Source of the DNA: Alphaproteobacteria bacterium
GTDB taxonomy: Bacteria; Pseudomonadota; Alphaproteobacteria; Rhizobiales; GCA-2746425
Assembly: GCA_024743215.1 (NCBI GenBank)
Contig: JANSWZ010000005.1
Location: forward strand, 124,001 to 188,000
Direction of reading: 5' to 3'
DNA length: 64,000 nt
The position numbers and the translations under genes are program-made. The notes under the pieces are model-generated. The model was not told where the DNA came from. It was given only the letters and a program-made list of their open reading frames with translations, and made no database searches. Shown one piece after another: positions 1 through 64,000 of this stretch (its first letter is position 1; each line of letters begins with the position of its first letter).

Positions 1-576
1 TTATGGTTTGCGGAAGAACACGTTGATGCGTGCCATGTCATTGATGAAATCGAGCGCAGTGATCTGGTAGGACATCACGTCGACGCCAAGCCGCGTCGAC
101 AGGTCCTTGCGCATTGCTTCGGGGTCGGAAAGCGCATGCGTATCGATCTTGTCGAGGGTGATCTTGACGCCGTCAGCCGATTTCAGAATGCGCGGATGAT
201 CCAGCGCCCATGCGCCCAGCAAGACCAGACTGACAATCACGCCGACAAAGGCCAGTTCGGTTCCGTGGATAGAGCAGATGACCGCGATAGCGATGGACCC
301 GAAAAAATAGGTGATCTCGACTTTGGAAATCTGCTCTGAGCGCAGGGTGAAGAGGGCGAGGATGGCAAACAAACCAAACCCGGCAGCCAGACTGAATTCG
401 ACCGATGACAGCACTGTCAGCACGCCAAAGGCAAAGACGTTGAAGAGTGACGCCGCGGTCACGAGTTCCTTGTCGCGATAGCGGCGATAATAGAGCCCGA
501 ATATCAGGACCATCATGGCGGAGATATTGACTACAAAACGAATGAGTGTTTCGGGGGCCAGAACTTGTTCAAGCAT
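1..576 (-). CDS. DUF4956 family membrane protein
   Basis: A 191-residue integral membrane protein. Hydrophobic segments are visible at about residues 10-28, 38-58, 60-78 and 88-125, followed by a soluble C-terminal part of about 65 residues. The overall pattern matches the DUF4956 family, whose biochemical role is not established; such genes often neighbour VTC-domain or CotH-like genes, but the downstream side lies outside the window so this cannot be checked. The stop codon occupies the first three bases, so the gene is complete. Start taken at the ATG at 574-576. It is divergent from the rpiR regulator across a 391-base gap. Confidence 0.8.
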   Translation of the reverse strand: MLEQVLAPETLIRFVVNISAMMVLIFGLYYRRYRDKELVTAASLFNVFAFGVLTVLSSVEFSLAAGFGLFAILALFTLRSEQISKVEITYFFGSIAIAVICSIHGTELAFVGVIVSLVLLGAWALDHPRILKSADGVKITLDKIDTHALSDPEAMRKDLSTRLGVDVMSYQITALDFINDMARINVFFRKP

Positions 577-967
577 TTTCTTGATCCTTGGTGTTGGTGA
601 TGCCTGAACAACGTTCGCCAGCTAAATTTATTCCGAGAAAAAGAAAAACTTTCGGCTCGCTGATACGAACCGTCAGATCCGGGCGGCAAAGTGTTCGGAG
701 CATGTCGGGCAGGAATCCATTCATTTCTCAAGCTGTCGGTGTTGGAAGCCATGGGTTTTCGCCCGGCTCCAGGCCGGATCCGCGACCGGCATTTGGCAAC
801 GCCGCGCGACAAACGCGACCTGACCACGCCGCGCCTTTGCTCCGGCGCGCTCGTGCGTGTGTGGTGTGCCATTACTGAAATCTTGCAGCAGGAATCTTTT
901 TGCAAGAAGACTTGCAGTCGTTAGACATATGTGCAAGTTTGTTTGCATAAACTGCAGTAGGCTAGTA
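577..967. other. Non-coding divergent promoter region
   Basis: No convincing gene in this 391-base gap. The left two thirds show only short overlapping reading frames with unlike-protein composition. The right end (882-947) carries a phased set of TGCAAG/CTTGCA half-sites described separately and is the likely control region of the rpiR operon. Confidence 0.6.
882..947. promoter_or_regulatory. Candidate RpiR operator array (two 16-bp palindromes)
   Basis: Two palindromes are read directly: TGCAAGAAGACTTGCA at 901-916 (perfect 6-bp arms) and TGCAAGTTTGTTTGCA at 932-947 (5-bp arms), centres 31 bp apart, plus one more CTTGCA half-site at 882-887. They end 20 bases before the chosen rpiR start. 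Family knowledge: MurR/RpiR regulators usually bind such paired inverted repeats at their own promoter and respond to a phosphorylated sugar. Autoregulation here is inferred. Confidence 0.55.
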
Positions 968-1804
968 ATGTCCATTATAGAAAAAATATCCAGAAGCAGC
1001 CATGCTCTGACGCCAAACGAACGGCTCCTTGTGCAAACGGTGATGGACAGTCCTGCCACTGCAGCTCTGGGCACTGCAAGTGATCTTGCAGATTCGGTTG
1101 GCGTGCATGAAGCAACAGCCAGCCGGCTGGCACGCAAGCTTGGCTACAGCAATTATGCTGCATTCCGGCATGCATTGCGGGATGAGTTCATTGCCACGCG
1201 AGAAACCGCAACCCGGTTTGAAAATACGATTGCAGGGAACAGCGCTGACACGATCCTGGGCGACCTTGCGCAGCAGGAGATGCAGGCGCTGTCGGATTTG
1301 GGCAGCATCATCAATCCGGTACAAATTGCTCAAGTCGCTGACGCTTTGGCGAGTGCAAACCGCATTTTTCTTTACGGATATGGCAATGCTGAAGTGCTGT
1401 CCCTGATGCTGTGCAAACGGTTTCGTCGGTTCGGCATGGATGTCCACCAACTGGATGGAGATCCGCGCAGCCAGGCCGAAAAGGTTTTGGGAATGTCGCG
1501 GGGGGATGTGCTGCTGACATTCGCCTTCCGCCGACCCCCGCGCGGCTACGAAGCTCTGGCGGAGACGGCACAGGAAGCCGGCGCTGAAACCATTGTCATT
1601 TCAGGCAGCAGCGGTGCGATGCTGTCGCCGCAGCCTGATATTCTGTTGATTGCCCCGCGCTCAGGAAGCGCGGAAGCATTTCAAACTCTGACCGTGCCGA
1701 TGACAGTCTGTAACGCAATTGTCATAGCGGTCGGACACATAGCGAAAGAGGAATCGCTGAAAAAACTCGAAAGGCTGGGACAGCTGATCGAACGGTTCGA
1801 CTGA
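968..1804 (+). CDS. MurR/RpiR family transcriptional regulator
   Basis: 278 residues. The N-terminal 75 or so residues form an RpiR-type helix-turn-helix (the stretch TPNERLLVQ followed by the recognition part EATASRLARKLG). Residues about 110-255 look like a SIS phosphosugar-binding fold (IFLYGYGNA, VLLTFAFRRP, TIVISGSSGA). A longer frame opens at 857, but using it would place the palindromic operators inside the coding sequence, so the ATG at 968 is preferred. It is 31 bases upstream of, and co-directional with, a four-gene importer operon, which it probably regulates. The ligand is predicted to be a phosphorylated compound, as is usual for the SIS domain; this is inference. Confidence 0.88.
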   Translation: MSIIEKISRSSHALTPNERLLVQTVMDSPATAALGTASDLADSVGVHEATASRLARKLGYSNYAAFRHALRDEFIATRETATRFENTIAGNSADTILGDLAQQEMQALSDLGSIINPVQIAQVADALASANRIFLYGYGNAEVLSLMLCKRFRRFGMDVHQLDGDPRSQAEKVLGMSRGDVLLTFAFRRPPRGYEALAETAQEAGAETIVISGSSGAMLSPQPDILLIAPRSGSAEAFQTLTVPMTVCNAIVIAVGHIAKEESLKKLERLGQLIERFD

Positions 1805-1835
1805 CCGGACCAAAACTCTAAACGGAGGAACCAAG

Positions 1836-2954
1836 ATGTTCAAAAAAGCAACGTGCTTCGGCGCGATCGGTATCCTATTGTCTGCAGCGGCCTTCGCTGA
1901 TGACCATATGGACTCTATGAGTGCAGAAGAACTTCTGCCGCTTGCTCAAGAAGAGGGTGCGGTAATTGTCTATTCTTTCACCAGCCGTATCGGCAAAGTG
2001 GAAGCGGCCTTCGAAAAGGCCTATCCCGGCATTGACCTGCAGGGGTTCGACATTTCATCGACAGAACAGATTGCACGGCTGACCGCTGAAGCGCAGGCCG
2101 GTGTCACCAATGCCGATGTCATCTACGTTTCTGACACACCGGTTGTTCTCAAGGCGCTTCTGGAGACGGGAATTATTGCATCCTACGTGCCACCGCGTGT
2201 GGCCGACCGTGTGCCTGCGGAATTCCAGTCGCCGCTTCTGGCACAACGCCTGTCGACAAAGGTCCTGATGTATAATGAAGAGGCCAATCCCAATGGTGCC
2301 CCCATCGACAGTCTATGGGATCTGACCCGCGAAGAATGGGCAGGCCGTGTTGTCATGGTGGATCCTCTTCAGCGCGGGGATTATCTGGATTTGATGACGG
2401 AAATCGTTCTGCGCTCAGATGAAATGGCCGCGGCTTACGAGGCTGAATTTGGTCAGCCGATTGATCTGGATGGTGCGGCCAGTGCCGGCGAGCGGTTCAT
2501 CATCGATCTTTTTGCAAATGATGTAATCCTTGTCGGATCGACGGATGATGTGAATGCCGCGGTGGGTGCGCTGGGTCAGGAAAACCCACCGGTCGGCTTC
2601 ACAAGCTATTCAGACCGGCGCGACAATGAGGATGAAGGCTGGGCCTTGCAGGTTGCCAATGATGTGGCCCCTGCCCCCGGTATCATTTTTCCCGCTGTCG
2701 TGGCCCTTGCGGCCAAACCGAACAATCCGGCTGCCGCACGGCTTGTCATCGACTTCCTGATGGGAGATGAGACCGAGACTGGCGGACCTGGTCTTGCCCC
2801 GTTCTATGTGGCGGGTGATTACGTCACCCGAACCGATATTCCGCCGCATCCCGATGCCGTGCCACTGGACGCATTTACCGCATGGCGGATTGCACCGGCT
2901 GAAACGGCGAAAATCCGGGCTGAAATCGGTGATCTCGTTCTGACACTTCAATAA
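1836..2954 (+). CDS. ABC transporter substrate-binding protein, ferric/hexose-phosphate class
   Basis: 372 residues with a signal peptide (basic start MFKK, hydrophobic core, cleavage probably after AFA at about residue 22). The mature part resembles the FbpA/AfuA class of periplasmic binding proteins. The adjacent Tyr-Tyr pair that coordinates iron in classical FbpA proteins is not present anywhere in the sequence. Within this class AfuA is known to bind hexose phosphates instead of iron. Because the gene sits between a SIS-domain regulator and a permease/ATPase pair ending in a cytoplasmic phosphatase, a phosphorylated organic substrate is more likely than iron. A strong RNA hairpin follows the stop codon. 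Ribosome-binding site AACGGAGGA precedes the start. Confidence 0.85.
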   Translation: MFKKATCFGAIGILLSAAAFADDHMDSMSAEELLPLAQEEGAVIVYSFTSRIGKVEAAFEKAYPGIDLQGFDISSTEQIARLTAEAQAGVTNADVIYVSDTPVVLKALLETGIIASYVPPRVADRVPAEFQSPLLAQRLSTKVLMYNEEANPNGAPIDSLWDLTREEWAGRVVMVDPLQRGDYLDLMTEIVLRSDEMAAAYEAEFGQPIDLDGAASAGERFIIDLFANDVILVGSTDDVNAAVGALGQENPPVGFTSYSDRRDNEDEGWALQVANDVAPAPGIIFPAVVALAAKPNNPAAARLVIDFLMGDETETGGPGLAPFYVAGDYVTRTDIPPHPDAVPLDAFTAWRIAPAETAKIRAEIGDLVLTLQ

Positions 2955-2960
2955 GTCACA

Positions 2961-2988
2961 GGCCGGAGACAGATACCTGTCTTCGGCC
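2961..2988 (+). promoter_or_regulatory. Intercistronic RNA hairpin after binding-protein gene
   Basis: Twelve-base arms GGCCGGAGACAG (2961-2972) and CTGTCTTCGGCC (2977-2988) pair with one G-U wobble around the tetraloop ATAC. It lies 6 bases after the stop of the binding-protein gene and 36 before the permease. There is no T-run, so it is more likely a 3' stability element or partial barrier than a full terminator, consistent with higher expression of the binding protein. Confidence 0.7.
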
Positions 2989-3023
2989 CTATACTCGTCC
3001 AACAGTTCAAGAGGGCCACGGCT

Positions 3024-4769
3024 ATGACTGATGTCTCCATGAGCCGACAGGGACGGCGCGTCCTGTTCCGACCGGGCACAGTTTTGAAATTTGTTGTGCT
3101 TGCGCTTCTGATCGCGTTGATTGTGTTGCCGCTTTTCAGAACGGTGCTGTTCACCCTGCAACCGGATATCATCAAGGCCTGGTCTGATGTGCTGACAGGT
3201 CGCCTCTCGACCAATCTGTTTTACAAGCCTTTGGGCAATACGCTTATCATTGGTGTTGTGGTTGCAACGGGATGTGTGTTGCTGGGGGGCTTTCTGGCAT
3301 GGCTTGTCGTCATGACCAATGTGCCCTTCCGCCGAACCATCGGTGTAATGGCAACACTGCCTTTCATGATTCCCTCTTTCGCTGCTGCATTGGCGTGGGG
3401 AACATTGTTTCGCAATGACCGCATAGGCGGGCAAGTGGGATGGCTGGAAGGTTTGGGACTGGACATTCCCAATTGGCTGGCCTGGGGCATGGCCCCCACC
3501 TTGATCGTGTTGACGCTGCATTATTTCAGTCTTGCCTTCACAATCATTGCAGCCGCATTGGCCACCGTAAATTCCGACCTCGTCGAAGCTGCCCAGATCG
3601 CCGGCGCGAAAGGCCGTCGCATTCTCATGGGCATTGTGCTGCCGGTGACCACACCAGCGCTGGTGGCCGCCGGATCACTCTGTTTTGCCGGAGCCGTCTC
3701 GAACTTTGCCACGCCCGCACTTCTGGGTTTGCCAGTGCGCATGCAAACGCTTTCAACCCGCCTGTTTGGCATGATCGAAGTGGGGCAAGTGGGGCGTGGC
3801 TATGTCATTGGCATTCTGCTGGTTTTGATATCAGGTGCTTTTCTGTGGGCGGGTAACCGCATTGTATCCGGGCGCCGGTCCTATGCGACCATCACCGGAA
3901 AGGGAGGGCGCGCCAAACGGTTCGATCTGCGCCGTGCCCGTTGGCCGCTTTTCATGGGCGCAATGCTGATCCTGATGGCCTCTACCGTGGTGCCGGTTAT
4001 CGTCTTGATTGCCTCAAGCCTTGCCCCATCGTCTGCCAATCTGTTTTCAAACTGGACGGCCCATTACTGGACCGGTCTTAGCAATCCATCCTTCGCGCAA
4101 GGGGTGCCTGGTATCATCTACAATGCTGATATCGTGCGGGCCCTGACTGTGACGTTGGCTCTGGGCGTTGCCGTTGCACTGACAGGCATGACCGTCGGGC
4201 TGCTTGCCTCCTACACCACGGCGCGGTTCCGCGAAGGCTGGGCATCGGCTGCAATTACACAAATCAGTTTCCTGCCACTGCTGGTGCCAGGCATCGCCTT
4301 TGGCGCGGCATACATTGCCTATCTGGGTGCCCCTATCGGGCCACTGCCAGCACTTTATGGCACATTTGCGTTGCTGGTGATCGCCGGCACAGCTTACCTG
4401 CTGCCTTTCTCCGTGCAGACCGGCCGCGCCGTCATTCAACAAGTCGGTGGCGAGTTGGAGGAAAGTGCACGGATCACCGGCGCAGGGTTCTTTCGCAGAT
4501 TGGTCAGCATCACAGTGCCGCTTGCCATCCGGGGGCTCTCGGCGGGCGGCATCTTGATCTTCGTCAAGATCATCCGGGATTTGTCTCTGGTCGTGCTGCT
4601 CTTCACGCCAACCATGCCGGTCCTGTCTGTGCTGGCCTATCGCTATGCCTCAGAGGGTTTTGGACAATTTGCCAATGCCATCACAGTGGTCATCCTCGTG
4701 ATCTCCATAACAGCAACACTCATTGCCAACCGGCTGCAGGCAAAATCACAGCCATGGCTGAAGGATTAG
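3024..4769 (+). CDS. ABC transporter permease, fused FbpB/AfuB type
   Basis: 581 residues with two homologous membrane halves (about residues 20-285 and 305-575), each carrying several hydrophobic helices and an EAA-type cytoplasmic loop (VEAAQIAGAKGRR near residue 190; LEESARITGAGFFRR near 480). This duplicated arrangement in one chain is typical of ferric-type and hexose-phosphate importers. It follows the binding protein and is 9 bases before the ATPase gene. Start ATG has AAGAGGG upstream. Substrate follows from the partner binding protein and is not known. Confidence 0.88.
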   Translation: MTDVSMSRQGRRVLFRPGTVLKFVVLALLIALIVLPLFRTVLFTLQPDIIKAWSDVLTGRLSTNLFYKPLGNTLIIGVVVATGCVLLGGFLAWLVVMTNVPFRRTIGVMATLPFMIPSFAAALAWGTLFRNDRIGGQVGWLEGLGLDIPNWLAWGMAPTLIVLTLHYFSLAFTIIAAALATVNSDLVEAAQIAGAKGRRILMGIVLPVTTPALVAAGSLCFAGAVSNFATPALLGLPVRMQTLSTRLFGMIEVGQVGRGYVIGILLVLISGAFLWAGNRIVSGRRSYATITGKGGRAKRFDLRRARWPLFMGAMLILMASTVVPVIVLIASSLAPSSANLFSNWTAHYWTGLSNPSFAQGVPGIIYNADIVRALTVTLALGVAVALTGMTVGLLASYTTARFREGWASAAITQISFLPLLVPGIAFGAAYIAYLGAPIGPLPALYGTFALLVIAGTAYLLPFSVQTGRAVIQQVGGELEESARITGAGFFRRLVSITVPLAIRGLSAGGILIFVKIIRDLSLVVLLFTPTMPVLSVLAYRYASEGFGQFANAITVVILVISITATLIANRLQAKSQPWLKD

Positions 4770-4778
4770 GGGGCCCAG

Positions 4779-5837
4779 ATGCTCGAAATTCGTAATCTCA
4801 CCAAATCTTTCAACACGTTTGAGGCTGTCAAGGATGTGTCCATCACGGTCCCAGATGGTGCTTTCCTTGTGCTGCTTGGACCATCGGGCTGCGGGAAAAC
4901 CACACTGCTGCGAATGCTTGCAGGACTGGAGCTTCCAACCAGCGGGCAGATCATATTTGACGGCAAGATTGTGTCGGACGGAGATGAGAACTGGTCAGTT
5001 GATCCAGCCAACCGCAATTCGGGATTGGTGTTCCAGTCCTATGCGCTATGGCCACACATGTCGGTGCGCGGCAATGTTGAATGGCCGCTAAAGGTGGCCC
5101 ATATGCCCCGCTCTGAACGCGCTGCGCGGGTTGATGAGGTGTTGAAGCTTCTGGATATCCACTCTCTTGGAAATCGTTATCCCAACGAAATCTCAGGCGG
5201 GCAGCAGCAACGCGTTGCGATTGCCCGCACGATTGCGCCGAAACCCGGTGTGCTGCTTTTTGACGAACCACTGTCGAACCTTGATGCCAAGCTGCGGGTG
5301 GAAATGCGCACAGAATTGATGCGTCTGCACCGCGCCACCGGCGCCACCACTGTCTACGTGACCCATGATCAGATTGAGGCCATGACCATGGCGAGCCATG
5401 TTGCTGTCATCAATAATGGGCGTGTGCAGCAGTTCGGAACGCCTTTTGATTTGATCGAGCAGCCGCAAACCTCCTTCGTCGCGACTTTTGTCGGTACCCC
5501 GCCCAACAACATAGTGCCGGTGGTCAGGAACGGGTCGGGCTACAAGGTCGGCGGGCGACACATGCCGGTGGAACCTCCCTGCGATGACTGCCTTGCCATG
5601 TATCGCGCAGAGGCCTTGCGTCTGGTTGATGATGAGACCCAACACAGCCTGGCAATGGAACTGGTCGAGGTCAGCGCGATTGCAGGGCGCGTTATGGTGA
5701 CGGGCCTGGCCAGAGACCTGCGCCTGACGGCTGTGGTGGAACATGCCCATAATGCCCCTATCGGCTCTACGGTTCATTTTGAGTTGCCCGACAACCCACA
5801 ATGCTGGTTCTCCACTGACGGCGAGAGGATCGGTTGA
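4779..5837 (+). CDS. ABC transporter ATP-binding protein (FbpC/AfuC-like)
   Basis: 352 residues. Walker A GPSGCGKTT near residue 35, signature ISGGQQQR near 140, Walker B VLLFDEPLSNLD near 160 and the switch His in YVTHDQ near 195. The C-terminal 110 residues form a TOBE-like domain, as in importer ATPases of the ferric/sugar classes. It powers the permease encoded just upstream. Its stop codon overlaps the start of the phosphatase gene (ATGA-like overlap), showing translational coupling and one operon. Confidence 0.9.
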   Translation: MLEIRNLTKSFNTFEAVKDVSITVPDGAFLVLLGPSGCGKTTLLRMLAGLELPTSGQIIFDGKIVSDGDENWSVDPANRNSGLVFQSYALWPHMSVRGNVEWPLKVAHMPRSERAARVDEVLKLLDIHSLGNRYPNEISGGQQQRVAIARTIAPKPGVLLFDEPLSNLDAKLRVEMRTELMRLHRATGATTVYVTHDQIEAMTMASHVAVINNGRVQQFGTPFDLIEQPQTSFVATFVGTPPNNIVPVVRNGSGYKVGGRHMPVEPPCDDCLAMYRAEALRLVDDETQHSLAMELVEVSAIAGRVMVTGLARDLRLTAVVEHAHNAPIGSTVHFELPDNPQCWFSTDGERIG

Positions 5838-6442
5838 TGCGCATTCTTCTGGTTCGACACGGACAATCTGAATGGAACGCGGAACACAGGCTGCAGGGCC
5901 AGGCCGATATAGCCCTGTCCGAACAGGGCCGGGCACAGGCCGACGCCCTTCGCAAAGTGATTGAAGAAATTAACCCCTGCCGGGCCATCACATCGGATCT
6001 GGCACGGGTGCAGGAGACCGCCCACCGGGTTGGTGCGCCCCAAGCGCTGCCTGACAAGGAGCTTCGCGAGATTGATGTGGGCGAATGGACCGGCCGCAGA
6101 ATTCCCGACATTATCGCCGAGAATGAAGAGCACTATCTGGCCTGGCGGGCGGGGACAAACACCCCTCCGGGCGGAGAGCTATGGGAGGATTTTGCTGATC
6201 GCGTGACGCAGGTCATCCATCGCGAGGCCGAAACCCCCTGCCAGAACCTCCTCGTGGCCTGTCATGGCGGCGTGATCAGGGCCATCCTGCAGCGTTTTCT
6301 CGATCTGCAACCGGCGAGTATCATCCCCGTTGCTCCTGCCAGTCTCACGGCGATGCGGCTGGCAAATGGCCGTGGCAAACCGGCCCGGTTGGAGCTGTTC
6401 AACTACCTTCCCGACCGACTTGATTTTGAGGCTCCGGATTGA
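5837..6442 (+). CDS. Histidine phosphatase family protein
   Basis: 201 residues. The phosphoglycerate-mutase-like signature LVRHGQSEWN is at residues 5-14 (catalytic His in RHG) and the second catalytic His is in VACHGGV near residue 142; a conserved Glu-containing stretch REIDVGEWTG lies between. There is no signal peptide, so it acts in the cytoplasm. A TTG directly before the ATG could also serve as start. It overlaps the last base of the ATPase gene and ends the operon, which suggests that it dephosphorylates the imported compound or its product. Mutase or phosphatase cannot be told apart by sequence; phosphatase is favoured by context. Confidence 0.85.
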   Translation: MRILLVRHGQSEWNAEHRLQGQADIALSEQGRAQADALRKVIEEINPCRAITSDLARVQETAHRVGAPQALPDKELREIDVGEWTGRRIPDIIAENEEHYLAWRAGTNTPPGGELWEDFADRVTQVIHREAETPCQNLLVACHGGVIRAILQRFLDLQPASIIPVAPASLTAMRLANGRGKPARLELFNYLPDRLDFEAPD

Positions 6443-6450
6443 GGCGGACC

Positions 6451-7701
6451 CTAGCTTTCACGCCACTGTCGATATCGTTTCGTCAGCCTCTTCATTTTGA
6501 TCTGGTTGCCGATGAGCGCAAGAAACGCGCTGCCTCTGCGCCTGGGCGACTTTCCGGATGAAAGACGTTCCAGCTGTTTGTATGCCAGCATCATCGTGGC
6601 CATACCCGCCATTCTCTTGTTCTTCCAGGTAACGACCGGCAGGTCGATGTCTGGCGTCTTTCCCGTTTGCCAATTGTTGGGCAGATTGGGTTCATAGGCC
6701 ATCGCACTAGCTATCCCGAGGACGGAAACACCGATACCGCCCGCCTTGTTCACCAATGCATCTTCAGCCACTTCACGGCGGCGAATACCACCTGTCACCA
6801 TGATCGGCATCTGTGCAATCGCAGCGATATCTCGCGCGAAGTCAACAAAATAGGCTTCTCTGCGCCCCGTAGTGCTGCCACCTTCGATCCGCCCTTGCAT
6901 GGCCGGGCTTTCGTAGGATCCACCCGATAACTCAACCAAATCAACCGACATTGTGCCCAACTGTTCGACGACCCATTTTGCATCATTCATGTCAAATCCA
7001 CCCTTCTGAAAATCGGCTGAATTGAGCTTGACGGCGACTGAAAATCGCTCCGAGACCCGGGCACGCACGGCTCGCACTGTCTCCAGCAAAAAACGGGTAC
7101 GGTTTTCCAAGGATCCACCCCACTGATCGTCGCGGCGATTGGTCAAGGGCGACAGAAACTGATTGATCAAATACCCGTGGGCCGCGTGAATCTGGACGCC
7201 AGAAAACCCCGCTTTCTCTGCCAGTTCTGCCGTTGTTGCAAATCTGCCTATGAGGGTCTGAATTTCGTCTTCGCGCAACGCTCTGGGTTGGCGGAAATTC
7301 TTGGAAAAACCCGGAATATCAACTGCAACATCCGATGCAGAAACAGCTTCTTCGCCCAACATGGCATAGGTTTGCCGACCTGGATGATTAATCTGCATCC
7401 AGAATTGCCCGCCGCCCGCACGTCCAGCCTTTGCCCAGTCAAGAAAGGGTGCCAGGTCAGTGCCCTGCTGCAGCACCACACTGGCCGGACCTGACATGGC
7501 ATCGGGAGACACCATCACATTGCCTGTGATCAAAAGGCCGGCACCTCCTTCGGCCCACCGGCGATAGAGTGTATTCAATCTGAAATCGGGCAACTGGCCG
7601 TAGCCGGCAAGACTTTCTTCAGTCGCGGCTTTGGCAAGACGGTTTTTGAGGGTTGAACCATTGGGCAAAGTGAGTGGCTCAAATAGGGGGGAATTGGTCA
7701 T
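6451..7701 (-). CDS. NADH:flavin oxidoreductase, Old Yellow Enzyme family
   Basis: 416 residues in an OYE-type FMN-binding TIM barrel. Typical stretches are present: EPLTLPNGSTLKNRLAKAA at the N-terminus, MQINHPGRQ near 107, the active-site HAAHGYLINQFLSPLTNRR stretch near 175-193, and MVTGGIRRR near 320. The frame opens at 7749, but that ATG lies upstream of the apparent -10 box, so the ATG at 7699-7701 preceded by AAGGA is chosen. It is divergent from a MerR regulator that shares its promoter. Members reduce activated C=C bonds or nitro groups using NAD(P)H; the substrate is unknown. It converges on the phosphatase gene with only 8 bases between stops. Confidence 0.88.
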   Translation of the reverse strand: MTNSPLFEPLTLPNGSTLKNRLAKAATEESLAGYGQLPDFRLNTLYRRWAEGGAGLLITGNVMVSPDAMSGPASVVLQQGTDLAPFLDWAKAGRAGGGQFWMQINHPGRQTYAMLGEEAVSASDVAVDIPGFSKNFRQPRALREDEIQTLIGRFATTAELAEKAGFSGVQIHAAHGYLINQFLSPLTNRRDDQWGGSLENRTRFLLETVRAVRARVSERFSVAVKLNSADFQKGGFDMNDAKWVVEQLGTMSVDLVELSGGSYESPAMQGRIEGGSTTGRREAYFVDFARDIAAIAQMPIMVTGGIRRREVAEDALVNKAGGIGVSVLGIASAMAYEPNLPNNWQTGKTPDIDLPVVTWKNKRMAGMATMMLAYKQLERLSSGKSPRRRGSAFLALIGNQIKMKRLTKRYRQWRES

Positions 7702-7732
7702 ATTGGGGTCCTTGTGTCCAGAAACCCTACTG

Positions 7733-7763
7733 ATATAAACCTTCGACAATGGTTTAAGGTCAA
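7733..7763 (-). promoter_or_regulatory. MerR-type promoter of the Old Yellow Enzyme gene
   Basis: On the minus strand, -35 TTGACC (7758-7763) and -10 TTATAT (7733-7738) are separated by 19 bases, the over-long spacer characteristic of MerR-activated promoters. The spacer holds an inverted repeat ACCTT/AAGGT (7739-7743 and 7756-7760). The MerR gene starts 6 bases away on the other strand. Activation by the neighbouring MerR protein is inferred. Confidence 0.7.
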
Positions 7764-7768
7764 GTGCT

Positions 7769-8131
7769 ATGAAAATTGGTCAGCTGGCAGAGGCAACAAG
7801 TGTCTCGACATCCCGCATTCGCTTCTATGAAAAACACGGATTAATACCACCGCCTACGCGACTGGAAAACGGCTATCGTGACTATCCTGAAGAAACGATC
7901 TCAAGGTTGAGAACGATCGCCATGAGCAAAGCTCTGGGTTTCACACTCTCCGAAATTCGACGCATTCTGCCAGACGATCCAAGCAATCTGATCGCGCGTA
8001 GCGATGTTGTGGCTAATCTTGAAACGAAGCTGGTCGATATTGATCAGCAAATTGAAAATCTCAAGGCGATGCGCGGAAAAGTACGAAAGATGATCACCTA
8101 TTTTGAGGATCCAAATTCGGCAAAGTGCTGA
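7769..8131 (+). CDS. MerR family transcriptional regulator
   Basis: 120 residues. The N-terminal winged helix is clear (MKIGQLAEATSVSTSRIRFY, then GLIPPPTRLENGYRDY). Residues about 78-112 form the dimerization coiled coil (LETKLVDIDQQIENLKAM). No conserved cysteine set for metal or redox sensing is seen; a single Cys is the last residue. It is divergent from the Old Yellow Enzyme gene, whose promoter lies between them and has a 19-base spacer. It probably responds to an electrophile or to a substrate of that enzyme. Confidence 0.9.
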   Translation: MKIGQLAEATSVSTSRIRFYEKHGLIPPPTRLENGYRDYPEETISRLRTIAMSKALGFTLSEIRRILPDDPSNLIARSDVVANLETKLVDIDQQIENLKAMRGKVRKMITYFEDPNSAKC

Positions 8132-8230
8132 GATAAAGGGGTGAAGCCGCACCGCTGATCTGACCGGTCTCGCATTTGGAAATGTGCCACAAAGCTCTAT
8201 TCCGGCAATGGATGAAGGAAGCCATGGCGA

Positions 8231-9964
8231 CTAGGCGTACTTGGACAGCCAATCTGGAAGTTGTTTTGTCGCAGTACCGCTGAGAGCCACACGGGCACAG
8301 TCTGACAGGCTGCCGAACCGCACACCGCGACCAGTAAGTCCGGTGGCGTAATGTGAATATTTTCCGGAATTGGTAAAGAGCGTCTTCGCCTCTGTTGGAA
8401 ACAAAGGTTCGGTTATCGAACACCAGCAAATATCCGGGAAGACCTGCACATCAGCATTTTCCAGGCGCTGGATGATGCCTTCCGACGTTGCTTCAGCCAG
8501 GACTTTGCGCCCTACAGTCACAATGGTTTTTGTATGTGGATCACAGGTTTGCCCGTCAAGAAGGTCTGCAAAGTTGCGACATTCTGAAAGTGACGCATGA
8601 GGGCTTCCGATTGCCACCAGTTCCACTTTTTCACCTGCGCGGTTAAAGCTCAACCAGACCTGTGCCAGATCCGCAGGTGAAATATCGAAACGCTCTGCAT
8701 TTTCAACAGCGGCAAGATGCCCCTCGGGGGTATGGCCGCGAACATGCAGCATCGGCGCCGCCGACGTGGTGCCAAAGGCTGCGCACAAAGCCTTTAAGTC
8801 GTCTTCTGTGGGGCGAGCCATGTCCAGGCCCGTTAGAACCGGAATTCGATTGGGTGACAGCGTGCCAGCCAACCAACCCAGCATTGGCCATAAGGCGTCA
8901 TCATACGAACCCGGCAATTTAACCGCGATCTCACATTCCGGCATGCGGTTTTCGGCCAGATATACGCCAGTCTTTGGCGCCCGCCCGGTCATGGCAATAA
9001 AAAGATCGAGATAATCTGGATGTTTTGCTGTTCGCGCACCAAGCACGGAATTGGCGTAGATGACAGCATTGGATTCTGACCAACCAATATCTTCCCCTTC
9101 TGCCGGGGCGTCATCCAGCAGGTAAGGTGCGCAGGTGAATGTGGGTCGGCACCCCATTTTGACGTAAGCATCTGCAAGACGGCTTGCCTTATTGCCAAAT
9201 TCAGGCACCATTCCCTGGGATTGCCAATTCTCACGATCCACTGAAATTGCGTTGATTGTGGTCGGGATACGCGTCTTTGCGCCCAGTCTTTGCATCTTCT
9301 CAGCAAAATCAAGATTTGCGTCATGGGCCAGAATACACCCGTCAATATGCCCACGCGACACATCGACAAAGCCTGATGCATTTTGCGCTGCGGCCATCAA
9401 ACAGAGTATTTCCATGGCGGCTTGCGTGGCGCGACCATCTCCGCCGTCCAACATGCGCCGGTCAGCCTCAGACAGGTCCAGCAAGTCTGAGGCGACCGTT
9501 TTCAGGCGTATCGACTTGCCGTCAAATCGAAGCTCTGTCCCGTCTATGGCAGCGGCGTTTGCATATGACAAAGCCTCAAAGACAGGTTTTGGAAGACGCA
9601 TGACAAGTACAGGGGAATCGAACAATCGGCCGGCAATCATTGCGCCGAGCGTGAGAATGCTTTCTTCTTCGCAAAACACCAATGCGGCAGGTGCGTTGTC
9701 GTTGCGCGCCAGTTGAAGCAACACCCCGCTACCACTGCAAGACCCGCGCGAAGTGGGCATGAGGACGATTTTTCCGGAAAGCGCTGCACCATGATTGGAA
9801 TGGTGCGTGTCGATTATGAAGCCCGTATCAGGATCGACGCCACCCCAAAAGCTAAGCCCTTCCTCACAGAAGACAATTTCGCCCTGCGCCTTTCCTTCTA
9901 CAAAAAGCGTTCCGGCAGCTTCAGCATTTTCGACTATTTTCCACATTCCAGGGTCTGAACTCAT
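8231..9964 (-). CDS. Aconitase X, fused swivel and catalytic domains (probable cis-3-hydroxy-L-proline dehydratase)
   Basis: 577 residues. The first 135 or so are the DUF126 swivel domain (SRGSCSGSGVLLQL), the rest is the DUF521 aconitase-X catalytic domain (GCRPTFTCAPY near residue 290). Single-chain (type I) aconitase X enzymes from alphaproteobacteria have been shown to dehydrate cis-3-hydroxy-L-proline to pyrroline-2-carboxylate and carry an iron-sulfur cluster. The gene begins 2 bases after the GntR gene and lies beside an amino-acid importer, a DapA-family lyase and a proline-racemase-family gene, all consistent with hydroxyproline breakdown. Substrate is inferred from family and context. 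Confidence 0.82.
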   Translation of the reverse strand: MSSDPGMWKIVENAEAAGTLFVEGKAQGEIVFCEEGLSFWGGVDPDTGFIIDTHHSNHGAALSGKIVLMPTSRGSCSGSGVLLQLARNDNAPAALVFCEEESILTLGAMIAGRLFDSPVLVMRLPKPVFEALSYANAAAIDGTELRFDGKSIRLKTVASDLLDLSEADRRMLDGGDGRATQAAMEILCLMAAAQNASGFVDVSRGHIDGCILAHDANLDFAEKMQRLGAKTRIPTTINAISVDRENWQSQGMVPEFGNKASRLADAYVKMGCRPTFTCAPYLLDDAPAEGEDIGWSESNAVIYANSVLGARTAKHPDYLDLFIAMTGRAPKTGVYLAENRMPECEIAVKLPGSYDDALWPMLGWLAGTLSPNRIPVLTGLDMARPTEDDLKALCAAFGTTSAAPMLHVRGHTPEGHLAAVENAERFDISPADLAQVWLSFNRAGEKVELVAIGSPHASLSECRNFADLLDGQTCDPHTKTIVTVGRKVLAEATSEGIIQRLENADVQVFPDICWCSITEPLFPTEAKTLFTNSGKYSHYATGLTGRGVRFGSLSDCARVALSGTATKQLPDWLSKYA

Positions 9965-9966
9965 CT

Positions 9967-10671
9967 TCAGACCGGAAGTGATTTCTTGGAGGTTTGGTGC
10001 TGCATCTCATCCCGGCTCGTTTGCAGGTAGCTCAGCAATGATGCTTTCACATCTCTTATATGGGATTGCGTCAGTGATGCTGCCCGCTCGCTGTCTCCAG
10101 CTTCGCAAGCCGATAGAATTTTCTCGTGCTCCTGTGTAGCTCGTTCCATTCCATCGGTCAGAGAAAGCTGAACGCGTACATAACGGTCCAGGCGGTCCAG
10201 AAGTCCGTTGATCACCTTTAAATAATTGGGCGATTGAGCCGCTTCATAGAGGCAACAGTGGAACTGTCGGTTTAGTTCGGTCCAGTCTTCAGGTTTTGTC
10301 GCATGCGAGAAAGCAAGGTGATATTGTCGTGCCTGCTTTAACGTGGCTTTGGTCATGATCGGCACTGCGCGCCGAATAGCGTCCACTTCCACCAGGGTCC
10401 GCAGGTCGAAGATTTCGTCAAACTCGTCATTGGTTATGGCTGCGACAACGGCTCCCTTATAGCGGCGCGTTTCGACAAGACCCAATTGGTGAAGGCGCGC
10501 TATCGCTTCGCGCACGGGAATGCGACTGGTGTTGAAGGCTTTCGCAATCTCTTCCTGCGGAAGCGGTGCCCCCACTTGGAGGGTTCCCTTAACAATCGCC
10601 TGACGTAACGACTCGAAAACAATTTCAGTCGCCGACTTTGTTTTAGAGACATCGACTGCACTGAAGTTCAT
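9967..10671 (-). CDS. GntR family regulator with FCD domain
   Basis: 234 residues. Winged helix at residues 15-80 (TSRIPVREAIARLHQLGLVE), then an all-helical FCD effector domain (FDEIFDLRTLVEVDAIRRA; LNRQFHCCLYEAA; QEHEKILSACEAGD, with His residues that usually bind a metal near the ligand). It leads the operon with the aconitase X gene and is divergent from the amino-acid importer operon, so it probably controls both. The effector is likely a hydroxyproline isomer or a pathway intermediate. Confidence 0.9.
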   Translation of the reverse strand: MNFSAVDVSKTKSATEIVFESLRQAIVKGTLQVGAPLPQEEIAKAFNTSRIPVREAIARLHQLGLVETRRYKGAVVAAITNDEFDEIFDLRTLVEVDAIRRAVPIMTKATLKQARQYHLAFSHATKPEDWTELNRQFHCCLYEAAQSPNYLKVINGLLDRLDRYVRVQLSLTDGMERATQEHEKILSACEAGDSERAASLTQSHIRDVKASLLSYLQTSRDEMQHQTSKKSLPV

Positions 10672-10705
10672 GATATTTCTCCTGCTCCAGCTTGGATTTT
10701 GACTG

Positions 10706-10774
10706 CCCTAAGTATAGGGCTTTCAACTCTGAAACATCGCTATTAGAATACTGTAGACATTATATTGGATCCAA
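10706..10774. promoter_or_regulatory. Candidate GntR operators in the divergent promoter
   Basis: Two palindromes lie between the GntR gene and the importer operon: CCCTAAGTATAGGG (10706-10719) and TTGGATCCAA (10765-10774). The second resembles the short AT-flanked palindromes bound by FCD-type GntR proteins. Which of them, if either, is the true operator is not determined. Confidence 0.4.
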
Positions 10775-10813
10775 AGTAGCATTCAAAGGCACAATTCTCA
10801 ACAGGGGTTCGAT

Positions 10814-11626
10814 ATGAAAAAGACTATCCTGACTGCAGCCATTACGGCTGCATTTTTTGCCACATCTTTCTCTGTGCCGGCATGGGCCGACACGCTTGAT
10901 GATGTTGTTGATCGCGGAACACTGCGTTGCGGTGTGGTTCTTGATTTTCCGCCAATAGGCTATCGCGACGCAAACAACGAGCCAGCAGGCTTTGACGTGG
11001 AGTACTGCGCTGACCTGGCTGCGGCGCTGGAAGTAGAGCATGAAATCTTGCCGCTGACCTGGTCCGAACGTTTGCCCGTCATTGTGACCGGCCGCGCGGA
11101 CGTCGTATTTGGCGGCACCTCAGACAGCCTTGCCCGTGCGCGAACCGTAGGATTTTCGATCCCTTATGCAATTTACTATGCGCAAGGCATCGTGAATGCG
11201 GAAAGCGGGATCGAAACGATCGAAGACATGCGCGGCAAGCGCGTTGCAGCAGCTGTGGGTACCGTCCCGGAACAGGAATGGTTGAAAATTGCTGCCGAAT
11301 GGGGCGAAGAAGATAACTATCAGGGTTATCAGTCTGAAAATGAGGTTTTTCTGGCTGTTACTCAGGGAAAAGCCGACATTGGCATAACGACCAACACAGC
11401 TGTGCTTCCCATTACGCAGCAGTATGACAACATCCTTGCCGGTCCCCGCATGCCCTGGACCACGGATTACACATCGGTTGTTGGCAAGCGCGAAGACGTA
11501 ACCTGGTTGAACTATCTCAACCTGTTCGTCACGCATCAGGTTCGCTCCGGCCGTTATCAAGAGCTATGGGGCAAATATGTTGGTGGCGAAGCACCCGAGC
11601 TTCGCATTCCAGGCGTCTTTTACTGA
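10814..11626 (+). CDS. Amino-acid ABC transporter substrate-binding protein
   Basis: 270 residues with a signal peptide (MKKTILTAAITAAFF, cleavage probably after AWA at residue 25). The mature protein is a family 3 solute-binding protein: RGTLRCGVVLDFPPIGYRD at its start, FDVEYCADLAAAL, and the polar-amino-acid pattern ending in VRSGRYQELWGKYVG. It is the first gene of the operon divergent from GntR. It probably captures a hydroxyproline isomer in the periplasm; this is inferred from neighbours. A perfect 11-bp hairpin follows its stop codon. Confidence 0.9.
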   Translation: MKKTILTAAITAAFFATSFSVPAWADTLDDVVDRGTLRCGVVLDFPPIGYRDANNEPAGFDVEYCADLAAALEVEHEILPLTWSERLPVIVTGRADVVFGGTSDSLARARTVGFSIPYAIYYAQGIVNAESGIETIEDMRGKRVAAAVGTVPEQEWLKIAAEWGEEDNYQGYQSENEVFLAVTQGKADIGITTNTAVLPITQQYDNILAGPRMPWTTDYTSVVGKREDVTWLNYLNLFVTHQVRSGRYQELWGKYVGGEAPELRIPGVFY

Positions 11627-11632
11627 CGAACT

Positions 11633-11660
11633 TTCCTCGCCCCTTCACTGGGGCGAGGAA
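11633..11660 (+). promoter_or_regulatory. Intercistronic RNA hairpin after binding-protein gene
   Basis: Perfect 11-base arms TTCCTCGCCCC (11633-11643) and GGGGCGAGGAA (11650-11660) around the loop TTCACT, 6 bases after the stop codon and 22 before the first permease. No T-run follows. It probably protects the upstream message or lowers read-through into the permeases. Confidence 0.75.
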
Positions 11661-11682
11661 CCGATGAATCGGGACGAGACAT

Positions 11683-12345
11683 ATGTTTGACTATAATTTC
11701 CATTGGCGACCTGTTCTCAAAAACATACCCGATCTTCTTGAAGCTGCAGCCGTCACACTGCAGGTGGCGGTGATCTCAATGGTGATCGGCATACTCATTG
11801 GCCTGGTCCTTGCGTTGACCCGCATGCACCTGAGCGGACCTGCAAGATGGATCGCCTCAACCTGGGTTGAAGTTGCACGCAATACGCCCGCTTTGTTTCA
11901 ATTGTTTTTCTTCGGATTCGGACTGGGTGCCATGGGCGTGCATTTGTCGCCTTACGTCATAGTTGTCTCTGCCCTCAGCTTTAACTGCGCCGGTTATCTG
12001 GCAGAGAATTTTCGTGGTGGATTCCAAGCAATTCCAACAACACAATTCCGCGCTGCGCGTTCTCTCGGCATGACCGTGTGGCAAAGTTACACGCGGATCA
12101 TCATCCCCCAGGTGTTTCGCATCGTTTATCATCCGATAACCAATCAGATGGTTTGGGCCGTGCTCATGTCATCACTTGGCATGTTGGTGGGGTTTCGGGA
12201 ACTGTCTGGCGAGACACAAGCGCTTGCAAGCCGGACCTATCGAATTTTTGAGTATTTCGCCGTCACAGCCGTAATCTATTATGCGGTTGTGAAAATCATA
12301 CTGGCTGGGTCACGTCTGCTGGCCATGCGCCTTTTCAGGTATTGA
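11683..12345 (+). CDS. Amino-acid ABC transporter permease
   Basis: 220 residues of the His/Glu/Gln-type permease family. The N-terminal FHWRPVLKNIPDLLEAAAVTL precedes the first membrane helix; WVEVARNTPALFQLFF (residues 62-77) and the EAA loop AARSLGMTVWQSYTRIIIPQ (about 125-145) are characteristic. It is the first of two paralogous permeases, the second starting 10 bases after its stop. Together they form the membrane channel of the importer. Confidence 0.9.
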   Translation: MFDYNFHWRPVLKNIPDLLEAAAVTLQVAVISMVIGILIGLVLALTRMHLSGPARWIASTWVEVARNTPALFQLFFFGFGLGAMGVHLSPYVIVVSALSFNCAGYLAENFRGGFQAIPTTQFRAARSLGMTVWQSYTRIIIPQVFRIVYHPITNQMVWAVLMSSLGMLVGFRELSGETQALASRTYRIFEYFAVTAVIYYAVVKIILAGSRLLAMRLFRY

Positions 12346-12355
12346 GGAGCGCCAG

Positions 12356-13018
12356 ATGGAACCGACAATAAGTTTTTTTTCCGGCTTTCAGCTTAGCGAT
12401 CTGTGGTACCTTGCTGAGGCGGCCTGGCGCACCTTGCTGATTTCTGCCTGCGCAATCGCCATCGGCACGACACTTGGGGCCGTCTTTGGCTGGATGCTTT
12501 ATGAAGGCAAGCTGGCTGCCACGTTGACACTGAATCCGATCCTGGATGTGTTTCGTTCAGTCCCTCTGATTATCCAGCTTGTTCTGTTCTACAATTTCGC
12601 GCCAATCATCGGGTTGAATCTTGATCCCTTCATGTCGGGCGTGGTGATCCTGTCGATCTACTGCGCCTCACTGGTGGCAAACGTCGCACGCGGAGGTATG
12701 GAAGCGGTAGGCAAACCAATGCGCCGTGCAGCGCGTTCGCTTGGGATGAGTTACTGGCAGGATTTACGCCATGTTGTTTTGCCAATTGGCGGAAGAGCTG
12801 TGTTTCCGTCTTGGGTCGGCGTGGCACTTGGCGTGATGAAGGACAGCGCTCTGGTGTCGGTTTTGGGTTACATCGAATTGCTCAAGGCCAGTCAGATCCT
12901 CGTCACCCGCACACAAGAGCCTTTATTGATCCTGACAATTGCAGGCGCTTTCTACTTTGCGCTTTCCTATCCAATCTCGCGCTACGCTGCGGCGCTAGAA
13001 CAACGGTGGTCCACATGA
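12356..13018 (+). CDS. Amino-acid ABC transporter permease (second subunit)
   Basis: 220 residues, paralogous to the preceding gene, with five or so hydrophobic helices. The DVFRSVPLIIQLVLFYNF stretch near residue 63 and the EAA loop AARSLGMSYWQDLRHVVLP near 125-143 identify it. Its stop codon overlaps the ATPase start by four bases (ATGA), which implies translational coupling. Heterodimeric permeases of this kind import polar or cyclic amino acids. Confidence 0.9.
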   Translation: MEPTISFFSGFQLSDLWYLAEAAWRTLLISACAIAIGTTLGAVFGWMLYEGKLAATLTLNPILDVFRSVPLIIQLVLFYNFAPIIGLNLDPFMSGVVILSIYCASLVANVARGGMEAVGKPMRRAARSLGMSYWQDLRHVVLPIGGRAVFPSWVGVALGVMKDSALVSVLGYIELLKASQILVTRTQEPLLILTIAGAFYFALSYPISRYAAALEQRWST

Positions 13019-13737
13019 TCGAAATCCGTGGGTTAGAGAAATTTTTCGGAAATTTACAGGTTCTCAAGGGAGTCGATTTGGATGTGCGAAAGGGTGAAGT
13101 CCTTTCAATCATCGGGGCATCTGGTTCTGGCAAATCGACGCTGCTTTATTGCATCAATGGACTTGAACCGATCCAAAAGGGCTCCATAAAGGTCGATGGC
13201 ACCGATGTGCACGCCAAGAGTACCAATATCAATCACCTGCGCCAGAAGATGGGCATGGTTTTTCAGCAATGGAACTCTTTCCCACATCTGACAGCCTTGG
13301 AAAACGTGGCGCTTGCGCCCAAGATCGTCAAGGGAATGTCGAAAGCCCAAGCGCGCGATATTGCTGCCAAACAATTGGAGCATGTGGGATTGGGCGATAA
13401 GTTGGATGCGTATCCCAGCGCCCTTTCTGGCGGACAGCAACAGCGGCTTGCCATTGCGCGCGCACTGGCAATGGAACCGACTTACATGTTGTTTGACGAA
13501 GCAACCTCGGCGTTAGACCCTGAATTGGTTGGCGAAGTGCTGGATGCCATGCGACTGCTGGCGCAAGAGGGAATGACGATGATCTGCGTGACCCATGAAA
13601 TGGGCTTTGCGCGCGATGTATCCGATCGGGTCGCCTTTGTTCATGAAGGCATTATCGAAGAAATCGATACCCCCACCGAAATATTTGGCGCACCTAAATC
13701 CGATCTTCTGAAAAAATTCCTCTCCAATATCCGATGA
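13015..13737 (+). CDS. Amino-acid ABC transporter ATP-binding protein
   Basis: 240 residues. Walker A GASGSGKST near 37, Q-loop VFQQWNSFPH near 85, signature LSGGQQQR near 140, Walker B MLFDEATSALDPE near 160 and switch region CVTHEMGFARDV. The length and the SALDPELV form are typical of GlnQ/HisP-type ATPases. The frame opens earlier at 12811 but the ATG overlapping the permease stop is chosen. It energizes the importer; the operon continues after 73 bases with two catabolic genes. Confidence 0.92.
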   Translation: MIEIRGLEKFFGNLQVLKGVDLDVRKGEVLSIIGASGSGKSTLLYCINGLEPIQKGSIKVDGTDVHAKSTNINHLRQKMGMVFQQWNSFPHLTALENVALAPKIVKGMSKAQARDIAAKQLEHVGLGDKLDAYPSALSGGQQQRLAIARALAMEPTYMLFDEATSALDPELVGEVLDAMRLLAQEGMTMICVTHEMGFARDVSDRVAFVHEGIIEEIDTPTEIFGAPKSDLLKKFLSNIR

Positions 13738-13810
13738 TTTTTGAAAATCCATACAGACATCGCGGTCTACGCCCCGATCGGCCACGTGAATTAACTCAAG
13801 GAGCACTTTC

Positions 13811-14770
13811 ATGACTGTAGATGCATTCGTTGGCTGCATGCCGGCCCTGATGACCCCCTGCACTGCAGACAGAAGCCCCGACTTCGATGGTTTGACCAAG
13901 ACAGGCCAAGCGCTGATCGAAGCGGGCATGTCTGCGGTGATTTATGCCGGCTCCATGGGTGACTGGCCACTTTTGACTGACGCTGAGCGGATGGAAGGGG
14001 TGGAGCGACTGGTAAAGGCCGGTGTGCCCGTTGTTGTTGGGACAGGCGCTGTCAATACGAAAGCTGCAGTGGCGCATGCCACCCATGCCGCCAAAATTGG
14101 CGCGCGTGGGTTGATGGTTATTCCGCGCGTGCTGTCGCGCGGGTCTTCCATGGCCGCACAACGCGCGCATTTCAAGGCGATTCTTGAGGCGGCACCGGAC
14201 CTTCCCTGCGTCATCTACAACAGCCCATATTACGGCTTTGCAACGAAGGCAGATCTGTTCTTTGACTTGCGCAAAGACCACCCAAATCTGGTGGGCTTCA
14301 AAGAATTCGGTGGCAAAGCGGATTTGCGATACGCCGCCGAGAACATCACATCCAGGGATGCAAATGTGACGTTGATGGTCGGGGTGGATACGGCCGTATT
14401 CCACGGTTACGTCAACTGCGGGGCAACCGGGGCGATTACGGGCATTGGCAACGCGCTGCCCAAACAGGTCCTGCTTCTGTGTGCCCTGTGCGAAAAAGCG
14501 GCTGAAGGGCACGTGGAAGCCCGCCAACGGGCGATGGAGCTTGAAGAAGCTCTGGGCGTTCTATCCAGCTTCGATGAAGGACCGGACCTTGTTCTGTACT
14601 ACAAACACCTGATGGTTTTGAACGGCCAAGACGAGTATCGCCTGCACTTCAATGAAACAGATGCGCTTTCAGACGCGCAGCGCAATTACATAGAGCAGCA
14701 ATACACCTTGTTTAACACCTGGTACGCCGCATGGTCTGCGCAAGGTGGTATCATCGCGGAATGCGCCTGA
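13811..14770 (+). CDS. DapA-family lyase/deaminase, probable pyrroline-4-hydroxy-2-carboxylate deaminase type
   Basis: 319 residues in a DapA/NAL-type TIM barrel. The Schiff-base Lys is K164 in VGFKEFGG and the partner Tyr is Y136 in VIYNSPYYG; the usual GTTGE loop reads GSMGDWP (48-54). DapA-family members next to proline-racemase-family genes are known to deaminate pyrroline-4-hydroxy-2-carboxylate to alpha-ketoglutarate semialdehyde in hydroxyproline breakdown. That reaction is the best guess, but dihydrodipicolinate synthase-like or aldolase activity on another keto acid is possible. It is separated by 73 bases from the ATPase and 48 from the next gene, consistent with one operon. Confidence 0.8.
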   Translation: MTVDAFVGCMPALMTPCTADRSPDFDGLTKTGQALIEAGMSAVIYAGSMGDWPLLTDAERMEGVERLVKAGVPVVVGTGAVNTKAAVAHATHAAKIGARGLMVIPRVLSRGSSMAAQRAHFKAILEAAPDLPCVIYNSPYYGFATKADLFFDLRKDHPNLVGFKEFGGKADLRYAAENITSRDANVTLMVGVDTAVFHGYVNCGATGAITGIGNALPKQVLLLCALCEKAAEGHVEARQRAMELEEALGVLSSFDEGPDLVLYYKHLMVLNGQDEYRLHFNETDALSDAQRNYIEQQYTLFNTWYAAWSAQGGIIAECA

Positions 14771-14818
14771 TCGATGGGTCAAAGATTTGATCAGACAAAA
14801 GTTGGATAGGGGTGAAAC

Positions 14819-15844
14819 ATGCGTAGCTCTAAGACAATTCATGTGATTTCCGCTCATGCGGAAGGCGAGGTGGGCGATGTCATCGTCGGCGGCGTGTCCC
14901 CGCCACCGGGCGACACGATCTGGGATCAGCGCAGCTTCATTGCCTCAGACCAGACGCTTCGAAATTTCATGCTGAATGAACCACGCGGGGGGGTGTTTCG
15001 GCACGTCAACCTGCTGGTTCCTCCAAAGCACCCGGACGCCGACGCCGCCTTCATCATCATGGAGCCTGAAGACAATCCACCGATGTCTGGGTCAAATTCG
15101 ATTTGTGTCTCAACTGTATTGTTGGATGGCGGGATCATCCCCATGCAGGAGCCAGTGACGGAGATGATCCTGGAAGCGCCCGGCGGTCTGGTGCGGGTCC
15201 GCGCCGACTGCAGCAATGGTAAGGCGACACGCATAACAGTTGAGAATGTGGCCAGTTTTGCGGATAAAATCGGAGTGCCACTTGAAGTGGAAGGGATCGG
15301 ATCCCTGACCGTTGATACGGCATATGGTGGCGACAGTTTTGTTGTCGTTGATGCCCATAGCCTGAACTTTGAGATCGTTGAAAGCGAAGCCAAAGACATT
15401 GCCCGACTTGGCGTCAAGATCACCGATGCTGCGAACCAACAATTGGGGTTTTCGCACCCCGAAAACCCTGACTGGAATCATATTTCATTCTGCGCTTTTT
15501 GTGGCCCCTTGGAAGCCGTGCCAACGGGTGTGACAGGCCGGTCTGCTATCGCAATCCAGCCCGGCAAGGTAGACAGATCGCCGACCGGAACCGCTGTCTC
15601 GGCCCGGATGGCTTTGATGGCAAGCAAGGGCCAGATGAGAATCGGTCAGGAATTTGTAGCCACATCAATCATTGGTTCCACTTTCACAGGCAGAATTGAA
15701 GCTGCCACAAAAGTCGGCGACCGCGCAGCAATCATTCCGCAGGTCAGCGGGCGTGGCTGGATTACAGGCATCCATCAACACATGCTGGATCCCGACGATC
15801 CGTGGCCTCAGGGCTACAAGCTCAGTGATACCTGGGGAGCCTAG
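14819..15844 (+). CDS. Proline racemase family protein, probable trans-3-hydroxy-L-proline dehydratase
   Basis: 341 residues of the proline racemase fold. The two catalytic positions, both Cys in racemases and 4-hydroxyproline epimerases, are Ser90 (in [10 protein letters not shown]) and Thr256 (in [13 protein letters not shown]). Thr at the second position is the mark of the dehydratase branch rather than of epimerases; Ser at the first is a further subtype. The enzyme would convert trans-3-hydroxy-L-proline to pyrroline-2-carboxylate. It ends the importer operon. A dedicated pyrroline-2-carboxylate reductase is not seen in the window. Substrate assignment is inferred. Confidence 0.8.
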
Positions 15845-16135
15845 AGCCGGTTTTACCGATTGATCGAAATAATTGGCAGTGTTCAGTTCCCAATAAGTGG
15901 TTTTCTTTGGCGGAGTCCGCGTTTCGACACTGCAATTGGTAGCCATCGACAGAAACGATGCATTTGCCGCCATGGAGGCAGCACCTGCGCATGTCGATAC
16001 CGGGCGTAAGCGCGGGAACGTGGCCGTTTCAGTGGCTGAACGCGCTGGTGCTTCACAAGCAGTCTGGCGATGGCAATCAGCCTGCACCTTTACATCGGAC
16101 TTGGCAGCTGTTGCGCTGCGTGTATGCTACTTTGC

Positions 16136-17140
16136 ATGGGTTATGTAACGTCACTCTTTGCGCGAAAAATGGTTGCTGCGGCTGGCGATAGCGTTGACGC
16201 TTCGCGGCTGTTGACGAGTGTCGGGATTAACCCTGAAGGCCCTTGGGAGCCGAAAGACATGATCCCGGCCGCTGACTATTATGACATGCTGGAACGCATC
16301 GCAGAGCAGACTGACGTTACAGGGCTACCGCTGCGAACTGGAGCCTCCATGCGCTTGGACGAATATGGCGCGTTAGGGTTGGCCTTTAAGGCCGCAACGA
16401 CACTGGGTGCGTCTTATGCACGGATAGAACGCTATGCTCGATTATGGACCAGCGTGGTGGAATATGAGTTGCGGCCACATCCGTTGGGTACGCTCTTTAT
16501 CCTGCAAAGGGCGGGCGAGCGACGTTTGGGTCTCCGGCTGTCAAACGAAGCGACGTTGGCGAGCGCTGTGTCGATCGCGCGGCAGGTCAGCCCCGGGCCT
16601 GTCAAACCCTTGGAAGTGCTCGTCCAGCATGCAGCACCGAAATCGCTTGCAGCCCATGAAGACTGGTTTGGTTGCCCCGTTCGGTTTGATGCCGAGCTCG
16701 ACGCGATCCTGTTCTCGCCTGAAACAATGGCGCAGCCAAACCTTTTGGGTGACGAAGGGATCTCTCGGTACCTGATCTCACATCTGGATGCTGAACTGTC
16801 TCAGATCGCAGCAGAGGTCACATTCGTGGACCAAGCCAAAGATGCTATCGCGCAGGCGCTTAGCGAGGGGTCGCCAAAGATGACGCATATCGCCGGCGGC
16901 CTTGGCCTCAGCGCGCGGTCTCTTCACAGGCGTTTGTCTGAACATGGGATGAGCTTTAAGGTTTTGACTGAAGAAACCCGCCGGGATCTTGCCGAAGGGC
17001 TATTGCGGGATGAACGGCATTCGCTGGCGGAGATTGCGTTTCTGACAGGGTTCTCCGAGCAAAGCGCCTTCACCCGGGCTTTCAAACGTTGGGTCGGGCG
17101 CACTCCAGCCAGCTACCGCAAGGCAATCTTTGCCCGCTAA
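16136..17140 (+). CDS. AraC family transcriptional regulator
   Basis: 334 residues from the chosen ATG at 16136 (MGYVTSLFARKMVAAAG); an ATG at 16169 or the longer frame from 16070 are alternatives. The N-terminal 200 or so residues resemble the arabinose-binding-like domain of the AraC/OruR class. The C-terminal 100 carry two helix-turn-helix units: MTHIAGGLGLSARSLHRRL and LAEIAFLTGFSEQSAFTRAF, ending in RWVGRTPASYRK. It lies 104 bases upstream of a co-directional three-gene operon (NmrA-like, DUF4345, DUF1772) which it probably activates. Confidence 0.88.
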   Translation: MGYVTSLFARKMVAAAGDSVDASRLLTSVGINPEGPWEPKDMIPAADYYDMLERIAEQTDVTGLPLRTGASMRLDEYGALGLAFKAATTLGASYARIERYARLWTSVVEYELRPHPLGTLFILQRAGERRLGLRLSNEATLASAVSIARQVSPGPVKPLEVLVQHAAPKSLAAHEDWFGCPVRFDAELDAILFSPETMAQPNLLGDEGISRYLISHLDAELSQIAAEVTFVDQAKDAIAQALSEGSPKMTHIAGGLGLSARSLHRRLSEHGMSFKVLTEETRRDLAEGLLRDERHSLAEIAFLTGFSEQSAFTRAFKRWVGRTPASYRKAIFAR

Positions 17141-17244
17141 CCGCATCTGTGGCAGCGATGGTCAAAACAGTGGCAGAGCCGGTCAATACCGCGACCCTGC
17201 GCATCGCATACCTCTTGGCTATCAATCAGCTAAGGAGCGAAAAA

Positions 17245-18072
17245 ATGCAAAACAATCCAATCCTCGTTATCGGCGCAACCGGCAAAACCGGTTCACGCGT
17301 CGCCACACGCCTTGATGCCATGAACCTGCCTGTCCGGCACGGTACGCGGCGCGCCACCATCCCCTTTGATTGGGACGCCCCGGAAACATGGGCACCTGTG
17401 CTTGAGGGTGTCGAAAAAGCCTATGTTACATACTTTCCCGATCTTGCATTTCCCGGTGCAGTGGAGAAGGTGGCGGCCTTTTGTGGCGCGGCTAAGACAA
17501 GCGGCCTGAAACACATCGTCCTGCTGTCGGGACGTGGTGAACACCATGCTCGTTTGGGCGAAGAGGTCGTGCGCAACTCAGGAATCGACTTCACCCTGGT
17601 GCGGTCGTCCTGGTTTGCCCAGAACTTCAGCGAAGGCTACCTGCGTGATCCGATTTTGGCTGGCGTCCTGCCCATGCCCGGCGGTCTGATCAAAGAACCG
17701 ATCATCGATATTGACGATATCGCCGATGTTGTAATCGCGGCCCTGACCGAAGACGGTCACAAGGGCGAACTCTATGAAGTCACCGGGCCACGGTTGATGA
17801 GCTTTGCGGATATGGCGGAAACCTTGTCCGAGGCCATTGGCCGCCCTGTCAAACACATCCCGATCAGCTTTGAAGACTTCCACGCCAACGTCGCGGCATC
17901 GGGTGGTGAATTCGTCGCTGACGTTTTCACAGCCATCGCTCGCGAAACCCTCGACGGACGCAATGCCGTCGTGTGCGACGGTGTGGAACGCGCGTTGGGC
18001 CGCCCGGCCCGCGACTTTGCGGAATATGCCAAATCCGGAGCATTGTCCGGCCAGTGGTCCACTGCTGCCTGA
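17245..18072 (+). CDS. NmrA/NAD(P)-binding family oxidoreductase
   Basis: 275 residues from the ATG at 17245, which follows AAGGAGCG; the frame opens upstream at 17089 without a plausible start. A Rossmann fold is evident from NPILVIGATGKTGSRVATRL at the N-terminus (GxTGxxG). HIVLLSGRGEHHA and FTLVRSSWFAQNFSEGYL match NmrA-like and quinone-reductase-like atypical SDR proteins that act on quinones or sense NADP. The usual YxxxK catalytic pair of classical SDRs is not evident. It heads an operon with two small membrane proteins. Confidence 0.82.
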   Translation: MQNNPILVIGATGKTGSRVATRLDAMNLPVRHGTRRATIPFDWDAPETWAPVLEGVEKAYVTYFPDLAFPGAVEKVAAFCGAAKTSGLKHIVLLSGRGEHHARLGEEVVRNSGIDFTLVRSSWFAQNFSEGYLRDPILAGVLPMPGGLIKEPIIDIDDIADVVIAALTEDGHKGELYEVTGPRLMSFADMAETLSEAIGRPVKHIPISFEDFHANVAASGGEFVADVFTAIARETLDGRNAVVCDGVERALGRPARDFAEYAKSGALSGQWSTAA

Positions 18073-18109
18073 TCCCCTCTCAGTCACCTTGCACATAAAG
18101 GAGGTTTTC

Positions 18110-18535
18110 ATGACCTTAAGTATCTTTCAAAAATCAACTCTGGGCATTGCCGGTGTAACCGCACTCGGGATTGGTCTGGCAATCCTTGCCGCGCCGCATG
18201 CGTTCTATGCCAGCTACGGCATTACACTTGGCGCAGACGTCAATTTGCTCAGTGAACTTCGGGCACCTGCCGCAGGGCTCGCCGCACTGGGCGCCCTCAT
18301 GCTGATGGGCATTTGGCGTGAGGCCTGGCGCGAAACATCGATTGTTGCGGCTTTCACCGTTTTCTTTGCCTTCCCGGCAGGTCGGATTGTCGGGATCATT
18401 GTCGATGGCATCCCCGCTGGCAGCGTCATTGGCGCGTTGGTGCTTGAACTCGCGATAGCAGCACTTTGCCTGGCGGCATTTGGTCATCGTATTTGGGCCG
18501 GCAAGCAAAGTGGCCCTTTACCCAAACACACGTAG
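18110..18535 (+). CDS. DUF4345-like small membrane protein
   Basis: 141 residues with four predicted membrane helices (about residues 10-30, 48-68, 75-97 and 105-127). The pattern, including the APHAFYASYGI and LSELRAPAAGLAALG stretches, resembles DUF4345 proteins of unknown function. The start ATG follows AAAGGAGG. It lies 37 bases after the NmrA-like gene and 67 before the DUF1772 gene, so the three are probably co-transcribed. Confidence 0.72.
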   Translation: MTLSIFQKSTLGIAGVTALGIGLAILAAPHAFYASYGITLGADVNLLSELRAPAAGLAALGALMLMGIWREAWRETSIVAAFTVFFAFPAGRIVGIIVDGIPAGSVIGALVLELAIAALCLAAFGHRIWAGKQSGPLPKHT

Positions 18536-18602
18536 GTCACTCTCAAACGCGGCGGGCGCATTGATCGTCCTGCCGCTCCAACCTCTTAAGGGAGAAAATC
18601 CA

Positions 18603-19112
18603 ATGTCCCCTATCATCTTCATTTTCCTACAACTCGCCATCATCGCATATGCGCTGGTCAGCGGCGTCTTCCTTGCGTTTTCCGATTTTATCATGCGGTC
18701 ACTGGCCAATACCGGCGGCGTTGGCGGCGTGGATGCGATGCAGATCATCAACCGCGAGGTGTTTCGCTGGGTCTTTATGGCGCTCTTCATCGGGCTGGCG
18801 CCTTTATCCCTTCTGATCTCGGTCTATGGCGGTGTGTTTATCGGCAATGGTCCGGGCAACGCCATCATGCTTGCAGGCCTGATCTATTTCATCGGCTGTT
18901 TTGGGGTCACGGTCTGTTTCAACGTTCCAATGAATGAAGCTCTGGCTGGCATGGACGTGACTGCTGACGCAACCCGTGCCTACTGGACCGGCACCTATCT
19001 GCCGCGTTGGACCTTCTGGAACACAGTGCGCACCATTGCCAGTGGCGTCTCTGCTGCGCTTTTGCTGTTCGGGCTGTTGTGGGCGACACAAACGCAAGCG
19101 CAGACGGTTTGA
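18603..19112 (+). CDS. DUF1772/anthrone-oxygenase-like membrane protein
   Basis: 169 residues with four hydrophobic segments. The hallmarks of the family are visible: FNVPMNEAL (about 103-111) followed by YWTGTYLPRWTFWNTVRTIAS (positions about 125-145, key W, R, W, N, R). The family takes its name from fungal anthrone oxygenases, but most bacterial members have no tested activity. Together with the NmrA-like oxidoreductase it might modify a small aromatic or quinone compound; that is speculative. A second member of this family is at 56319-56825. Confidence 0.82.
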   Translation: MSPIIFIFLQLAIIAYALVSGVFLAFSDFIMRSLANTGGVGGVDAMQIINREVFRWVFMALFIGLAPLSLLISVYGGVFIGNGPGNAIMLAGLIYFIGCFGVTVCFNVPMNEALAGMDVTADATRAYWTGTYLPRWTFWNTVRTIASGVSAALLLFGLLWATQTQAQTV

Positions 19113-19202
19113 GGCGGCGTGTCTTTCACTTCTTTTTTGGACATCAATGGCTGATTGAGTATCATCCTCCCACCCAATCAGCATCAGATAAGGTGCAAGA
19201 AA

Positions 19203-19697
19203 ATGTCCCGGAAAACACCCACACTCCACATGCTTTGCGGCAAGATCGCAGCAGGAAAATCGACTCTGGCCGCGAAGCTTGGACGTGCCGAAGGCACAGT
19301 TACACTTTCCGAAGATATGTGGTTGAGCCAACTATTTGCCGACCAGATATCATCGCCCGCAGACTATGTGCGTTGTAGTGCAAAGCTACGCGATGCCATG
19401 GGTCCGCACGTCGTCGCCTTGTTGAATGCTGGCGTCTCTGTCGTCTTAGACTTTCCCGCCAACACGTTCGAAAACCGCAGCTGGATGCGCAGTCTGCTTG
19501 ATCAGACCCAAGCAGATCATGCGCTACATGTCCTCAACCCACCCGATGCGGTTTGCCTTGAGCGGCTGCACAAACGCAATGCTGCTCAAGATCATCCCTT
19601 TGCCGCGACAGAGAAACAATTCGAAATGTTTTCCAAACACTTCGTCCTTCCGTCGGCGAAAGAGGCTTTCAAAATCGTAGAACATAGCGCGGTCTGA
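19203..19697 (+). CDS. AAA family ATPase / P-loop kinase-like protein
   Basis: 164 residues from the ATG at 19203. The Walker A motif GKIAAGKST is at about residues 13-21; a DxxANT-type stretch LDFPANTFENRSWM (about 82-95) and a kinase-like lid region ERLHKRNAAQ follow. It resembles the short AAA_33-type kinases (zeta-toxin- or chloramphenicol-phosphotransferase-like) whose substrates are usually unknown. No antitoxin-like partner is adjacent. It is 90 bases beyond the DUF1772 gene and may or may not belong to that operon. Confidence 0.75.
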   Translation: MSRKTPTLHMLCGKIAAGKSTLAAKLGRAEGTVTLSEDMWLSQLFADQISSPADYVRCSAKLRDAMGPHVVALLNAGVSVVLDFPANTFENRSWMRSLLDQTQADHALHVLNPPDAVCLERLHKRNAAQDHPFAATEKQFEMFSKHFVLPSAKEAFKIVEHSAV

Positions 19698-19791
19698 CAA
19701 GGCGTTCTGTCCTGGAATACCAACCCGAAATTCATGAAAACAGTACCCAATTGCCTGCCTCTCCAAGGTCTATCCTGCTTGCAGTTTTAGG

Positions 19792-19986
19792 TTAGTTTGC
19801 AATCAGCGCTTTGAATGACCGCCATGGCACCATCTGCTGCACCCCACGGAAAAGCTTGCCGCATCTGCGAACAGATGCTGCATCAGTAACAGCCGCGACT
19901 GCATAAGGCCGAACGGGCTTACCGTGCGCCTGAAAATTCGATCGCTTCGCTCTGATCCCGTCAACCGGGTTCGGGAACTCAATCAT
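19792..19986 (-). CDS. Short ORF next to the tRNA-Ser 3' end (doubtful)
   Basis: A 64-residue frame starting 11 bases beyond the 3' end of the tRNA-Ser gene and on the same strand. It is basic and Pro/Arg-rich and I do not recognise a family. It may be a remnant of an element integrated at the tRNA gene, or not coding at all. The rest of the gap 19698-19996 shows nothing further. Confidence 0.2.
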
Positions 19987-19996
19987 TAAAGGAAAA

Positions 19997-20086
19997 TGGC
20001 GGAGAGACAGGGATTCGAACCCTGGAGACAGTTACCCGCCTACACGCTTTCCAAGCGTGCGCCTTCGACCACTCGGCCACCTCTCC
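19997..20086 (-). tRNA. tRNA-Ser (anticodon GGA)
   Basis: On the minus strand a 90-base cloverleaf can be drawn: acceptor GGAGAGG with TCTCTCC, discriminator G and encoded CCA, D-arm GCCGAGTGGTCGAAGGC, anticodon stem CACGC/GCGTG with loop TTGGAAA (anticodon GGA at 20050-20052 on the plus strand), a long class II variable arm, and T-arm CAGGGTTCGAATCCCTG. The long variable arm and GGA anticodon identify serine. The gene separates the accessory-looking region on its 3' side from core genes on the other. Confidence 0.96.
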
Positions 20087-20238
20087 TAGAGGAAGAAATG
20101 TGCAAGAGGCCCAAAGGACATAACCATTTCATCAGCGCGAGAGCTTTATACTGATCACATGGCACTGCGCAAGGTGCTGAGGGCATCTTTTAGGGGTGGA
20201 ATTAAGTTTTTTCTCTCAGAACTGTGAAGAGGCTTGAT

Positions 20239-20266
20239 TTGCTGGTAAAAGGGCGGCCCGTTATAT
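20239..20266 (+). promoter_or_regulatory. Candidate sigma-70 promoter for the msrA operon
   Basis: TTGCTG (20239-20244) and TTATAT (20261-20266) with a 16-base spacer, 27 bases before the small membrane protein gene. Only the spacing and partial consensus support it. Confidence 0.35.
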
Positions 20267-20293
20267 GCCAGCAAACGAAACAGGACCTCCCAC

Positions 20294-20605
20294 ATGATAC
20301 GCTTTATTTTTCGCATTCTCGGCTTCTGGCTGTTTGCCGGTGCCTTTGTCGCGCTGGTGCTGGATGGCGCGCGGTCCATTACCAGCGGTGATCTGATCAT
20401 CACCCCCATGGGCAGCACCTGGTTTGCGCTGCATTCCGATTCTCTCAATCTGGCGCAGGCTGTTATTCAGCGCAATGTGCACCCATATGTATGGGACCCG
20501 GTGATGATCTCCATTCTGGCTGCTCCCACATGGCTGGTGATTGGTGTCATTTCCCTGCTGTTCATTGCCATAGGCAAAAAACGGCGCGGTGTTGTCGAAG
20601 GCTAG
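20294..20605 (+). CDS. Small conserved membrane protein
   Basis: 103 residues with two hydrophobic segments, at about residues 5-25 and 72-93, and a polar middle of about 45 residues ([19 protein letters not shown]). The C-terminus is basic (KKRRG), suggesting a cytoplasmic tail. I recognise it only as a type of hypothetical protein found near msrA in Hyphomicrobiales; no function is assigned. It lies 50 bases upstream of msrA on the same strand. Confidence 0.7.
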
Positions 20606-20655
20606 GAGCCAAAATCTGGCGTTCAGCCCCTCGATGCGAACGGAAAGGAACACAT

Positions 20656-21318
20656 ATGTTTTTACTCGATAAGCTGCGGAACAAGCTGAGCATTCCTGCA
20701 CAGGCGAAGGCCCTGCCCGGTCGCGCAGATGCCTTGCCAACGGCGAGCCATCATTTTGTAAATGGCAACCCGCTGAAAGGCCCATTCCCGGATCATCTGG
20801 AAACGGCGTATTTCGCGCTGGGTTGTTTCTGGGGCGCTGAGCGGATTTTCTGGAAGCTGGATGGCGTCTACACAACGGCCGTGGGCTACATGGCCGGCCA
20901 TACGCCAAACCCGACCTATGAGGAAGTGTGCAGCGGCGGCACCGGCCATACCGAGGCGGTGCTGGTGGTGTTCGATCCTGCAATCATTTCAATGCAAGCC
21001 CTTTTGAAGATTTTCTGGGAAAGCCATGACCCCACGCAGGGCATGCGGCAGGGCAATGATACGGGTACGCAATATCGCTCCGGTGTCTATACCACATCAC
21101 CAGACCAGCTGAGGGCGGCACAGGAAAGCCGGATCCTTTATGAGCAGGCACTGGTCAGCGCCGGGCGTGATAAAATCACCAGTGATGTGATGGAAGCACC
21201 AGAGTTCTTCTATGCCGAAGACTATCACCAGCAATATCTGGCGAAGAATCCCGGTGGCTATTGCGGCATTGGCGGCACAGGCGTCTCATGCCCAATCCCA
21301 AATGCAATCGTCTCATGA
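20656..21318 (+). CDS. msrA: Peptide-methionine (S)-S-oxide reductase MsrA
   Basis: 220 residues. The active-site motif GCFWGAER has its catalytic Cys at residue 57, and the C-terminal [13 protein letters not shown] supplies resolving cysteines. The region [15 protein letters not shown] and the YRSGVYTTS stretch are diagnostic. It repairs oxidized methionine in proteins using thioredoxin. The frame opens at 20491; the ATG at 20656 is chosen because AAAGGAA precedes it and the length fits the family. It overlaps the next gene by four bases (ATGA). Confidence 0.95.
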
Positions 21319-21695
21319 CGCTTGATGACTATAATGCATTTTGCAAAAGCCTCACTGGCACCACTCATGTGGTCCAGTGGGGCGGCTCTCATGTCTGGAA
21401 AGTGGGGGGCAAGATTTTCGCCATTTCAGAGCTAGGTACCGGGCCGGACAAAGCAGAACGCGGCCAGGATGGCTCAGTCGCCATTGCCTTCAAATGCGCT
21501 GATATGTCGTACCGGATGCTGACCGAATTGCCCGGCATTATTCCCGCACCCTATCTGGCCCGTGCCAAATGGGTGCGCGTCGAGCCGGATGCGGATTTTG
21601 GCGATGATGACCGCAAAACCTATATCGCCGAGGCGCACCGTATCATCAGCGCCAAGCTGACGAAAAAACTGCAGGCCGAATTAGGCCTGATCTAG
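21315..21695 (+). CDS. MmcQ/YjbR family protein
   Basis: 126 residues. The pattern [41 protein letters not shown] and [13 protein letters not shown] is typical of the MmcQ/YjbR double-wing family, often annotated DNA-binding though that activity is poorly tested. Translationally coupled to msrA by an ATGA overlap. Its 3' end overlaps the convergent pyrC-like gene by 15 bases. Confidence 0.85.
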
Positions 21696-23009
21696 GCTGA
21701 ACACGGATTGACCGCTGACAAATGTCTGCACAATCCGTCCGCTGAAGCGGGCGTCTTCAAAGGCCGTATTTTTGGAACGGGAGCGGAACTGGTCTTCGCT
21801 GGCGATCCAGGGCTCGTTCAGATCTGCAATTGCAATATCAGCATCTGTGCCGACTTCCAGTGACCCGGCTGGCAGACCCAGCAGACGCGCTGGCGTATCG
21901 CTGACGGCGCGGACCAGATCAAGCAGGCTGAGGCGTTCATCATGGACCAGCCGCATTGCCGCTGAAAACAGGGTTTCCAAACCAATGGCACCGCTTTCCG
22001 CTTCGGCAAAGGGATGGCGTTTGGCTTCCACATTCTGCGGATCATGGTTTGACACAACCACATCAATGGTGCCGTCTGCCACACCGTCAATCAAAGCCTG
22101 CCGATCGTCTTCCAGCCGCAGAGGCGGGGACAATTTGAAGAAGGTCCGATAGCCGCCAATATCAATCTCATTCAACGACAGATGGTTGATGGAGACACCC
22201 GCTGTCACCGGTATACCGGCTGCCTTGGCCGTGCGAATCGCGGCAACACCGGCAGCTGTGGAAAGCTGCGCAATGTGGCATCGGCTCTGCGTCAGCGCCG
22301 CCATGCGGATATCCCGATCAATCATGATCAGTTCCGCCTCATGGGGAATACCGGGCAGGCCAAGTCGCGAGGCATTTTCGCCCTCATTCATGACACCATC
22401 TGCCGCAAGATTTGGATCTTCGGCATGGTGAATGATGAGGCTGTCGAAATCCCGTGCATAGGTCAGCGCCCGGCGCAGAATCACGGCATTTTCCAAGGCC
22501 CTGTGACCGCTGGAAAAGGCTACGGCGCCAGCTTCCTTCAGAAGGCCGAATTCAGTCATCTCCTTACCGGCCTGACCTTTGGTCAAAGCAGCCGAAGGAT
22601 GGACTTTGACGATGGCCGTATCGCGCGCACGGCGCAGCATGAAATCGACCAAAGCCGGGTCATCAATCACCGGATCGGTATCGGGTGTCGTGACAATGGT
22701 TGTAATGCCGCCAGCAGCGGCTGCAGCGCTGGCCGTGGCCAGAGTTTCCTTGTGCTCTTCGCCCGGCTCGCCAACATTGACTTGCATGTCGACAAAGCCG
22801 GGAAGAACCACTTTGCCAGAAACATCCAGTGCCGGGATGTCTTCATTGGAAACGGCAAGTTTGCCAGCAGGGCCCATAGCGGCAATGCGGCCGTCAATAA
22901 TCAGCAGATCGCTGATCTCATCCAGCTTCTGCCGCGCACAGATAATGCGGCCATTGCGAATATGCACCGAGTTGGACGACCTGTTGTTTGAGGGATGTGC
23001 CATTCTCAT
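21681..23009 (-). CDS. Inactive-type dihydroorotase homologue (PyrC-like)
   Basis: 442 residues with the amidohydrolase fold of class I dihydroorotases. The metal-binding His-x-His after the first strand is replaced: [10 protein letters not shown] has Gln76 and Asn78. The late metal-ligand loop also departs from the active form ([10 protein letters not shown] near residue 320). Such homologues, known in Pseudomonas and rhizobia next to pyrB, are catalytically silent and act as structural partners of aspartate transcarbamoylase, while a separate active dihydroorotase is encoded elsewhere. The start overlaps the pyrB stop by four bases, supporting co-translation and a complex. Confidence 0.88.
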
Positions 23010-23968
23010 CCTCTCCCGCCACGATTGGGCAGATGCTGTGACAGGGCTTCCAGAACTGCCATGCGCACGGCGACACCCATTTCAACCTGCTCACGGATAA
23101 CGCTGTTAGGGCCATCCGCAATGGCGGGGTCAATTTCCACACCGCGATTCATCGGGCCGGGATGCATCACCAGCGCATCGGGCCTGGCGCAGGCCAATTT
23201 TTCCGCATCCAGCCCATGATAGCGGAAATATTCGCGCACAGACGGCACAAAGGCACCGGCCATGCGTTCCCGCTGCAAACGCAGCATCATGACCACATCT
23301 GCGCCCTGCAGGCCTTCTTTCATATCGCGGAAAACTTCGACGCCCATGCGTTCAATACCCGCCGGAAGCAGGGTCGAAGGGGCCACGACGCGAACACGGG
23401 CATCCATGGCGTTCAACAGCAGAATATTGGACCGGGCAACGCGGCTGTGCAGCACATCTCCGCAAATGGCCACGGTCAAGCGGGCCAGCGAGCCTTTATG
23501 GCGGCGAATTGTCAGCGCGTCCAGGAGGGCCTGTGTCGGGTGTTCATGGGCGCCATCCCCGGCATTGATGACCGAGCAATCAACCTGCTGCGCCAGCAAG
23601 GCCGCAGCGCCAGCGGAATGGTGGCGCATGACCAGAATATCCGGATTCATGGCATTCAGCGTCATCGCCGTATCGACCAGGGTTTCACCCTTTTTGACCG
23701 ATGAGGATGACACAGACATGTTCATGACATCCGCGCCAAGGCGCTTGCCTGCCAGCTCAAACGAAGACTGGGTGCGGGTGGAGGCTTCGAAGAAAAGATT
23801 AATCTGTGTGCGCCCGCGCAACACGGATTTTTTCTTTTCGACCTGTCGGCTAACGTCGATTTCCTCCTCGGCAAAATCGAGAAGGGCGGCGATGTCCTGC
23901 GGTGACAAGCCTTCAATGCCAAGAAGGTGGCGATGGGGGAAAAAAGGTGGGGTTTTTAATGTGCTCAT
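23006..23968 (-). CDS. pyrB: Aspartate carbamoyltransferase catalytic subunit
   Basis: 320 residues from the ATG at 23968 ([21 protein letters not shown]); the frame opens at 24022. The carbamoyl-phosphate-binding motif [13 protein letters not shown], the [11 protein letters not shown] stretch and MHPGPMNRG are all intact. It makes carbamoyl aspartate, the second step of pyrimidine synthesis, in the cytoplasm. It is upstream of and overlaps the dihydroorotase-like gene, as in rhizobia and pseudomonads where the two proteins form a complex. Confidence 0.95.
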
Positions 23969-24049
23969 TAAAAGCAGACGTTTAAGGACAAATTTTTGAT
24001 CGCGCAAGCGCCAGAAGTGCATTCCGCTGCAATATGAACAAGAAACCGC

Positions 24050-24976
24050 TCAGGATGCCCATGTGATGAGCAGCGGAATGGTGAAAAAACTGACCGCCGT
24101 CTGAATAGTGACCACAGCTGCATAAAGCGGTGCATCGCCCCCCAATTCCTTGGCCAGAAGATATCCGCTCATGGCGGTGGGGACACTGGCGCAGATAATG
24201 GCTATGACCAATGCATCACCGGTGAGGCCAAACACCATCGCAAGACCAGCCACAAGGGCTGGAAATACAATCAGCTTCAAGACAACGCCCAACCAGACAT
24301 CGCGCGATGGTTTGAGGGCCGCGCGCAATTTGAGCCCCGTTCCAACCAGAACTAGGCCAACGCCAAGAGCAGCGCTGCCCAGAATCTCCAGCGTGGTCAG
24401 CACGGGCTGATAGACTGGTATTGAGAGCAGATTGATCAGCAAACCAACAGCACAGCCAAGAATCATCGGATTGGTGACGACCGACCTCAGCAAGCGTAAA
24501 ATTGTCGGCCTTTGGTCCGACAGAAGTACTGTGACAGTGGTTACATTCTGAACATTGACGATGGGCACCATGGCCGCCAAAGCCACCGCAACAAGGCCTA
24601 TGCCATTGTCACCATAGAGTTTTTCCACAATGGCCAGAGCGATGAAACCGTTCCAGCGGGTCGAAACCTGATAAATGGTCGAATAGGCAGGCAGGCTCAT
24701 GCCAAGCCCCCGTACCAATAACGGCTTCAGGGCGAGCATAAAAATACCGTAGCCGATGACGGCAGCAATCAGCAGGGTCGCCAGCGTTCCGGTCTGACCG
24801 GTTTTCAGATCGGCGTTGATGAGTGTTTTGGCCAACAGGGCTGGAAAGAGAACCCAGAAGGCCAGCCGTTCCGCCCCTAACCAAAAGGCCGGATCGGTCA
24901 CCAGCTTGCGGCGCAAAATGACGCCCAGAACGATAATGGCGAAAACCGGTAACAGGGACTCAAAACTTTGCAGCAA
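24050..24976 (-). CDS. AEC family (auxin efflux carrier-like) transporter
   Basis: 308 residues and about ten membrane helices in two halves separated around residue 150-165. The N-terminal helix pair (VFAIIVLGVILRR) and the C-terminal ICASVPTAMSGYLLAKELGGDA stretch are typical of the AEC/malate permease family. The substrate is unknown. It starts 5 bases after the ruvX stop on the same strand, so the two are probably co-transcribed. Confidence 0.85.
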   Translation of the reverse strand: MLQSFESLLPVFAIIVLGVILRRKLVTDPAFWLGAERLAFWVLFPALLAKTLINADLKTGQTGTLATLLIAAVIGYGIFMLALKPLLVRGLGMSLPAYSTIYQVSTRWNGFIALAIVEKLYGDNGIGLVAVALAAMVPIVNVQNVTTVTVLLSDQRPTILRLLRSVVTNPMILGCAVGLLINLLSIPVYQPVLTTLEILGSAALGVGLVLVGTGLKLRAALKPSRDVWLGVVLKLIVFPALVAGLAMVFGLTGDALVIAIICASVPTAMSGYLLAKELGGDAPLYAAVVTIQTAVSFFTIPLLITWAS

Positions 24977-24981
24977 GTGCC

Positions 24982-25443
24982 CTATCCCACGCGCAAACGG
25001 TCAAGAACACCCTGCAGGATCAGACCTGCTGCCGCTGCATCGATGCGCGCCGCACGTTTCTTGCGAGACAAATCGGCTTCGATCATGGCGCGTTCGGCAG
25101 CAACCGTGGTCAACCGCTCATCCCAGAACAGCATGGGCAGTTCTATTTTTTGCGACAGATTGCGTTCGAAAGCCCGGGTCGCCTGCGCCCGCGGGCCTTC
25201 GCTGTTATCCATATTCAGCGGCAGGCCAATGACCAGACCGCCAATATCATGCTCGGTACAGATTTCCTGCAAGCGCTCGGCATCCTTGGTGAATTTGACT
25301 CGCCGAATCGTCTCCATGGGCGTGCCAATGCGATGCCCGGCATCGCTCAGGGCAATCCCGATGGTTTTGGTGCCAAGGTCGAGGCCGATAAGGCGGCGAC
25401 CAGCAGTCGCTGTGGCAAATTCGGACAGGTCTGACAGAAGCAT
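24982..25443 (-). CDS. ruvX: Putative pre-16S rRNA nuclease / Holliday junction resolvase YqgF (RuvX)
   Basis: 153 residues from the ATG at 25443; the upstream extension to 25584 has poor protein character. The RNase-H-like fold shows its first catalytic Asp in LIGLDLGTKTIGIALSD, the GGLVIGLPLNMD strand and the last motif FWDERLTTVAAE. In E. coli YqgF matures the 5' end of 16S rRNA; the resolvase name is older. Divergent from gatC. Confidence 0.92.
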   Translation of the reverse strand: MLLSDLSEFATATAGRRLIGLDLGTKTIGIALSDAGHRIGTPMETIRRVKFTKDAERLQEICTEHDIGGLVIGLPLNMDNSEGPRAQATRAFERNLSQKIELPMLFWDERLTTVAAERAMIEADLSRKKRAARIDAAAAGLILQGVLDRLRVG

Positions 25444-25634
25444 TACAAATCTCTTTTTCAAGGGGGTAGCACCCGTTTCGTACTGTGCGCTAGGGTCTGA
25501 CTGCAATTTTCTGGAGCGAAGCGGACCAGAAACGCTGTAAACCATTGCATCGCCTGTAAATCTTCTGCTATTGCCGGGTCGCACTTCACATCAATCTGGC
25601 CTGAAAAACCGGCCCGAACGATTAAGGGAATTCC

Positions 25635-25922
25635 ATGTCCGTTGATACAGACACCGTCAAGCGCGTTGCAGGGCTGGCCCGCATTGCCGTCAGCGAAGAA
25701 CAGGCCGAGACCATGACCGGCGAACTGAACACCATTCTGGGCTTTGTCGAGCAATTGAATGAGGTCGATATTGACGGGGTCGAAACCATGACTTCCGTCT
25801 TGCCGATGGCTGCCAAGCAGCGCAAGGACGTTATCAATGACGGCGGAAAACCCGAAGACATCGTCGCCAATTCACCGCTGACCGAAGATCACTTCTTTGC
25901 CGTGCCGAAAGTGGTGGAGTAA
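25635..25922 (+). CDS. gatC: Asp-tRNA(Asn)/Glu-tRNA(Gln) amidotransferase subunit C
   Basis: 95 residues, the usual length for GatC. The pattern [37 protein letters not shown] and the C-terminal FFAVPKVVE is diagnostic. It stabilises GatA in the GatCAB complex that amidates misacylated tRNAs. It lies 5 bases upstream of gatA. Confidence 0.95.
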
Positions 25923-25927
25923 ACCCA

Positions 25928-27409
25928 ATGACCGAATTGACCAAACTGACGATTTCCGATGCCCGCGAAAAACTGGCGCAGAAAGAGATTTCCTCTGCCG
26001 AACTGACAGAGAGCTATATTGGCGCCATTGAAGCGGCCAATGACAGCCTCAATGCCTATGTGGCGCTGACCTTTGATCAGGCGCGATCCATGGCAAAAGC
26101 ATCTGATGAGCGGCTTTCCTCAGGCTCGGGCGGCGCGCTGGAAGGCATTCCCCTTGGCATCAAGGATCTGTTCTGCACACAGGGCGTTCACAGTCAGGCT
26201 TGCAGCCATATTCTAGACGGTTTCAAGCCGCGCTATGAAAGCACCGTAACCGCGAATTTGTGGGCTGACGGGGCTGTCATGCTGGGCAAGCTGAACATGG
26301 ATGAGTTTGCCATGGGATCGTCCAATGAGACGTCCTATTATGGGCCAGTGACCAACCCATGGCGTGCCAATGGCAGCGATCAGGCTTTGGTGCCTGGCGG
26401 CTCCTCCGGTGGATCAGCCTCCGCCGTTGCTGCCCAGATGTGTGCTGGTGCCACCGCAACAGATACGGGCGGCTCCATTCGCCAGCCTGCCGCCTTTACC
26501 GGCACTGTCGGCATCAAGCCGACCTATGGACGTTGCTCGCGCTGGGGCGTGGTTGCCTTTGCCTCATCACTGGATCAGGCCGGACCGATTACCCGCTCCG
26601 TGCGCGATTCAGCCATCATGCTGAAATCCATGGCTTCTGTGGATGAAAAAGACACGACCTCCGCCAATATTCCCGTGCCGGATTATGAAGCCGCCATTGG
26701 TAAAAGTGTGAAAGGCATGCGCATCGGCATTCCGGCTGAATATGTTGCTGACGACATGCCGGAAGAAATTACTGCGCTTTGGGAACAGGGCAAAGCCTGG
26801 CTGAAAGAGGCCGGTGCGGAGATTGTGCCGATTTCGCTGCCCCATACGAAATATGCCCTGCCAGCCTATTACATTGTGGCTCCGGCCGAGGCGTCGTCCA
26901 ATCTGGCGCGCTATGATGGTGTGCGTTACGGGCTGCGTGTCGAGGGCGAGGATATTGTCGACATGTATGAAAAAACCCGCGCCGCCGGGTTCGGGGATGA
27001 GGTCAAGCGCCGCGTCCTCATCGGTACGTATGTGCTGTCAGCAGGCTATTACGATGCCTATTATCTGCGCGCGCAGAAAGTCCGAACCCTTATCAAGCGT
27101 GATTTTGAGACGGTTTTTGCCGATGGGGTGGATGCCATTCTGACACCCGCCACACCGTCAGCCGCCTTTGCCATTGGCGATGAGTCCATGAAAGCCGATC
27201 CGGTGAAAATGTATCTCAATGATATTTTCACAGTGACGGTCAACATGGCTGGCCTGCCAGGCATCTCCGTGCCTGCGGGCATCAACAAGGATGGACTGCC
27301 GCTCGGCCTTCAGGTCATCGGCAAGGCATTTGACGAGGAAACCCTGTTTTCCGTGGGTGAAGTTCTGGAACAGGCCGCCGGTCGCTTCTCACCCAAACAG
27401 TGGTGGTAG
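25928..27409 (+). CDS. gatA: Asp-tRNA(Asn)/Glu-tRNA(Gln) amidotransferase subunit A
   Basis: 493 residues of the amidase signature family. The Ser-cis-Ser-Lys triad is present: Lys in [10 protein letters not shown] near residue 79, and both Ser in [14 protein letters not shown] and [13 protein letters not shown] (about 155-180). It releases ammonia from glutamine for the tRNA-dependent amidation reaction carried out with GatB, whose gene is not in the window. Confidence 0.96.
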
Positions 27410-27432
27410 TCAGGGCACTCTGACCAAACCCA

Positions 27433-28440
27433 TTATCTGATCGGACGCGCCTTGGGCGGAGGTGCGTTTTTCCAGGGGTGTGGCGGCCAGGTCAGTGCCA
27501 GCTTGCGCACAGCAACGCCGCCTGGCGCAGGAGCATCCAGCACTGTGCCACACGCCTGCGGCAAATCGCTCAGCTTGGTGTAGCGTGGCTTGACGGGCTT
27601 GGTCGGCTTTGTGCTGGGTTTCGTTGGTTTGGCTGGTTTTTCGCTCATTTTCTTGAACCAAAAGTCTAAAGGCGCGCCGCAGCCATCGCCTGCTGGCGGT
27701 GTTGCCTGATTTTCACAGCCATTTGACCCAGCCGGACAATTCAAGCGCACGTGAAAATGATAGTGATGGCCGTACCAGGGCCGGATTTTCCTCAGAAAGG
27801 TCCGGTCATTGCCTGCCGTCTCGCACAGCTTTTTCTTAATGCCGGGATGGACGAAGATACGCGCCACTTCATCATAGGAGGCAGCCCGTTTCAGAACGCG
27901 CAGATGCGCGTCTGTCCACACATTGTCATCCACATAAAGCGTATTTTTCTTCAGAACCGAAATCGCTGAAATCTCTTCGCGTTCCTTGCGTGACAACACG
28001 CGGTCCGGCATGGGCCGCAGCCAGATATCAGCATCCAGACCAATTTGATGAGACGCATGACCAGACAACATGGGACCACCACGCGGCTGCGCCAGATCAC
28101 CGACCATCAGCCCGTTCCAGCCATCCCTTGTGGCGACAGTCTCGGCCAGTTTTTCCAAATAGGACACCAGAACCGGGTGACCCCAATTGCGGTTGCGGGA
28201 CAGGCGCATGGCCTGCCAGTAAGGCCCATCAACAGGCAGCGCTGCGCCACCAGCCAGACAACCCTTGGCATATGACCCGATCGAACGGGCACGCATATCC
28301 GCTGGAACATCTCGCCGCCCGAACAATTGTTTGGCCGGAACCGGATCAGCGGCAAATGAAACAGAGGCATCAATCGTGGCAAATGCCAGCGCCAAGCACA
28401 GCAAAAGTCCTTTTGATACAATTGAACGCATTTCAGGCAT
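27433..28440 (-). CDS. mepA: Penicillin-insensitive murein endopeptidase MepA
   Basis: 335 residues with a signal peptide (cleavage probably after SFA). The zinc-peptidase residues are in GHASHQIGLDADIWL and HHYHFHVRLNC. Cys pairs typical of MepA are present. It cuts D-Ala-mDAP cross-links of peptidoglycan in the periplasm. A Lys-Pro-Thr-rich linker of about 18 residues (KPAKPTKPSTKPTKPVKP) interrupts the C-terminal part and is longer than usual. The ATG at 28440 with GGAG six bases upstream is chosen. It converges on gatA with 23 bases between stops. Confidence 0.93.
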   Translation of the reverse strand: MPEMRSIVSKGLLLCLALAFATIDASVSFAADPVPAKQLFGRRDVPADMRARSIGSYAKGCLAGGAALPVDGPYWQAMRLSRNRNWGHPVLVSYLEKLAETVATRDGWNGLMVGDLAQPRGGPMLSGHASHQIGLDADIWLRPMPDRVLSRKEREEISAISVLKKNTLYVDDNVWTDAHLRVLKRAASYDEVARIFVHPGIKKKLCETAGNDRTFLRKIRPWYGHHYHFHVRLNCPAGSNGCENQATPPAGDGCGAPLDFWFKKMSEKPAKPTKPSTKPTKPVKPRYTKLSDLPQACGTVLDAPAPGGVAVRKLALTWPPHPWKNAPPPKARPIR

Positions 28441-28581
28441 CAATCACTCCGAATTCTTATAAGGAATCTGTCTTTTCGCCGCCCATAAAGGTTCTGGCCT
28501 TGATCACAGATTCATATTGGAGCGGATGATGCCTTCGCCGTGCTGATTTTGCAAATTTTTGATCATTCAGGTGCTGCCCGT

Positions 28582-29238
28582 TCAGGCACACCCATCAAGC
28601 CAAACATCATCAAAGGCGTTTGGCTGACAGTTGTTTTCGGCCAGACGCTCAATGCGCTGAATGCGCTCTTGCAGCACTTGATCAGGCGCATTCAATTTCA
28701 ATCTGGATGGCGCAATCAACACGGCAACCAAAGCATAGAATTGCTCAATGGTAATGTCGTTGGGGCCCGCACCGAAGAACGTCTGACTGGCCTTGTGAAA
28801 GCCGGTGACCCAACCATCCCGGCTGTTGCCCATGCCAACGGTATCCAGAAACAAGGCAATCTGCTCCTCTTTTGTCAGGACAGAATCCAGACCAATGGCA
28901 TAGCCGGATTGTCTTATTTTCTGAATGCCCGGCTTGAATTCCTTAAAGGCCAGTCGTTTGGATAAAGATTGCGTCAGCGTTGTCAGACCCGCACCTGGGG
29001 TCGTGAGATCAACCCCGGAATGCGCATAAAAGCCTGGGTCCTGAACTTTCAACAATACGGCCAAGCGGTTCGGTGTCAGGCTGTTGGCACCACGGTCCGA
29101 GCCAATCAAAGCCTGGGCTTTTGCCTTCAATGGGTCTGCGCTTTGCCTGGCGTCATACCAGCCCTTGGCACCATAAACGAAAACCAGTGACATGGCCGCA
29201 ATAAGGAGTACAACAATTATGAGAAGAAGTTTTCGCAT
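28582..29238 (-). CDS. GT51-like peptidoglycan transglycosylase-domain protein, divergent
   Basis: 218 residues: an N-terminal membrane anchor (about residues 3-23) and a GT51-like domain without a transpeptidase domain. The first family motif reads VQDPGFYAHSGVD, with Gln66 where the catalytic Glu is expected (codon CAG read directly). GAGLTTLTQSLSKRL and LTKEEQIALFLDTVGMG match the second and last motifs. Activity is therefore doubtful. Start chosen at the third ATG because GGAG lies nine bases before it. The gene is alone, downstream of the EamA transporter promoter on the opposite strand. Confidence 0.78.
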   Translation of the reverse strand: MRKLLLIIVVLLIAAMSLVFVYGAKGWYDARQSADPLKAKAQALIGSDRGANSLTPNRLAVLLKVQDPGFYAHSGVDLTTPGAGLTTLTQSLSKRLAFKEFKPGIQKIRQSGYAIGLDSVLTKEEQIALFLDTVGMGNSRDGWVTGFHKASQTFFGAGPNDITIEQFYALVAVLIAPSRLKLNAPDQVLQERIQRIERLAENNCQPNAFDDVWLDGCA

Positions 29239-29443
29239 GGGTCTCATCTCCGAACCAAAACCAATCATAGACCCGAGATTTCGACTGTTTGATGCTCATA
29301 TTTGGATCAGTTTAGGGCAAATTGCATTTTATACTTCCTCAACCACCTCTTGAGGGATATGCAAGTTTCAGACCCCTTTCATGCCACATCAGGGGCTGGA
29401 CTCAATTGGTTGAAAGTGCTTCAGCCCCACAAGAAAGCTCCCG

Positions 29444-30346
29444 ATGCCTCAATTCAGCGATAATTTGCGCGGTGCCGCCTATATGGTTCTGGCCATGCTG
29501 GGTTTTGTGCTGAATGACGCCATCATGAAACTGGTCAGTTCTGATGTTCATCTGTATCAGGCGATCTTTCTGCGCGGCGTGCTGGCAACAGCGATCATGG
29601 GGATTTTGGCGTGGCGCAGCGGCGGATTTTCCGTGCCGCGAAACGTGACAAACAAGTTCGTTGTTCTGCGCACAATTGGCGAGTTGGGCGGCACAGTGTT
29701 TTTCCTGACGGCTCTGTTCAATATGGAACTGGCCAATGCGGGGGCCATTTTACAGGCCATGCCGTTGGTCGTGACGCTGGGTGCAGCGCTCATCCTGCGC
29801 GAAACTGTGGGCTGGCGGCGCTACAGCGCCATCACGGTCGGGTTGCTGGGTGTGCTAATCATCATCCGGCCAGGCGGTGACGGGTTCAATATTTTCTCTC
29901 TGTCGGCTCTGGCTGCCGTGTTCTGTCTGGTTTTGCGCGATCTTGCGACACGCGGCATTCCGCGCGATATGTCATCGAATTTCATTTCATTTGTGGCTGC
30001 CGCTGCTGTCATGATCATGGGCGCAATTGTGACCCTGTTTGGCGAGTGGCAACCCGTTTCCGCGCTGTCTTTGCTCAAACTGACTGCCTCGGCCCTGTTT
30101 CTCATGGCAGGCTATTTCTGGTCCATACAGGCCATGCGTTTTGGTGAAGTCAGCTTCACCTCACCCTTTCGCTACACATCTTTGATATGGGCCATCATTC
30201 TGGGTTATGTGGTGTTTGGCGACATACCGGATGTGCCCATGATTATCGGCAGTATCATCGTGGTGGGAAGCGGCCTGTTCACGCTTTACCGCGAGCGGCA
30301 GGTCAAACTGTCCAAAGCCAAAGACATCAAAGCCGCTTCACCATGA
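29444..30346 (+). CDS. EamA/DMT family transporter
   Basis: 300 residues with ten membrane helices in two EamA repeats (about 10-140 and 150-285). Typical stretches are GAAYMVLAMLGFVLNDAIMKLV at the N-terminus, FLRGVLATAIM, and RYTSLIWAIILGYVVFGDIPD near residue 245. The family exports small metabolites; the substrate is unknown. Its last 20 bases overlap the convergent GNAT gene. Confidence 0.88.
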   Translation: MPQFSDNLRGAAYMVLAMLGFVLNDAIMKLVSSDVHLYQAIFLRGVLATAIMGILAWRSGGFSVPRNVTNKFVVLRTIGELGGTVFFLTALFNMELANAGAILQAMPLVVTLGAALILRETVGWRRYSAITVGLLGVLIIIRPGGDGFNIFSLSALAAVFCLVLRDLATRGIPRDMSSNFISFVAAAAVMIMGAIVTLFGEWQPVSALSLLKLTASALFLMAGYFWSIQAMRFGEVSFTSPFRYTSLIWAIILGYVVFGDIPDVPMIIGSIIVVGSGLFTLYRERQVKLSKAKDIKAASP

Positions 30347-30842
30347 CAATACGGCCTTCCGCCGGCAGTCCAAGCTCTGTCTCGGCTGCAAATCTGTCCG
30401 CAATGGCCGATGGCAAACGGTCCATATCTGCTTTTAGAAACCCGTGCTTGCGGTAAAGTGCATTTGACCATGGTGCCGCTTCCAATGTGGACAGCACCAA
30501 CGCAGAACAATAGAGAAACCGGGCATGGTCGATGATTTGCGCGACCAGAGCATCACCCAGACCTTTGCGCTGATGATCCGGGTCAACGCTGATGTCTTCC
30601 AGATAGAAGATGCCATCAATTATCGCCGCAAGTACATAGGCAACCGGACGATCTGCAGCATCACTTGCCACCCACAACAGACCTTCCTGCAGCCCGGCCT
30701 CAAATAGGGCCACAGGCATTTCTGCGCCCGTCGCAATATCCGGATAACCGATGTCTGCAAAAGCTGCTGCGGCCCGGCGTTCGATCTTCAGAATAAACGG
30801 CAGATCATCGGCAATGGCCGTTCTGATGGTGGGTTTGCTCAA
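30327..30842 (-). CDS. GNAT family N-acetyltransferase
   Basis: 171 residues with the GNAT fold: N-terminal IRTAIADDLPFILKIERRAAAAF, the acetyl-CoA motif A region LEDISVDPDHQRKGLGDALV (about 85-104, QRKGLG loop) and motif B LSTLEAAPWSNALYRKHGF. Substrate unknown. It is the last gene of a compact operon running from pmtA, and overlaps the DUF1330 gene by four bases. Confidence 0.85.
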   Translation of the reverse strand: MSKPTIRTAIADDLPFILKIERRAAAAFADIGYPDIATGAEMPVALFEAGLQEGLLWVASDAADRPVAYVLAAIIDGIFYLEDISVDPDHQRKGLGDALVAQIIDHARFLYCSALVLSTLEAAPWSNALYRKHGFLKADMDRLPSAIADRFAAETELGLPAEGRIVMVKRL

Positions 30843-31153
30843 GCAGGATCGCCATGTTGCGGCCCGTCATAGCCTTCCAGAATCACCAATTCGCTGTCTG
30901 CTGCAGATTGGCGCAGGGAAATGGCCGCCTGATATTCGTCAGATCGATAGCAGGCCAATGCATTTTCATAGGAGGGGAACTCAATGGTCACATTGCGAGA
31001 CCGCGAAACCCCTTCAACGGCCTCGTAGGCACCGCCCCTTGTTAGGAATTTGGCACCATATTTGGTAAGTGGGCCAGCGATAGCAGTCGCATATTGCTGA
31101 TACAGGTCCTTATCCTTCACATCGACCCGTGCAATCCAATATCCTTTAGCCAT
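30839..31153 (-). CDS. DUF1330 domain protein
   Basis: 104 residues of the ferredoxin-like DUF1330 family (AKGYWIARVDVKDKDLYQQY, FLTRGGAYEAVEG, VTIEFPSYENALACYRSDEYQAA). Function is unknown; the family resembles small stress-responsive dimeric alpha/beta barrels. It overlaps pyrF by eight bases at its start and the GNAT gene by four at its end. Confidence 0.9.
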   Translation of the reverse strand: MAKGYWIARVDVKDKDLYQQYATAIAGPLTKYGAKFLTRGGAYEAVEGVSRSRNVTIEFPSYENALACYRSDEYQAAISLRQSAADSELVILEGYDGPQHGDPA

Positions 31154-31871
31154 TTATGGCTCCTTCCATTTCCTCAACAATTGCTTCCATTGCAGCCACA
31201 GGTTCGTCGGCCGCGTTAATCGGGCGGCCAATGACCAGATAGTCGGACCCAGCCCGCAAACCTTCTGCAGGCGTCATCACCCGCTTCTGGTCACCATGGT
31301 CACTGCCCTTGGGGCGGATGCCCGGAACAACCAGCGCCATGCTGTCACCAACGATTTTACGCAAGGCGGCAACTTCCAGAGTTGAACAAACCAGACCGTC
31401 CATACCGCATCCAAGTGCCTGCGCTCCTCGTTTTGCAGCCAGTTCGGAAGCGGTGAGACTGTAACCGGCATCGCACAAATCCTCGTCATCCATGCTGGTC
31501 AGCACGGTGACGCCCAGCAGGGTCAGGTCGGCAGCGCCCGGACTGGCCCTCTTTGCGGCCACAGCGGCTGCCATGGCCTTTGGATAGGCGTGGATGGTCA
31601 ACATATCCGCACCCAGCGCGGCAACGCTGGAGACGCCGCCCTTGATGGTGTTGTCGATGTCCAGGAGTTTCAGATCCAGAAAGACACGCTTTCCGGCAGC
31701 TTTCAGTTCCGGCACCAAAGCCAGACCGCCGGCGAAGGCCAGTTGATGGCCAATTTTGTAAAATGAGGCGTTGTCACCCATGGTTTCAACCAATGCGCTG
31801 GCCTTGCCAATAGTGGGAAAATCCAAAGGAACGATAACACGGTCTCTGGGGGCAAGGTTAGCAGTGCGCAT
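31146..31871 (-). CDS. pyrF: Orotidine-5'-phosphate decarboxylase
   Basis: 241 residues. The catalytic Lys/Asp array is in FLDLKLLDIDNTIKGG (Asp-x-Lys-x-x-Asp form) and the phosphate-binding end in VPGIRPKGSDHGDQKRVMTPAEGLRAGSDY, split at about residues 185-215. It makes UMP, the last step of de novo pyrimidine synthesis. It starts one base after the FMN reductase stop and is part of the pmtA-led operon, an order known from rhizobia. Confidence 0.95.
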   Translation of the reverse strand: MRTANLAPRDRVIVPLDFPTIGKASALVETMGDNASFYKIGHQLAFAGGLALVPELKAAGKRVFLDLKLLDIDNTIKGGVSSVAALGADMLTIHAYPKAMAAAVAAKRASPGAADLTLLGVTVLTSMDDEDLCDAGYSLTASELAAKRGAQALGCGMDGLVCSTLEVAALRKIVGDSMALVVPGIRPKGSDHGDQKRVMTPAEGLRAGSDYLVIGRPINAADEPVAAMEAIVEEMEGAING

Positions 31872-32462
31872 TTAGGTTTTCTCCTTTAAAGCTCCGGCTT
31901 TGTGGACCAGAGAGGTCAGCATGTTTTGCATCATCTTACGAGGACGTTCAGCGGTTAGCGCTCCATCCTCATCAAAGGCTTGTCCCGATTGGGGGACCGC
32001 CAGTTGTTCAGGAACAATAAGGGTGCCAAAGCCAAGTTCCAGCATGGACCGGGTGGCTGTCATGGCGCGCAATGTGCCGATGACGCCTGGGCTGGTGCCG
32101 GCCAGCGCAAATACCGGTCCCTTGAATGGTGACAATTTTTCATCCTCGCCGGGTTTGACCCGGCTAACCCAATCCAATGTGTTTTTCAGCAACGGGGTGG
32201 GGCCAGCATTGTATTCCGGTGAGACAATGATGATGCCGTCATGATCTGACATCAATCGTGCCAGGTTCCGGGCTGCAACGGGTGGGCCGCTTTCCGCTTC
32301 AAGATCACCATCATAGATGGGCATCGGGAAATCACGCAGAGAAATGAGATTCGGTGCCCCGCCATAATGAGGCAACGCACCGGCAATTGCCTTCGCAAGC
32401 CTGGTATTGGTTGATCCTTTTCGGATCGAGCCAGAAAAAATCAGGATGGACGAATCGGTCAT
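31872..32462 (-). CDS. NADPH-dependent FMN reductase family protein
   Basis: 196 residues from the ATG at 32462 (MTDSSILIFSGSIRKGSTNTRL). The flavodoxin-like fold shows the GSIRKGSTNTRLA phosphate loop, GIIIVSPEYNAGPTPLLKNTLDWVSR (about 80-107) and FALAGTSPGVIG. It probably reduces quinones or flavins. Its start overlaps the pmtA stop by one base, indicating coupling in the pmtA-pyrF operon. Confidence 0.9.
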   Translation of the reverse strand: MTDSSILIFSGSIRKGSTNTRLAKAIAGALPHYGGAPNLISLRDFPMPIYDGDLEAESGPPVAARNLARLMSDHDGIIIVSPEYNAGPTPLLKNTLDWVSRVKPGEDEKLSPFKGPVFALAGTSPGVIGTLRAMTATRSMLELGFGTLIVPEQLAVPQSGQAFDEDGALTAERPRKMMQNMLTSLVHKAGALKEKT

Positions 32463-33148
32463 TAGGTGGCCTTGTAACGCCACACACGTGCTGGAGGCAA
32501 GTTCAACATGATCCAGGGACTGGATGTCAGCTCAGACCCGTGAGGCAGTTCGGAAATCTTGACTGGCGGGACCAGCGCATAGGAAAATTGGATGAACTCT
32601 CCTCCCTTGGGCATCAGGGACAGAGCGGCGTTGATCAGCTGTATCCGGTCGGCCAGCGGGCGGGTAAACAGAGGAAGGCTGGACACTATACTGGCCGCCT
32701 CCTCAATTCCGTGATCCTTAAGCGTCTTTTTCAAGGAATAAGCGTCGCCCTGCAGAATATTGCATTCGGGAAATCTTTTGCGCAGCAATTTGCAGAAATC
32801 CGGATTGAACTCCACCGCGAACAGACGCTGCGGTTTTACGCCCCGTTTCAATAAAGCTTTGGTAACCGCTCCGGTTCCGGGGCCAAGTTCCACAACCGGT
32901 AAATCGGACTGGATATTCACAGTCTCGGCCATGCGTTCCGTCAATGCTTTGCCCGATGGCGACACAGCGCCTGTGGTCAGCGGTTTGGAAGCCCAGTTTT
33001 TAAGAAACCGGGCATCGTCTTTCAGCCCACTCAGCAACCGGTCACGACGCGGGTGAGTTCGGTGATGACTTGTCTGGCAATGCTCCGGCGATCCATCCGA
33101 TTCTTGCGAAGGGCGCTCTTCTCCAGATTCATCATCACCTTTTCCCAC
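32462..33148 (-). CDS. pmtA: Phosphatidylethanolamine N-methyltransferase PmtA
   Basis: 228 residues from a GTG at 33148 preceded at six bases by a full AAGGAGG site. The S-adenosylmethionine site LPVVELGPGTGAVTKALL is near residues 82-99, followed by the PmtA-type IVSSLPLFTRP motif. It methylates phosphatidylethanolamine towards phosphatidylcholine at the inner membrane, a hallmark of rhizobia. The first 36 residues are hydrophilic, rich in Glu, Ser and His, and unlike known PmtA N-termini; a 34-codon ORF overlaps them in another frame. The homologous part begins near RLLSGLKDDARFL. It follows dnaJ by 31 bases. Confidence 0.88.
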   Translation of the reverse strand: MGKGDDESGEERPSQESDGSPEHCQTSHHRTHPRRDRLLSGLKDDARFLKNWASKPLTTGAVSPSGKALTERMAETVNIQSDLPVVELGPGTGAVTKALLKRGVKPQRLFAVEFNPDFCKLLRKRFPECNILQGDAYSLKKTLKDHGIEEAASIVSSLPLFTRPLADRIQLINAALSLMPKGGEFIQFSYALVPPVKISELPHGSELTSSPWIMLNLPPARVWRYKAT

Positions 33149-33179
33149 GAAAATCCTCCTTGTGAGACCTGACCGTTTA

Positions 33180-34331
33180 TCAGGAGGCTTCGCCGCCCAG
33201 ATTTTCAAAAAAATCGCGCATCCTTGCAAAGAAGCCGTGCGATTGCGGGTTGTTGTCGGCAGAACTTTCTTTTTCGAATTCCTGAAGCAATTCCCGCTGG
33301 CGCTTGCTCAAATTAGACGGTGTTTCAACTGCGATCTGAATATACATATCGCCGCGTTGTTTGGCACGCAGGACACTCATACCCTTGCCCCGCAAGCGGA
33401 ACTGTTTGCCGCTTTGGCTGCCATCGGGCACTTTGACGCGGGTCTTGCCTCCATCCACTGTCGGCACATCAAACTGGCCGCCCAGGGCAGCCGTTGTCAG
33501 TGAGATTGGAACGCGACAGAAAATATCGGATCCGTCACGCTGGAAAAAATCATGAGGCTTTAATGAGACAAAAATATAAAGGTCGCCAGTCGGACCGCCG
33601 CGCTCACCAGCTTCGCCTTCATTGGCAAGGCGGATGCGTGTGCCATCTTCTATGCCGGCAGGAATGTTGACGGACAGAGACCGTTCTTCGTGGACCCGAC
33701 CATCGCCTGAGCAATTGTCGCAAGGATCAGTAATGATTTCACCACGTCCCTGGCAGGTAGGGCAGGTCCGCTCAATGGTGAAAAAACCCTGTGCTGCGCG
33801 CACTTTACCAATGCCACCACACGTGCCACATGACGTTGGGTCGGAGCCGGGCCGAGCACCGCTGCCTGCGCATTTTTCGCAGGACACCGAAGACGGGATA
33901 TCAATATCAACCGTTTTGCCAGCAAAGGCTTCTTCCAGGCTGATTTCCAGATTGTAGCGCAGGTCAGCTCCACGATTGCTGGCCGTGCGTCCACGTCGGG
34001 CACCGCCGCCGCCACCCATGAAGTCGCCGAAAATATCTTCAAAAATGTCCGACATGGACGCGCCAAAATCGCCGCCACCGCCGCCGGGCCCGCCAGGACC
34101 GCCCTGTTCAAAGGCGGCATGGCCAAACCTGTCGTAGGCGGCGCGCTTTTGCGGATCTTTCAGCGCCTCATAAGCGGCATTGATCTCTTTGAAATTGGCT
34201 TCCGCCTGCGCATCTCCCGGATTGCGGTCCGGGTGGTACTGCATGGCTTTCTTGCGATAAGCACTTTTGAGAGTCTTGTCGTCGGCACCCCGATCAACTC
34301 CCAATGTGTCGTAAAAATCGGCTTTGGACAT
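33180..34331 (-). CDS. dnaJ: Chaperone protein DnaJ
   Basis: 383 residues. J domain with YHPDRNPGD near residue 33, Gly/Phe-rich segment (about 75-110), four zinc-binding repeats ([32 protein letters not shown] at about 155-215) and the C-terminal substrate-binding domains. It stimulates DnaK ATPase and presents unfolded proteins. An FkbM methyltransferase gene lies between it and dnaK, with only 7 bases between the FkbM stop and the dnaJ start. Confidence 0.97.
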
Positions 34332-34338
34332 CTGAAAT

Positions 34339-35211
34339 TTACTCGTTTCCGGCGGGATCAGAAAGGGTCAGGATAGCATTAATCTGGGTGCGTCGATCCA
34401 GTGAGTAACCGTTCGCAACGCACAATTCCAGAACTTTCGATGGACCTCGTCCCGTTTCAATAATCAATAATTTTGGCCACATTGTTTTTGGCGCCTGCAG
34501 AAAGAACGCCTCCAAAGCGGCAAAGTCGTGCCCCTCAACGTCGACCTTCATTGCGTCAATTTCGTCGACATGTTGATTGCCGACGATATCTGCAAGGGTT
34601 TTGATGATGATGGCTCCATCATCAATATCTTTATCTAAGGGCTGAACTGCCTCAGCAATCCGCACTTCGCCGCGATTTGTTTCGCCGCCAACCGCTTTTC
34701 CAACACCCGAACTGCCTCCGACCGCGAATGGAATATGGACAATATCCGCATGGCTCGCCTGGGTGTTAAAACACAAGCGCCCGCCATTGGTGTCATCCGG
34801 TTCCACAGCAAATGCTTTCAGAACCTTACCGGCGTCTTTGGCGGCTTTCCACAATGTCAGGGAGTACAGCCCGACATTTGCACCGACATCAAAAAATATG
34901 AATGGATCGGAAGAAATTTTACCGTGTATGGCCTCAACCAATGCTGCACGCTCCGGAGCATCCCAAAGATGAGAACCGGCAATCATCCGTTTTTCACAAC
35001 GATTGGAAAACGGGTACAGCCGCAGGTTCAGGCCCTGAGGCGTGGTAATGTCAAAGGGTCCGGAAAGTCCGACCAGGGCCGTCTTGCGCAGCAATGAAAC
35101 ATACCAGCGACCCAGCTTGTTATCAGCTGCAGAATTACAGAATCCCAACAACGCTCCCCGCAAAGCGGGGAGGCTGTAGGTTCCAAACACTGGGGAAATG
35201 GTATCGGTCAT
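34339..35211 (-). CDS. FkbM family methyltransferase
   Basis: 290 residues from the ATG at 35211 (TTG codons precede it). The SAM site [17 protein letters not shown] lies near residue 107 and [16 protein letters not shown] near 222, both typical of FkbM proteins that methylate hydroxyl groups of sugars or other small molecules. The N-terminal 90 residues carry a short cysteine/aromatic segment seen in longer family members. Position between dnaK and dnaJ is unusual. Its start is 19 bases downstream of the dnaK terminator hairpin and its stop 7 bases before dnaJ. Confidence 0.85.
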
Positions 35212-35229
35212 CAACAAGAGCTATCCGAA

Positions 35230-35256
35230 AAGCAGCGGGCGCCAATCGCGCCCGCT
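35230..35256 (-). terminator. Terminator-like hairpin after dnaK
   Basis: On the minus strand the arms AGCGGGCG and CGCCCGCT (8 perfect pairs; plus-strand 35234-35241 and 35249-35256) surround a 7-base loop and are followed by GCTTTTCGG. It lies 21 bases after the dnaK stop and would reduce read-through into the FkbM and dnaJ genes. Confidence 0.7.
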
Positions 35257-35276
35257 TGATAAGCCTGTGATTGGCC

Positions 35277-37193
35277 TTATGCGGATTTCTGCTCATCCGC
35301 ATCATCGTCGGCGACTTCCTCAAAATCTGCGTCGATGATTTCCTCATCATCTGCGTTGTCATCGTCTTCCTCATCGGAAGCTTCATCCTGAGAGGCTTTG
35401 TAAATTGCCTCACCAAGTTTCATTGACACAGATGCAAGCGCCTGAGTCTTGGTCATGATTTCTTCGGCATCATCACCTTCAACTGCTGTTTTCAGATCAG
35501 CAAGACCCATTTCAATGGCTTCCTTATCTTCGTCAGCAACCTTGTCACCATGTTCTTCCATCGATTTCTCGGTGGTGTTGATCAGGGCTTCGGCATGGTT
35601 TTTGGCCTCGACAGATTCCTTGCGCTTCTGATCTGAATCCGCATTGGCCTCGGCATCCTTGACCATGTTTTCGATCTCGTCATCAGACAATCCGCCCGAT
35701 GCCTGGATCTGGATCTGCATTTCCTTGCCCGTGCCCTTATCCTTGGCGGACACATTGACGATGCCGTTGGCATCAATGTCGAATGTGACCTCAATCTGAG
35801 GCATGCCACGAGGTGCGGGTGGAATTCCGGCCAAATCAAATTGTCCGAGGACCTTGTTGTCCGCAGCCATTTCGCGCTCACCCTGGAAAACCCGGATGGT
35901 TACCGCATTCTGGTTGTCTTCAGCCGTCGAATAGACCTTCTGCTTTTTGGTCGGAATGGTTGTGTTGCGCTCAATCAAACGATCGAAAACGCCACCCAAT
36001 GTTTCAATACCAAGAGACAAAGGTGTCACATCCAGCAACAGGACGTCTTTGACATCACCCTGCAGAACACCAGCCTGGATCGCTGCGCCCATGGCAACAA
36101 CCTCATCCGGGTTCACGCCCTTATGCGGCTCTTTGCCAAAGAATTCTTTCACGACCTCCTGGATTTTCGGCATACGGGTCATACCGCCCACCAAAACCAC
36201 TTCATCGATCTCGCCAGCTGACAGGCCGGCATCTTTCAGTGCTGATTTACAAGGTCCAACAGTCCGCTGCACCAGATCATCCACAAGCGATTCCAGCTTT
36301 GCGCGGGTCAGTTTGATGGTCAGATGTTTTGGACCGGACGCATCGGCGGTGATGAATGGCAGATTGACTTCGGTCTGAGTAGACGAAGACAGTTCAATCT
36401 TGGCTTTTTCAGCAGCTTCCTTCAGACGCTGAAGGGCCAGCTTGTCGCCGCGCAGATCAATACCCTGATCTTTTTTGAATTCGTCAGCCAGATAACCAAC
36501 CAGACGCATATCAAAGTCTTCACCACCAAGGAATGTATCGCCATTGGTGGATTTGACTTCAAATACACCGTCGCCGATTTCCAGAATGGATACGTCAAAT
36601 GTACCACCACCCAAATCGTAGACCGCAATGGTCTTGCCATCATTCTTGTCCAGGCCATAAGCCAGAGCGGCTGCGGTTGGCTCGTTGATGATACGCAGAA
36701 CTTCAAGACCGGCGATCTTACCGGCATCCTTGGTTGCCTGACGCTGGGCATCGTTAAAGTATGCGGGAACAGTGATCACGGCCTGCGTCACGCTCTCACC
36801 CAGATAGGCTTCAGCGGTTTCCTTCATCTTCTGAAGAATCATCGCAGAGACCTGTGAGGGAGAATAAGTCTCATTCTGCGCCTTGACCCAGGCATCGCCA
36901 TTGTCTGCCTTGACAATCTGATAAGGCACGAGCTTCTTGTCTTTGGTCACCATCGGGTCGTTGAACCGGCGGCCAACAAGACGTTTGACAGCAAAAACTG
37001 TATTTTCAGGATTGGTCACGCCCTGGCGTTTTGCAGACTGGCCAACCAGCCGCTCACCATCTTCGGTAAAGCCCACCATGGATGGTGTCGTGCGAGCACC
37101 CTCGGCGTTTTCAATAACTTTTGGATTCTTGCCGTCCATGACAGCGATACAGGAATTGGTGGTTCCCAAATCAATACCAATGACTTTCGCCAT
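35277..37193 (-). CDS. dnaK: Chaperone protein DnaK (Hsp70)
   Basis: 638 residues. ATPase signatures [18 protein letters not shown] at the start, [15 protein letters not shown] near 190 and [13 protein letters not shown] near 335; peptide-binding domain from about 390 ([14 protein letters not shown]) and an acidic C-terminus rich in Asp/Glu. It folds and protects proteins with DnaJ and GrpE. AAGGAGAG precedes the start. The gene is separated from dnaJ by the FkbM gene and from alkB by a 317-base divergent region. Confidence 0.98.
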
Positions 37194-37510
37194 ATTTACT
37201 CTCCTTGTTTGGCAGACATGAGCCTTGCTATCGCACCGACCTTAAAGCATCGGCTTCTCTGTTCACGAAGCAGGACCAAATCCCCTTTTTAACGTGTCCG
37301 TTTACCATGCACACTTTGCGAGCCGGTCAATGTCTTTTGAACAGAGAAAAAGACCCGACATCACTGTGCTTCGTCGCGTATATAAGAGAGCGGAGCGATG
37401 CCTGCAAGCGCCGGATTGCGCGGATTTGTGACAAGACCTGACTTTTTTCAGCGCCAACACCGCTGGCTGCCCCATATGAAGAGTGAAAACAGAAAATTTG
37501 GAAGTGGACA
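37194..37510. promoter_or_regulatory. Divergent dnaK/alkB promoter region
   Basis: No gene in these 317 bases. On the minus strand TTGACC (37325-37330) may be a -35 box for dnaK; the downstream -10 is poor. On the plus strand GTATATAAG (37378-37386) resembles a -10 for alkB. No CIRCE-type inverted repeat was seen. The exact heat-shock promoter cannot be named with confidence. Confidence 0.35.
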
Positions 37511-38116
37511 ATGGAGCTCGAACCAGGCCTGTTTCTTTACAGTGGATACTATGATCGCTGTGCCCAGGCGGACTTGCGCGACATGCTCCGAACCATTGTC
37601 GATGCTGCGCCTTTGTTTCAACCGGTCATGCCAAAAACCGGGAAGCCACTATCCGTTAAAATGAGCAATTGCGGCCCGTTGGGCTGGGTGGCAGACAAGG
37701 CTGGCTATCGCTATCAGGAAACGCATCCCATGACGGGAGCGCCATGGCCTGATCTGCCTCCAGTGCTTCTGAACCTATGGGATGCCGTGGCGAAAGAGGC
37801 TCCCAGGCCACAGGCCTGTCTGATCAATTATTATCAACCAAGCGCCAAAATGGGTCTGCATCAGGATCGGGACGAAGCCATGTTTACAGCGCCGGTTGTT
37901 TCCGTGTCTCTGGGCGATGATTGCCGGTTCCGCACAGGAACGACAGAGCGCAATGGCCCAACAAAAAGCTTCAAGCTGCATTCCGGAGATGTTTTGGTCA
38001 TGGGCGGTGAAAGCCGTCTGGCCTATCACGGAGTAGATCGGATTTACCCCGGCACTTCCACATTGCTGAAAGCGCCGGGTCGAATCAATCTGACCCTAAG
38101 ACGGGTCACAGCCTGA
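37511..38116 (+). CDS. alkB: AlkB-type 2-oxoglutarate/Fe(II) dioxygenase
   Basis: 201 residues. Iron ligands His and Asp are in MGLHQDRDE (near residue 116) and the distal His in LAYHGVDR (near 173); 2-oxoglutarate-binding Arg in RINLTLRR at the end. SVSLGDDCRFRTG matches AlkB. It reverses alkyl damage (N1-methyladenine, N3-methylcytosine) in DNA or RNA. It is divergent from dnaK. The last 21 bases overlap the convergent dihydrofolate-reductase-family gene. Confidence 0.93.
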   Translation: MELEPGLFLYSGYYDRCAQADLRDMLRTIVDAAPLFQPVMPKTGKPLSVKMSNCGPLGWVADKAGYRYQETHPMTGAPWPDLPPVLLNLWDAVAKEAPRPQACLINYYQPSAKMGLHQDRDEAMFTAPVVSVSLGDDCRFRTGTTERNGPTKSFKLHSGDVLVMGGESRLAYHGVDRIYPGTSTLLKAPGRINLTLRRVTA

Positions 38117-38647
38117 CGGGTTCACCTCATACTCCATCAAAGTGACGCCGGTCTTGTAAGGCGTAACGGAGGCGACGGTCAGATGTGTTGTCGCAGTCAT
38201 CCCTTCGAACAAGGCGACACCACTGCCCAGAATTATTGGGGCCAGCTTGACGATGAGGCGATCAATACGCCCGTGCTGCAACAGATATCCGGCCATTCTC
38301 CCGCCGCCACACAGATAAATATCTGTGCCGTCTTCAGACTTCATGGCATCGATTGTCTGGAGCCAGTCAGTCCGGACCACCTCCACATCCGATGCTCCGG
38401 GAAGCGAAATGGTGCGGGAGAAGATAAAGTGGCGCATATGAGGATAGGCACGGGCGCCAGCTTTCAGGCCAAACCCATAGCCGAATTCATAAGTGCGACG
38501 ACCCATCACCACGGTGTCATAGGTTTCCAGTCGAGCCTGATAGGCGGCCGCATGATCACCTTTCATGGGAAAAGCGGAAATGTCGTCGCCGGGCGCAGCA
38601 ATATAGCCGTCGAGAGACGACGCTACGTCGTAAACAAGGTGTCTCAT
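38096..38647 (-). CDS. Dihydrofolate reductase family protein (RibD C-terminal type)
   Basis: 183 residues with the RibD_C/DHFR fold: VYDVASSLDGYIAAP at the start, DTVVMGRRTYEFG (about 44-56), IYLCGGGRMAGYLLQ (about 109-123) and LIVKLAPIILGSGVALF. These stand-alone proteins are NADPH-binding reductases of unknown substrate. It ends inside the 3' end of alkB on the other strand. Confidence 0.88.
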   Translation of the reverse strand: MRHLVYDVASSLDGYIAAPGDDISAFPMKGDHAAAYQARLETYDTVVMGRRTYEFGYGFGLKAGARAYPHMRHFIFSRTISLPGASDVEVVRTDWLQTIDAMKSEDGTDIYLCGGGRMAGYLLQHGRIDRLIVKLAPIILGSGVALFEGMTATTHLTVASVTPYKTGVTLMEYEVNPSGCDPS

Positions 38648-38881
38648 TTGAAACTCCAGAATTGGAACAAGAATCGGCCCTTACCTTGCAAAATGGTCTG
38701 CAAAATCGACCAGCAAGGGCGCTCAGCAATCTGATTTCCGGTTTACCGGTGGCTGTTGTTCATGGACCCGTACCTGGCTCTGGCACATCTGCTTTTCATG
38801 CAAGCAGTGGTTTGTCTGGATGTCTGGTCACCCGCCAAATCAGATCAGCGGGTGCCTGTCTTTATCGTCCTGTCGGCATTA

Positions 38882-39544
38882 TCAGTCTTCTATTTCCGAC
38901 GCGTCATCTGGAACCACTTTTGGCGCTGGCTTTGGACCACCTTTGGAAACACCGACCATGGCAGGCCGCAAAACCCTGTCACCAAGCATATAGCCCGCCT
39001 GCATGACCTGAACCACCATGCCACTGGCAACGGCCGGGTTAGGCACTTCAAACACAGCCTGATGGCGGTTTGGATCAAATTTCTCACCTTCGGGCTCTTC
39101 TTTGGTGACGCCGTGTTTGGCGAAAACGCGCACCATTTCCCGGCCAGTCATTTCAACGCCTTCCACAAGCGCTGCCAATGTGGTTCCGGCCGTTTCCTTC
39201 TCTTCATCAGAGACCGTTGAAATGGCGCGATCCAGATTGTCGCCAATGCTCAACACGTCGCGGGCAAAATTTGAAATCGCATATTGCCGCGAATCGGCCA
39301 CTTCGCGCTGGGTGCGGCGGCGCAGATTTTCCATGTCTGCAGCAACACGCAGCATCTGGTCTCTCAGGGCTTCTTTTTCATCCCGCAATTCCTGATTTTC
39401 CTGAAGAAGGGCATCTATCACCTCTTCCGGTGTCCGTTTGCCAGTCGGGGTCTCGTCTTCTTGCTCAGAAGCTGAAGTATTCGACAATTCGCTGTCGTCT
39501 GCTTCGTTTTTCAGTGGGTCAGCTTTTTTGGTTTCGTCGCTCAT
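38882..39544 (-). CDS. grpE: Nucleotide exchange factor GrpE
   Basis: 220 residues. An acidic N-terminal tail of about 35 residues precedes a long helix ([38 protein letters not shown]) and the beta domain with [15 protein letters not shown] and [21 protein letters not shown]. It releases ADP from DnaK. It is the second gene after hrcA, 79 bases downstream. Confidence 0.96.
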
Positions 39545-39623
39545 GATCGATCACGGTCTTTTCGATTTAATCTGTTGGTGGGGATATCGAAGCTTGGCGG
39601 CAAAAAATCAACCGCCAATCTCG

Positions 39624-40697
39624 TTAACTGAGCATTTTTCCCAAAAGCTGGGCTGTATAGTCCACAACAGGGATGATGCGGCCATAATTCAGCCGTGTCG
39701 GGCCGATGACACCCAGCACGCCGACAACATTGTCTTCTGCATTGTGATAAGGGGCAACCACCAGCGATGAGCCGGACATGGAAAACAGGCTGTTTTCGGA
39801 CCCGATAAAGATACGTACACCATCACCGGTTTCAGCAGACCCCAACAACTCGATCAGGTCGGACTTGCTCTCCAGATCTTCAAAGAGCAGTCGGATGCGG
39901 TCCAGATCTTCGCCCTGCCCGACGTCCTCCAACAAATTGGCACGGCCCCGAACAATGAGATTTTGCGCATTTCTGGCTCCCTCATTGACACCGGCCCATG
40001 TGGCAAGTCCCTCTTCCACCAACCGTGCCGTCAGATCATCCAATTCACGACGCTGGGATTCCATCAATTGCTGGAGTTCAATGCGCGCTTCCGGCAGTGT
40101 GCGGCCACGCAAACCTTCATTCAGGTAATTTGAAGCCTGAACCAGAGACGCCGCTGGCATGCCTTTGGGAATGTCGATGATGCGGTTTTCCACAGCGCCA
40201 TCCTGAGCCACCAGTACGACGAGCGCACGCCCGTCTTCAATACGGACAAACTCTATATGTTTCAGCGGCACTTCGCGTTTGCCGGTCAGGACCAGCCCGG
40301 CACCTTTGGACACACCAGACAGCATGCGGCTGGCATCTGCCAAAAGCGTACCTCCAGAATTTTCGGCTCTGTTGCTATCAAACTGGGCATCGATCTGCTG
40401 CCGCGCGCTTTCATCCAGATCGCCTACTTCCATCATCGCGTCAACAAAGAAGCGCAGGCCACGTTCCGTCGGCAGACGTCCCGCGCTGATATGCGGGGCA
40501 TAAATAAGGCCCATCTGCTCCAGATCGGACATCACATTGCGGACTGAGGCAGGCGATAGGTTCAGAGACAGACTACGGGACAGATTGCGCGATCCAACGG
40601 GCGAGCCATCCTCCATATAGGCTTCGACAATCCGGCGAAATACCTGATGCGAGCGTTCATCCATATCCTGATCAAAAAAGCGCGTGTCGGTGGCCAT
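39624..40697 (-). CDS. hrcA: Heat-inducible transcription repressor HrcA
   Basis: 357 residues from the ATG at 40697 (MATDTRFFDQDMDERS); ATGs at 40706 and 40739 are alternatives. The winged-helix region GSPVGSRNLSRSLSLNLSPASVRNVMSDLEQMG and HISAGRLPTERGLRFFVD are diagnostic; the C-terminal GVIGPTRLNYGRIIPVVDYTA is typical. It represses chaperonin genes at CIRCE operators, none of which is seen in this window. It is divergent from rph and leads grpE. Confidence 0.93.
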   Translation of the reverse strand: MATDTRFFDQDMDERSHQVFRRIVEAYMEDGSPVGSRNLSRSLSLNLSPASVRNVMSDLEQMGLIYAPHISAGRLPTERGLRFFVDAMMEVGDLDESARQQIDAQFDSNRAENSGGTLLADASRMLSGVSKGAGLVLTGKREVPLKHIEFVRIEDGRALVVLVAQDGAVENRIIDIPKGMPAASLVQASNYLNEGLRGRTLPEARIELQQLMESQRRELDDLTARLVEEGLATWAGVNEGARNAQNLIVRGRANLLEDVGQGEDLDRIRLLFEDLESKSDLIELLGSAETGDGVRIFIGSENSLFSMSGSSLVVAPYHNAEDNVVGVLGVIGPTRLNYGRIIPVVDYTAQLLGKMLS

Positions 40698-40902
40698 TCT
40701 TCTCATCCCGCAGGCAATTGGTTTTGGCCAGACTTTCATCCCGGTCAGGCATAGTACATATTATAAACTTAGTGTCTGCCAAGCCTCATGGAAAGTGAAA
40801 CTTCTGCAAGCCGGTTCAGCATGTTTGTTTTCTGCGCTTTGCATTCGGCGCAGGCTTGTCTATCAAGAGCGATGAATCGAAGCCATTTTAGAGAAGAGCC
40901 TC

Positions 40903-41616
40903 ATGAGACCATCCGATCGTGAACCCGATGCCCTGCGTGCCGTTTCACTGGAACGCAACGTATCAAAACATGCTGAGGGCTCGTGCCTGGTAAAGTTTGG
41001 TGACACGCATGTGCTGTGCACTGCCAGTTTGGCTGAAAATGTTCCGCCCTGGCTGCGTGGCGGCGGCAAGGGATGGGTAACGGCTGAGTATGGTATGCTG
41101 CCACGCTCCACCGGTGGACGTATGCGCCGGGAAGCGACCAGCGGCAAGCAGTCGGGCCGAACACAGGAAATTCAACGCCTGATTGGACGCTCCCTGCGCG
41201 CCGTCGTTGATATGCAGGCCCTTGGCGAGCGGCAGATTACCCTTGACTGTGATGTAATTCAGGCTGATGGCGGAACGCGAACAGCGGCCATTACCGGTGC
41301 CTGGGTGGCACTCAGTGACTGTATTGCCTGGATGCGCCAGCGTAATCTGGTAACAGGCACTGTGTTGAAAGACAATGTAGCTGCCATTTCCTGCGGTATA
41401 TATAAAGGCACACCAGTGCTGGATCTGGATTATGACGAGGATTCAACCGCAGAAACCGATGCCAATTTTGTCTTGACCGGCTCGGGCGGCATTGTTGAAA
41501 TTCAGGGCACTGCCGAGAAAGAACCGTTTTCCGAAGAAGAATTGAAACAACTGATGGATCTGGCGAAATCTGGCATCAAGCAACTTGTCTCGTTGCAAAA
41601 CATGGCGATCATGTAA
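40903..41616 (+). CDS. rph: Ribonuclease PH
   Basis: 237 residues. Characteristic stretches are [49 protein letters not shown] (phosphate and RNA binding Arg residues), [21 protein letters not shown] split at residues 109-129, and VDLDYDEDS-like [14 protein letters not shown]. It trims tRNA 3' ends by phosphorolysis. Its stop is immediately followed by the rdgB start. Confidence 0.97.
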
Positions 41617-42258
41617 ATGAGCAACCCGGTTCGTAAACTGAGAGGCGGCAAACTTGTGCTGGCCAGCCACAATGCAGGAAAATTGCGCGAAATTCGCGAC
41701 CTTGTCGTGCCTCACGGTATCGAAGTCGTGTCCGCAGCCGAACTGGATTTGCCGGAACCGGAAGAAACCGGCACCACATTTGCTGCCAATGCAAAGCTGA
41801 AGGCGCTGGCATCAGCCACGGCTACCGGGCTTCCCGCATTGTCAGATGATTCCGGCCTCTCGGTTGATTGTCTGGACGGAGATCCGGGCATTTATTCAGC
41901 CAGATGGGCAGGCGCGGACAAGGATTTTTCCATGGCCATGCGCAATGTGCAGGAAGCCATGCTGGCCAAGGGCGCAAACGAGGCCTCAAAGCGGGGTGGG
42001 CAATTTGTCAGCGCACTGTGTCTTGCCTATCCTGACGGTGAGACCTTTGTGTTTGAAGGTATCATACGGGGCGAGATTGTCTGGCCGCCGCGTGGTACGC
42101 AGGGTTTTGGGTATGATCCCATCTTCCTGCCGGAGAATCATGATAAGACATTTGGGGAGATGACGCCGCAGGAGAAACATGGACCGCGTCCCGATGGGGA
42201 ACCGGGCCTGTCACACCGGGCGCGGGCATTTGCCCTGTTTGAGAAATATGCGCTGTAG
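41617..42258 (+). CDS. rdgB: dITP/XTP pyrophosphatase (RdgB/HAM1)
   Basis: 213 residues. [17 protein letters not shown] (SHNxxK motif), [23 protein letters not shown] and [10 protein letters not shown] are diagnostic. It cleaves non-canonical purine triphosphates and keeps them out of DNA. The ATG directly abuts the rph stop codon, indicating one operon with hrcA's divergent neighbour rph and hemW downstream. Confidence 0.96.
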
Positions 42259-42285
42259 GATCCGGGCTTCGGTCGTTTGAAACTC

Positions 42286-43542
42286 ATGGAACAAAACACA
42301 GACAGTCAGAAGCTGGAAGCTGGAAGCCAGCCGCAAGGTGCACCGGGTGGCCCCGACCACCCAACGCGGGATGCAGGGTTCGGTATCTATGTGCACTGGC
42401 CTTTCTGCGCAGCCAAATGTCCCTATTGTGATTTCAACTCCCATGTGCGGCACAAGCCGGTTGATCAGGCTCGATTTCTGGCTGCCTTCAAGACAGAGAT
42501 TGCGCATTTCGCCGCCCGAACGCCTGAGCGCCGTGTTACCAGCATCTTTTTTGGTGGGGGTACGCCGTCGCTGATGGACCCGGTAACCATTGCCGGTATT
42601 CTGGATGCGATTCACTGGCACTGGCCGGTTGATCCCGGTGCCGAGATTACCATGGAAGCCAATCCGCAATCGGTTGAGGCTGGCCGGTTCAAGGCCTATC
42701 GCAAAGCTGGGGTCAATCGGTTGTCGCTTGGTGTTCAGGCACTGAATGATGATGATCTGAAGTTTTTAGGGCGGCTGCACAATGTCGAAGAGGCGATCAA
42801 CGCCATTGCGATTGCACGGGAGACGTTCCCTCGCCTGTCATTCGATCTGATTTATGCGCGGCCTGGTCAGAGCGTTTCTGCCTGGAGTGAAGAACTGAAA
42901 CGCGCACTGGATTATGCTGCCGATCATCTGTCGCTCTATCAGTTGACGATTGAGCCGGAAACGCCCTTCTGGGCATTGCAGGACGCTGGCAAGCTGGTGG
43001 TTCCCGATCAGGATGAAGCGGCGGAGTTATATCGCGCGACACAGACGATCTGCGAAGAAGCAGGTTTGCCGGCTTATGAAACCTCCAATCACGCGGCCCC
43101 TGGCGCTGAAAGCCGTCACAATCTGATCTATTGGCGCTATGGCGAATATGTCGGCGTGGGTCCCGGCGCGCACGGCCGGCTGGTGGGTGCCAATGGCTCA
43201 TCGCGCTTTGCAACCGCGACAGAACGCAATCCGGAGCGGTGGCTGTCACTGGTGGAGTCCCATGGTCATGGCACCATCACAGATGATGAGCTATTGGCCG
43301 AGGAACAGGGTGATGAGTTTCTGGTAATGGGGCTGCGGCTGCATGAAGGCATTGATATGGCCCGCTATCAGGCCCTGTCCGGTCGTCGGATTGATCCGCG
43401 TCGGGTCGAAGACCTTCTGACCCACAAAATGATCGAACGCCTCGCACCACGTGCCGCCGGGTCCAACAGCGAAGAGCGGGTGCGTGCCACTCGGGATGGC
43501 GCCATGGTGCTGGATGCCGTTGTGGCTGATCTCGCGATCTAG
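42286..43542 (+). CDS. hemW: Radical SAM heme chaperone HemW
   Basis: 418 residues from the ATG at 42286 (a TTG at 42277 is possible). The radical-SAM cysteine motif is in HWPFCAAKCPYCDFNSHV (CxxxCxxC), followed by FFGGGTPSLM, EITMEANPQSVE and NRLSLGVQ. The extra Cys next to the motif and the length fit HemW rather than the coproporphyrinogen oxidase HemN. It delivers heme to respiratory proteins. It lies 27 bases after rdgB. Confidence 0.9.
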   Translation: MEQNTDSQKLEAGSQPQGAPGGPDHPTRDAGFGIYVHWPFCAAKCPYCDFNSHVRHKPVDQARFLAAFKTEIAHFAARTPERRVTSIFFGGGTPSLMDPVTIAGILDAIHWHWPVDPGAEITMEANPQSVEAGRFKAYRKAGVNRLSLGVQALNDDDLKFLGRLHNVEEAINAIAIARETFPRLSFDLIYARPGQSVSAWSEELKRALDYAADHLSLYQLTIEPETPFWALQDAGKLVVPDQDEAAELYRATQTICEEAGLPAYETSNHAAPGAESRHNLIYWRYGEYVGVGPGAHGRLVGANGSSRFATATERNPERWLSLVESHGHGTITDDELLAEEQGDEFLVMGLRLHEGIDMARYQALSGRRIDPRRVEDLLTHKMIERLAPRAAGSNSEERVRATRDGAMVLDAVVADLAI

Positions 43543-43638
43543 ACTGATCCCCAGTCAATTGATCTAACGCTTGTTCACAAATTTGCGCCGCTCTGGGCAC
43601 TTTCCAATACCCAAACGGCCTGAACCCGTCATGCAAAA

Positions 43639-43660
43639 GCCCGGCAGTTTCCCGCCGGGC
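43639..43660 (-). terminator. Rho-independent terminator of the porin gene
   Basis: Perfect 7-base arms GCCCGGC (43639-43645) and GCCGGGC (43654-43660) with an 8-base loop; on the minus strand the stem is followed by TTTT. It stands 43 bases after the porin stop and separates it from convergent hemW. Confidence 0.75.
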
Positions 43661-43702
43661 CTCGTAAATTTCTGATCTGACCTAAGTCATATCAGGATTG
43701 GC

Positions 43703-44980
43703 TTAGAAGTCCCGTTGAATGCGCAGTTTGGCTTCCCAGCTATCGGAATCACCGTCTTCTGTACCAAGCATTTCATTTTCTTCGGTTTCTACATCAGTGT
43801 ACTGACCAGCCAAGCTAACAGTCAGGTTCTCTACAACTTCATACTCGATGTTGGCGCTGACCTGCCAGAGTTCAGCCTGCTCATCGAAATCATGGTAAGA
43901 TCCTGTCACAGCCACGTTCAAAGCGCTGGACAAGTCATGGCTCAGACCAGCCAGGACATACCAACCGCTCATTGTGTCAGTGATATCGCCAGTTGTGATG
44001 TCAACGGCAGCTTCATAATAGTCTTCGCCGCCAATGTAGTGCATGGCACCATCCGCATACGCTCCAACAACTTTAACTTTAGTCATGGAACCGACATTCA
44101 ATTCAACGCCAGCCTGAACAGCCCAACCATAATCTTCGTCAAGCACATCAAGCGCGGCACCTGTAAACGTTACTGTCGTATAAGGTGCAGTCGGGTCAAA
44201 TGTCGAGATCGAACGAATCTGATGCAAAGCGCCGGAAACCTGAGCTGAACCCCAACCTTGTGAAATACGCAGGCTAGCTACGACCTCAGGAATCTCCATC
44301 CCAGCATATGTCGCGTCCTGGCCAACATATGCACCAGACGCGATGGTTGTTGTTTTGGTAATCGAACCGCCGCCACCGGCACCTGTCGAGAATGCAGACG
44401 TGACTGCAATAGTGCTGTCAGTGCCATTGTACTGGGCAATGTTCGCACGACGGTCACGACCGTCTTCAAGACCCAGCGTCATGGACAGGCCATTGCCGAA
44501 AGGCATGATGAAGGTGAACTGGTTGATGCCTTCATCAACATACAGACCGTCATAGATACCGTAACCACCACCGAAATCGTAACGGGATGTTTCACGACCG
44601 ACCAGGATGTTCTCACCAATTGTGATCCAGGCATCCTCAATTTCAACGTCACCTTCGTTTTCACCAGAGATCGAGAACTGACCAACCAGCAAACCAACTT
44701 CCGTCATGGAAGAGGCGTTGATAACCAGTTCGAATTCTGAATTCAGGAAGGATGTGTCCGTTTCATCGTCGTCTTCATCATCACGGATGCCGATTTCTGT
44801 CCGTACGCGGCCAGAGAATTTCAGGCAGGTTTCTGTGCCCGGGATGTAATGAAAGCCAGCACCGAATGCATCACAGACACGCACGTAATCGACTGGTTCC
44901 ACGATTGGCAAATCAGCCGCCTGTGCGCCTGTTAAGGCAAACAGAGAAGCTGCGGAACTAAGCAATATAATCTTATTCAT
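43703..44980 (-). CDS. Outer-membrane porin (Hyphomicrobiales porin family)
   Basis: 425 residues with a signal peptide (MNKIILLSSAASLFALTGAQA, cleavage before ADLP). The mature start has the family pattern with two cysteines: VRVCDAFGAGFHYIPG and ETCLKFSGRVR (Cys36 and Cys52). The remainder alternates short beta-strand-like segments and polar loops and ends in a C-terminal Phe (IQRDF), as outer-membrane barrels do. An acidic run of ten residues (67-76, DDEDDDETDT) sits in the first loop. It forms a general diffusion channel. Confidence 0.92.
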   Translation of the reverse strand: MNKIILLSSAASLFALTGAQAADLPIVEPVDYVRVCDAFGAGFHYIPGTETCLKFSGRVRTEIGIRDDEDDDETDTSFLNSEFELVINASSMTEVGLLVGQFSISGENEGDVEIEDAWITIGENILVGRETSRYDFGGGYGIYDGLYVDEGINQFTFIMPFGNGLSMTLGLEDGRDRRANIAQYNGTDSTIAVTSAFSTGAGGGGSITKTTTIASGAYVGQDATYAGMEIPEVVASLRISQGWGSAQVSGALHQIRSISTFDPTAPYTTVTFTGAALDVLDEDYGWAVQAGVELNVGSMTKVKVVGAYADGAMHYIGGEDYYEAAVDITTGDITDTMSGWYVLAGLSHDLSSALNVAVTGSYHDFDEQAELWQVSANIEYEVVENLTVSLAGQYTDVETEENEMLGTEDGDSDSWEAKLRIQRDF

Positions 44981-45435
44981 TAGATGACCTCTAAAGTGGT
45001 TAAAGTTCCAGATACGACTTGCCGGCTCTTATAAGCACGACCAAGTCTCCCAACCTGATGATTCACCTCAGCGACCCGACCAAAACCTGAATTGGATTGC
45101 GGCGTCAATGCATAAATCCGCGAAATCAGAATGATGATGACAATGCTGTTAAGCTGTTGTATTTAAAGCACATAATTAGCCCGATTGTTAAATTTTTGTT
45201 GTCAAAAGAAGCCCAGCGTCAACCAATCTGCTCCTAAAAATCGGGCGCGACCGATCTGGCGATTGGCCTTCTCTCAGCGGCGTTTGACAGGAATCAGGGA
45301 CCTGCTGAACAAGCCCGAATGTGACGGTGGAGGGTAGATTGATGGCCTGCAAAAGCAGACACAGTCTTCGCATTTCGCCTTGCTCGGATTTATTTCGGGA
45401 ATCTACAAGTCAGCAGTTCTATTGACCCGCCTCAG
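44981..45435. other. Porin upstream region, no gene
   Basis: 455 bases without a convincing gene. The half nearest the porin is AT-rich and presumably holds its promoter: on the minus strand TTGACA (plus-strand 45197-45202) is followed by AT-rich sequence, but no -10 at the usual distance was found. A 61-codon frame at 45188-45373 has no family resemblance and is dismissed. Confidence 0.5.
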
Positions 45436-46503
45436 CTAGACCTGCTTCACCCCAGAGCTCGCGTCGAAAACATGCATTTTTGCCGGGTCAAAACCCAGAT
45501 GAATGGTCTGTCCCGGTTTCACAGTGCTTTCGGCACTATCAATCAGCCTGATTTCTTCGTCTCCAAGGCGACACGTAAGATGCGTCTCACTGCCCATTGG
45601 CTCGACAACTTCCAAAACGACCGACATGTAGCCTTCTGCTTTCGCGTGCAGATGTTCAGGCCGGATGCCAAGCACGACGGACTGACCATTTTCCACTGGC
45701 AATCCGTCAGGCAGTGATATTTTCCCACTGCTCAAACGCAAATGCTTCATGCCGCTTTCCAGCGTTACCTGTCCATTGAGAAGATTCATCTGGGGTGCGC
45801 CAATGAATCCGGCAACGAACAGATTGTCGGGCGTGTTATACAATTCAAGTGGCGTCCCGATCTGTTCGATCTTGCCGTGATTCATCACAACAATCCTGTC
45901 GGCCATGGTCATGGCCTCGGTCTGATCATGCGTCACGTAGATCGATGTGGTCTTGAGACGCTGATGAAGCAGTTTGACCTCTTTACGCATGGATGTGCGC
46001 AGCTTGGCATCAAGATTCGACAAGGGCTCGTCAAACAGAAAGACTTCCGGGTTGCGGACAATGGCCCGGCCCATGGCCACACGCTGGCGTTGGCCGCCGG
46101 ACAAGGCCTTGGGCCGACGATCGAGGTAATCATCCAATCCCAGAATGGCACTTGCCTCCGCAACAGCTTTGGCAATGTCTTCCTTCGGTCGCTTTTCCAA
46201 CTCCAGCGCAAAAGACATGTTTTCACGCACCGTCATATGCGGATACAGCGCATAGGACTGAAACACCATGGCGATGTTTCTGTCTTTTGGCAGATGGTCA
46301 TTCACAATCTGGCCGCCAATTGCAATTTCGCCAGTGGTGGGATCCTCCAATCCTGCAATCATGCGCAGCATTGTGGATTTGCCGCAGCCAGACGGTCCGA
46401 CCAGAGCCACAAACTCACCATCGGCAATGGTGATCGAGACGCCATGGATCACATCGACCTTGCCGAAGGATTTTGTGATTTCTGTCAATGTGACGTCTGC
46501 CAT
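45436..46503 (-). CDS. Sugar ABC transporter ATP-binding protein (UgpC/MsmK type)
   Basis: 355 residues. Walker A GPSGCGKST near 37, signature LSGGQRQR near 135, Walker B VFLFDEPLSNLDAKLR near 155, YVTHDQTEAMTMADRIVVM, and a C-terminal regulatory TOBE region (residues about 235-350). This is the sn-glycerol-3-phosphate/maltose class of ATPases. It is transcribed away from the IclR gene and importer operon, which contains a binding protein and two permeases but no ATPase, so it is the likely motor of that importer. Confidence 0.9.
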   Translation of the reverse strand: MADVTLTEITKSFGKVDVIHGVSITIADGEFVALVGPSGCGKSTMLRMIAGLEDPTTGEIAIGGQIVNDHLPKDRNIAMVFQSYALYPHMTVRENMSFALELEKRPKEDIAKAVAEASAILGLDDYLDRRPKALSGGQRQRVAMGRAIVRNPEVFLFDEPLSNLDAKLRTSMRKEVKLLHQRLKTTSIYVTHDQTEAMTMADRIVVMNHGKIEQIGTPLELYNTPDNLFVAGFIGAPQMNLLNGQVTLESGMKHLRLSSGKISLPDGLPVENGQSVVLGIRPEHLHAKAEGYMSVVLEVVEPMGSETHLTCRLGDEEIRLIDSAESTVKPGQTIHLGFDPAKMHVFDASSGVKQV

Positions 46504-46584
46504 GCGAATTCCGATCAGGCTTTGAAAGTGGGCTCAAGGATGAGTGTGCAGGACGAATGTGTTTGTAATTTCGATTGACTATTA

Positions 46585-46627
46585 TTTCAATATTAGTATT
46601 TATAATTCCAAATGTGAAATATTGGAA
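46585..46627. promoter_or_regulatory. Candidate IclR operator
   Basis: Inverted arms TTTCAATATT (46585-46594) and AATATTGGAA (46618-46627) match at nine of ten positions across a 23-base gap, in the 132-base AT-rich divergent region between the ATPase and IclR genes. They end nine bases before the IclR start. Binding is inferred. Confidence 0.45.
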
Positions 46628-46635
46628 GCCCAAAC

Positions 46636-47442
46636 GTGAATCCAAGCGAGCGCCTGCTGCAAGTGATGGAATATCTGATGGCGGCTGGTCCAGAACCGGT
46701 CAAACAGATAGAAATCGCCCGTGATCTTGGTATTTCACCAGCCACGGTGAATCGGATTGTCCGGACGTTGTCCGAACGCGGCTACCTGTTCCGGACCAGT
46801 GAAAAATACTGCGTGCGCAATTTCCGTTTGATCCGAAATGTTCCCATGTCGGAAAGCTATCTGTCATTCCTCAGTGATCTGATGAATGAGATCACAGCTG
46901 TTGAGCGGGTGTCGGTTGAGGCTGTCGTGGTCTCCGGCTTCGATTTGCTGTGGCATTCGCGCACACAATTGCCCGATGCAAGTGTGGCAATTCGTGCGGC
47001 AACAGGGTTCCGACGCAGTCTTTATGAGCTGGATGCCATGGCGCGACTCTATCTCAGCCGTGTTGGCTGGGACGAGGTCAGTTACAAATTTTTCCCGGGT
47101 GGTTTTTTCAAAACCGGTCTGGAGATGGGAAGTCTGGCGCCCAGCGAAGCACGGCGCATCATCGAGCAAAGTGCCAAGGGTGACTTTGATCTGGATTTTG
47201 ACGGAAACCACGTTGGTGTGCGGCGCTTTGCAACCATCATTGAAGATGAGGCGGGCAATTTCCTGCATCTGCTCAGCCTTGCCGAGGCGGCAGTTCCGGT
47301 TCGGGACAATGATGCCCACATCGCCCATGCGCGCGACGTTTTGCAGAAGGCCCGGGCAACGCTGCAAGCCCAGATAAGGGCAGAAGCCATTGCCGACGGT
47401 GGCACCAAAAAGCATGAATTAAGCCCGCCTCATATCGGGTGA
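46636..47442 (+). CDS. IclR family transcriptional regulator
   Basis: 268 residues starting at a GTG. The N-terminal helix-turn-helix is PVKQIEIARDLGISPATVNR with the wing GYLFRTSEKYCV; residues about 75-245 form the IclR effector domain (ATGFRRSLYELDAMARLYLS; VGVRRFATIIEDEAGNFLHLLSLA). It is followed after 30 bases by the binding-protein gene, and probably controls both the operon and the divergent ATPase gene in response to the imported compound. Confidence 0.88.
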   Translation: MNPSERLLQVMEYLMAAGPEPVKQIEIARDLGISPATVNRIVRTLSERGYLFRTSEKYCVRNFRLIRNVPMSESYLSFLSDLMNEITAVERVSVEAVVVSGFDLLWHSRTQLPDASVAIRAATGFRRSLYELDAMARLYLSRVGWDEVSYKFFPGGFFKTGLEMGSLAPSEARRIIEQSAKGDFDLDFDGNHVGVRRFATIIEDEAGNFLHLLSLAEAAVPVRDNDAHIAHARDVLQKARATLQAQIRAEAIADGGTKKHELSPPHIG

Positions 47443-47472
47443 CTATCTGAAAGACCACACACGGAGGAAGTT

Positions 47473-48759
47473 ATGACAATACATAAAAAACTGATGCAAT
47501 TATCAGCGGCATCGCTGGCCGTAATAACAGGCTTTGCCCTGACCCCGACCAAGGCGGTTGCCGAGGATGTAGAAGTCCTGTTGTTTTCAATGCCGTTCAC
47601 AAGGGCGCTGGCCGAACTGGAGGCGGACTTTGAAGCCAAGACCGGCCTGACTGCGAAAATCGATGTCATCGGGCAGGATGTGTTTGAAAATCGCATCACC
47701 CTGTCCTTCACCGGAAAAACCGGAGATCTGGACGTTGTCCATGCACCGGTTATTCAGCTTCAACGCTGGGTAAAAGCCGGGTGGCTGCGCCCGATCACAG
47801 CTGAAACCGCTGCCATGGCCACCAAGGATGACATTCTTGCCGGTCCGCTGGATTCCTTCGTCGTGAATGGCGAACAGTGGGGACTGCCCTTCCTTGCCGG
47901 TACCGGCATGATGGCCTATCGCACAGACCTTCTGTCAGAGGCTGGTTTTGACGAACCACCCGCCACCTGGGAAGAGATGCTGACCGTTGCAGCGGCTGTA
48001 AAGGAAAAAGGCACGCCTGCACTGGCCATGCGCGTTGCACCTGGACAAGGCTTCAACATGTTCGTCTATCCGCAGATCATGCGGGCCTATGGCGGCAAGT
48101 TCTTCGCTGACTATCCAACCGATCTGACGCCATCCATGAACACGCCTGAGGGTCTGCAAGGCCTGGAAGTCTATTCAAAACTGATGAATGACTATGGTCC
48201 GGAAGGCATCGGCAACTTCAATTTTGGTGAAGTCACCGCCGCCATGCAATCCGGTCAGGTTGCGATGATCATTGACGAAAGCGGCTTGATTGCGCAGACG
48301 CTTGATCCGGAAAAGAGCCAGTTTGCCGATAAAATCAGCATCGCGGCAGTCCCAAGTGGACCCGCTGGCCGCTCGCCGGCCATTGCCGTACACGGTCTGG
48401 GTATTCCAGCAGACGCTCCAAATGCAGAAGCCTCATTCAAATTCATTGAATGGGCGACCAGTGAAGAAACACTGACAAAAATTGCTATTTCTGCAGGCTT
48501 TGCCGACTTCACACGCGCCTCTGTGGCTGACAATTCGGACGTTACAGAGCGGTTCAAATCCATCCATCCAGACTTTTTGAGCCTGCGTGTTCAGATGCTC
48601 AATGATGCGATTGGTCACTACCGTCCCTTGATCCCACAATGGCCGCAAATTGGTCAGGCTGTTGGCGAGAATATCAATGCTGCTGTGAACGGCATCATGA
48701 GCAATCAGGAAGCTCTGGAAGCCGCAGATGAAGAGATTGCAAACATCCTCGCGGAGTAA
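47473..48759 (+). CDS. ABC transporter substrate-binding protein, carbohydrate class
   Basis: 428 residues with a signal peptide (hydrophobic residues 8-25, cleavage probably before EDVEVLLF). It is a family 1 carbohydrate-binding lobe protein: VLLFSMPFTRALAELEADFEAKTG, GDLDVVHAPVIQLQRWVKAGWLRPI, WGLPFLAGTGMMAYRTDLLSEAG (split around residues 130-155) and a C-terminal helix set. The operon's permeases and divergent ATPase complete the importer. A saccharide, possibly sulfated because of the sulfatase gene, is the expected substrate. Confidence 0.9.
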   Translation: MTIHKKLMQLSAASLAVITGFALTPTKAVAEDVEVLLFSMPFTRALAELEADFEAKTGLTAKIDVIGQDVFENRITLSFTGKTGDLDVVHAPVIQLQRWVKAGWLRPITAETAAMATKDDILAGPLDSFVVNGEQWGLPFLAGTGMMAYRTDLLSEAGFDEPPATWEEMLTVAAAVKEKGTPALAMRVAPGQGFNMFVYPQIMRAYGGKFFADYPTDLTPSMNTPEGLQGLEVYSKLMNDYGPEGIGNFNFGEVTAAMQSGQVAMIIDESGLIAQTLDPEKSQFADKISIAAVPSGPAGRSPAIAVHGLGIPADAPNAEASFKFIEWATSEETLTKIAISAGFADFTRASVADNSDVTERFKSIHPDFLSLRVQMLNDAIGHYRPLIPQWPQIGQAVGENINAAVNGIMSNQEALEAADEEIANILAE

Positions 48760-48778
48760 GCGACCTTCCGCAGCATAT

Positions 48779-48811
48779 TTCTCCTCGGGGCATCTCCACC
48801 CCCGGGGGGAA
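48779..48811 (+). terminator. Hairpin with T-run after the binding-protein gene
   Basis: Arms TTCTCCTCGGGG (48779-48790) and CCCCGGGGGGAA (48800-48811) form 12 pairs with two G-U wobbles; loop of nine bases; followed by CTTTT. Placed 20 bases after the stop codon. Because the permease genes continue, it may act as a partial terminator that favours binding-protein expression. Confidence 0.65.
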
Positions 48812-48915
48812 CTTTTCAAACGTCTGTTCCGGGACTAAACAATGAGTGTCCCGACATAACTTTCAAACACCACTTCGGGCAGACAGCGTTCCAGGACCCT
48901 TTGAAGAAATCCGCT

Positions 48916-49803
48916 ATGCAAGACTATGTCGGCGTTCAGCCCGTCTTCCAGAGAAACTATAATCGCATGCTGTTGCCAGCTGTGATTGCGGTCGGCATTT
49001 TTGCTGTGCTGCCTTTGGCAGGCATGGTGGCACTGTCGCTGACGGATTTTCATCTGATCAATGGTTGGGACAAGGAATTCGGTCTGAAGAATTTCATTCG
49101 CCTGTGGAACGACAGACGCTTCATGAGTTCGCTGAATGTCATGATGCTGCTCAGTGTTTTCGGCGTGATCTTTCAGGTTCTTCTGGGCCTGCTGATTGCC
49201 GTCGGTCTTGAAAAAATTGTTCCAAAATGGCGGTTCATGCGCGGTATTTTCGTGGTGCCCTTTGTGGTTCCTGCGGTGGCAGTCGCGCTGATCTGGCTGA
49301 GCCTTTTCACACCCACGCTCAGCCCCATAAATGCGTTTTTTGATTTGTTCGGCATTACGGTACCAGCCATTCTGACCACCCAATATGGTGCTGTTGCTGC
49401 CATTGTCATTGCCGATACCTGGGCCAGCTACCCTTTTGTCATGCTGCTGATCCTTGCCGCGCTTCAGGGTATTTCCGGAGATCTGGATGAAGCCGCTTCA
49501 ATTGATGGCGCCACCAAGATGCAGATTTTCTTTCGCATCACCTTGCCCCTGCTGAAACCGGCATTGCTGATGGTGGCTCTGTTCCGTTTCATTGAAACGC
49601 TGAAGCATTTTCCACTGATCTTCATCATGACCAATGGTGGCCCCGGTCGCACCACACAGGCAACGAATTATTACGCCTATATTCAGACCTTCCAGTCATC
49701 AAATGTGTCCTATGGCGCGGCGATCGCGGTGTTTCTGTTCCTGTTTGCTGCCGTGATCAGCTTTTATGTTGCGCGCGCCAATATGAGGATCTCCGATGCC
49801 TAA
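48916..49803 (+). CDS. Carbohydrate ABC transporter permease (MalF/UgpA type)
   Basis: 295 residues from the ATG at 48916; a TTG at 48901 with AGGA upstream is an alternative start. Six membrane helices are visible and the EAA loop is DLDEAASIDGATKMQIFFRITLP, split near residues 190-212. The region DFHLINGWDKEFGLKNFIRLW is typical of the periplasmic loop after the first helix. Overlaps the next permease gene by eight bases. Confidence 0.9.
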   Translation: MQDYVGVQPVFQRNYNRMLLPAVIAVGIFAVLPLAGMVALSLTDFHLINGWDKEFGLKNFIRLWNDRRFMSSLNVMMLLSVFGVIFQVLLGLLIAVGLEKIVPKWRFMRGIFVVPFVVPAVAVALIWLSLFTPTLSPINAFFDLFGITVPAILTTQYGAVAAIVIADTWASYPFVMLLILAALQGISGDLDEAASIDGATKMQIFFRITLPLLKPALLMVALFRFIETLKHFPLIFIMTNGGPGRTTQATNYYAYIQTFQSSNVSYGAAIAVFLFLFAAVISFYVARANMRISDA

Positions 49804-50620
49804 GGCGCGTACCGGACCAAAACAGATCATCGGCGTCACCATGATGCTGGCATTTGTCGGCTTTACGCTGCTGCCGATCATCTGGGCGCTGATCCTGTCA
49901 TTTCGCCCAACCACACATCTGTTTGAGCCAATCTGGGAATCGCCGACGTTTCTGACGCTCGACAACTTCAACACGCTGGCGCGGTCTGATTTTCCAATCG
50001 CGCTGTTCAACAGTCTGGTGACCGCCGGATCATCCACTGTTCTGGCCATGATCATTGGTGTACCGGCCGGTTTTGCACTGGCAAAGGGCCGGTCCCACCG
50101 CAAATTCATTGCCTCCTGGGCGCTTTTGCTGCTGCGCATGGCGCCGCCAGTCGGCTTTGTCATCCCGCTGTTTCTGATCTATCTCAACATTGGTCTGCTG
50201 GATACCTGGGCCGGTTTGATCGCTGCCTATATGGTGCTGACACTGCCCCTTGTGGTCTGGTCGTCCTGGACATCGCTTGCGCAAATTCCCGATGAGCTGA
50301 TCGAAGCCTCGCTGCTAGATGGCGCGACCCTGTTTCAAACCCTCATCAAGGTTGTCCTGCCTGCGGCGCGACCCGGTATTGTTGCCACTGCGGTGCTGGC
50401 CTTTCTGATTGCCTGGAATGATTTCTTCTTTGCCCTGATCATCACTCGATCCTCAACCGTGACGGCCCCGGTCTCGGTGATGAATTTTGTGTCCTATGCC
50501 AGCGTTGACTGGGGTAGCATAGCGCTGGCCAGCGTGGTGCTGACCTTGCCAACCGTCCCTGTTATCATTTTCGCCAACAAGTACATCGTTCAATCCATGG
50601 GCGGGGCTGTGAAAGGGTAG
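49796..50620 (+). CDS. Carbohydrate ABC transporter permease (MalG/UgpE type)
   Basis: 274 residues, six membrane helices. EAA loop DELIEASLLDGATLFQTLIKVVLP (positions about 160-183; key E, G residues) and the C-terminal YIVQSMGGAVKG, typical of MalG-like subunits, are clear. It pairs with the preceding permease. The sulfatase gene starts two bases after its stop, which places the sulfatase in the same operon. Confidence 0.92.
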   Translation: MPKARTGPKQIIGVTMMLAFVGFTLLPIIWALILSFRPTTHLFEPIWESPTFLTLDNFNTLARSDFPIALFNSLVTAGSSTVLAMIIGVPAGFALAKGRSHRKFIASWALLLLRMAPPVGFVIPLFLIYLNIGLLDTWAGLIAAYMVLTLPLVVWSSWTSLAQIPDELIEASLLDGATLFQTLIKVVLPAARPGIVATAVLAFLIAWNDFFFALIITRSSTVTAPVSVMNFVSYASVDWGSIALASVVLTLPTVPVIIFANKYIVQSMGGAVKG

Positions 50621-50622
50621 TT

Positions 50623-52056
50623 ATGTCGCAAAAACCCAATATTGTTTTCATCCTGACCGACCAACAGCGTCTGGATACGATTGCGGCCCATGGCTTTGAC
50701 CATATGATCACGCCCAATATTGACGCGCTTGTGCAACAAGGCGCCACTTTTGAGAATATGTATGTAACGTCGCCCTCCTGTGCTCCCTCCCGAGCCTCCT
50801 TGTTCAGCGGCACCTATCCACATACAAATGGCGTCTTCCGCAATGATGAGCCCTGGAACTATTGTTGGGTGAAAGACCTGGCCGAAGCGGGCTATCGATG
50901 TGTGAATGTGGGCAAGATGCACACGATGCCCATTGAAGGCGCTTTCGGGTTTCATGAACGCCATGTGGTGGAAAACAAGGATCGTGATCACCCGAACCTG
51001 CCATTCTACCTGGATAATTGGGACAAGGCCCTGCATGCGCGGGGTGCCGCCAAACCCTCCCGCGTGAGTTACGCAAAGCGCCCAGATTATGACACCAGCC
51101 TTGGTGCCTTTGTCTGGGAACAGGCGGAAGATCTGCATCCGGATGTGTTTGTTGGCGAGACAGCCTGCTGGTGGCTGGAACGCTATCCAGGCGACGAGCC
51201 GTTCTTCCTGCAGGTCGGACTGCCCGGCCCGCACCCGCCCTATGATCCCACACAGGAATATCTAGATCCCTATCTGGAGCGCGATCTGCCGGAAGCGATT
51301 CTGGATTATGATCTCGACAGCCAGCCTGCGCCCTTGCGCGCCCTGCGTCAGAATCATCTGACAGAGGGCCATGATGCAGTGGTGCATTTGAAAGACCCGA
51401 CGCCAGAGCAACTGCATCGCCAGCGGGCGCATTACTATGCCAATGTCACCATGATCGACACGCAGGTCGGCAATATTATCTCAGCGCTGGACGCGCGCGG
51501 TGTGCTGGATAATACGGTGATCATCTTCACCTCGGACCACGGCGATTGCCTGAATGATCATGGCCATTCGCAAAAATGGAACATGTTTGAACAAAGCGTC
51601 CATGTGCCAGCTGTTATCTGCCGGCCGGGTCACATCAGCCCGGGTAAAACCATTCCTGAACTCGTATCGTTGATGGATTTTGGACCCACGATCCTGCAGA
51701 TGGCTGGTGCGCCGGTGCCGGACTGGATGGAAGCACGCACCCTATCGGATTTGCTGTTCGAAACCTCGGCTCATCCACGTGACAGGGTCTTTGCCGAACA
51801 TTCTGACGATGCCATTCTCACAGAGACACGGTTCATGACCATGATCCGCGAGGATCGCTGGAAACTGGTGCACTTCGTGGATTGTGAAGAAGGACAACTT
51901 TTCGATCTGGAGGCTGATCCGAAAGAACGCATCAATTTATGGAATGATCCGGACCACGCGGACATACGCCAAAAACTGATCGGTGAAATTCTCACCTGGC
52001 GCATTGAAAGCGCACGCAAGACTCAGGGTTTTGTGCAAATGCTGGCTGACGCTTAA
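50623..52056 (+). CDS. Sulfatase (formylglycine type)
   Basis: 477 residues of the alkaline phosphatase superfamily. The modification motif C-x-P-x-R is at 53-57 (Cys53, Pro55, Arg57 in SPSCAPSRAS), the first metal site at D13 (LTDQQR) and the second in FTSDHGDCLNDHG near residue 305. There is no signal peptide, so it works in the cytoplasm on an already imported substrate. The Cys would be oxidised to formylglycine by a maturase not encoded here. Sulfate ester or phosphonate/phosphate monoester cleavage cannot be distinguished by sequence; the sugar importer operon favours a sulfated saccharide. Confidence 0.88.
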   Translation: MSQKPNIVFILTDQQRLDTIAAHGFDHMITPNIDALVQQGATFENMYVTSPSCAPSRASLFSGTYPHTNGVFRNDEPWNYCWVKDLAEAGYRCVNVGKMHTMPIEGAFGFHERHVVENKDRDHPNLPFYLDNWDKALHARGAAKPSRVSYAKRPDYDTSLGAFVWEQAEDLHPDVFVGETACWWLERYPGDEPFFLQVGLPGPHPPYDPTQEYLDPYLERDLPEAILDYDLDSQPAPLRALRQNHLTEGHDAVVHLKDPTPEQLHRQRAHYYANVTMIDTQVGNIISALDARGVLDNTVIIFTSDHGDCLNDHGHSQKWNMFEQSVHVPAVICRPGHISPGKTIPELVSLMDFGPTILQMAGAPVPDWMEARTLSDLLFETSAHPRDRVFAEHSDDAILTETRFMTMIREDRWKLVHFVDCEEGQLFDLEADPKERINLWNDPDHADIRQKLIGEILTWRIESARKTQGFVQMLADA

Positions 52057-52069
52057 GCTCTGGACCTGT

Positions 52070-52089
52070 AAACGGCCAAAGGCTGTTTT
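52070..52089 (+). terminator. Terminator after the sulfatase gene
   Basis: Arms AAACGGCC (52070-52077) and GGCTGTTT (52081-52088), eight pairs with one G-U wobble and a tight AAA loop, running into TTTT. It is 13 bases beyond the sulfatase stop. Confidence 0.6.
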
Positions 52090-52114
52090 GCGGACTTAAC
52101 GACGTTGAATCAAT

Positions 52115-52468
52115 TCACCGAAACTCTTGAACGACCGCAATTTGACCAACGATTGCATCATTGAACTTGCTCATCTCATCAGCTGGTATCCAGTATTCCA
52201 AATGCGCCCGACCGCCAGCCTCCTGAACATCGTATGCGTCCAGATATGATTTGAGCACTTCAAAGCGGGTGACAAAGCCGGAACCGCTTGCTTTCACGTT
52301 CCAATCTCTAGCTATCTTGATCGCATATTCCTCGGTCAAGACTGGGTAGAAAATCGGTTGTTCAGGCAAGCGCGGTGGAAATTCCCGCATGCCGGACTGC
52401 TCAATCAAGACTAGCTCTTCTGGTCGAATCGGTCGCCAGAGAGTTACGGTTTCAAGCTCATTATTCAT
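52115..52468 (-). CDS. Conserved hypothetical protein, small soluble
   Basis: 117 residues without signal peptide or membrane segment. The stretches TLWRPIRPEELVLIEQSG, FPPRLPEQPIFYPVLTEEYA and IARDWNVKASGSGFVTRF recall a small family sometimes labelled ADP-ribosylation/crystallin J1 by automatic annotation, a name not backed by known activity. It is isolated, between the sulfatase and PBP-activator genes, and convergent with the former. No function is proposed. Confidence 0.7.
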   Translation of the reverse strand: MNNELETVTLWRPIRPEELVLIEQSGMREFPPRLPEQPIFYPVLTEEYAIKIARDWNVKASGSGFVTRFEVLKSYLDAYDVQEAGGRAHLEYWIPADEMSKFNDAIVGQIAVVQEFR

Positions 52469-52550
52469 TTCAAGTGTTAAGCACGGCAGTCTTTTGGCTT
52501 CAAGGCGTGGGATGCACTAAGGGATCGAAGCTGTCATCTGGCACTTTTAT

Positions 52551-52585
52551 CGGATTACCGCTCAACCACGCTGAGCGGTAATCCG
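52551..52585. terminator. Long perfect hairpin downstream of the PBP-activator gene
   Basis: Perfect 14-base arms CGGATTACCGCTCA (52551-52564) and TGAGCGGTAATCCG (52572-52585) with a 7-base loop, 10 bases after the stop of the minus-strand gene. Neither side has a T-run, so its termination ability is uncertain although its position suits a terminator. Confidence 0.55.
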
Positions 52586-52595
52586 AGAACAAGTG

Positions 52596-53807
52596 TCAGA
52601 AGCCCCGACTGTTCAAAGTGGTTGGTGCCGGACTGACAACACGGGCACCGCCAGACTGAACTTCGTAAACCGCCATGGCGCGTGTGTTGGTGCCATCTGC
52701 ATTAAAGCGGAACACACCATCAACACCGGCAAAGCCATCGGTGTTGGTCAGCACACGGCGGGTGAACTTGTCATTGCCAAAGCGCGCTGTCAGGCCAGCG
52801 GCCAGAATGGTTGCGTCAAAGGCCAGTGAAGCATTGCGCGGCGGAGCCGAGCCATAGGCCTGACGGTAGCGGCCGGCAAACTGATTGAAGCGATTGTTGG
52901 GCACTGATGCATAGATTGCGCCGCGCAGGGCCGGTTCAGCGGCAATTTCCGGTTCATCCCACTGACCGGATCCCACATAGAGCACACGCGGTGCCGTCAG
53001 GCCTGCGCCAGCCAGAAGCTGCGCCATAAATGTAACGGAGGCTGCACTGTCCGGCATGAACACGCCATCGATTGAGGACGACAATTTGGCAACTTCCGCC
53101 ACCTTTTGCTGCATGGAGGTGCGATCCAACGCATAGCGTTCGATGGTTGCAACGCGAATTCCGAAGTTGGATGCAGCTTCCCGGAACAACCCTTCATAGA
53201 TCAGGCCGGTCTGGTTGTTCGGCACAAGAACGGCAAAGGACTTTTTACCCTTTTGAGCGGCATAGGCAGCAGCCCGATAGACTTGATCCCGAGGCAGGAA
53301 GCCCATCAGATAAGCGCCTCTGGTGGCGACCTCGGTGCGTGTTGAAAAGGAGATAACCGGCACGGAACGCGGCACGGCCAATGAGGCAACGGGGCCGACT
53401 GCGCTGCCGAAGACAGGACCCAATATCAGTTCTGCCCCTTGCGACAGAGCGGCAGTGGCAGCAGCACGCGCGCCTTCAGGCGTTCCTTGCGTGTCTTTTA
53501 CCAAAAGCTGGATATTTGCGTTGGGAAATTCACGCAGTGCCAGAGCAGCGGCGTTCTTGAAAGATGTTCCAACGGTGCCTGCATTGCCCGTGGCCGTCAG
53601 CGGCACAAGCAGTGCAACACGCACCTCGCCACTGCCGATCACTTCACCCGTGGCATTCTGTGCGGTGTTGCCGAAGGGAGACCCCTGATTTCGAAACCCT
53701 GAACCGCCACCAAAGCCGGATGGCATACAAGCACTAAGCACTGCGCCAGCGGCCAGAACCGCAGCAGCACGAACCCAATTACGACGAGACAAATCTATAA
53801 AGGCCAT
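52596..53807 (-). CDS. Penicillin-binding protein activator-like lipoprotein (LpoA/periplasmic-binding type)
   Basis: 403 residues with a lipoprotein signal: hydrophobic stretch and lipobox LSAC (Cys27). A Gly/Ser/Asn-rich linker of about 40 residues follows, then a type 1 periplasmic-binding fold (VRVALLVPLTATGNAGTVG; LILGPVFGSAVGPVASLA; DGVFMPDSAASVTFMAQLL; LAFDATILAAGL). In Hyphomicrobiales this gene is usually found just upstream of rsmI on the opposite strand and is annotated as a PBP activator; amino-acid sensing cannot be excluded. Divergent from rsmI. Confidence 0.82.
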   Translation of the reverse strand: MAFIDLSRRNWVRAAAVLAAGAVLSACMPSGFGGGSGFRNQGSPFGNTAQNATGEVIGSGEVRVALLVPLTATGNAGTVGTSFKNAAALALREFPNANIQLLVKDTQGTPEGARAAATAALSQGAELILGPVFGSAVGPVASLAVPRSVPVISFSTRTEVATRGAYLMGFLPRDQVYRAAAYAAQKGKKSFAVLVPNNQTGLIYEGLFREAASNFGIRVATIERYALDRTSMQQKVAEVAKLSSSIDGVFMPDSAASVTFMAQLLAGAGLTAPRVLYVGSGQWDEPEIAAEPALRGAIYASVPNNRFNQFAGRYRQAYGSAPPRNASLAFDATILAAGLTARFGNDKFTRRVLTNTDGFAGVDGVFRFNADGTNTRAMAVYEVQSGGARVVSPAPTTLNSRGF

Positions 53808-54081
53808 AGCAACACCATATTATTTTGCGGTCTGTTGTTGACCGGACGCTTGACGAAGCATCAAAAGCGGAACCTGAAGAGACACCGCTCTTGCCTTTTA
53901 GGGCAAAAGCGCGAGAAATGTGAACACAACAAGGCGATTATTCGCATTATTCGTCCCTTTTCCGCTCTCCATGGTCGGAGATTTTAGTAAATATGTCGAT
54001 ATTAACTCATATTCCTTAACAGGAATTGGCAGATTCAGGTACAGCACCGGGACAAGACCAAGCGCTTCCCAAGGAGACCAC

Positions 54082-54984
54082 ATGCCACAACCCGCCGACA
54101 AATCGCCGGAAAAAGGTGGGTTTTCCATCAACGGTTATGGCCTGCATGCCCCGCGTTTGGAAGACGGGCTGTATCTTGTTTCCACACCAATCGGGCATTT
54201 AAAAGACATTACGGTACGCGCTCTGGAGACATTGGCCGCTGCGCATCTGATTGCCTGCGAGGATACACGTGTCAGCCGCGTGCTTCTGTCGCATTACGGC
54301 ATCACAACACCCGTCATGGCCTATCATGAGCACAATGCCGACACCGCCAGTGCCAAAATCATCGAAGCCCTGAAGCACGGACCGGTTGCGCTTATCAGCG
54401 ATGCGGGAACGCCGCTGGTGTCTGATCCGGGCAGCCGGTTGGTGACACAGGTTCTGGAAGCGGATCACAAGGTTATTCCCGTGCCTGGCGCCTCTGCCGT
54501 TCTGGCGGCGCTTGTGGCGGCAGATCTTGGCGATAATCAGTTTCATTTCGTGGGTTTTTTGCCGACTAAGGAAAAAGCGCGTAGCGCCGTTTTCCAAACA
54601 CTTGGCGGCAGTGACGCAACGCTGATTTTCTATGAAAGTCCCAAGCGGATTGCAGCCTGCCTGAAAAATGCAGCAGCCGTTCTGGGCAATGACCGCCCCG
54701 CTGTGGTGGGACGGGAATTGACGAAACGCTTTGAAACCTTCTATCGCGGCACTCTTGGGGACCTGGCAGAAGAATTTGCAAATTCCGACACACCCAAAGG
54801 AGAAATTGTGCTGTTGATCGGGCGCGGCGCGCCTCAGGAAGAGATGTTTGATCTGGATGCGGCCTTGAATGATCGGATGGCCAAAGTGCCCCTGAAACAA
54901 GCCGTTGATGAAGTCTCCGGCATGAGTGGGCTGAAGCGCCGCGATGTCTATCAGCGTGCGCTTCAGCTCAGGGATGCACAGTGA
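54082..54984 (+). CDS. rsmI: 16S rRNA (cytidine(1402)-2'-O)-methyltransferase
   Basis: 300 residues from the ATG at 54082, preceded by AAGGAGA; the frame opens earlier at 53920. The tetrapyrrole-methylase fold shows LYLVSTPIGHLKDITVRALE, LIACEDTRVSRVLLSHYGI, ALISDAGTPLVSDPG and FYESPKRI. It methylates the ribose of C1402 in the 30S decoding centre. Overlaps yraN by four bases. Confidence 0.95.
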   Translation: MPQPADKSPEKGGFSINGYGLHAPRLEDGLYLVSTPIGHLKDITVRALETLAAAHLIACEDTRVSRVLLSHYGITTPVMAYHEHNADTASAKIIEALKHGPVALISDAGTPLVSDPGSRLVTQVLEADHKVIPVPGASAVLAALVAADLGDNQFHFVGFLPTKEKARSAVFQTLGGSDATLIFYESPKRIAACLKNAAAVLGNDRPAVVGRELTKRFETFYRGTLGDLAEEFANSDTPKGEIVLLIGRGAPQEEMFDLDAALNDRMAKVPLKQAVDEVSGMSGLKRRDVYQRALQLRDAQ

Positions 54985-55358
54985 ACCGATCCCGCACACG
55001 ACAAAAGGCGGAAACGCGCGGGCGGCATGCCGAAACCGCAGCAGCGCTGTTCTTGCGGGCCAAAGGATATCGTATTTTGAACCAGCGCTATAAAACGCCG
55101 GTTGGTGAAATTGATCTGGTGGCCTGTCGTGGCCGTTTGGTGGTTTTTACCGAGGTTAAATGGCGCAGCACTTTGGACTTGGCCCTTGAATCCGTTCACC
55201 CCAAAGCGCAGGCCCGTATCGGCCAAGCGGCTGCACATTGGCTGAGCCGAGAGCCCAAATTTGCAAATTTCAACACACGATTTGATGTGATAGCCCTTGC
55301 GCCATGGCGATGGCCGGTCCATCTGAAACAGGCTTTTGATCTTTCCGATCACATCTGA
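54981..55358 (+). CDS. YraN family protein (predicted endonuclease fold)
   Basis: 125 residues starting at a GTG within the rsmI stop overlap. The restriction-endonuclease-like core is visible: GRHAETAAALFLRAKGYRIL, then GEIDLVACRGRLVVFTEVKWR, where D and the E-x-K form the nuclease triad. The function of YraN is unknown. It is 9 bases before gshB. Confidence 0.92.
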   Translation: MNRSRTRQKAETRGRHAETAAALFLRAKGYRILNQRYKTPVGEIDLVACRGRLVVFTEVKWRSTLDLALESVHPKAQARIGQAAAHWLSREPKFANFNTRFDVIALAPWRWPVHLKQAFDLSDHI

Positions 55359-55367
55359 GGTAATTCT

Positions 55368-56306
55368 ATGTCACTCAAAGTCGCGGTCCAGATGGATCAC
55401 ATCTCCACCATTCAGATCGGTGGCGATTCCACCTTTGCCATGCTGCTGGAGGCGTCCAGGCGCGGGCACAGCCTGTTCCATTACGAGCCGGATCAGCTCA
55501 TGATGCTGGATGGCAAGGTCAAGGCCCGCATGGCACCCCTGACCGTCCAGGATGTAGAAGGTGATCACTTCACGCTGGGCAGCGAGGAAATGCTGGAGCT
55601 GACGGACATGGACAGTGTTCTGCTGCGTCAGGACCCGCCCTTTGACATGAATTACATTACGACCACCCATCTGCTGGAGCGGGTGCATCCGCAAACTCTG
55701 GTGGTCAATGATCCGGCTCATGTGCGCAATGCGCCAGAGAAGATTTTTGTTACCGAATTTCCCGATCTGATGCCCAAAACCCTGATCTCGCGCAATGGGG
55801 ACGATATTCGGGCGTTTCGGGAAGAGGTTGGCGATATCATTTTGAAACCGCTCTATGGCAATGGCGGCGCCGGCGTGTTCCGGCTGAGGTCTGATGATCA
55901 GAATCTGGCGTCTCTGCTGGAAATGTTCGAGCAGATGTTTCCTGAACCCTTCATGGTTCAGCAATATCTACCGGACGTGCGGGCAGGCGATAAACGCATT
56001 ATTCTGGTCGACGGCGTTGCCGTTGGAGCCATCAACCGGGTGCCGGCCGAAGGTGAAGCACGTTCCAACATGCATGTGGGTGGCCGCGCGGAAGCCATTG
56101 GTATGACAGCACGCGAACATGAAATCTGCGAGCGCATCGGTCCTGCCCTGAAAGAGCGCGGCTTTATCTTTGTCGGCATCGATGTGATCGGCGACTACAT
56201 GACCGAGATCAACGTGACGTCTCCAACCGGCATTCGCGAAGTGAAGAAATTCGGCGGTGCAGATATCGCTGAGCTGATCTGGGATGCGATTGAAGCCAAA
56301 GTTTGA
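55368..56306 (+). CDS. gshB: Glutathione synthetase
   Basis: 312 residues. [25 protein letters not shown] at the N-terminus, [19 protein letters not shown], the ATP-grasp loop [15 protein letters not shown] near residue 164 and [11 protein letters not shown] at the C-terminal end match GshB. It joins gamma-glutamylcysteine and glycine. Part of the rsmI-yraN-gshB operon. Confidence 0.96.
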
Positions 56307-56318
56307 GCGACAAGCGTC

Positions 56319-56825
56319 TCATAGTTGCGGTCTGGCGGACAGTTTAAGCGTCCCGATAACAGCCAGCAGAAATGCCAGACCGGACGCGATCGTGCGCGAC
56401 TGGTTCCAAAACTGCCAGGGTTTGGAATAGTCCTGCCAGATTGTTTTGGCGGCCTCCAGATTTTCCGGAACAACGATGCGGGCCAGCGCTTCATTCATGG
56501 GCACATTGACAGCCATTGTCAGAACAAGACCGAAACACAGATAGACCGCGCCGCTGAGCGCAAAAAACTTTGCACTTGTTTTGTAATCGCGTGCCCAGAG
56601 CAGCGCTGCGGTAACGGCCAGAACCACTGGCGTTCCGAAGAATGCCGGTGCGAAGACAGCGTTTCGGACGGAAGCGTTCATGGCCTGCATGGCAGAAATC
56701 GCAATGCGCGGATCTGCTGCATCCAGTCCCCACATGGTGGAACAGACCCAGGCATAGAAAAAGCCGAAGATCGCTGCGCACAGGATCAAAGACAGGGAGA
56801 TCATGGTTGAAATCATCTTTGACAT
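56319..56825 (-). CDS. DUF1772/anthrone-oxygenase-like membrane protein
   Basis: 168 residues, four membrane helices. The family residues are in VNVPMNEALARI and YSKPWQFWNQSRTIASGLAFLL (C-terminal third). ATG at 56825 with AAAGGAG upstream is chosen over the TTG two codons earlier. It is divergent from a TetR regulator with two operator-like palindromes between them, so it is probably induced by the TetR ligand, perhaps a hydrophobic small molecule. A paralogue in a different context is at 18603-19112. Confidence 0.85.
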   Translation of the reverse strand: MSKMISTMISLSLILCAAIFGFFYAWVCSTMWGLDAADPRIAISAMQAMNASVRNAVFAPAFFGTPVVLAVTAALLWARDYKTSAKFFALSGAVYLCFGLVLTMAVNVPMNEALARIVVPENLEAAKTIWQDYSKPWQFWNQSRTIASGLAFLLAVIGTLKLSARPQL

Positions 56826-56841
56826 TTTCAAACTCCTTTAC

Positions 56842-56886
56842 CGTACATATATGTACGTATTTACTATTCCGTATAGATGTGTACGG
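56842..56886. promoter_or_regulatory. Twin TetR operators
   Basis: A perfect 16-bp palindrome CGTACATATATGTACG at 56842-56857 and an imperfect one at 56869-56886 with arms CCGTA and TACGG, centres 28 bp apart. They sit between the divergent DUF1772 and TetR genes. Repression of both promoters by the TetR protein is inferred. Confidence 0.65.
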
Positions 56887-56915
56887 TATTTAGCAAGTCA
56901 AAACTGGAATTTGAT

Positions 56916-57515
56916 ATGCGGACCGACAAGAAGCAGAAACGGCATCAGGAGATTTCCGAGGCGGCCTATGCCCTGCTGGATAAGCACGGCTACGGTGGCA
57001 CCTCCATGCTCAGCATCGCCAAAGCCGCCGGTGCCTCAAACGAGACGCTGTATCGCTGGTACGGTGACAAGCAAAATCTGTTTGCGGCCATGGTTCAAGA
57101 CAATGCAGCGATTGTGAAAGCCGAGTTGGAGGCCAGCCTGACAGGGGATGACGATCCGATGGCAGCCCTTACGAAGATCGGCGCGAAACTGTTAACGTTG
57201 CTGACCGGCGAGCGCGCTATTGCGCTTAATCGGGCCGCAGCTTCGGACAGCAGTGGCGCATTGGGCGCAACCATTGCCGAGGCCGGTCGCGGCACGATAG
57301 CACCCCTACTGGAAAAATTGTTTGCCCGTATGGTGCAAACCGGTGTTCTGGCAGTTGAAAACTCGTCTGAGGCGACCGAGATCTATCTGGGTTTGCTGAT
57401 CGGTGATCTGCAAATACGCCGAGTGATCGGGCAATTGGAGCCCTTATCCGAAGCCGCTTGCAGCGCTCGATCTGACCGGGCGCTGGTGCTGCTCAGGAAA
57501 CTTTATGCGGCCTGA
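56916..57515 (+). CDS. TetR/AcrR family transcriptional regulator
   Basis: 199 residues from the ATG at 56916 (an ATG at 56877 would start inside the second operator). The N-terminal helix-turn-helix is HGYGGTSMLSIAKAAGASNETLYRWYGDKQNLFAAMV; the remaining helices form a ligand-binding domain of the AefR-like type. It probably controls the divergent DUF1772 gene and itself. The ligand is unknown. Confidence 0.9.
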   Translation: MRTDKKQKRHQEISEAAYALLDKHGYGGTSMLSIAKAAGASNETLYRWYGDKQNLFAAMVQDNAAIVKAELEASLTGDDDPMAALTKIGAKLLTLLTGERAIALNRAAASDSSGALGATIAEAGRGTIAPLLEKLFARMVQTGVLAVENSSEATEIYLGLLIGDLQIRRVIGQLEPLSEAACSARSDRALVLLRKLYAA

Positions 57516-57630
57516 CCGTCTGATGACAATTGTTGCCGGTTGATGGCTCCATCAATCAGTGGTTTTGCCAGCACCTGCTTTCCCTGCAATATTGCAGCCG
57601 AACCTTATCTCGAATCAGGACCCTCCCCGC

Positions 57631-59163
57631 ATGGTTGCACATGTCACCACTGTCAGTTTTCAGGGCATTGAAGCTGTGCCGGTTGATGTGCAGGTTCTGC
57701 TGGCACCGGGTCTGCCTGCCTTTACCATTGTCGGTCTTCCGGACAAGGCCGTAGCGGAAAGCCGCGAGCGGGTGCGCGGGGCTTTGCATGCATCCGGCCT
57801 GTCCCTGCCACCGCGCCGGATCACAGTTAATCTGGCACCGGCGGATTTGCCCAAGGAGGGCAGCCATTATGACCTTCCCATCGCATTGGGTCTGATGGCG
57901 GCGATTGGTGCCCTGCCCGCAGAATTCCTCAGCCGCTTTGTGGTTCTGGGTGAACTGGCACTGGATGGCAGTATTGCAGCCGTCACAGGCGCCTTGCCCG
58001 CTGCAATCGCCGCAAATGCCATGGACAAGGGGCTGATATGCCCTGCCGCCAGTGGCCGGGAAGCCGCCTGGGCCGGAACTGATCTGGAAGTGCTGGCACC
58101 GGAAAACCTGATCCAGCTGGCCAATCACTTCAAGGGCACGCAAGTCCTGTCCAACCCAGAGCCCGCGATCCACGCACCAGCCGAAAACCTGCCTGATCTG
58201 TCTGACATCAAGGGCCAGGAAACCGCACGCCGGGCACTGGAAGTGGCCGCTGCCGGAGGCCACAATATGCTGATGGTGGGGCCTCCCGGTGCGGGCAAAT
58301 CCATGTTAGCCGCCAGACTGCCCTCCATTCTGCCACCCCTTTCGCCCAAGGAGCTTCTGGAAGTCTCGATGATTGCTTCCATTGCAGGCAGTCTGTCTGT
58401 TGGCGGTCTGTCAGACCGGCGTCCGTTCCGCGAACCGCACCACTCCGCGTCGATGGCGGCCATGGTTGGCGGCGGCATTCGCGCCAAGCCGGGCGAAGTG
58501 TCGTTGGCGCATAATGGCATTCTGTTTCTTGACGAATTGCCCGAATTTGCGCCGCAAGTGCTGGACAGTCTGCGGCAACCATTGGAACGCGGCGAAACCT
58601 CCATTGCTCGTGTGAATTACCGGCTGACCTACCCCTCGCGCTTTCAGCTGATTGCAGCCATGAACCCCTGCAAATGCGGGCGTGCCGGGGAACCGGGCTA
58701 TAAATGTCCGCGCGGGCCGCGCTGCGCCAATGATTATCAGGCGCGTATTTCCGGCCCGTTTCTGGACCGCATTGATATTCGCATTGCAGTTCCGGCGGTC
58801 ACAGCAAGCGATCTCATTACGCCCAAACCCAGCGAAGCCAGCAAAGCGGTCGCGGCGCGTGTGGCAAAAGTCCGAACCCTTCAGGCCGAGCGCTTTGCTG
58901 CAATTGGCCATCCCGATATCCGCACCATTGCTGCCGCACCTGCCGATCTCATCAGCGAAGTCGCCGCACCCGATGCAGCAGGTCAGACCTTGCTGAAAGA
59001 CGCCGCCGAAGCCATGAAACTCAGCGCGCGGGGTTATCACCGTGTGCTGAAGATAGCCCGCACCCTAGCGGACCTTGATGGATCAGACGCGCTTGGCCGG
59101 GTGCATCTGGCTGAAGCGCTGAGTTACCGAATGGTTGGGGATGGCGGCACGTCACAGGCTTGA
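57631..59163 (+). CDS. comM: YifB/ComM family Mg-chelatase-like AAA+ ATPase
   Basis: 510 residues from the ATG at 57631. N-terminal Lon-like S5 domain (VTTVSFQGIEAVPVDVQVLL; NLAPADLPKEGSHYDLPIALG), Walker A VGPPGAGKSM near 220, Walker B GILFLDELPEF near 300, the zinc-type cysteine cluster NPCKCGRAGEPGYKCPRGPRC split near 352-372 and FLDRIDIRI. ComM helicase promotes branch migration during natural transformation. Isolated gene downstream of tetR. Confidence 0.93.
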   Translation: MVAHVTTVSFQGIEAVPVDVQVLLAPGLPAFTIVGLPDKAVAESRERVRGALHASGLSLPPRRITVNLAPADLPKEGSHYDLPIALGLMAAIGALPAEFLSRFVVLGELALDGSIAAVTGALPAAIAANAMDKGLICPAASGREAAWAGTDLEVLAPENLIQLANHFKGTQVLSNPEPAIHAPAENLPDLSDIKGQETARRALEVAAAGGHNMLMVGPPGAGKSMLAARLPSILPPLSPKELLEVSMIASIAGSLSVGGLSDRRPFREPHHSASMAAMVGGGIRAKPGEVSLAHNGILFLDELPEFAPQVLDSLRQPLERGETSIARVNYRLTYPSRFQLIAAMNPCKCGRAGEPGYKCPRGPRCANDYQARISGPFLDRIDIRIAVPAVTASDLITPKPSEASKAVAARVAKVRTLQAERFAAIGHPDIRTIAAAPADLISEVAAPDAAGQTLLKDAAEAMKLSARGYHRVLKIARTLADLDGSDALGRVHLAEALSYRMVGDGGTSQA

Positions 59164-59313
59164 ATGCTACCCACACAACTGTCATCGGATGTTCAACAAA
59201 TCGGGATAAAGCGGTTTGTGCAGGGGCGAATCGCGCCTATATGCAAGACAGCAGATTTGCTGACTGAGTGTGCTTTGATGAGAAGCTTCAGTCCATAAGG
59301 GTGGGAATTTGTG

Positions 59314-60291
59314 ATGCGAACAGGCTTGGGTACACCACTATCGACCTGGCAGCGGCTACGCTCTGCCTCGCGCCATGGATTTTCGCCGCGGGCGCTTCAG
59401 GGGTTTTCCCCGCGTGCACTTTTGCCGCTTCCACAATTGCCCAATCGCACGCTCCCGAATTCTGCTGACCCGTTTGCGGGCCTCAAGGGGCCTGTTGGCG
59501 GCCGTATTGGCAATCTGGAAGTCCGACTGGCCCAAACGCCGCGGGAACTGCGCAAAGCACAAGCACTGCGTTACAAGGTGTTTTACGGCGAAATGGCTGC
59601 AGTGGCCGATGCCAAAACGCGCTTTTTTCGCCGAGATGAAGACCGGTTTGACCGGATTTGCGATCATCTTTTGGTGTTGGATCATGAATCACTGGGCCAC
59701 AGCAAAAAGCCCCGCATCGTTGGAACTTACCGCCTGTTGCGGCAGGAAATTGCCGAACGGCATGGTGGTTTTTACACGGCTGATGAATATGACATTGCGC
59801 CGCTACTGGCGCACCATTCCCATTTGAAGTTTCTGGAACTGGGCCGCTCCTGCGTGCTGCCGGAATACCGCAACAGGCGGACGGTTGAATTGTTGTGGCA
59901 TGGCATCTGGTCCTATGTGCGGGCGCATGATCTTGATGTGATGTTTGGCTGCGCTTCCTTTGCCGGGACTGATCCGCAGGACAATGCAACTGCGCTTTCG
60001 TTCCTGCATCATCATGCCGCGACTGCGCCTGAATGGTCCGTGACCGCGTTGCCAGGCCGCTATACGGATATGAATCTTCTGTCCAAGGATGCTGTGTCCG
60101 CCAGAACCGCGCTTCGGGAACTGCCGCCCTTGGTGAAGGGCTATTTGCGCATCGGAGCCAAAATTGGCAACGGGGCGGTGATCGACCATCAATTTGGCAC
60201 AACAGATGTGCTGATTGTTCTGCCTGTTTCAGACATTGATGAGCGCTACATCAAGCATTTTGGTGCCGAGGCAACGCGCTACGCGCTCTGA
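59314..60291 (+). CDS. olsB: GNAT acyltransferase, OlsB-like (ornithine lipid synthesis)
   Basis: 325 residues. The catalytic part from about residue 65 (IGNLEVRLAQTPRELRKAQALRYKVFYGEM) has the hemolysin-like acyltransferase pattern, including LELGRSCVLPEYRNRRTVELLWHG split near 180-203 and LPPLVKGYLRIGAKIGNGAV near 270. OlsB proteins add a 3-hydroxyacyl chain from ACP to ornithine. The N-terminal 60 residues are an Arg/Pro-rich extension with a tandem GFSPRAL repeat, absent in most homologues. OlsA is not seen here. Confidence 0.75.
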   Translation: MRTGLGTPLSTWQRLRSASRHGFSPRALQGFSPRALLPLPQLPNRTLPNSADPFAGLKGPVGGRIGNLEVRLAQTPRELRKAQALRYKVFYGEMAAVADAKTRFFRRDEDRFDRICDHLLVLDHESLGHSKKPRIVGTYRLLRQEIAERHGGFYTADEYDIAPLLAHHSHLKFLELGRSCVLPEYRNRRTVELLWHGIWSYVRAHDLDVMFGCASFAGTDPQDNATALSFLHHHAATAPEWSVTALPGRYTDMNLLSKDAVSARTALRELPPLVKGYLRIGAKIGNGAVIDHQFGTTDVLIVLPVSDIDERYIKHFGAEATRYAL

Positions 60292-60408
60292 GGCGCATCA
60301 TGCGCAATCTGTTTTGATCATTTCATTGCAAAATTAAGGTGCGGGACAAACCCGTCTTAAACGGCTAAACAGGGTCTTCCTGTTCTCAACAGACCGGCAA
60401 ACTCTTAT

Positions 60409-61983
60409 ATGGCTGAATTGCCACCTGTTAAAATTGCCAGCAACCGAATGCAACCGCCAGACATTTTGGGCGGACAGGCAGATAATCGACCTGGGGCTGC
60501 CTTTGCGTCTGATCCGCTGATACCAGCGCAATCGGCGCTGGATTTCAGGCCCGTTCTGCTGGTTATCGGCATTCTGACGGCGATTTTGGGTGTGACCATG
60601 ATGGCCCCGGCCATTATGGATGCCGCTCTTGGAAACATTGCCTGGCGCAGCTTTGCCGTGGCGTCGCTGGTCACCACTTTGTTCGGGCTTGGATTGTGGA
60701 TGGCAACCCGTGGAACCGTTCGGGGCCTTGGCACACGACAGGCCTTCCTGATGACTGTTTCAGCCTGGCTGGCGCTGGCCACATTCGGTGCCCTGCCCAT
60801 CTACTTCTCCGGTGTTGTGCCAAGCTTCACGGATGCTTTTTTTGAGTCCATGTCCGGCTTGACCACGACGGGTGCGACGGTGATCACCGATCTGGACTCC
60901 ACGCCGCTTGGTATCCTGTTCTGGCGGGCCATCCTGCAATGGCTTGGTGGTCTTGGAATCATCGTTATGGCGGTTGCCATTCTGCCGATGCTGCAGATTG
61001 GCGGCATGCAGATATTCAAGGCGGAAGCGTTTGATTCCACCGATGCCATTCTGCCGCGCGTGACACAGATTTCCGGGGCCATGACCCTGATCTACATTAC
61101 GCTGACAGTAATGTGTTCCTTTGCCTATTCCGTCGCCGGGATGGGTGCTGCCGATGCTCTGTTTCATGCCATGACGACAGTCGCCACAGGCGGGTTTTCG
61201 ACCAAAGATGCCTCGCTGGCCTATTTTGACAGCGCTCTGATCGACACGATCTGCATTGTCTTCATGCTGGCTGGCAGCCTGCCCTTTCTGCTTTGGGTAC
61301 AAGCCTTTCAGGGGCGGCTGAAACCCATGTTCACCGATCAGCAGGTTCGGGGCTTCTTTGGCTTTCTGCTTTTATTCATTCTAGCCATTTGGGGCTATGA
61401 AACCATACGGGGGGTTCATCCCGGTCTTGAAGGGCTGCGCTACGGTGCCTTCAATGTGATTTCGATCATGACCGGAACCGGCTATGCCAATGATGATTAT
61501 GGTGCCTGGGGCCAATTTTCCATCGCATTATTTTTTGTCATCACCTTTATCGGCGGCTGTGCCGGCTCAACCTCCTGCGGCATGAAAGTGTTTCGCATTC
61601 AGGTGCTGTTTATGGATTTGCGACAGCATTTGAACCGCCTGGCTTTTCCCAACGGAATTTTCATCCGTCGCTTTAATGGCCGCCCGATTCCAACCAGCGT
61701 CTCGCTGTCCGTGATGGCGTTTTTCTTCCTCTATCTGCTGAGCTTTGCGGTTTTGGCCGTATTGCTGTCTTTAACCGGCATGGATACGCTGGCAGCCATG
61801 TCCGGTGCCGCCACATCCTTGTCGAATGTGGGTCCCGGCCTTGGGGAGATTATCGGACCTGCTGGCAATTTTCAGCCATTGAGCGATACGGCAAAATGGT
61901 TGCTGATCCTGGGTATGCTGGTCGGCCGTCTGGAATTTTTCACAATGCTTGTGCTTATTCTGCCGCGCTTCTGGCGCTCATAG
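60409..61983 (+). CDS. TrkH family potassium uptake protein
   Basis: 524 residues with about ten membrane segments. Pore-loop sequences typical of TrkH/KtrB are visible: FFESMSGLTTTGATVI near 145, FHAMTTVATGGFSTKDAS near 247, FNVISIMTGTGYANDDYG near 350 and TSLSNVGPGLGEIIGP near 468. It imports K+ with a cytoplasmic TrkA-type regulator not in the window. The N-terminal 40 residues are hydrophilic. Its last 29 bases overlap the convergent RND gene. Confidence 0.93.
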   Translation: MAELPPVKIASNRMQPPDILGGQADNRPGAAFASDPLIPAQSALDFRPVLLVIGILTAILGVTMMAPAIMDAALGNIAWRSFAVASLVTTLFGLGLWMATRGTVRGLGTRQAFLMTVSAWLALATFGALPIYFSGVVPSFTDAFFESMSGLTTTGATVITDLDSTPLGILFWRAILQWLGGLGIIVMAVAILPMLQIGGMQIFKAEAFDSTDAILPRVTQISGAMTLIYITLTVMCSFAYSVAGMGAADALFHAMTTVATGGFSTKDASLAYFDSALIDTICIVFMLAGSLPFLLWVQAFQGRLKPMFTDQQVRGFFGFLLLFILAIWGYETIRGVHPGLEGLRYGAFNVISIMTGTGYANDDYGAWGQFSIALFFVITFIGGCAGSTSCGMKVFRIQVLFMDLRQHLNRLAFPNGIFIRRFNGRPIPTSVSLSVMAFFFLYLLSFAVLAVLLSLTGMDTLAAMSGAATSLSNVGPGLGEIIGPAGNFQPLSDTAKWLLILGMLVGRLEFFTMLVLILPRFWRS

Positions 61984-64000
61984 GCCGACCATAAATGGTT
62001 TGGCGCAGCCGTCTGAGATCCTCACCTACGCCGATCAGGGCTGGCACCAGAAACAGAACCAACAACGTGGCAAATGCCAGTCCGAACACCATTGTGATGG
62101 CCATGGGCATCAGGAACTGGGCCTGACGGCTGGTTTCAAACAGCAGAGGCGTCAATCCACCTATGGTGCTCAAAGAGGTCAGCAGGACCGCACGCAGGCG
62201 ATCACGGCTGGCGCCGGTTGCTGCCGCACGCGGACCATCACCACTGGCCAGGCGTTCTTCCAGCCGACTGACAAGTATGATGGAATCATTGACCAGAATG
62301 CCGGACAGACCCAACAGGCCAATAATCGACAGAACGGTTAGATCAAAACCCAGAACCCAGTGGCCAAACACCGTCCCCACAAACCCGAAGGGAATGATCA
62401 TCATCACCACAAAGGGACGTGTGTAGCTGGAAAACACCCAGGCCAGAATGATGTAAATTACCAGCATCGCTGCCGCTGTTCCTGCGCGCAATTCTCCAAA
62501 GGATCGGCCCTGTTCTTCAGCACGGCCGGACAGCCTGTAATCCAGACCGTACCGGGTGGTGATTTCCTCAAGGCCGCTGGCCTCAAGCTGTTCCAGGATG
62601 GCATTCGCATTTGTCACCTTGTCATCCACATCAGCGGTGACAGAAATGGTGGTCCGTCCATCACGACGCTGAATGGCGGCAAAACCCTGGCGTTCAGACA
62701 GGCTGACGACTTCACTCAGTGGCACATAGCGTCCATCTGGTGCCCGCAGATCAAGCTCACGCAAGGCCGCGCTGCCTTGCGTGGTACGGCTTTCGCTGAT
62801 GCGAATGGCAATTTCTTCTTCGCCATCAGAGAACCTGCGGGCAATGGTTCCCTCAAAGGCGTTGCGTATCTGCTCGCCGACACGATCCACCGTAAAGCCA
62901 AGAGAGGCACCACGGTCTTTGAGGCGCATGACCAGTTCCGGCTTGCCATAGGGCAGATCATCTTCGGCACCGCTGACACCGGGAAAGGAATTGATGAAGA
63001 TGATCAGTTCAGCGGCAGCTTCTTTCAGCGTGCCCGGATCACTGCCCTTCAGACGCACATCAATATCTCGCCCCGGAGGCCCTGAACGATTGCGCGAGAT
63101 GGAAAACCGCTTCAGACCCGGCATATCGGGAACCGCTTCGCGCCATTTGGAAATGATCTCGGAGGTTCGGATATCGCGATCTTCTGACGCCGTCAGTTGG
63201 ACTCGGAAACTGGCCACATTATCGCCCCGGCTGCGGCCGGAACTGCCCAGAGTCAGATAGCTTGACCGGATCAGGGCACCCGGTGCGGCCAGAGTTTCCT
63301 CGACCGAAAACAGAGCCTTTTCCAGAATGCGGAGTTTTTCGAGCGCGTCCTCTTCGGCAATGCCGGCATTGAATTCAACGCCGGCACGAATGGATTCGGC
63401 TTCGGGCGACGGGAAGAAGGTAAAGTTCACACGACCGGACTGGACAAAGGCCAGCGCCACGATCATGGCAGCAATCGTGAAGGCAATGGTGATGTAGCGT
63501 CCGGCATAGGCAGCCTCTGCCATGGCGGCAAAGGGACGATCACGGAACCAATCGAAAGCGCCATCAATGCCGTTGCGTATGCGTGTTCCAAAGCCGGGCT
63601 TGCCAGAGGCGTTGGGTTTTGACACTTGCTGGATCACAGCTTCAAGGGCAGCAGCCAGCAGCAGGCAGGCCAATGCGAATACACCGGTGACCAGCATTGG
63701 AGGCCAGTCCTGAACGCTGGCCTGCAAAGCGCCCGCAGTTCCGGAAAGCGGCAGCGTATTGGCGATCGTAACCAGCGCCAACAAAGACACGCTTATGAAA
63801 ATCATCCGCCAATGTGACCAGCGCTTGACGCCGGACGATGACATGGCATGGGCCAAATGACCCGGAAGGATCAGGAAACACTCGATCAGACTGGCAATCA
63901 GAACCGCAATGACAACCAAAGGCAGCACGCCCATGAAGGCGCCTATGGTCCCGCCCATCAACAGGATGGGCGCAAAGGACGCAACCGTGGTCAGCGCTGC
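61955..64000 (-). CDS. RND efflux transporter permease subunit (partial, C-terminal two thirds)
   Basis: The reading frame is open to the window edge, so the gene begins outside. At least 681 residues are visible, against about 1030-1050 for the family. Membrane helices follow at TTVASFAPILLMGG (upstream edge), GVLPLVVIAVLIASLIECFLILP, SAL-type repeats, and the C-terminal set ending in GLAFATLLVLFLVPALIGVGEDLRR. The periplasmic domain lies between (about residues 170-470 of the visible part). It is an HAE/AcrB-like proton-driven exporter; membrane-fusion partner is not visible. It ends inside trkH. Confidence 0.92.
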   Translation of the reverse strand, partial: AALTTVASFAPILLMGGTIGAFMGVLPLVVIAVLIASLIECFLILPGHLAHAMSSSGVKRWSHWRMIFISVSLLALVTIANTLPLSGTAGALQASVQDWPPMLVTGVFALACLLLAAALEAVIQQVSKPNASGKPGFGTRIRNGIDGAFDWFRDRPFAAMAEAAYAGRYITIAFTIAAMIVALAFVQSGRVNFTFFPSPEAESIRAGVEFNAGIAEEDALEKLRILEKALFSVEETLAAPGALIRSSYLTLGSSGRSRGDNVASFRVQLTASEDRDIRTSEIISKWREAVPDMPGLKRFSISRNRSGPPGRDIDVRLKGSDPGTLKEAAAELIIFINSFPGVSGAEDDLPYGKPELVMRLKDRGASLGFTVDRVGEQIRNAFEGTIARRFSDGEEEIAIRISESRTTQGSAALRELDLRAPDGRYVPLSEVVSLSERQGFAAIQRRDGRTTISVTADVDDKVTNANAILEQLEASGLEEITTRYGLDYRLSGRAEEQGRSFGELRAGTAAAMLVIYIILAWVFSSYTRPFVVMMIIPFGFVGTVFGHWVLGFDLTVLSIIGLLGLSGILVNDSIILVSRLEERLASGDGPRAAATGASRDRLRAVLLTSLSTIGGLTPLLFETSRQAQFLMPMAITMVFGLAFATLLVLFLVPALIGVGEDLRRLRQTIYGRPMSARSAAE

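Follow-up and report, generated by a model that had tools for sequence, protein, structure and literature searches.

Within a 64,000-nucleotide stretch of alphaproteobacterial DNA, hereafter called the window, four adjacent genes make up a regulated cassette that, judging from its sequence and gene neighbourhoods, most likely serves, once induced, to deal with a reactive small molecule. With somewhat less than even confidence, we further propose that an AraC-type activator switches on a cytosolic reductase and four-helix membrane proteins, which together act on a reactive, most likely quinone-like or aromatic, compound. No published description of this gene combination was found in the literature searched.

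Gene content of the cassette

The first gene (16136–17140, + strand) encodes an AraC-family regulator of 334 aa, which joins an Arabinose_bd N-terminal domain (PF12625, 135.6 bits) to an HTH_18 domain (PF12833, 72 bits, above the Pfam cut-off of 33.6). The second (17245–18072, +), preceded by a ribosome-binding-like AAGGAG at 17232–17237, encodes an NmrA-like, NAD(P)H-binding atypical SDR of 275 aa. It reaches the gathering score of PF05368 (37.0 bits, cut-off 27) and carries the dinucleotide motif: residues 10–16 are G-A-T-G-K-T-G, with G10, G13 and G16 invariant in five sequences. Two four-helix membrane proteins follow: a DUF4345 protein of 141 aa (18110–18535, +; PF14248, 83.5 bits, cut-off 26.5) and a DUF1772/anthrone-oxygenase-family protein of 169 aa (18603–19112, +), which passes the gathering score of Pfam Anthrone_oxy (PF08592; 53.2 versus 27.3 bits). 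All four members named in the first-pass annotation are thus present in Pfam terms, on the + strand and in the order that it gave. The next gene, for an AAA_33 P-loop protein (19203–19697, +), is loosely associated and probably not a core member, as a relative occurs in 12 of 81 NmrA loci and adjoins the cassette in one of the eight order-sample genomes having one.

More specific family assignments fell below the NCBIfam cut-offs: the regulator against the QhpR equivalog (NF049968; 204.8 versus 250 bits), the SDR against the ergot EasG subfamily (TIGR03649; 109.4 versus 256.4 bits) and, by a wide distance, the DUF1772 protein against the ChrI equivalog (NF050162; 81.8 versus 275 bits). At E ≤ 0.01, the only Pfam families matched by the two membrane proteins are DUF4345 and Anthrone_oxy; DUF6081, the family of the ActVA-3/NcnN oxidases, is not among them. 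The catalytic motif proposed for HypC, QLXXQWSRIFY, is absent from the DUF1772 protein, in which residues 47–56 are QIINREVFRW and no Q-L-x-x-Q/N-W occurs anywhere. A role in anti-phage defence was discarded: none of the five proteins matches a PADLOC-DB family at E ≤ 0.001, and the DUF4345 protein scores 16.8 bits with a “phage infection protein” profile whose cut-off is 120.

A predicted operator and a conserved neighbourhood

How might the AraC protein control these genes? Between the AraC and NmrA genes lies a predicted operator, consisting of two direct repeats TGGC-N6-GGTCAA with a 21-bp period (17150–17186, +), and a -10-like hexamer, TACCTC (17209–17214, +), is located 22 nt after the second repeat. 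In the aligned sequences, a -10-like motif, picked after the alignment had been inspected, occurs at offset 21–22 in 32 of 37, versus 2.4% of shuffles. AraC/XylS regulation is marked by an HTH_18 domain in the regulator and by box A/box B direct repeats, in tandem, at its target; both are found here by sequence, the operator being a prediction. We built an operator matrix from 36 of the 55 loci with this AraC (same strand, gap of 60–200 bp, identity above 55%), the other 19 being kept out of the training. An operator of at least 19 bits precedes NmrA in 53 of the 55 loci with this AraC, versus 2 of the 25 loci without it, where the thresholds of 19 and 15 bits were picked after the scores were known. 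In an unbiased pattern search of 297 genomes, 13 of the 22 places found adjoin this AraC, all with at least 40 bits. The scores are 44.3 and 35.4 bits in Phaeobacter inhibens P30, and 14.8 bits, the best of its locus, in Ruegeria sp. TM1040. The cassette's own genome contains exactly one exact copy; eight more matches, at three mismatches, were attributed to chance (the reversed control gave two), and a regulon beyond the cassette was discarded. The shared predicted operator tracks this AraC type.

The cassette genes also travel together. In a sample of 150 genomes of the order, own genome included, all eight AraC relatives at E ≤ 1e-60, again with the own one, adjoin NmrA (six), DUF1772 (one, G040) or DUF4345 (one, G084). 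Among the 18 NmrA relatives at E ≤ 1e-70 in this less biased sample, DUF1772 lies within about 1 kb in 10, against a rough chance expectation of about 0.01 under random placement, and DUF4345 in 5; one or both membrane genes accompany 11 of them, and neither accompanies 7. In a larger, biased NmrA set, one or both are present in 71 of 81 loci and absent from 10, one of which ends at a contig edge; in this table, the NmrA of locus L088 was assigned by hand to the second copy there. NmrA and DUF1772 are adjacent in Burkholderia and Streptomyces records as well. The plasmid records inspected, which were picked and not sampled, covered one of one DUF4345 matches, 6 of 38 DUF1772 matches and 4 of 98 matches to NmrA by name, a further NmrA plasmid record (P. 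inhibens) being the same record as a DUF1772 match. Chance neighbourhood is ruled out by the order and class samples, and co-conservation above chance is strongly supported by these sequence surveys. Absence of such co-conservation had been named beforehand as the finding that would overturn the first-pass reading; since the genes are co-conserved, the reading withstood it.

The four genes are nevertheless not a fixed system, as some copies do not have all parts. DUF4345 comes first in all 32 NmrA loci carrying both membrane genes, and DUF1772 comes first in four of the six neighbouring pairs of the class sample (G158, G271, G291 and G385), which rules out a fixed membrane-gene order; the order is therefore not general. 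The enzyme slot, as read from gene order, is replaceable: in place of NmrA, a short SDR, a flavodoxin-fold reductase (Flavodoxin_2) or a protein of the metallo-beta-lactamase (MBL) fold precedes DUF1772 under the same kinds of regulator, and a GST gene adjoins one DUF4345 gene. Of the close DUF1772 relatives that could be assessed in the order sample, 7 of 24 have no such enzyme beside them; among the DUF1772 relatives of the class sample, 6 of 19 lack one. The MBL protein, which replaces NmrA in three genomes, has an apparent N-terminal signal peptide, judged by eye; this would place it outside the cytoplasm and counts against the model proposed below.

Membrane proteins, proposed mechanism and alternatives

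AlphaFold2 models both membrane proteins as four-helix bundles, with mean pLDDT values of 93.7 (DUF4345) and 90.1 (DUF1772). Conservation was read from alignments of the own protein with 39 of 49 locus sequences (DUF4345) and 40 of 54 (DUF1772); L017 in the former and L013, L016, L043 and L047 in the latter were excluded because their extended frames contain stops, and the remainder because of their length or because they nearly duplicate another sequence. In DUF1772, invariant D, R, N, E and W residues cluster at one face. Charge counts show an opposite bias in the two proteins, which suggests that the conserved residues face the cytoplasm in DUF1772 and the periplasm in DUF4345; because acidic residues are as numerous as basic ones in the loops of DUF1772, the sidedness of this protein is only a prediction. 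A profile comparison gave a probability of 0.3% for homology between the two, which are therefore treated as separate families. Neither model has a Foldseek match at E ≤ 0.001. The VIA-align matches of DUF1772 (best Z 13.0, a designed bundle) are general helical bundles and not informative, and a MAPEG likeness in the Foldseek rows was discarded as weak (TM about 0.2). No match in these Foldseek and VIA-align comparisons lends functional support from the fold, and we do not present either bundle as a new fold.

We propose that the AraC protein, on sensing either the compound or a product of stress, occupies the repeats at 17150–17186 as a pair and, from a site that would overlap the -35 region, activates the promoter of the NmrA–DUF4345–DUF1772 operon. 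The cytosolic NmrA-like enzyme would then use NAD(P)H to reduce the compound. As partner of this enzyme, DUF1772, with its cluster of invariant polar and aromatic residues at the predicted cytoplasmic face, would accept the lipophilic molecule, be it substrate or product, at the membrane, perhaps as a cofactor-free oxidase in the manner of HypC. DUF4345, with conserved residues at its predicted periplasmic face, would be an optional second membrane partner. A broader and rather doubtful extension is that the two proteins form a two-sided membrane module, with conserved sites facing cytoplasm and periplasm, which couples with interchangeable NAD(P)H enzymes and, carrying neither metal nor flavin itself, oxidises, holds or passes on lipophilic quinone-like compounds; this would be a widespread, substrate-induced and undescribed membrane redox system.

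AraC regulators of the Arabinose_bd N-domain family often control catabolism, so the compound could be food rather than a stress. Pirin and isochorismatase genes upstream of NmrA in some loci and the strong, though sub-threshold, QhpR match fit this; the gene-order table shows no recurrent ring-cleavage enzyme, CoA ligase or transporter, and we regard a catabolic cassette as quite improbable. In fungi, NmrA is described as sensing redox or cofactor state. The family name, the intact dinucleotide motif and a PDB relative labelled a transcriptional regulator by its depositors (8r2j) would suit such a role here, but the other close PDB relatives, SimC7 and triphenylmethane reductase, are enzymes, and enzyme families occupy NmrA's place in other loci; a sensor is thus very unlikely.

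Could the SDR and DUF1772 instead tailor an endogenous quinone-like or polyketide-like metabolite? ActVA-4/ActVA-3 (PMC10697411) and HypC (PMC3202775) are biosynthetic, DUF1772 genes are listed elsewhere for the persiamycin and lasalocid clusters, and the SDR's best PDB relative, SimC7, is a polyketide ketoreductase. The cassette, however, is patchily distributed and accessory, has its own regulator and varying flanking genes, and the inspected ORFs around it include neither a polyketide synthase nor any other biosynthetic gene, which makes tailoring unlikely. We consider it similarly improbable that the membrane proteins lack chemistry of their own and serve the soluble enzyme as carriers, efflux helpers or scaffolds. 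The soluble partner does change while DUF1772 remains, and soluble ChrH requires the DUF1772 protein ChrI, to which the available text assigns no catalytic role (PMC10214503); the clustered invariant residues of DUF1772, however, seemingly exceed the needs of a plain scaffold, and HypC made in E. coli turned over its substrate in vitro (PMC3202775).

The inducible reductase and membrane partner remain our preferred reading. DUF4345, and DUF1772 outside biosynthetic clusters, are poorly understood membrane families that now have a genomic context: dedicated regulators, a sharply defined predicted operator and an interchangeable enzyme set. Their function is therefore directly testable; the predicted operator offers a reporter for an inducer search, and versions of the cassette exist at named loci of two marine bacteria, Ruegeria sp. 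TM1040 (TM1040_RS02465 to RS02475) and P. inhibens P30.

Comparison with known systems

The closest solved relatives of the SDR are SimC7, triphenylmethane reductase and YtfG, which we take, partly by name, to be reductases of aromatic compounds or quinones. SimC7 and triphenylmethane reductase are NmrA-like SDRs like the cassette enzyme, with remote sequence similarity (PDB 5l3z, 2vrc and others; E 4e-25 and 3e-12). CatDE of B. subtilis was set aside: CatD is not described as a membrane protein in the excerpts consulted, and CatDE was therefore not used as evidence.

The XylS/Pm operator has two direct repeats of box A (TGCA), 6 bp and box B (GGTA) (PMC5481539, in part), an arrangement shared by the predicted TGGC-N6-GGTCAA repeats; the cassette regulator differs in its Arabinose_bd N-domain and its targets. 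HypC is a small oxygenase, the anthrone oxidase of the aflatoxin cluster; it resembles the DUF1772 protein through Anthrone_oxy and differs in belonging to fungal biosynthesis and in its proposed motif (PMC3202775, in part). ChrI, from the chryseobasin RiPP pathway, is an integral membrane protein and the best NCBIfam relative of the DUF1772 protein, over almost its full length, but its partner ChrH is a DUF692 iron enzyme (PMC10214503, in part), a family absent among those scanned here.

The first-pass proposal of a membrane-associated quinone or aromatic pathway is supported in part: it accords with the families replacing NmrA, with the SDR relatives and with published reductase–oxidase pairs, and the loci that lack parts speak against a fixed four-gene system. 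In the published pairs, ActVA-4/ActVA-3 of actinorhodin and NcnM/NcnN of naphthocyclinone, an NAD(P)H reductase of the NmrA family and a small oxidase that needs no cofactor act together on a compound of the quinone type (PMC10697411). They lie in polyketide clusters, NcnN is annotated DUF6081 rather than DUF1772, and the excerpts of that paper mention neither an AraC operator nor DUF4345 for them; what they would share with the cassette is an NmrA-family reductase paired with a small partner protein.

The cassette and its recurrence

The four plus-strand genes stand as the first-pass annotation had placed them: an AraC regulator (P0001; 16136-17140), an NmrA-like SDR (P0002; 17245-18072), a DUF4345 protein (P0003; 18110-18535) and a DUF1772/anthrone-oxygenase-family protein (P0004; 18603-19112). 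That annotation had also taken them to form one cassette, and the genes do recur together elsewhere. Our less biased sample comprises 150 genomes of the order, counting the window's own; in it, a cassette gene adjoins all eight AraC relatives (E<=1e-60), namely NmrA in six cases, DUF4345 in one, and DUF1772 with a metallo-beta-lactamase-fold (MBL) gene in one. Within about 1 kb of the 18 NmrA relatives (E<=1e-70), DUF1772 occurs in 10 cases and DUF4345 in five, so that one or both are found in 11 and neither in seven.

Five aligned NmrA proteins, each from a DUF4345-linked locus, yielded a larger, biased set when used to scan genome contigs; the best 80 of 575 loci, mostly from Rhodobacteraceae and other Alphaproteobacteria by record title, were retained. 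With the window, these 81 loci comprise 32 with both membrane genes, 22 with only DUF1772, 17 with only DUF4345 and 10 with neither, the last including one locus (L064) cut at a contig end, where a partial DUF1772 is visible. DUF4345 comes first in all 32 two-gene loci of this biased set. Of the 32 DUF1772 places listed from 240 genomes of the class, six adjoin DUF4345 (G000, the window's own genome, and G158, G239, G271, G291 and G385), and DUF1772 precedes DUF4345 in four of these six pairs, the reverse of the window order. The cassette is real, widespread, modular and locally regulated.

Upstream of the cassette lies a trans-3-hydroxy-L-proline dehydratase gene. The DNA similarity (88-89%) to G080, a genome of the same genus, spans this gene and ends abruptly at 15866, 22 bp past it and just before the cassette; the next 6.9 kb of G080 have no match to positions 8-30 kb of the window. 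The other four genomes of the genus (G040, G080, G115 and G145) gave no NmrA match at E<=1e-20, and G040 carries an AraC-MBL-DUF1772 version. The cassette looks accessory. The AAA_33 gene directly 3′ of it (19203-19697) has a relative in 12 of the 81 NmrA loci, and in the order sample this relative adjoins the cassette in only one of eight genomes bearing it.

The window holds a second, divergent DUF1772 gene (56319-56831, minus strand; 35% identical to P0004) adjoining a divergent TetR gene (56877-57515, plus strand), and similar TetR-like genes, judged by eye, also lie beside other distant DUF1772 genes (L157, L159, L163, L165 and L168). The same genome has a second, divergent DUF4345 gene (G000:C6:68933-69253; 36.5 bits), whose 3.3-kb locus, L002, has no match to any of the four cassette proteins.

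Replaceable enzymes and regulators

The enzyme beside DUF1772 varies. The 26 DUF1772 relatives in the order sample (E<=1.5e-20; two at contig ends) adjoin NmrA in 10 cases, a shorter NAD_binding_10 SDR in four, Flavodoxin_2 in two, an MBL-fold protein in one and none of these enzymes in seven. At 19 places in the class sample (E<=1e-20), we found a short SDR at seven, NmrA at four, a flavodoxin at one, an MBL-like protein at one (G302, assigned visually because it resembles the L090 protein) and no such enzyme in the stretch read at six. A glutathione transferase (GST) gene adjoins DUF4345 in L091 and DUF1772 in Leptolyngbya, where a MAPEG gene lies two further on.

The regulators seen are an Arabinose_bd AraC, a cupin AraC, a TetR, or a LysR with pirin and isochorismatase genes. 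In plasmid records, which were picked rather than sampled, NmrA is 46-54% identical to P0002. On three Streptomyces plasmids its gene has an AraC gene and a DUF1772/anthrone-oxygenase gene nearby, in an order differing from that of the window; two of these DUF1772 proteins share about 30% identity with P0004, and the third is so called by its record alone. Since the AraC proteins from Streptomyces and Salipiger belong to the cupin type rather than the P0001 type, the regulators are exchanged too. NmrA adjoins DUF1772 in two of the six DUF1772 plasmid records opened, Phaeobacter inhibens and Burkholderia pyrrocinia, and not in the other four (Leptolyngbya, Sinorhizobium, Streptomyces NBC_00826 and B. 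stagnalis). One TetR subfamily is divergently oriented before NmrA in L103 and before NmrA-DUF1772 in B. pyrrocinia, and also before an enzyme-less DUF1772 in L207, L209, L211, L213 and L214 (38-62% identical).

The P. inhibens P30 plasmid pP30_b, typed as conjugative, carries LysR-pirin-like-isochorismatase-AraC-DUF1330-NmrA-DUF1772 (L218, 1-5432); pirin and isochorismatase genes also lie upstream of NmrA in L035, L037, L058 and L088. On the Ruegeria sp. TM1040 megaplasmid (L217, 3919-12240), AraC-NmrA-DUF4345 adjoins convergent nqr genes (Na+-translocating NADH:quinone reductase).

Predicted operator and promoter

Alignment of the AraC-NmrA gap of the window with those of 36 loci reveals two direct repeats, TGGC-N6-GGTCAA, with a 21-bp period (17150-17186), a predicted operator. 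A weight matrix built from the aligned gaps was run on both strands of the 80 loci. With thresholds set after the scores were known, 55 of the 80 (19 of these not used for the matrix) have a site of at least 19 bits no more than 200 bp upstream of NmrA: 53 of 55 loci with this AraC type (Arabinose_bd N-domain and HTH_18) versus 2 of 25 in which none was detected. These two are L048, whose contig begins just upstream of NmrA, and L042. The L042 operator (7903-7942, plus strand; 44.6 bits) stands ahead of NmrA in a 16.8-kb locus where this AraC type was not found, and may serve a regulator acting from elsewhere. The two AraC loci lacking a 19-bit site, L084 and L088, encode AraC proteins just 40-43% identical, and in L088 the expected position holds a site of 8.3 bits. 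Only eight other sites reach at least 15 bits in 2,433,902 positions of the 80 loci: seven in loci whose AraC-NmrA gap is wide, six of them with a DUF1330 ORF called in that gap, and one in L061. This second L061 operator (11459-11498, plus strand; 43.1 bits) lies 3′ of the cassette, next to an AAA_33 gene and followed by a very short reading frame.

Across 297 genomes of the order, the repeat pattern with at most one mismatch occurs at 22 places, versus five for a reversed control. Thirteen adjoin this AraC type, each scoring at least 40 bits, one of them (L190) before an MBL-DUF1772 pair; the other nine do not, and score at most 26.7 bits. The only exact operator match in the window's genome is the window's own. 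Outside the matrix, P. inhibens P30 scores 44.3 bits ahead of NmrA and 35.4 ahead of DUF1330, and in Ruegeria TM1040, whose AraC is 41% identical, the expected position scores 14.8 bits, the best in 12 kb. In 32 of 37 sequences a -10-like hexamer follows the repeats at a distance of 21-22 nt, versus 2.4% of shuffles over a wider range; this spacing would lay the second box over the -35 region.

Predicted membrane topology and proposed mechanism

P0002 retains the dinucleotide motif; the PDB chains closest to this protein are SimC7, 8r2j, triphenylmethane reductase, 3e48 and YtfG. The DUF1772 and DUF4345 models are both confident four-helix bundles with opposite charge bias. In the DUF1772 alignment, loops 1-2 and 3-4 average 3.24 and 3.20 K+R, with 0 to 0.22 elsewhere, and acidic residues are equally numerous in both loops (3.10 and 3.12); in DUF4345, the same loops average 0.17 and 0.03 K+R, with 1.48 to 3.27 elsewhere. 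The positive-inside rule predicts a cytoplasmic orientation for the conserved DUF1772 residues (e.g. D28, R32, N50, E52, N107, P109, N111, W128, W136, N140 and R143) and a position at or close to the periplasmic side for the conserved residues of DUF4345 (Y36, E49, R51, R92, D99 and E113). The MBL protein has a start resembling a signal peptide, which speaks against all partners being cytosolic.

Gene order, operator, enzyme swaps and charge bias make up the observed part of the mechanism. Beyond these, we propose that a small molecule would activate the cassette, that the SDR would carry out an NAD(P)H-dependent reduction, and that DUF1772 and DUF4345 would be its partners. The first-pass annotation had suggested a membrane-associated pathway on a quinone-like or aromatic molecule; a putative redox or detoxification role on such a compound is the likeliest reading. 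The literature searched, which covers few subscription journals, yielded no paper joining anthrone oxygenase with NmrA, none joining the NmrA family, the AraC family, quinone and alphaproteobacteria, and no prior description of the combination. Precedents for the mechanism are ActVA-4 with ActVA-3 (PMC10697411), HypC (PMC3202775) and ChrI (PMC10214503), and the predicted operator layout resembles the XylS boxes (PMC5481539).
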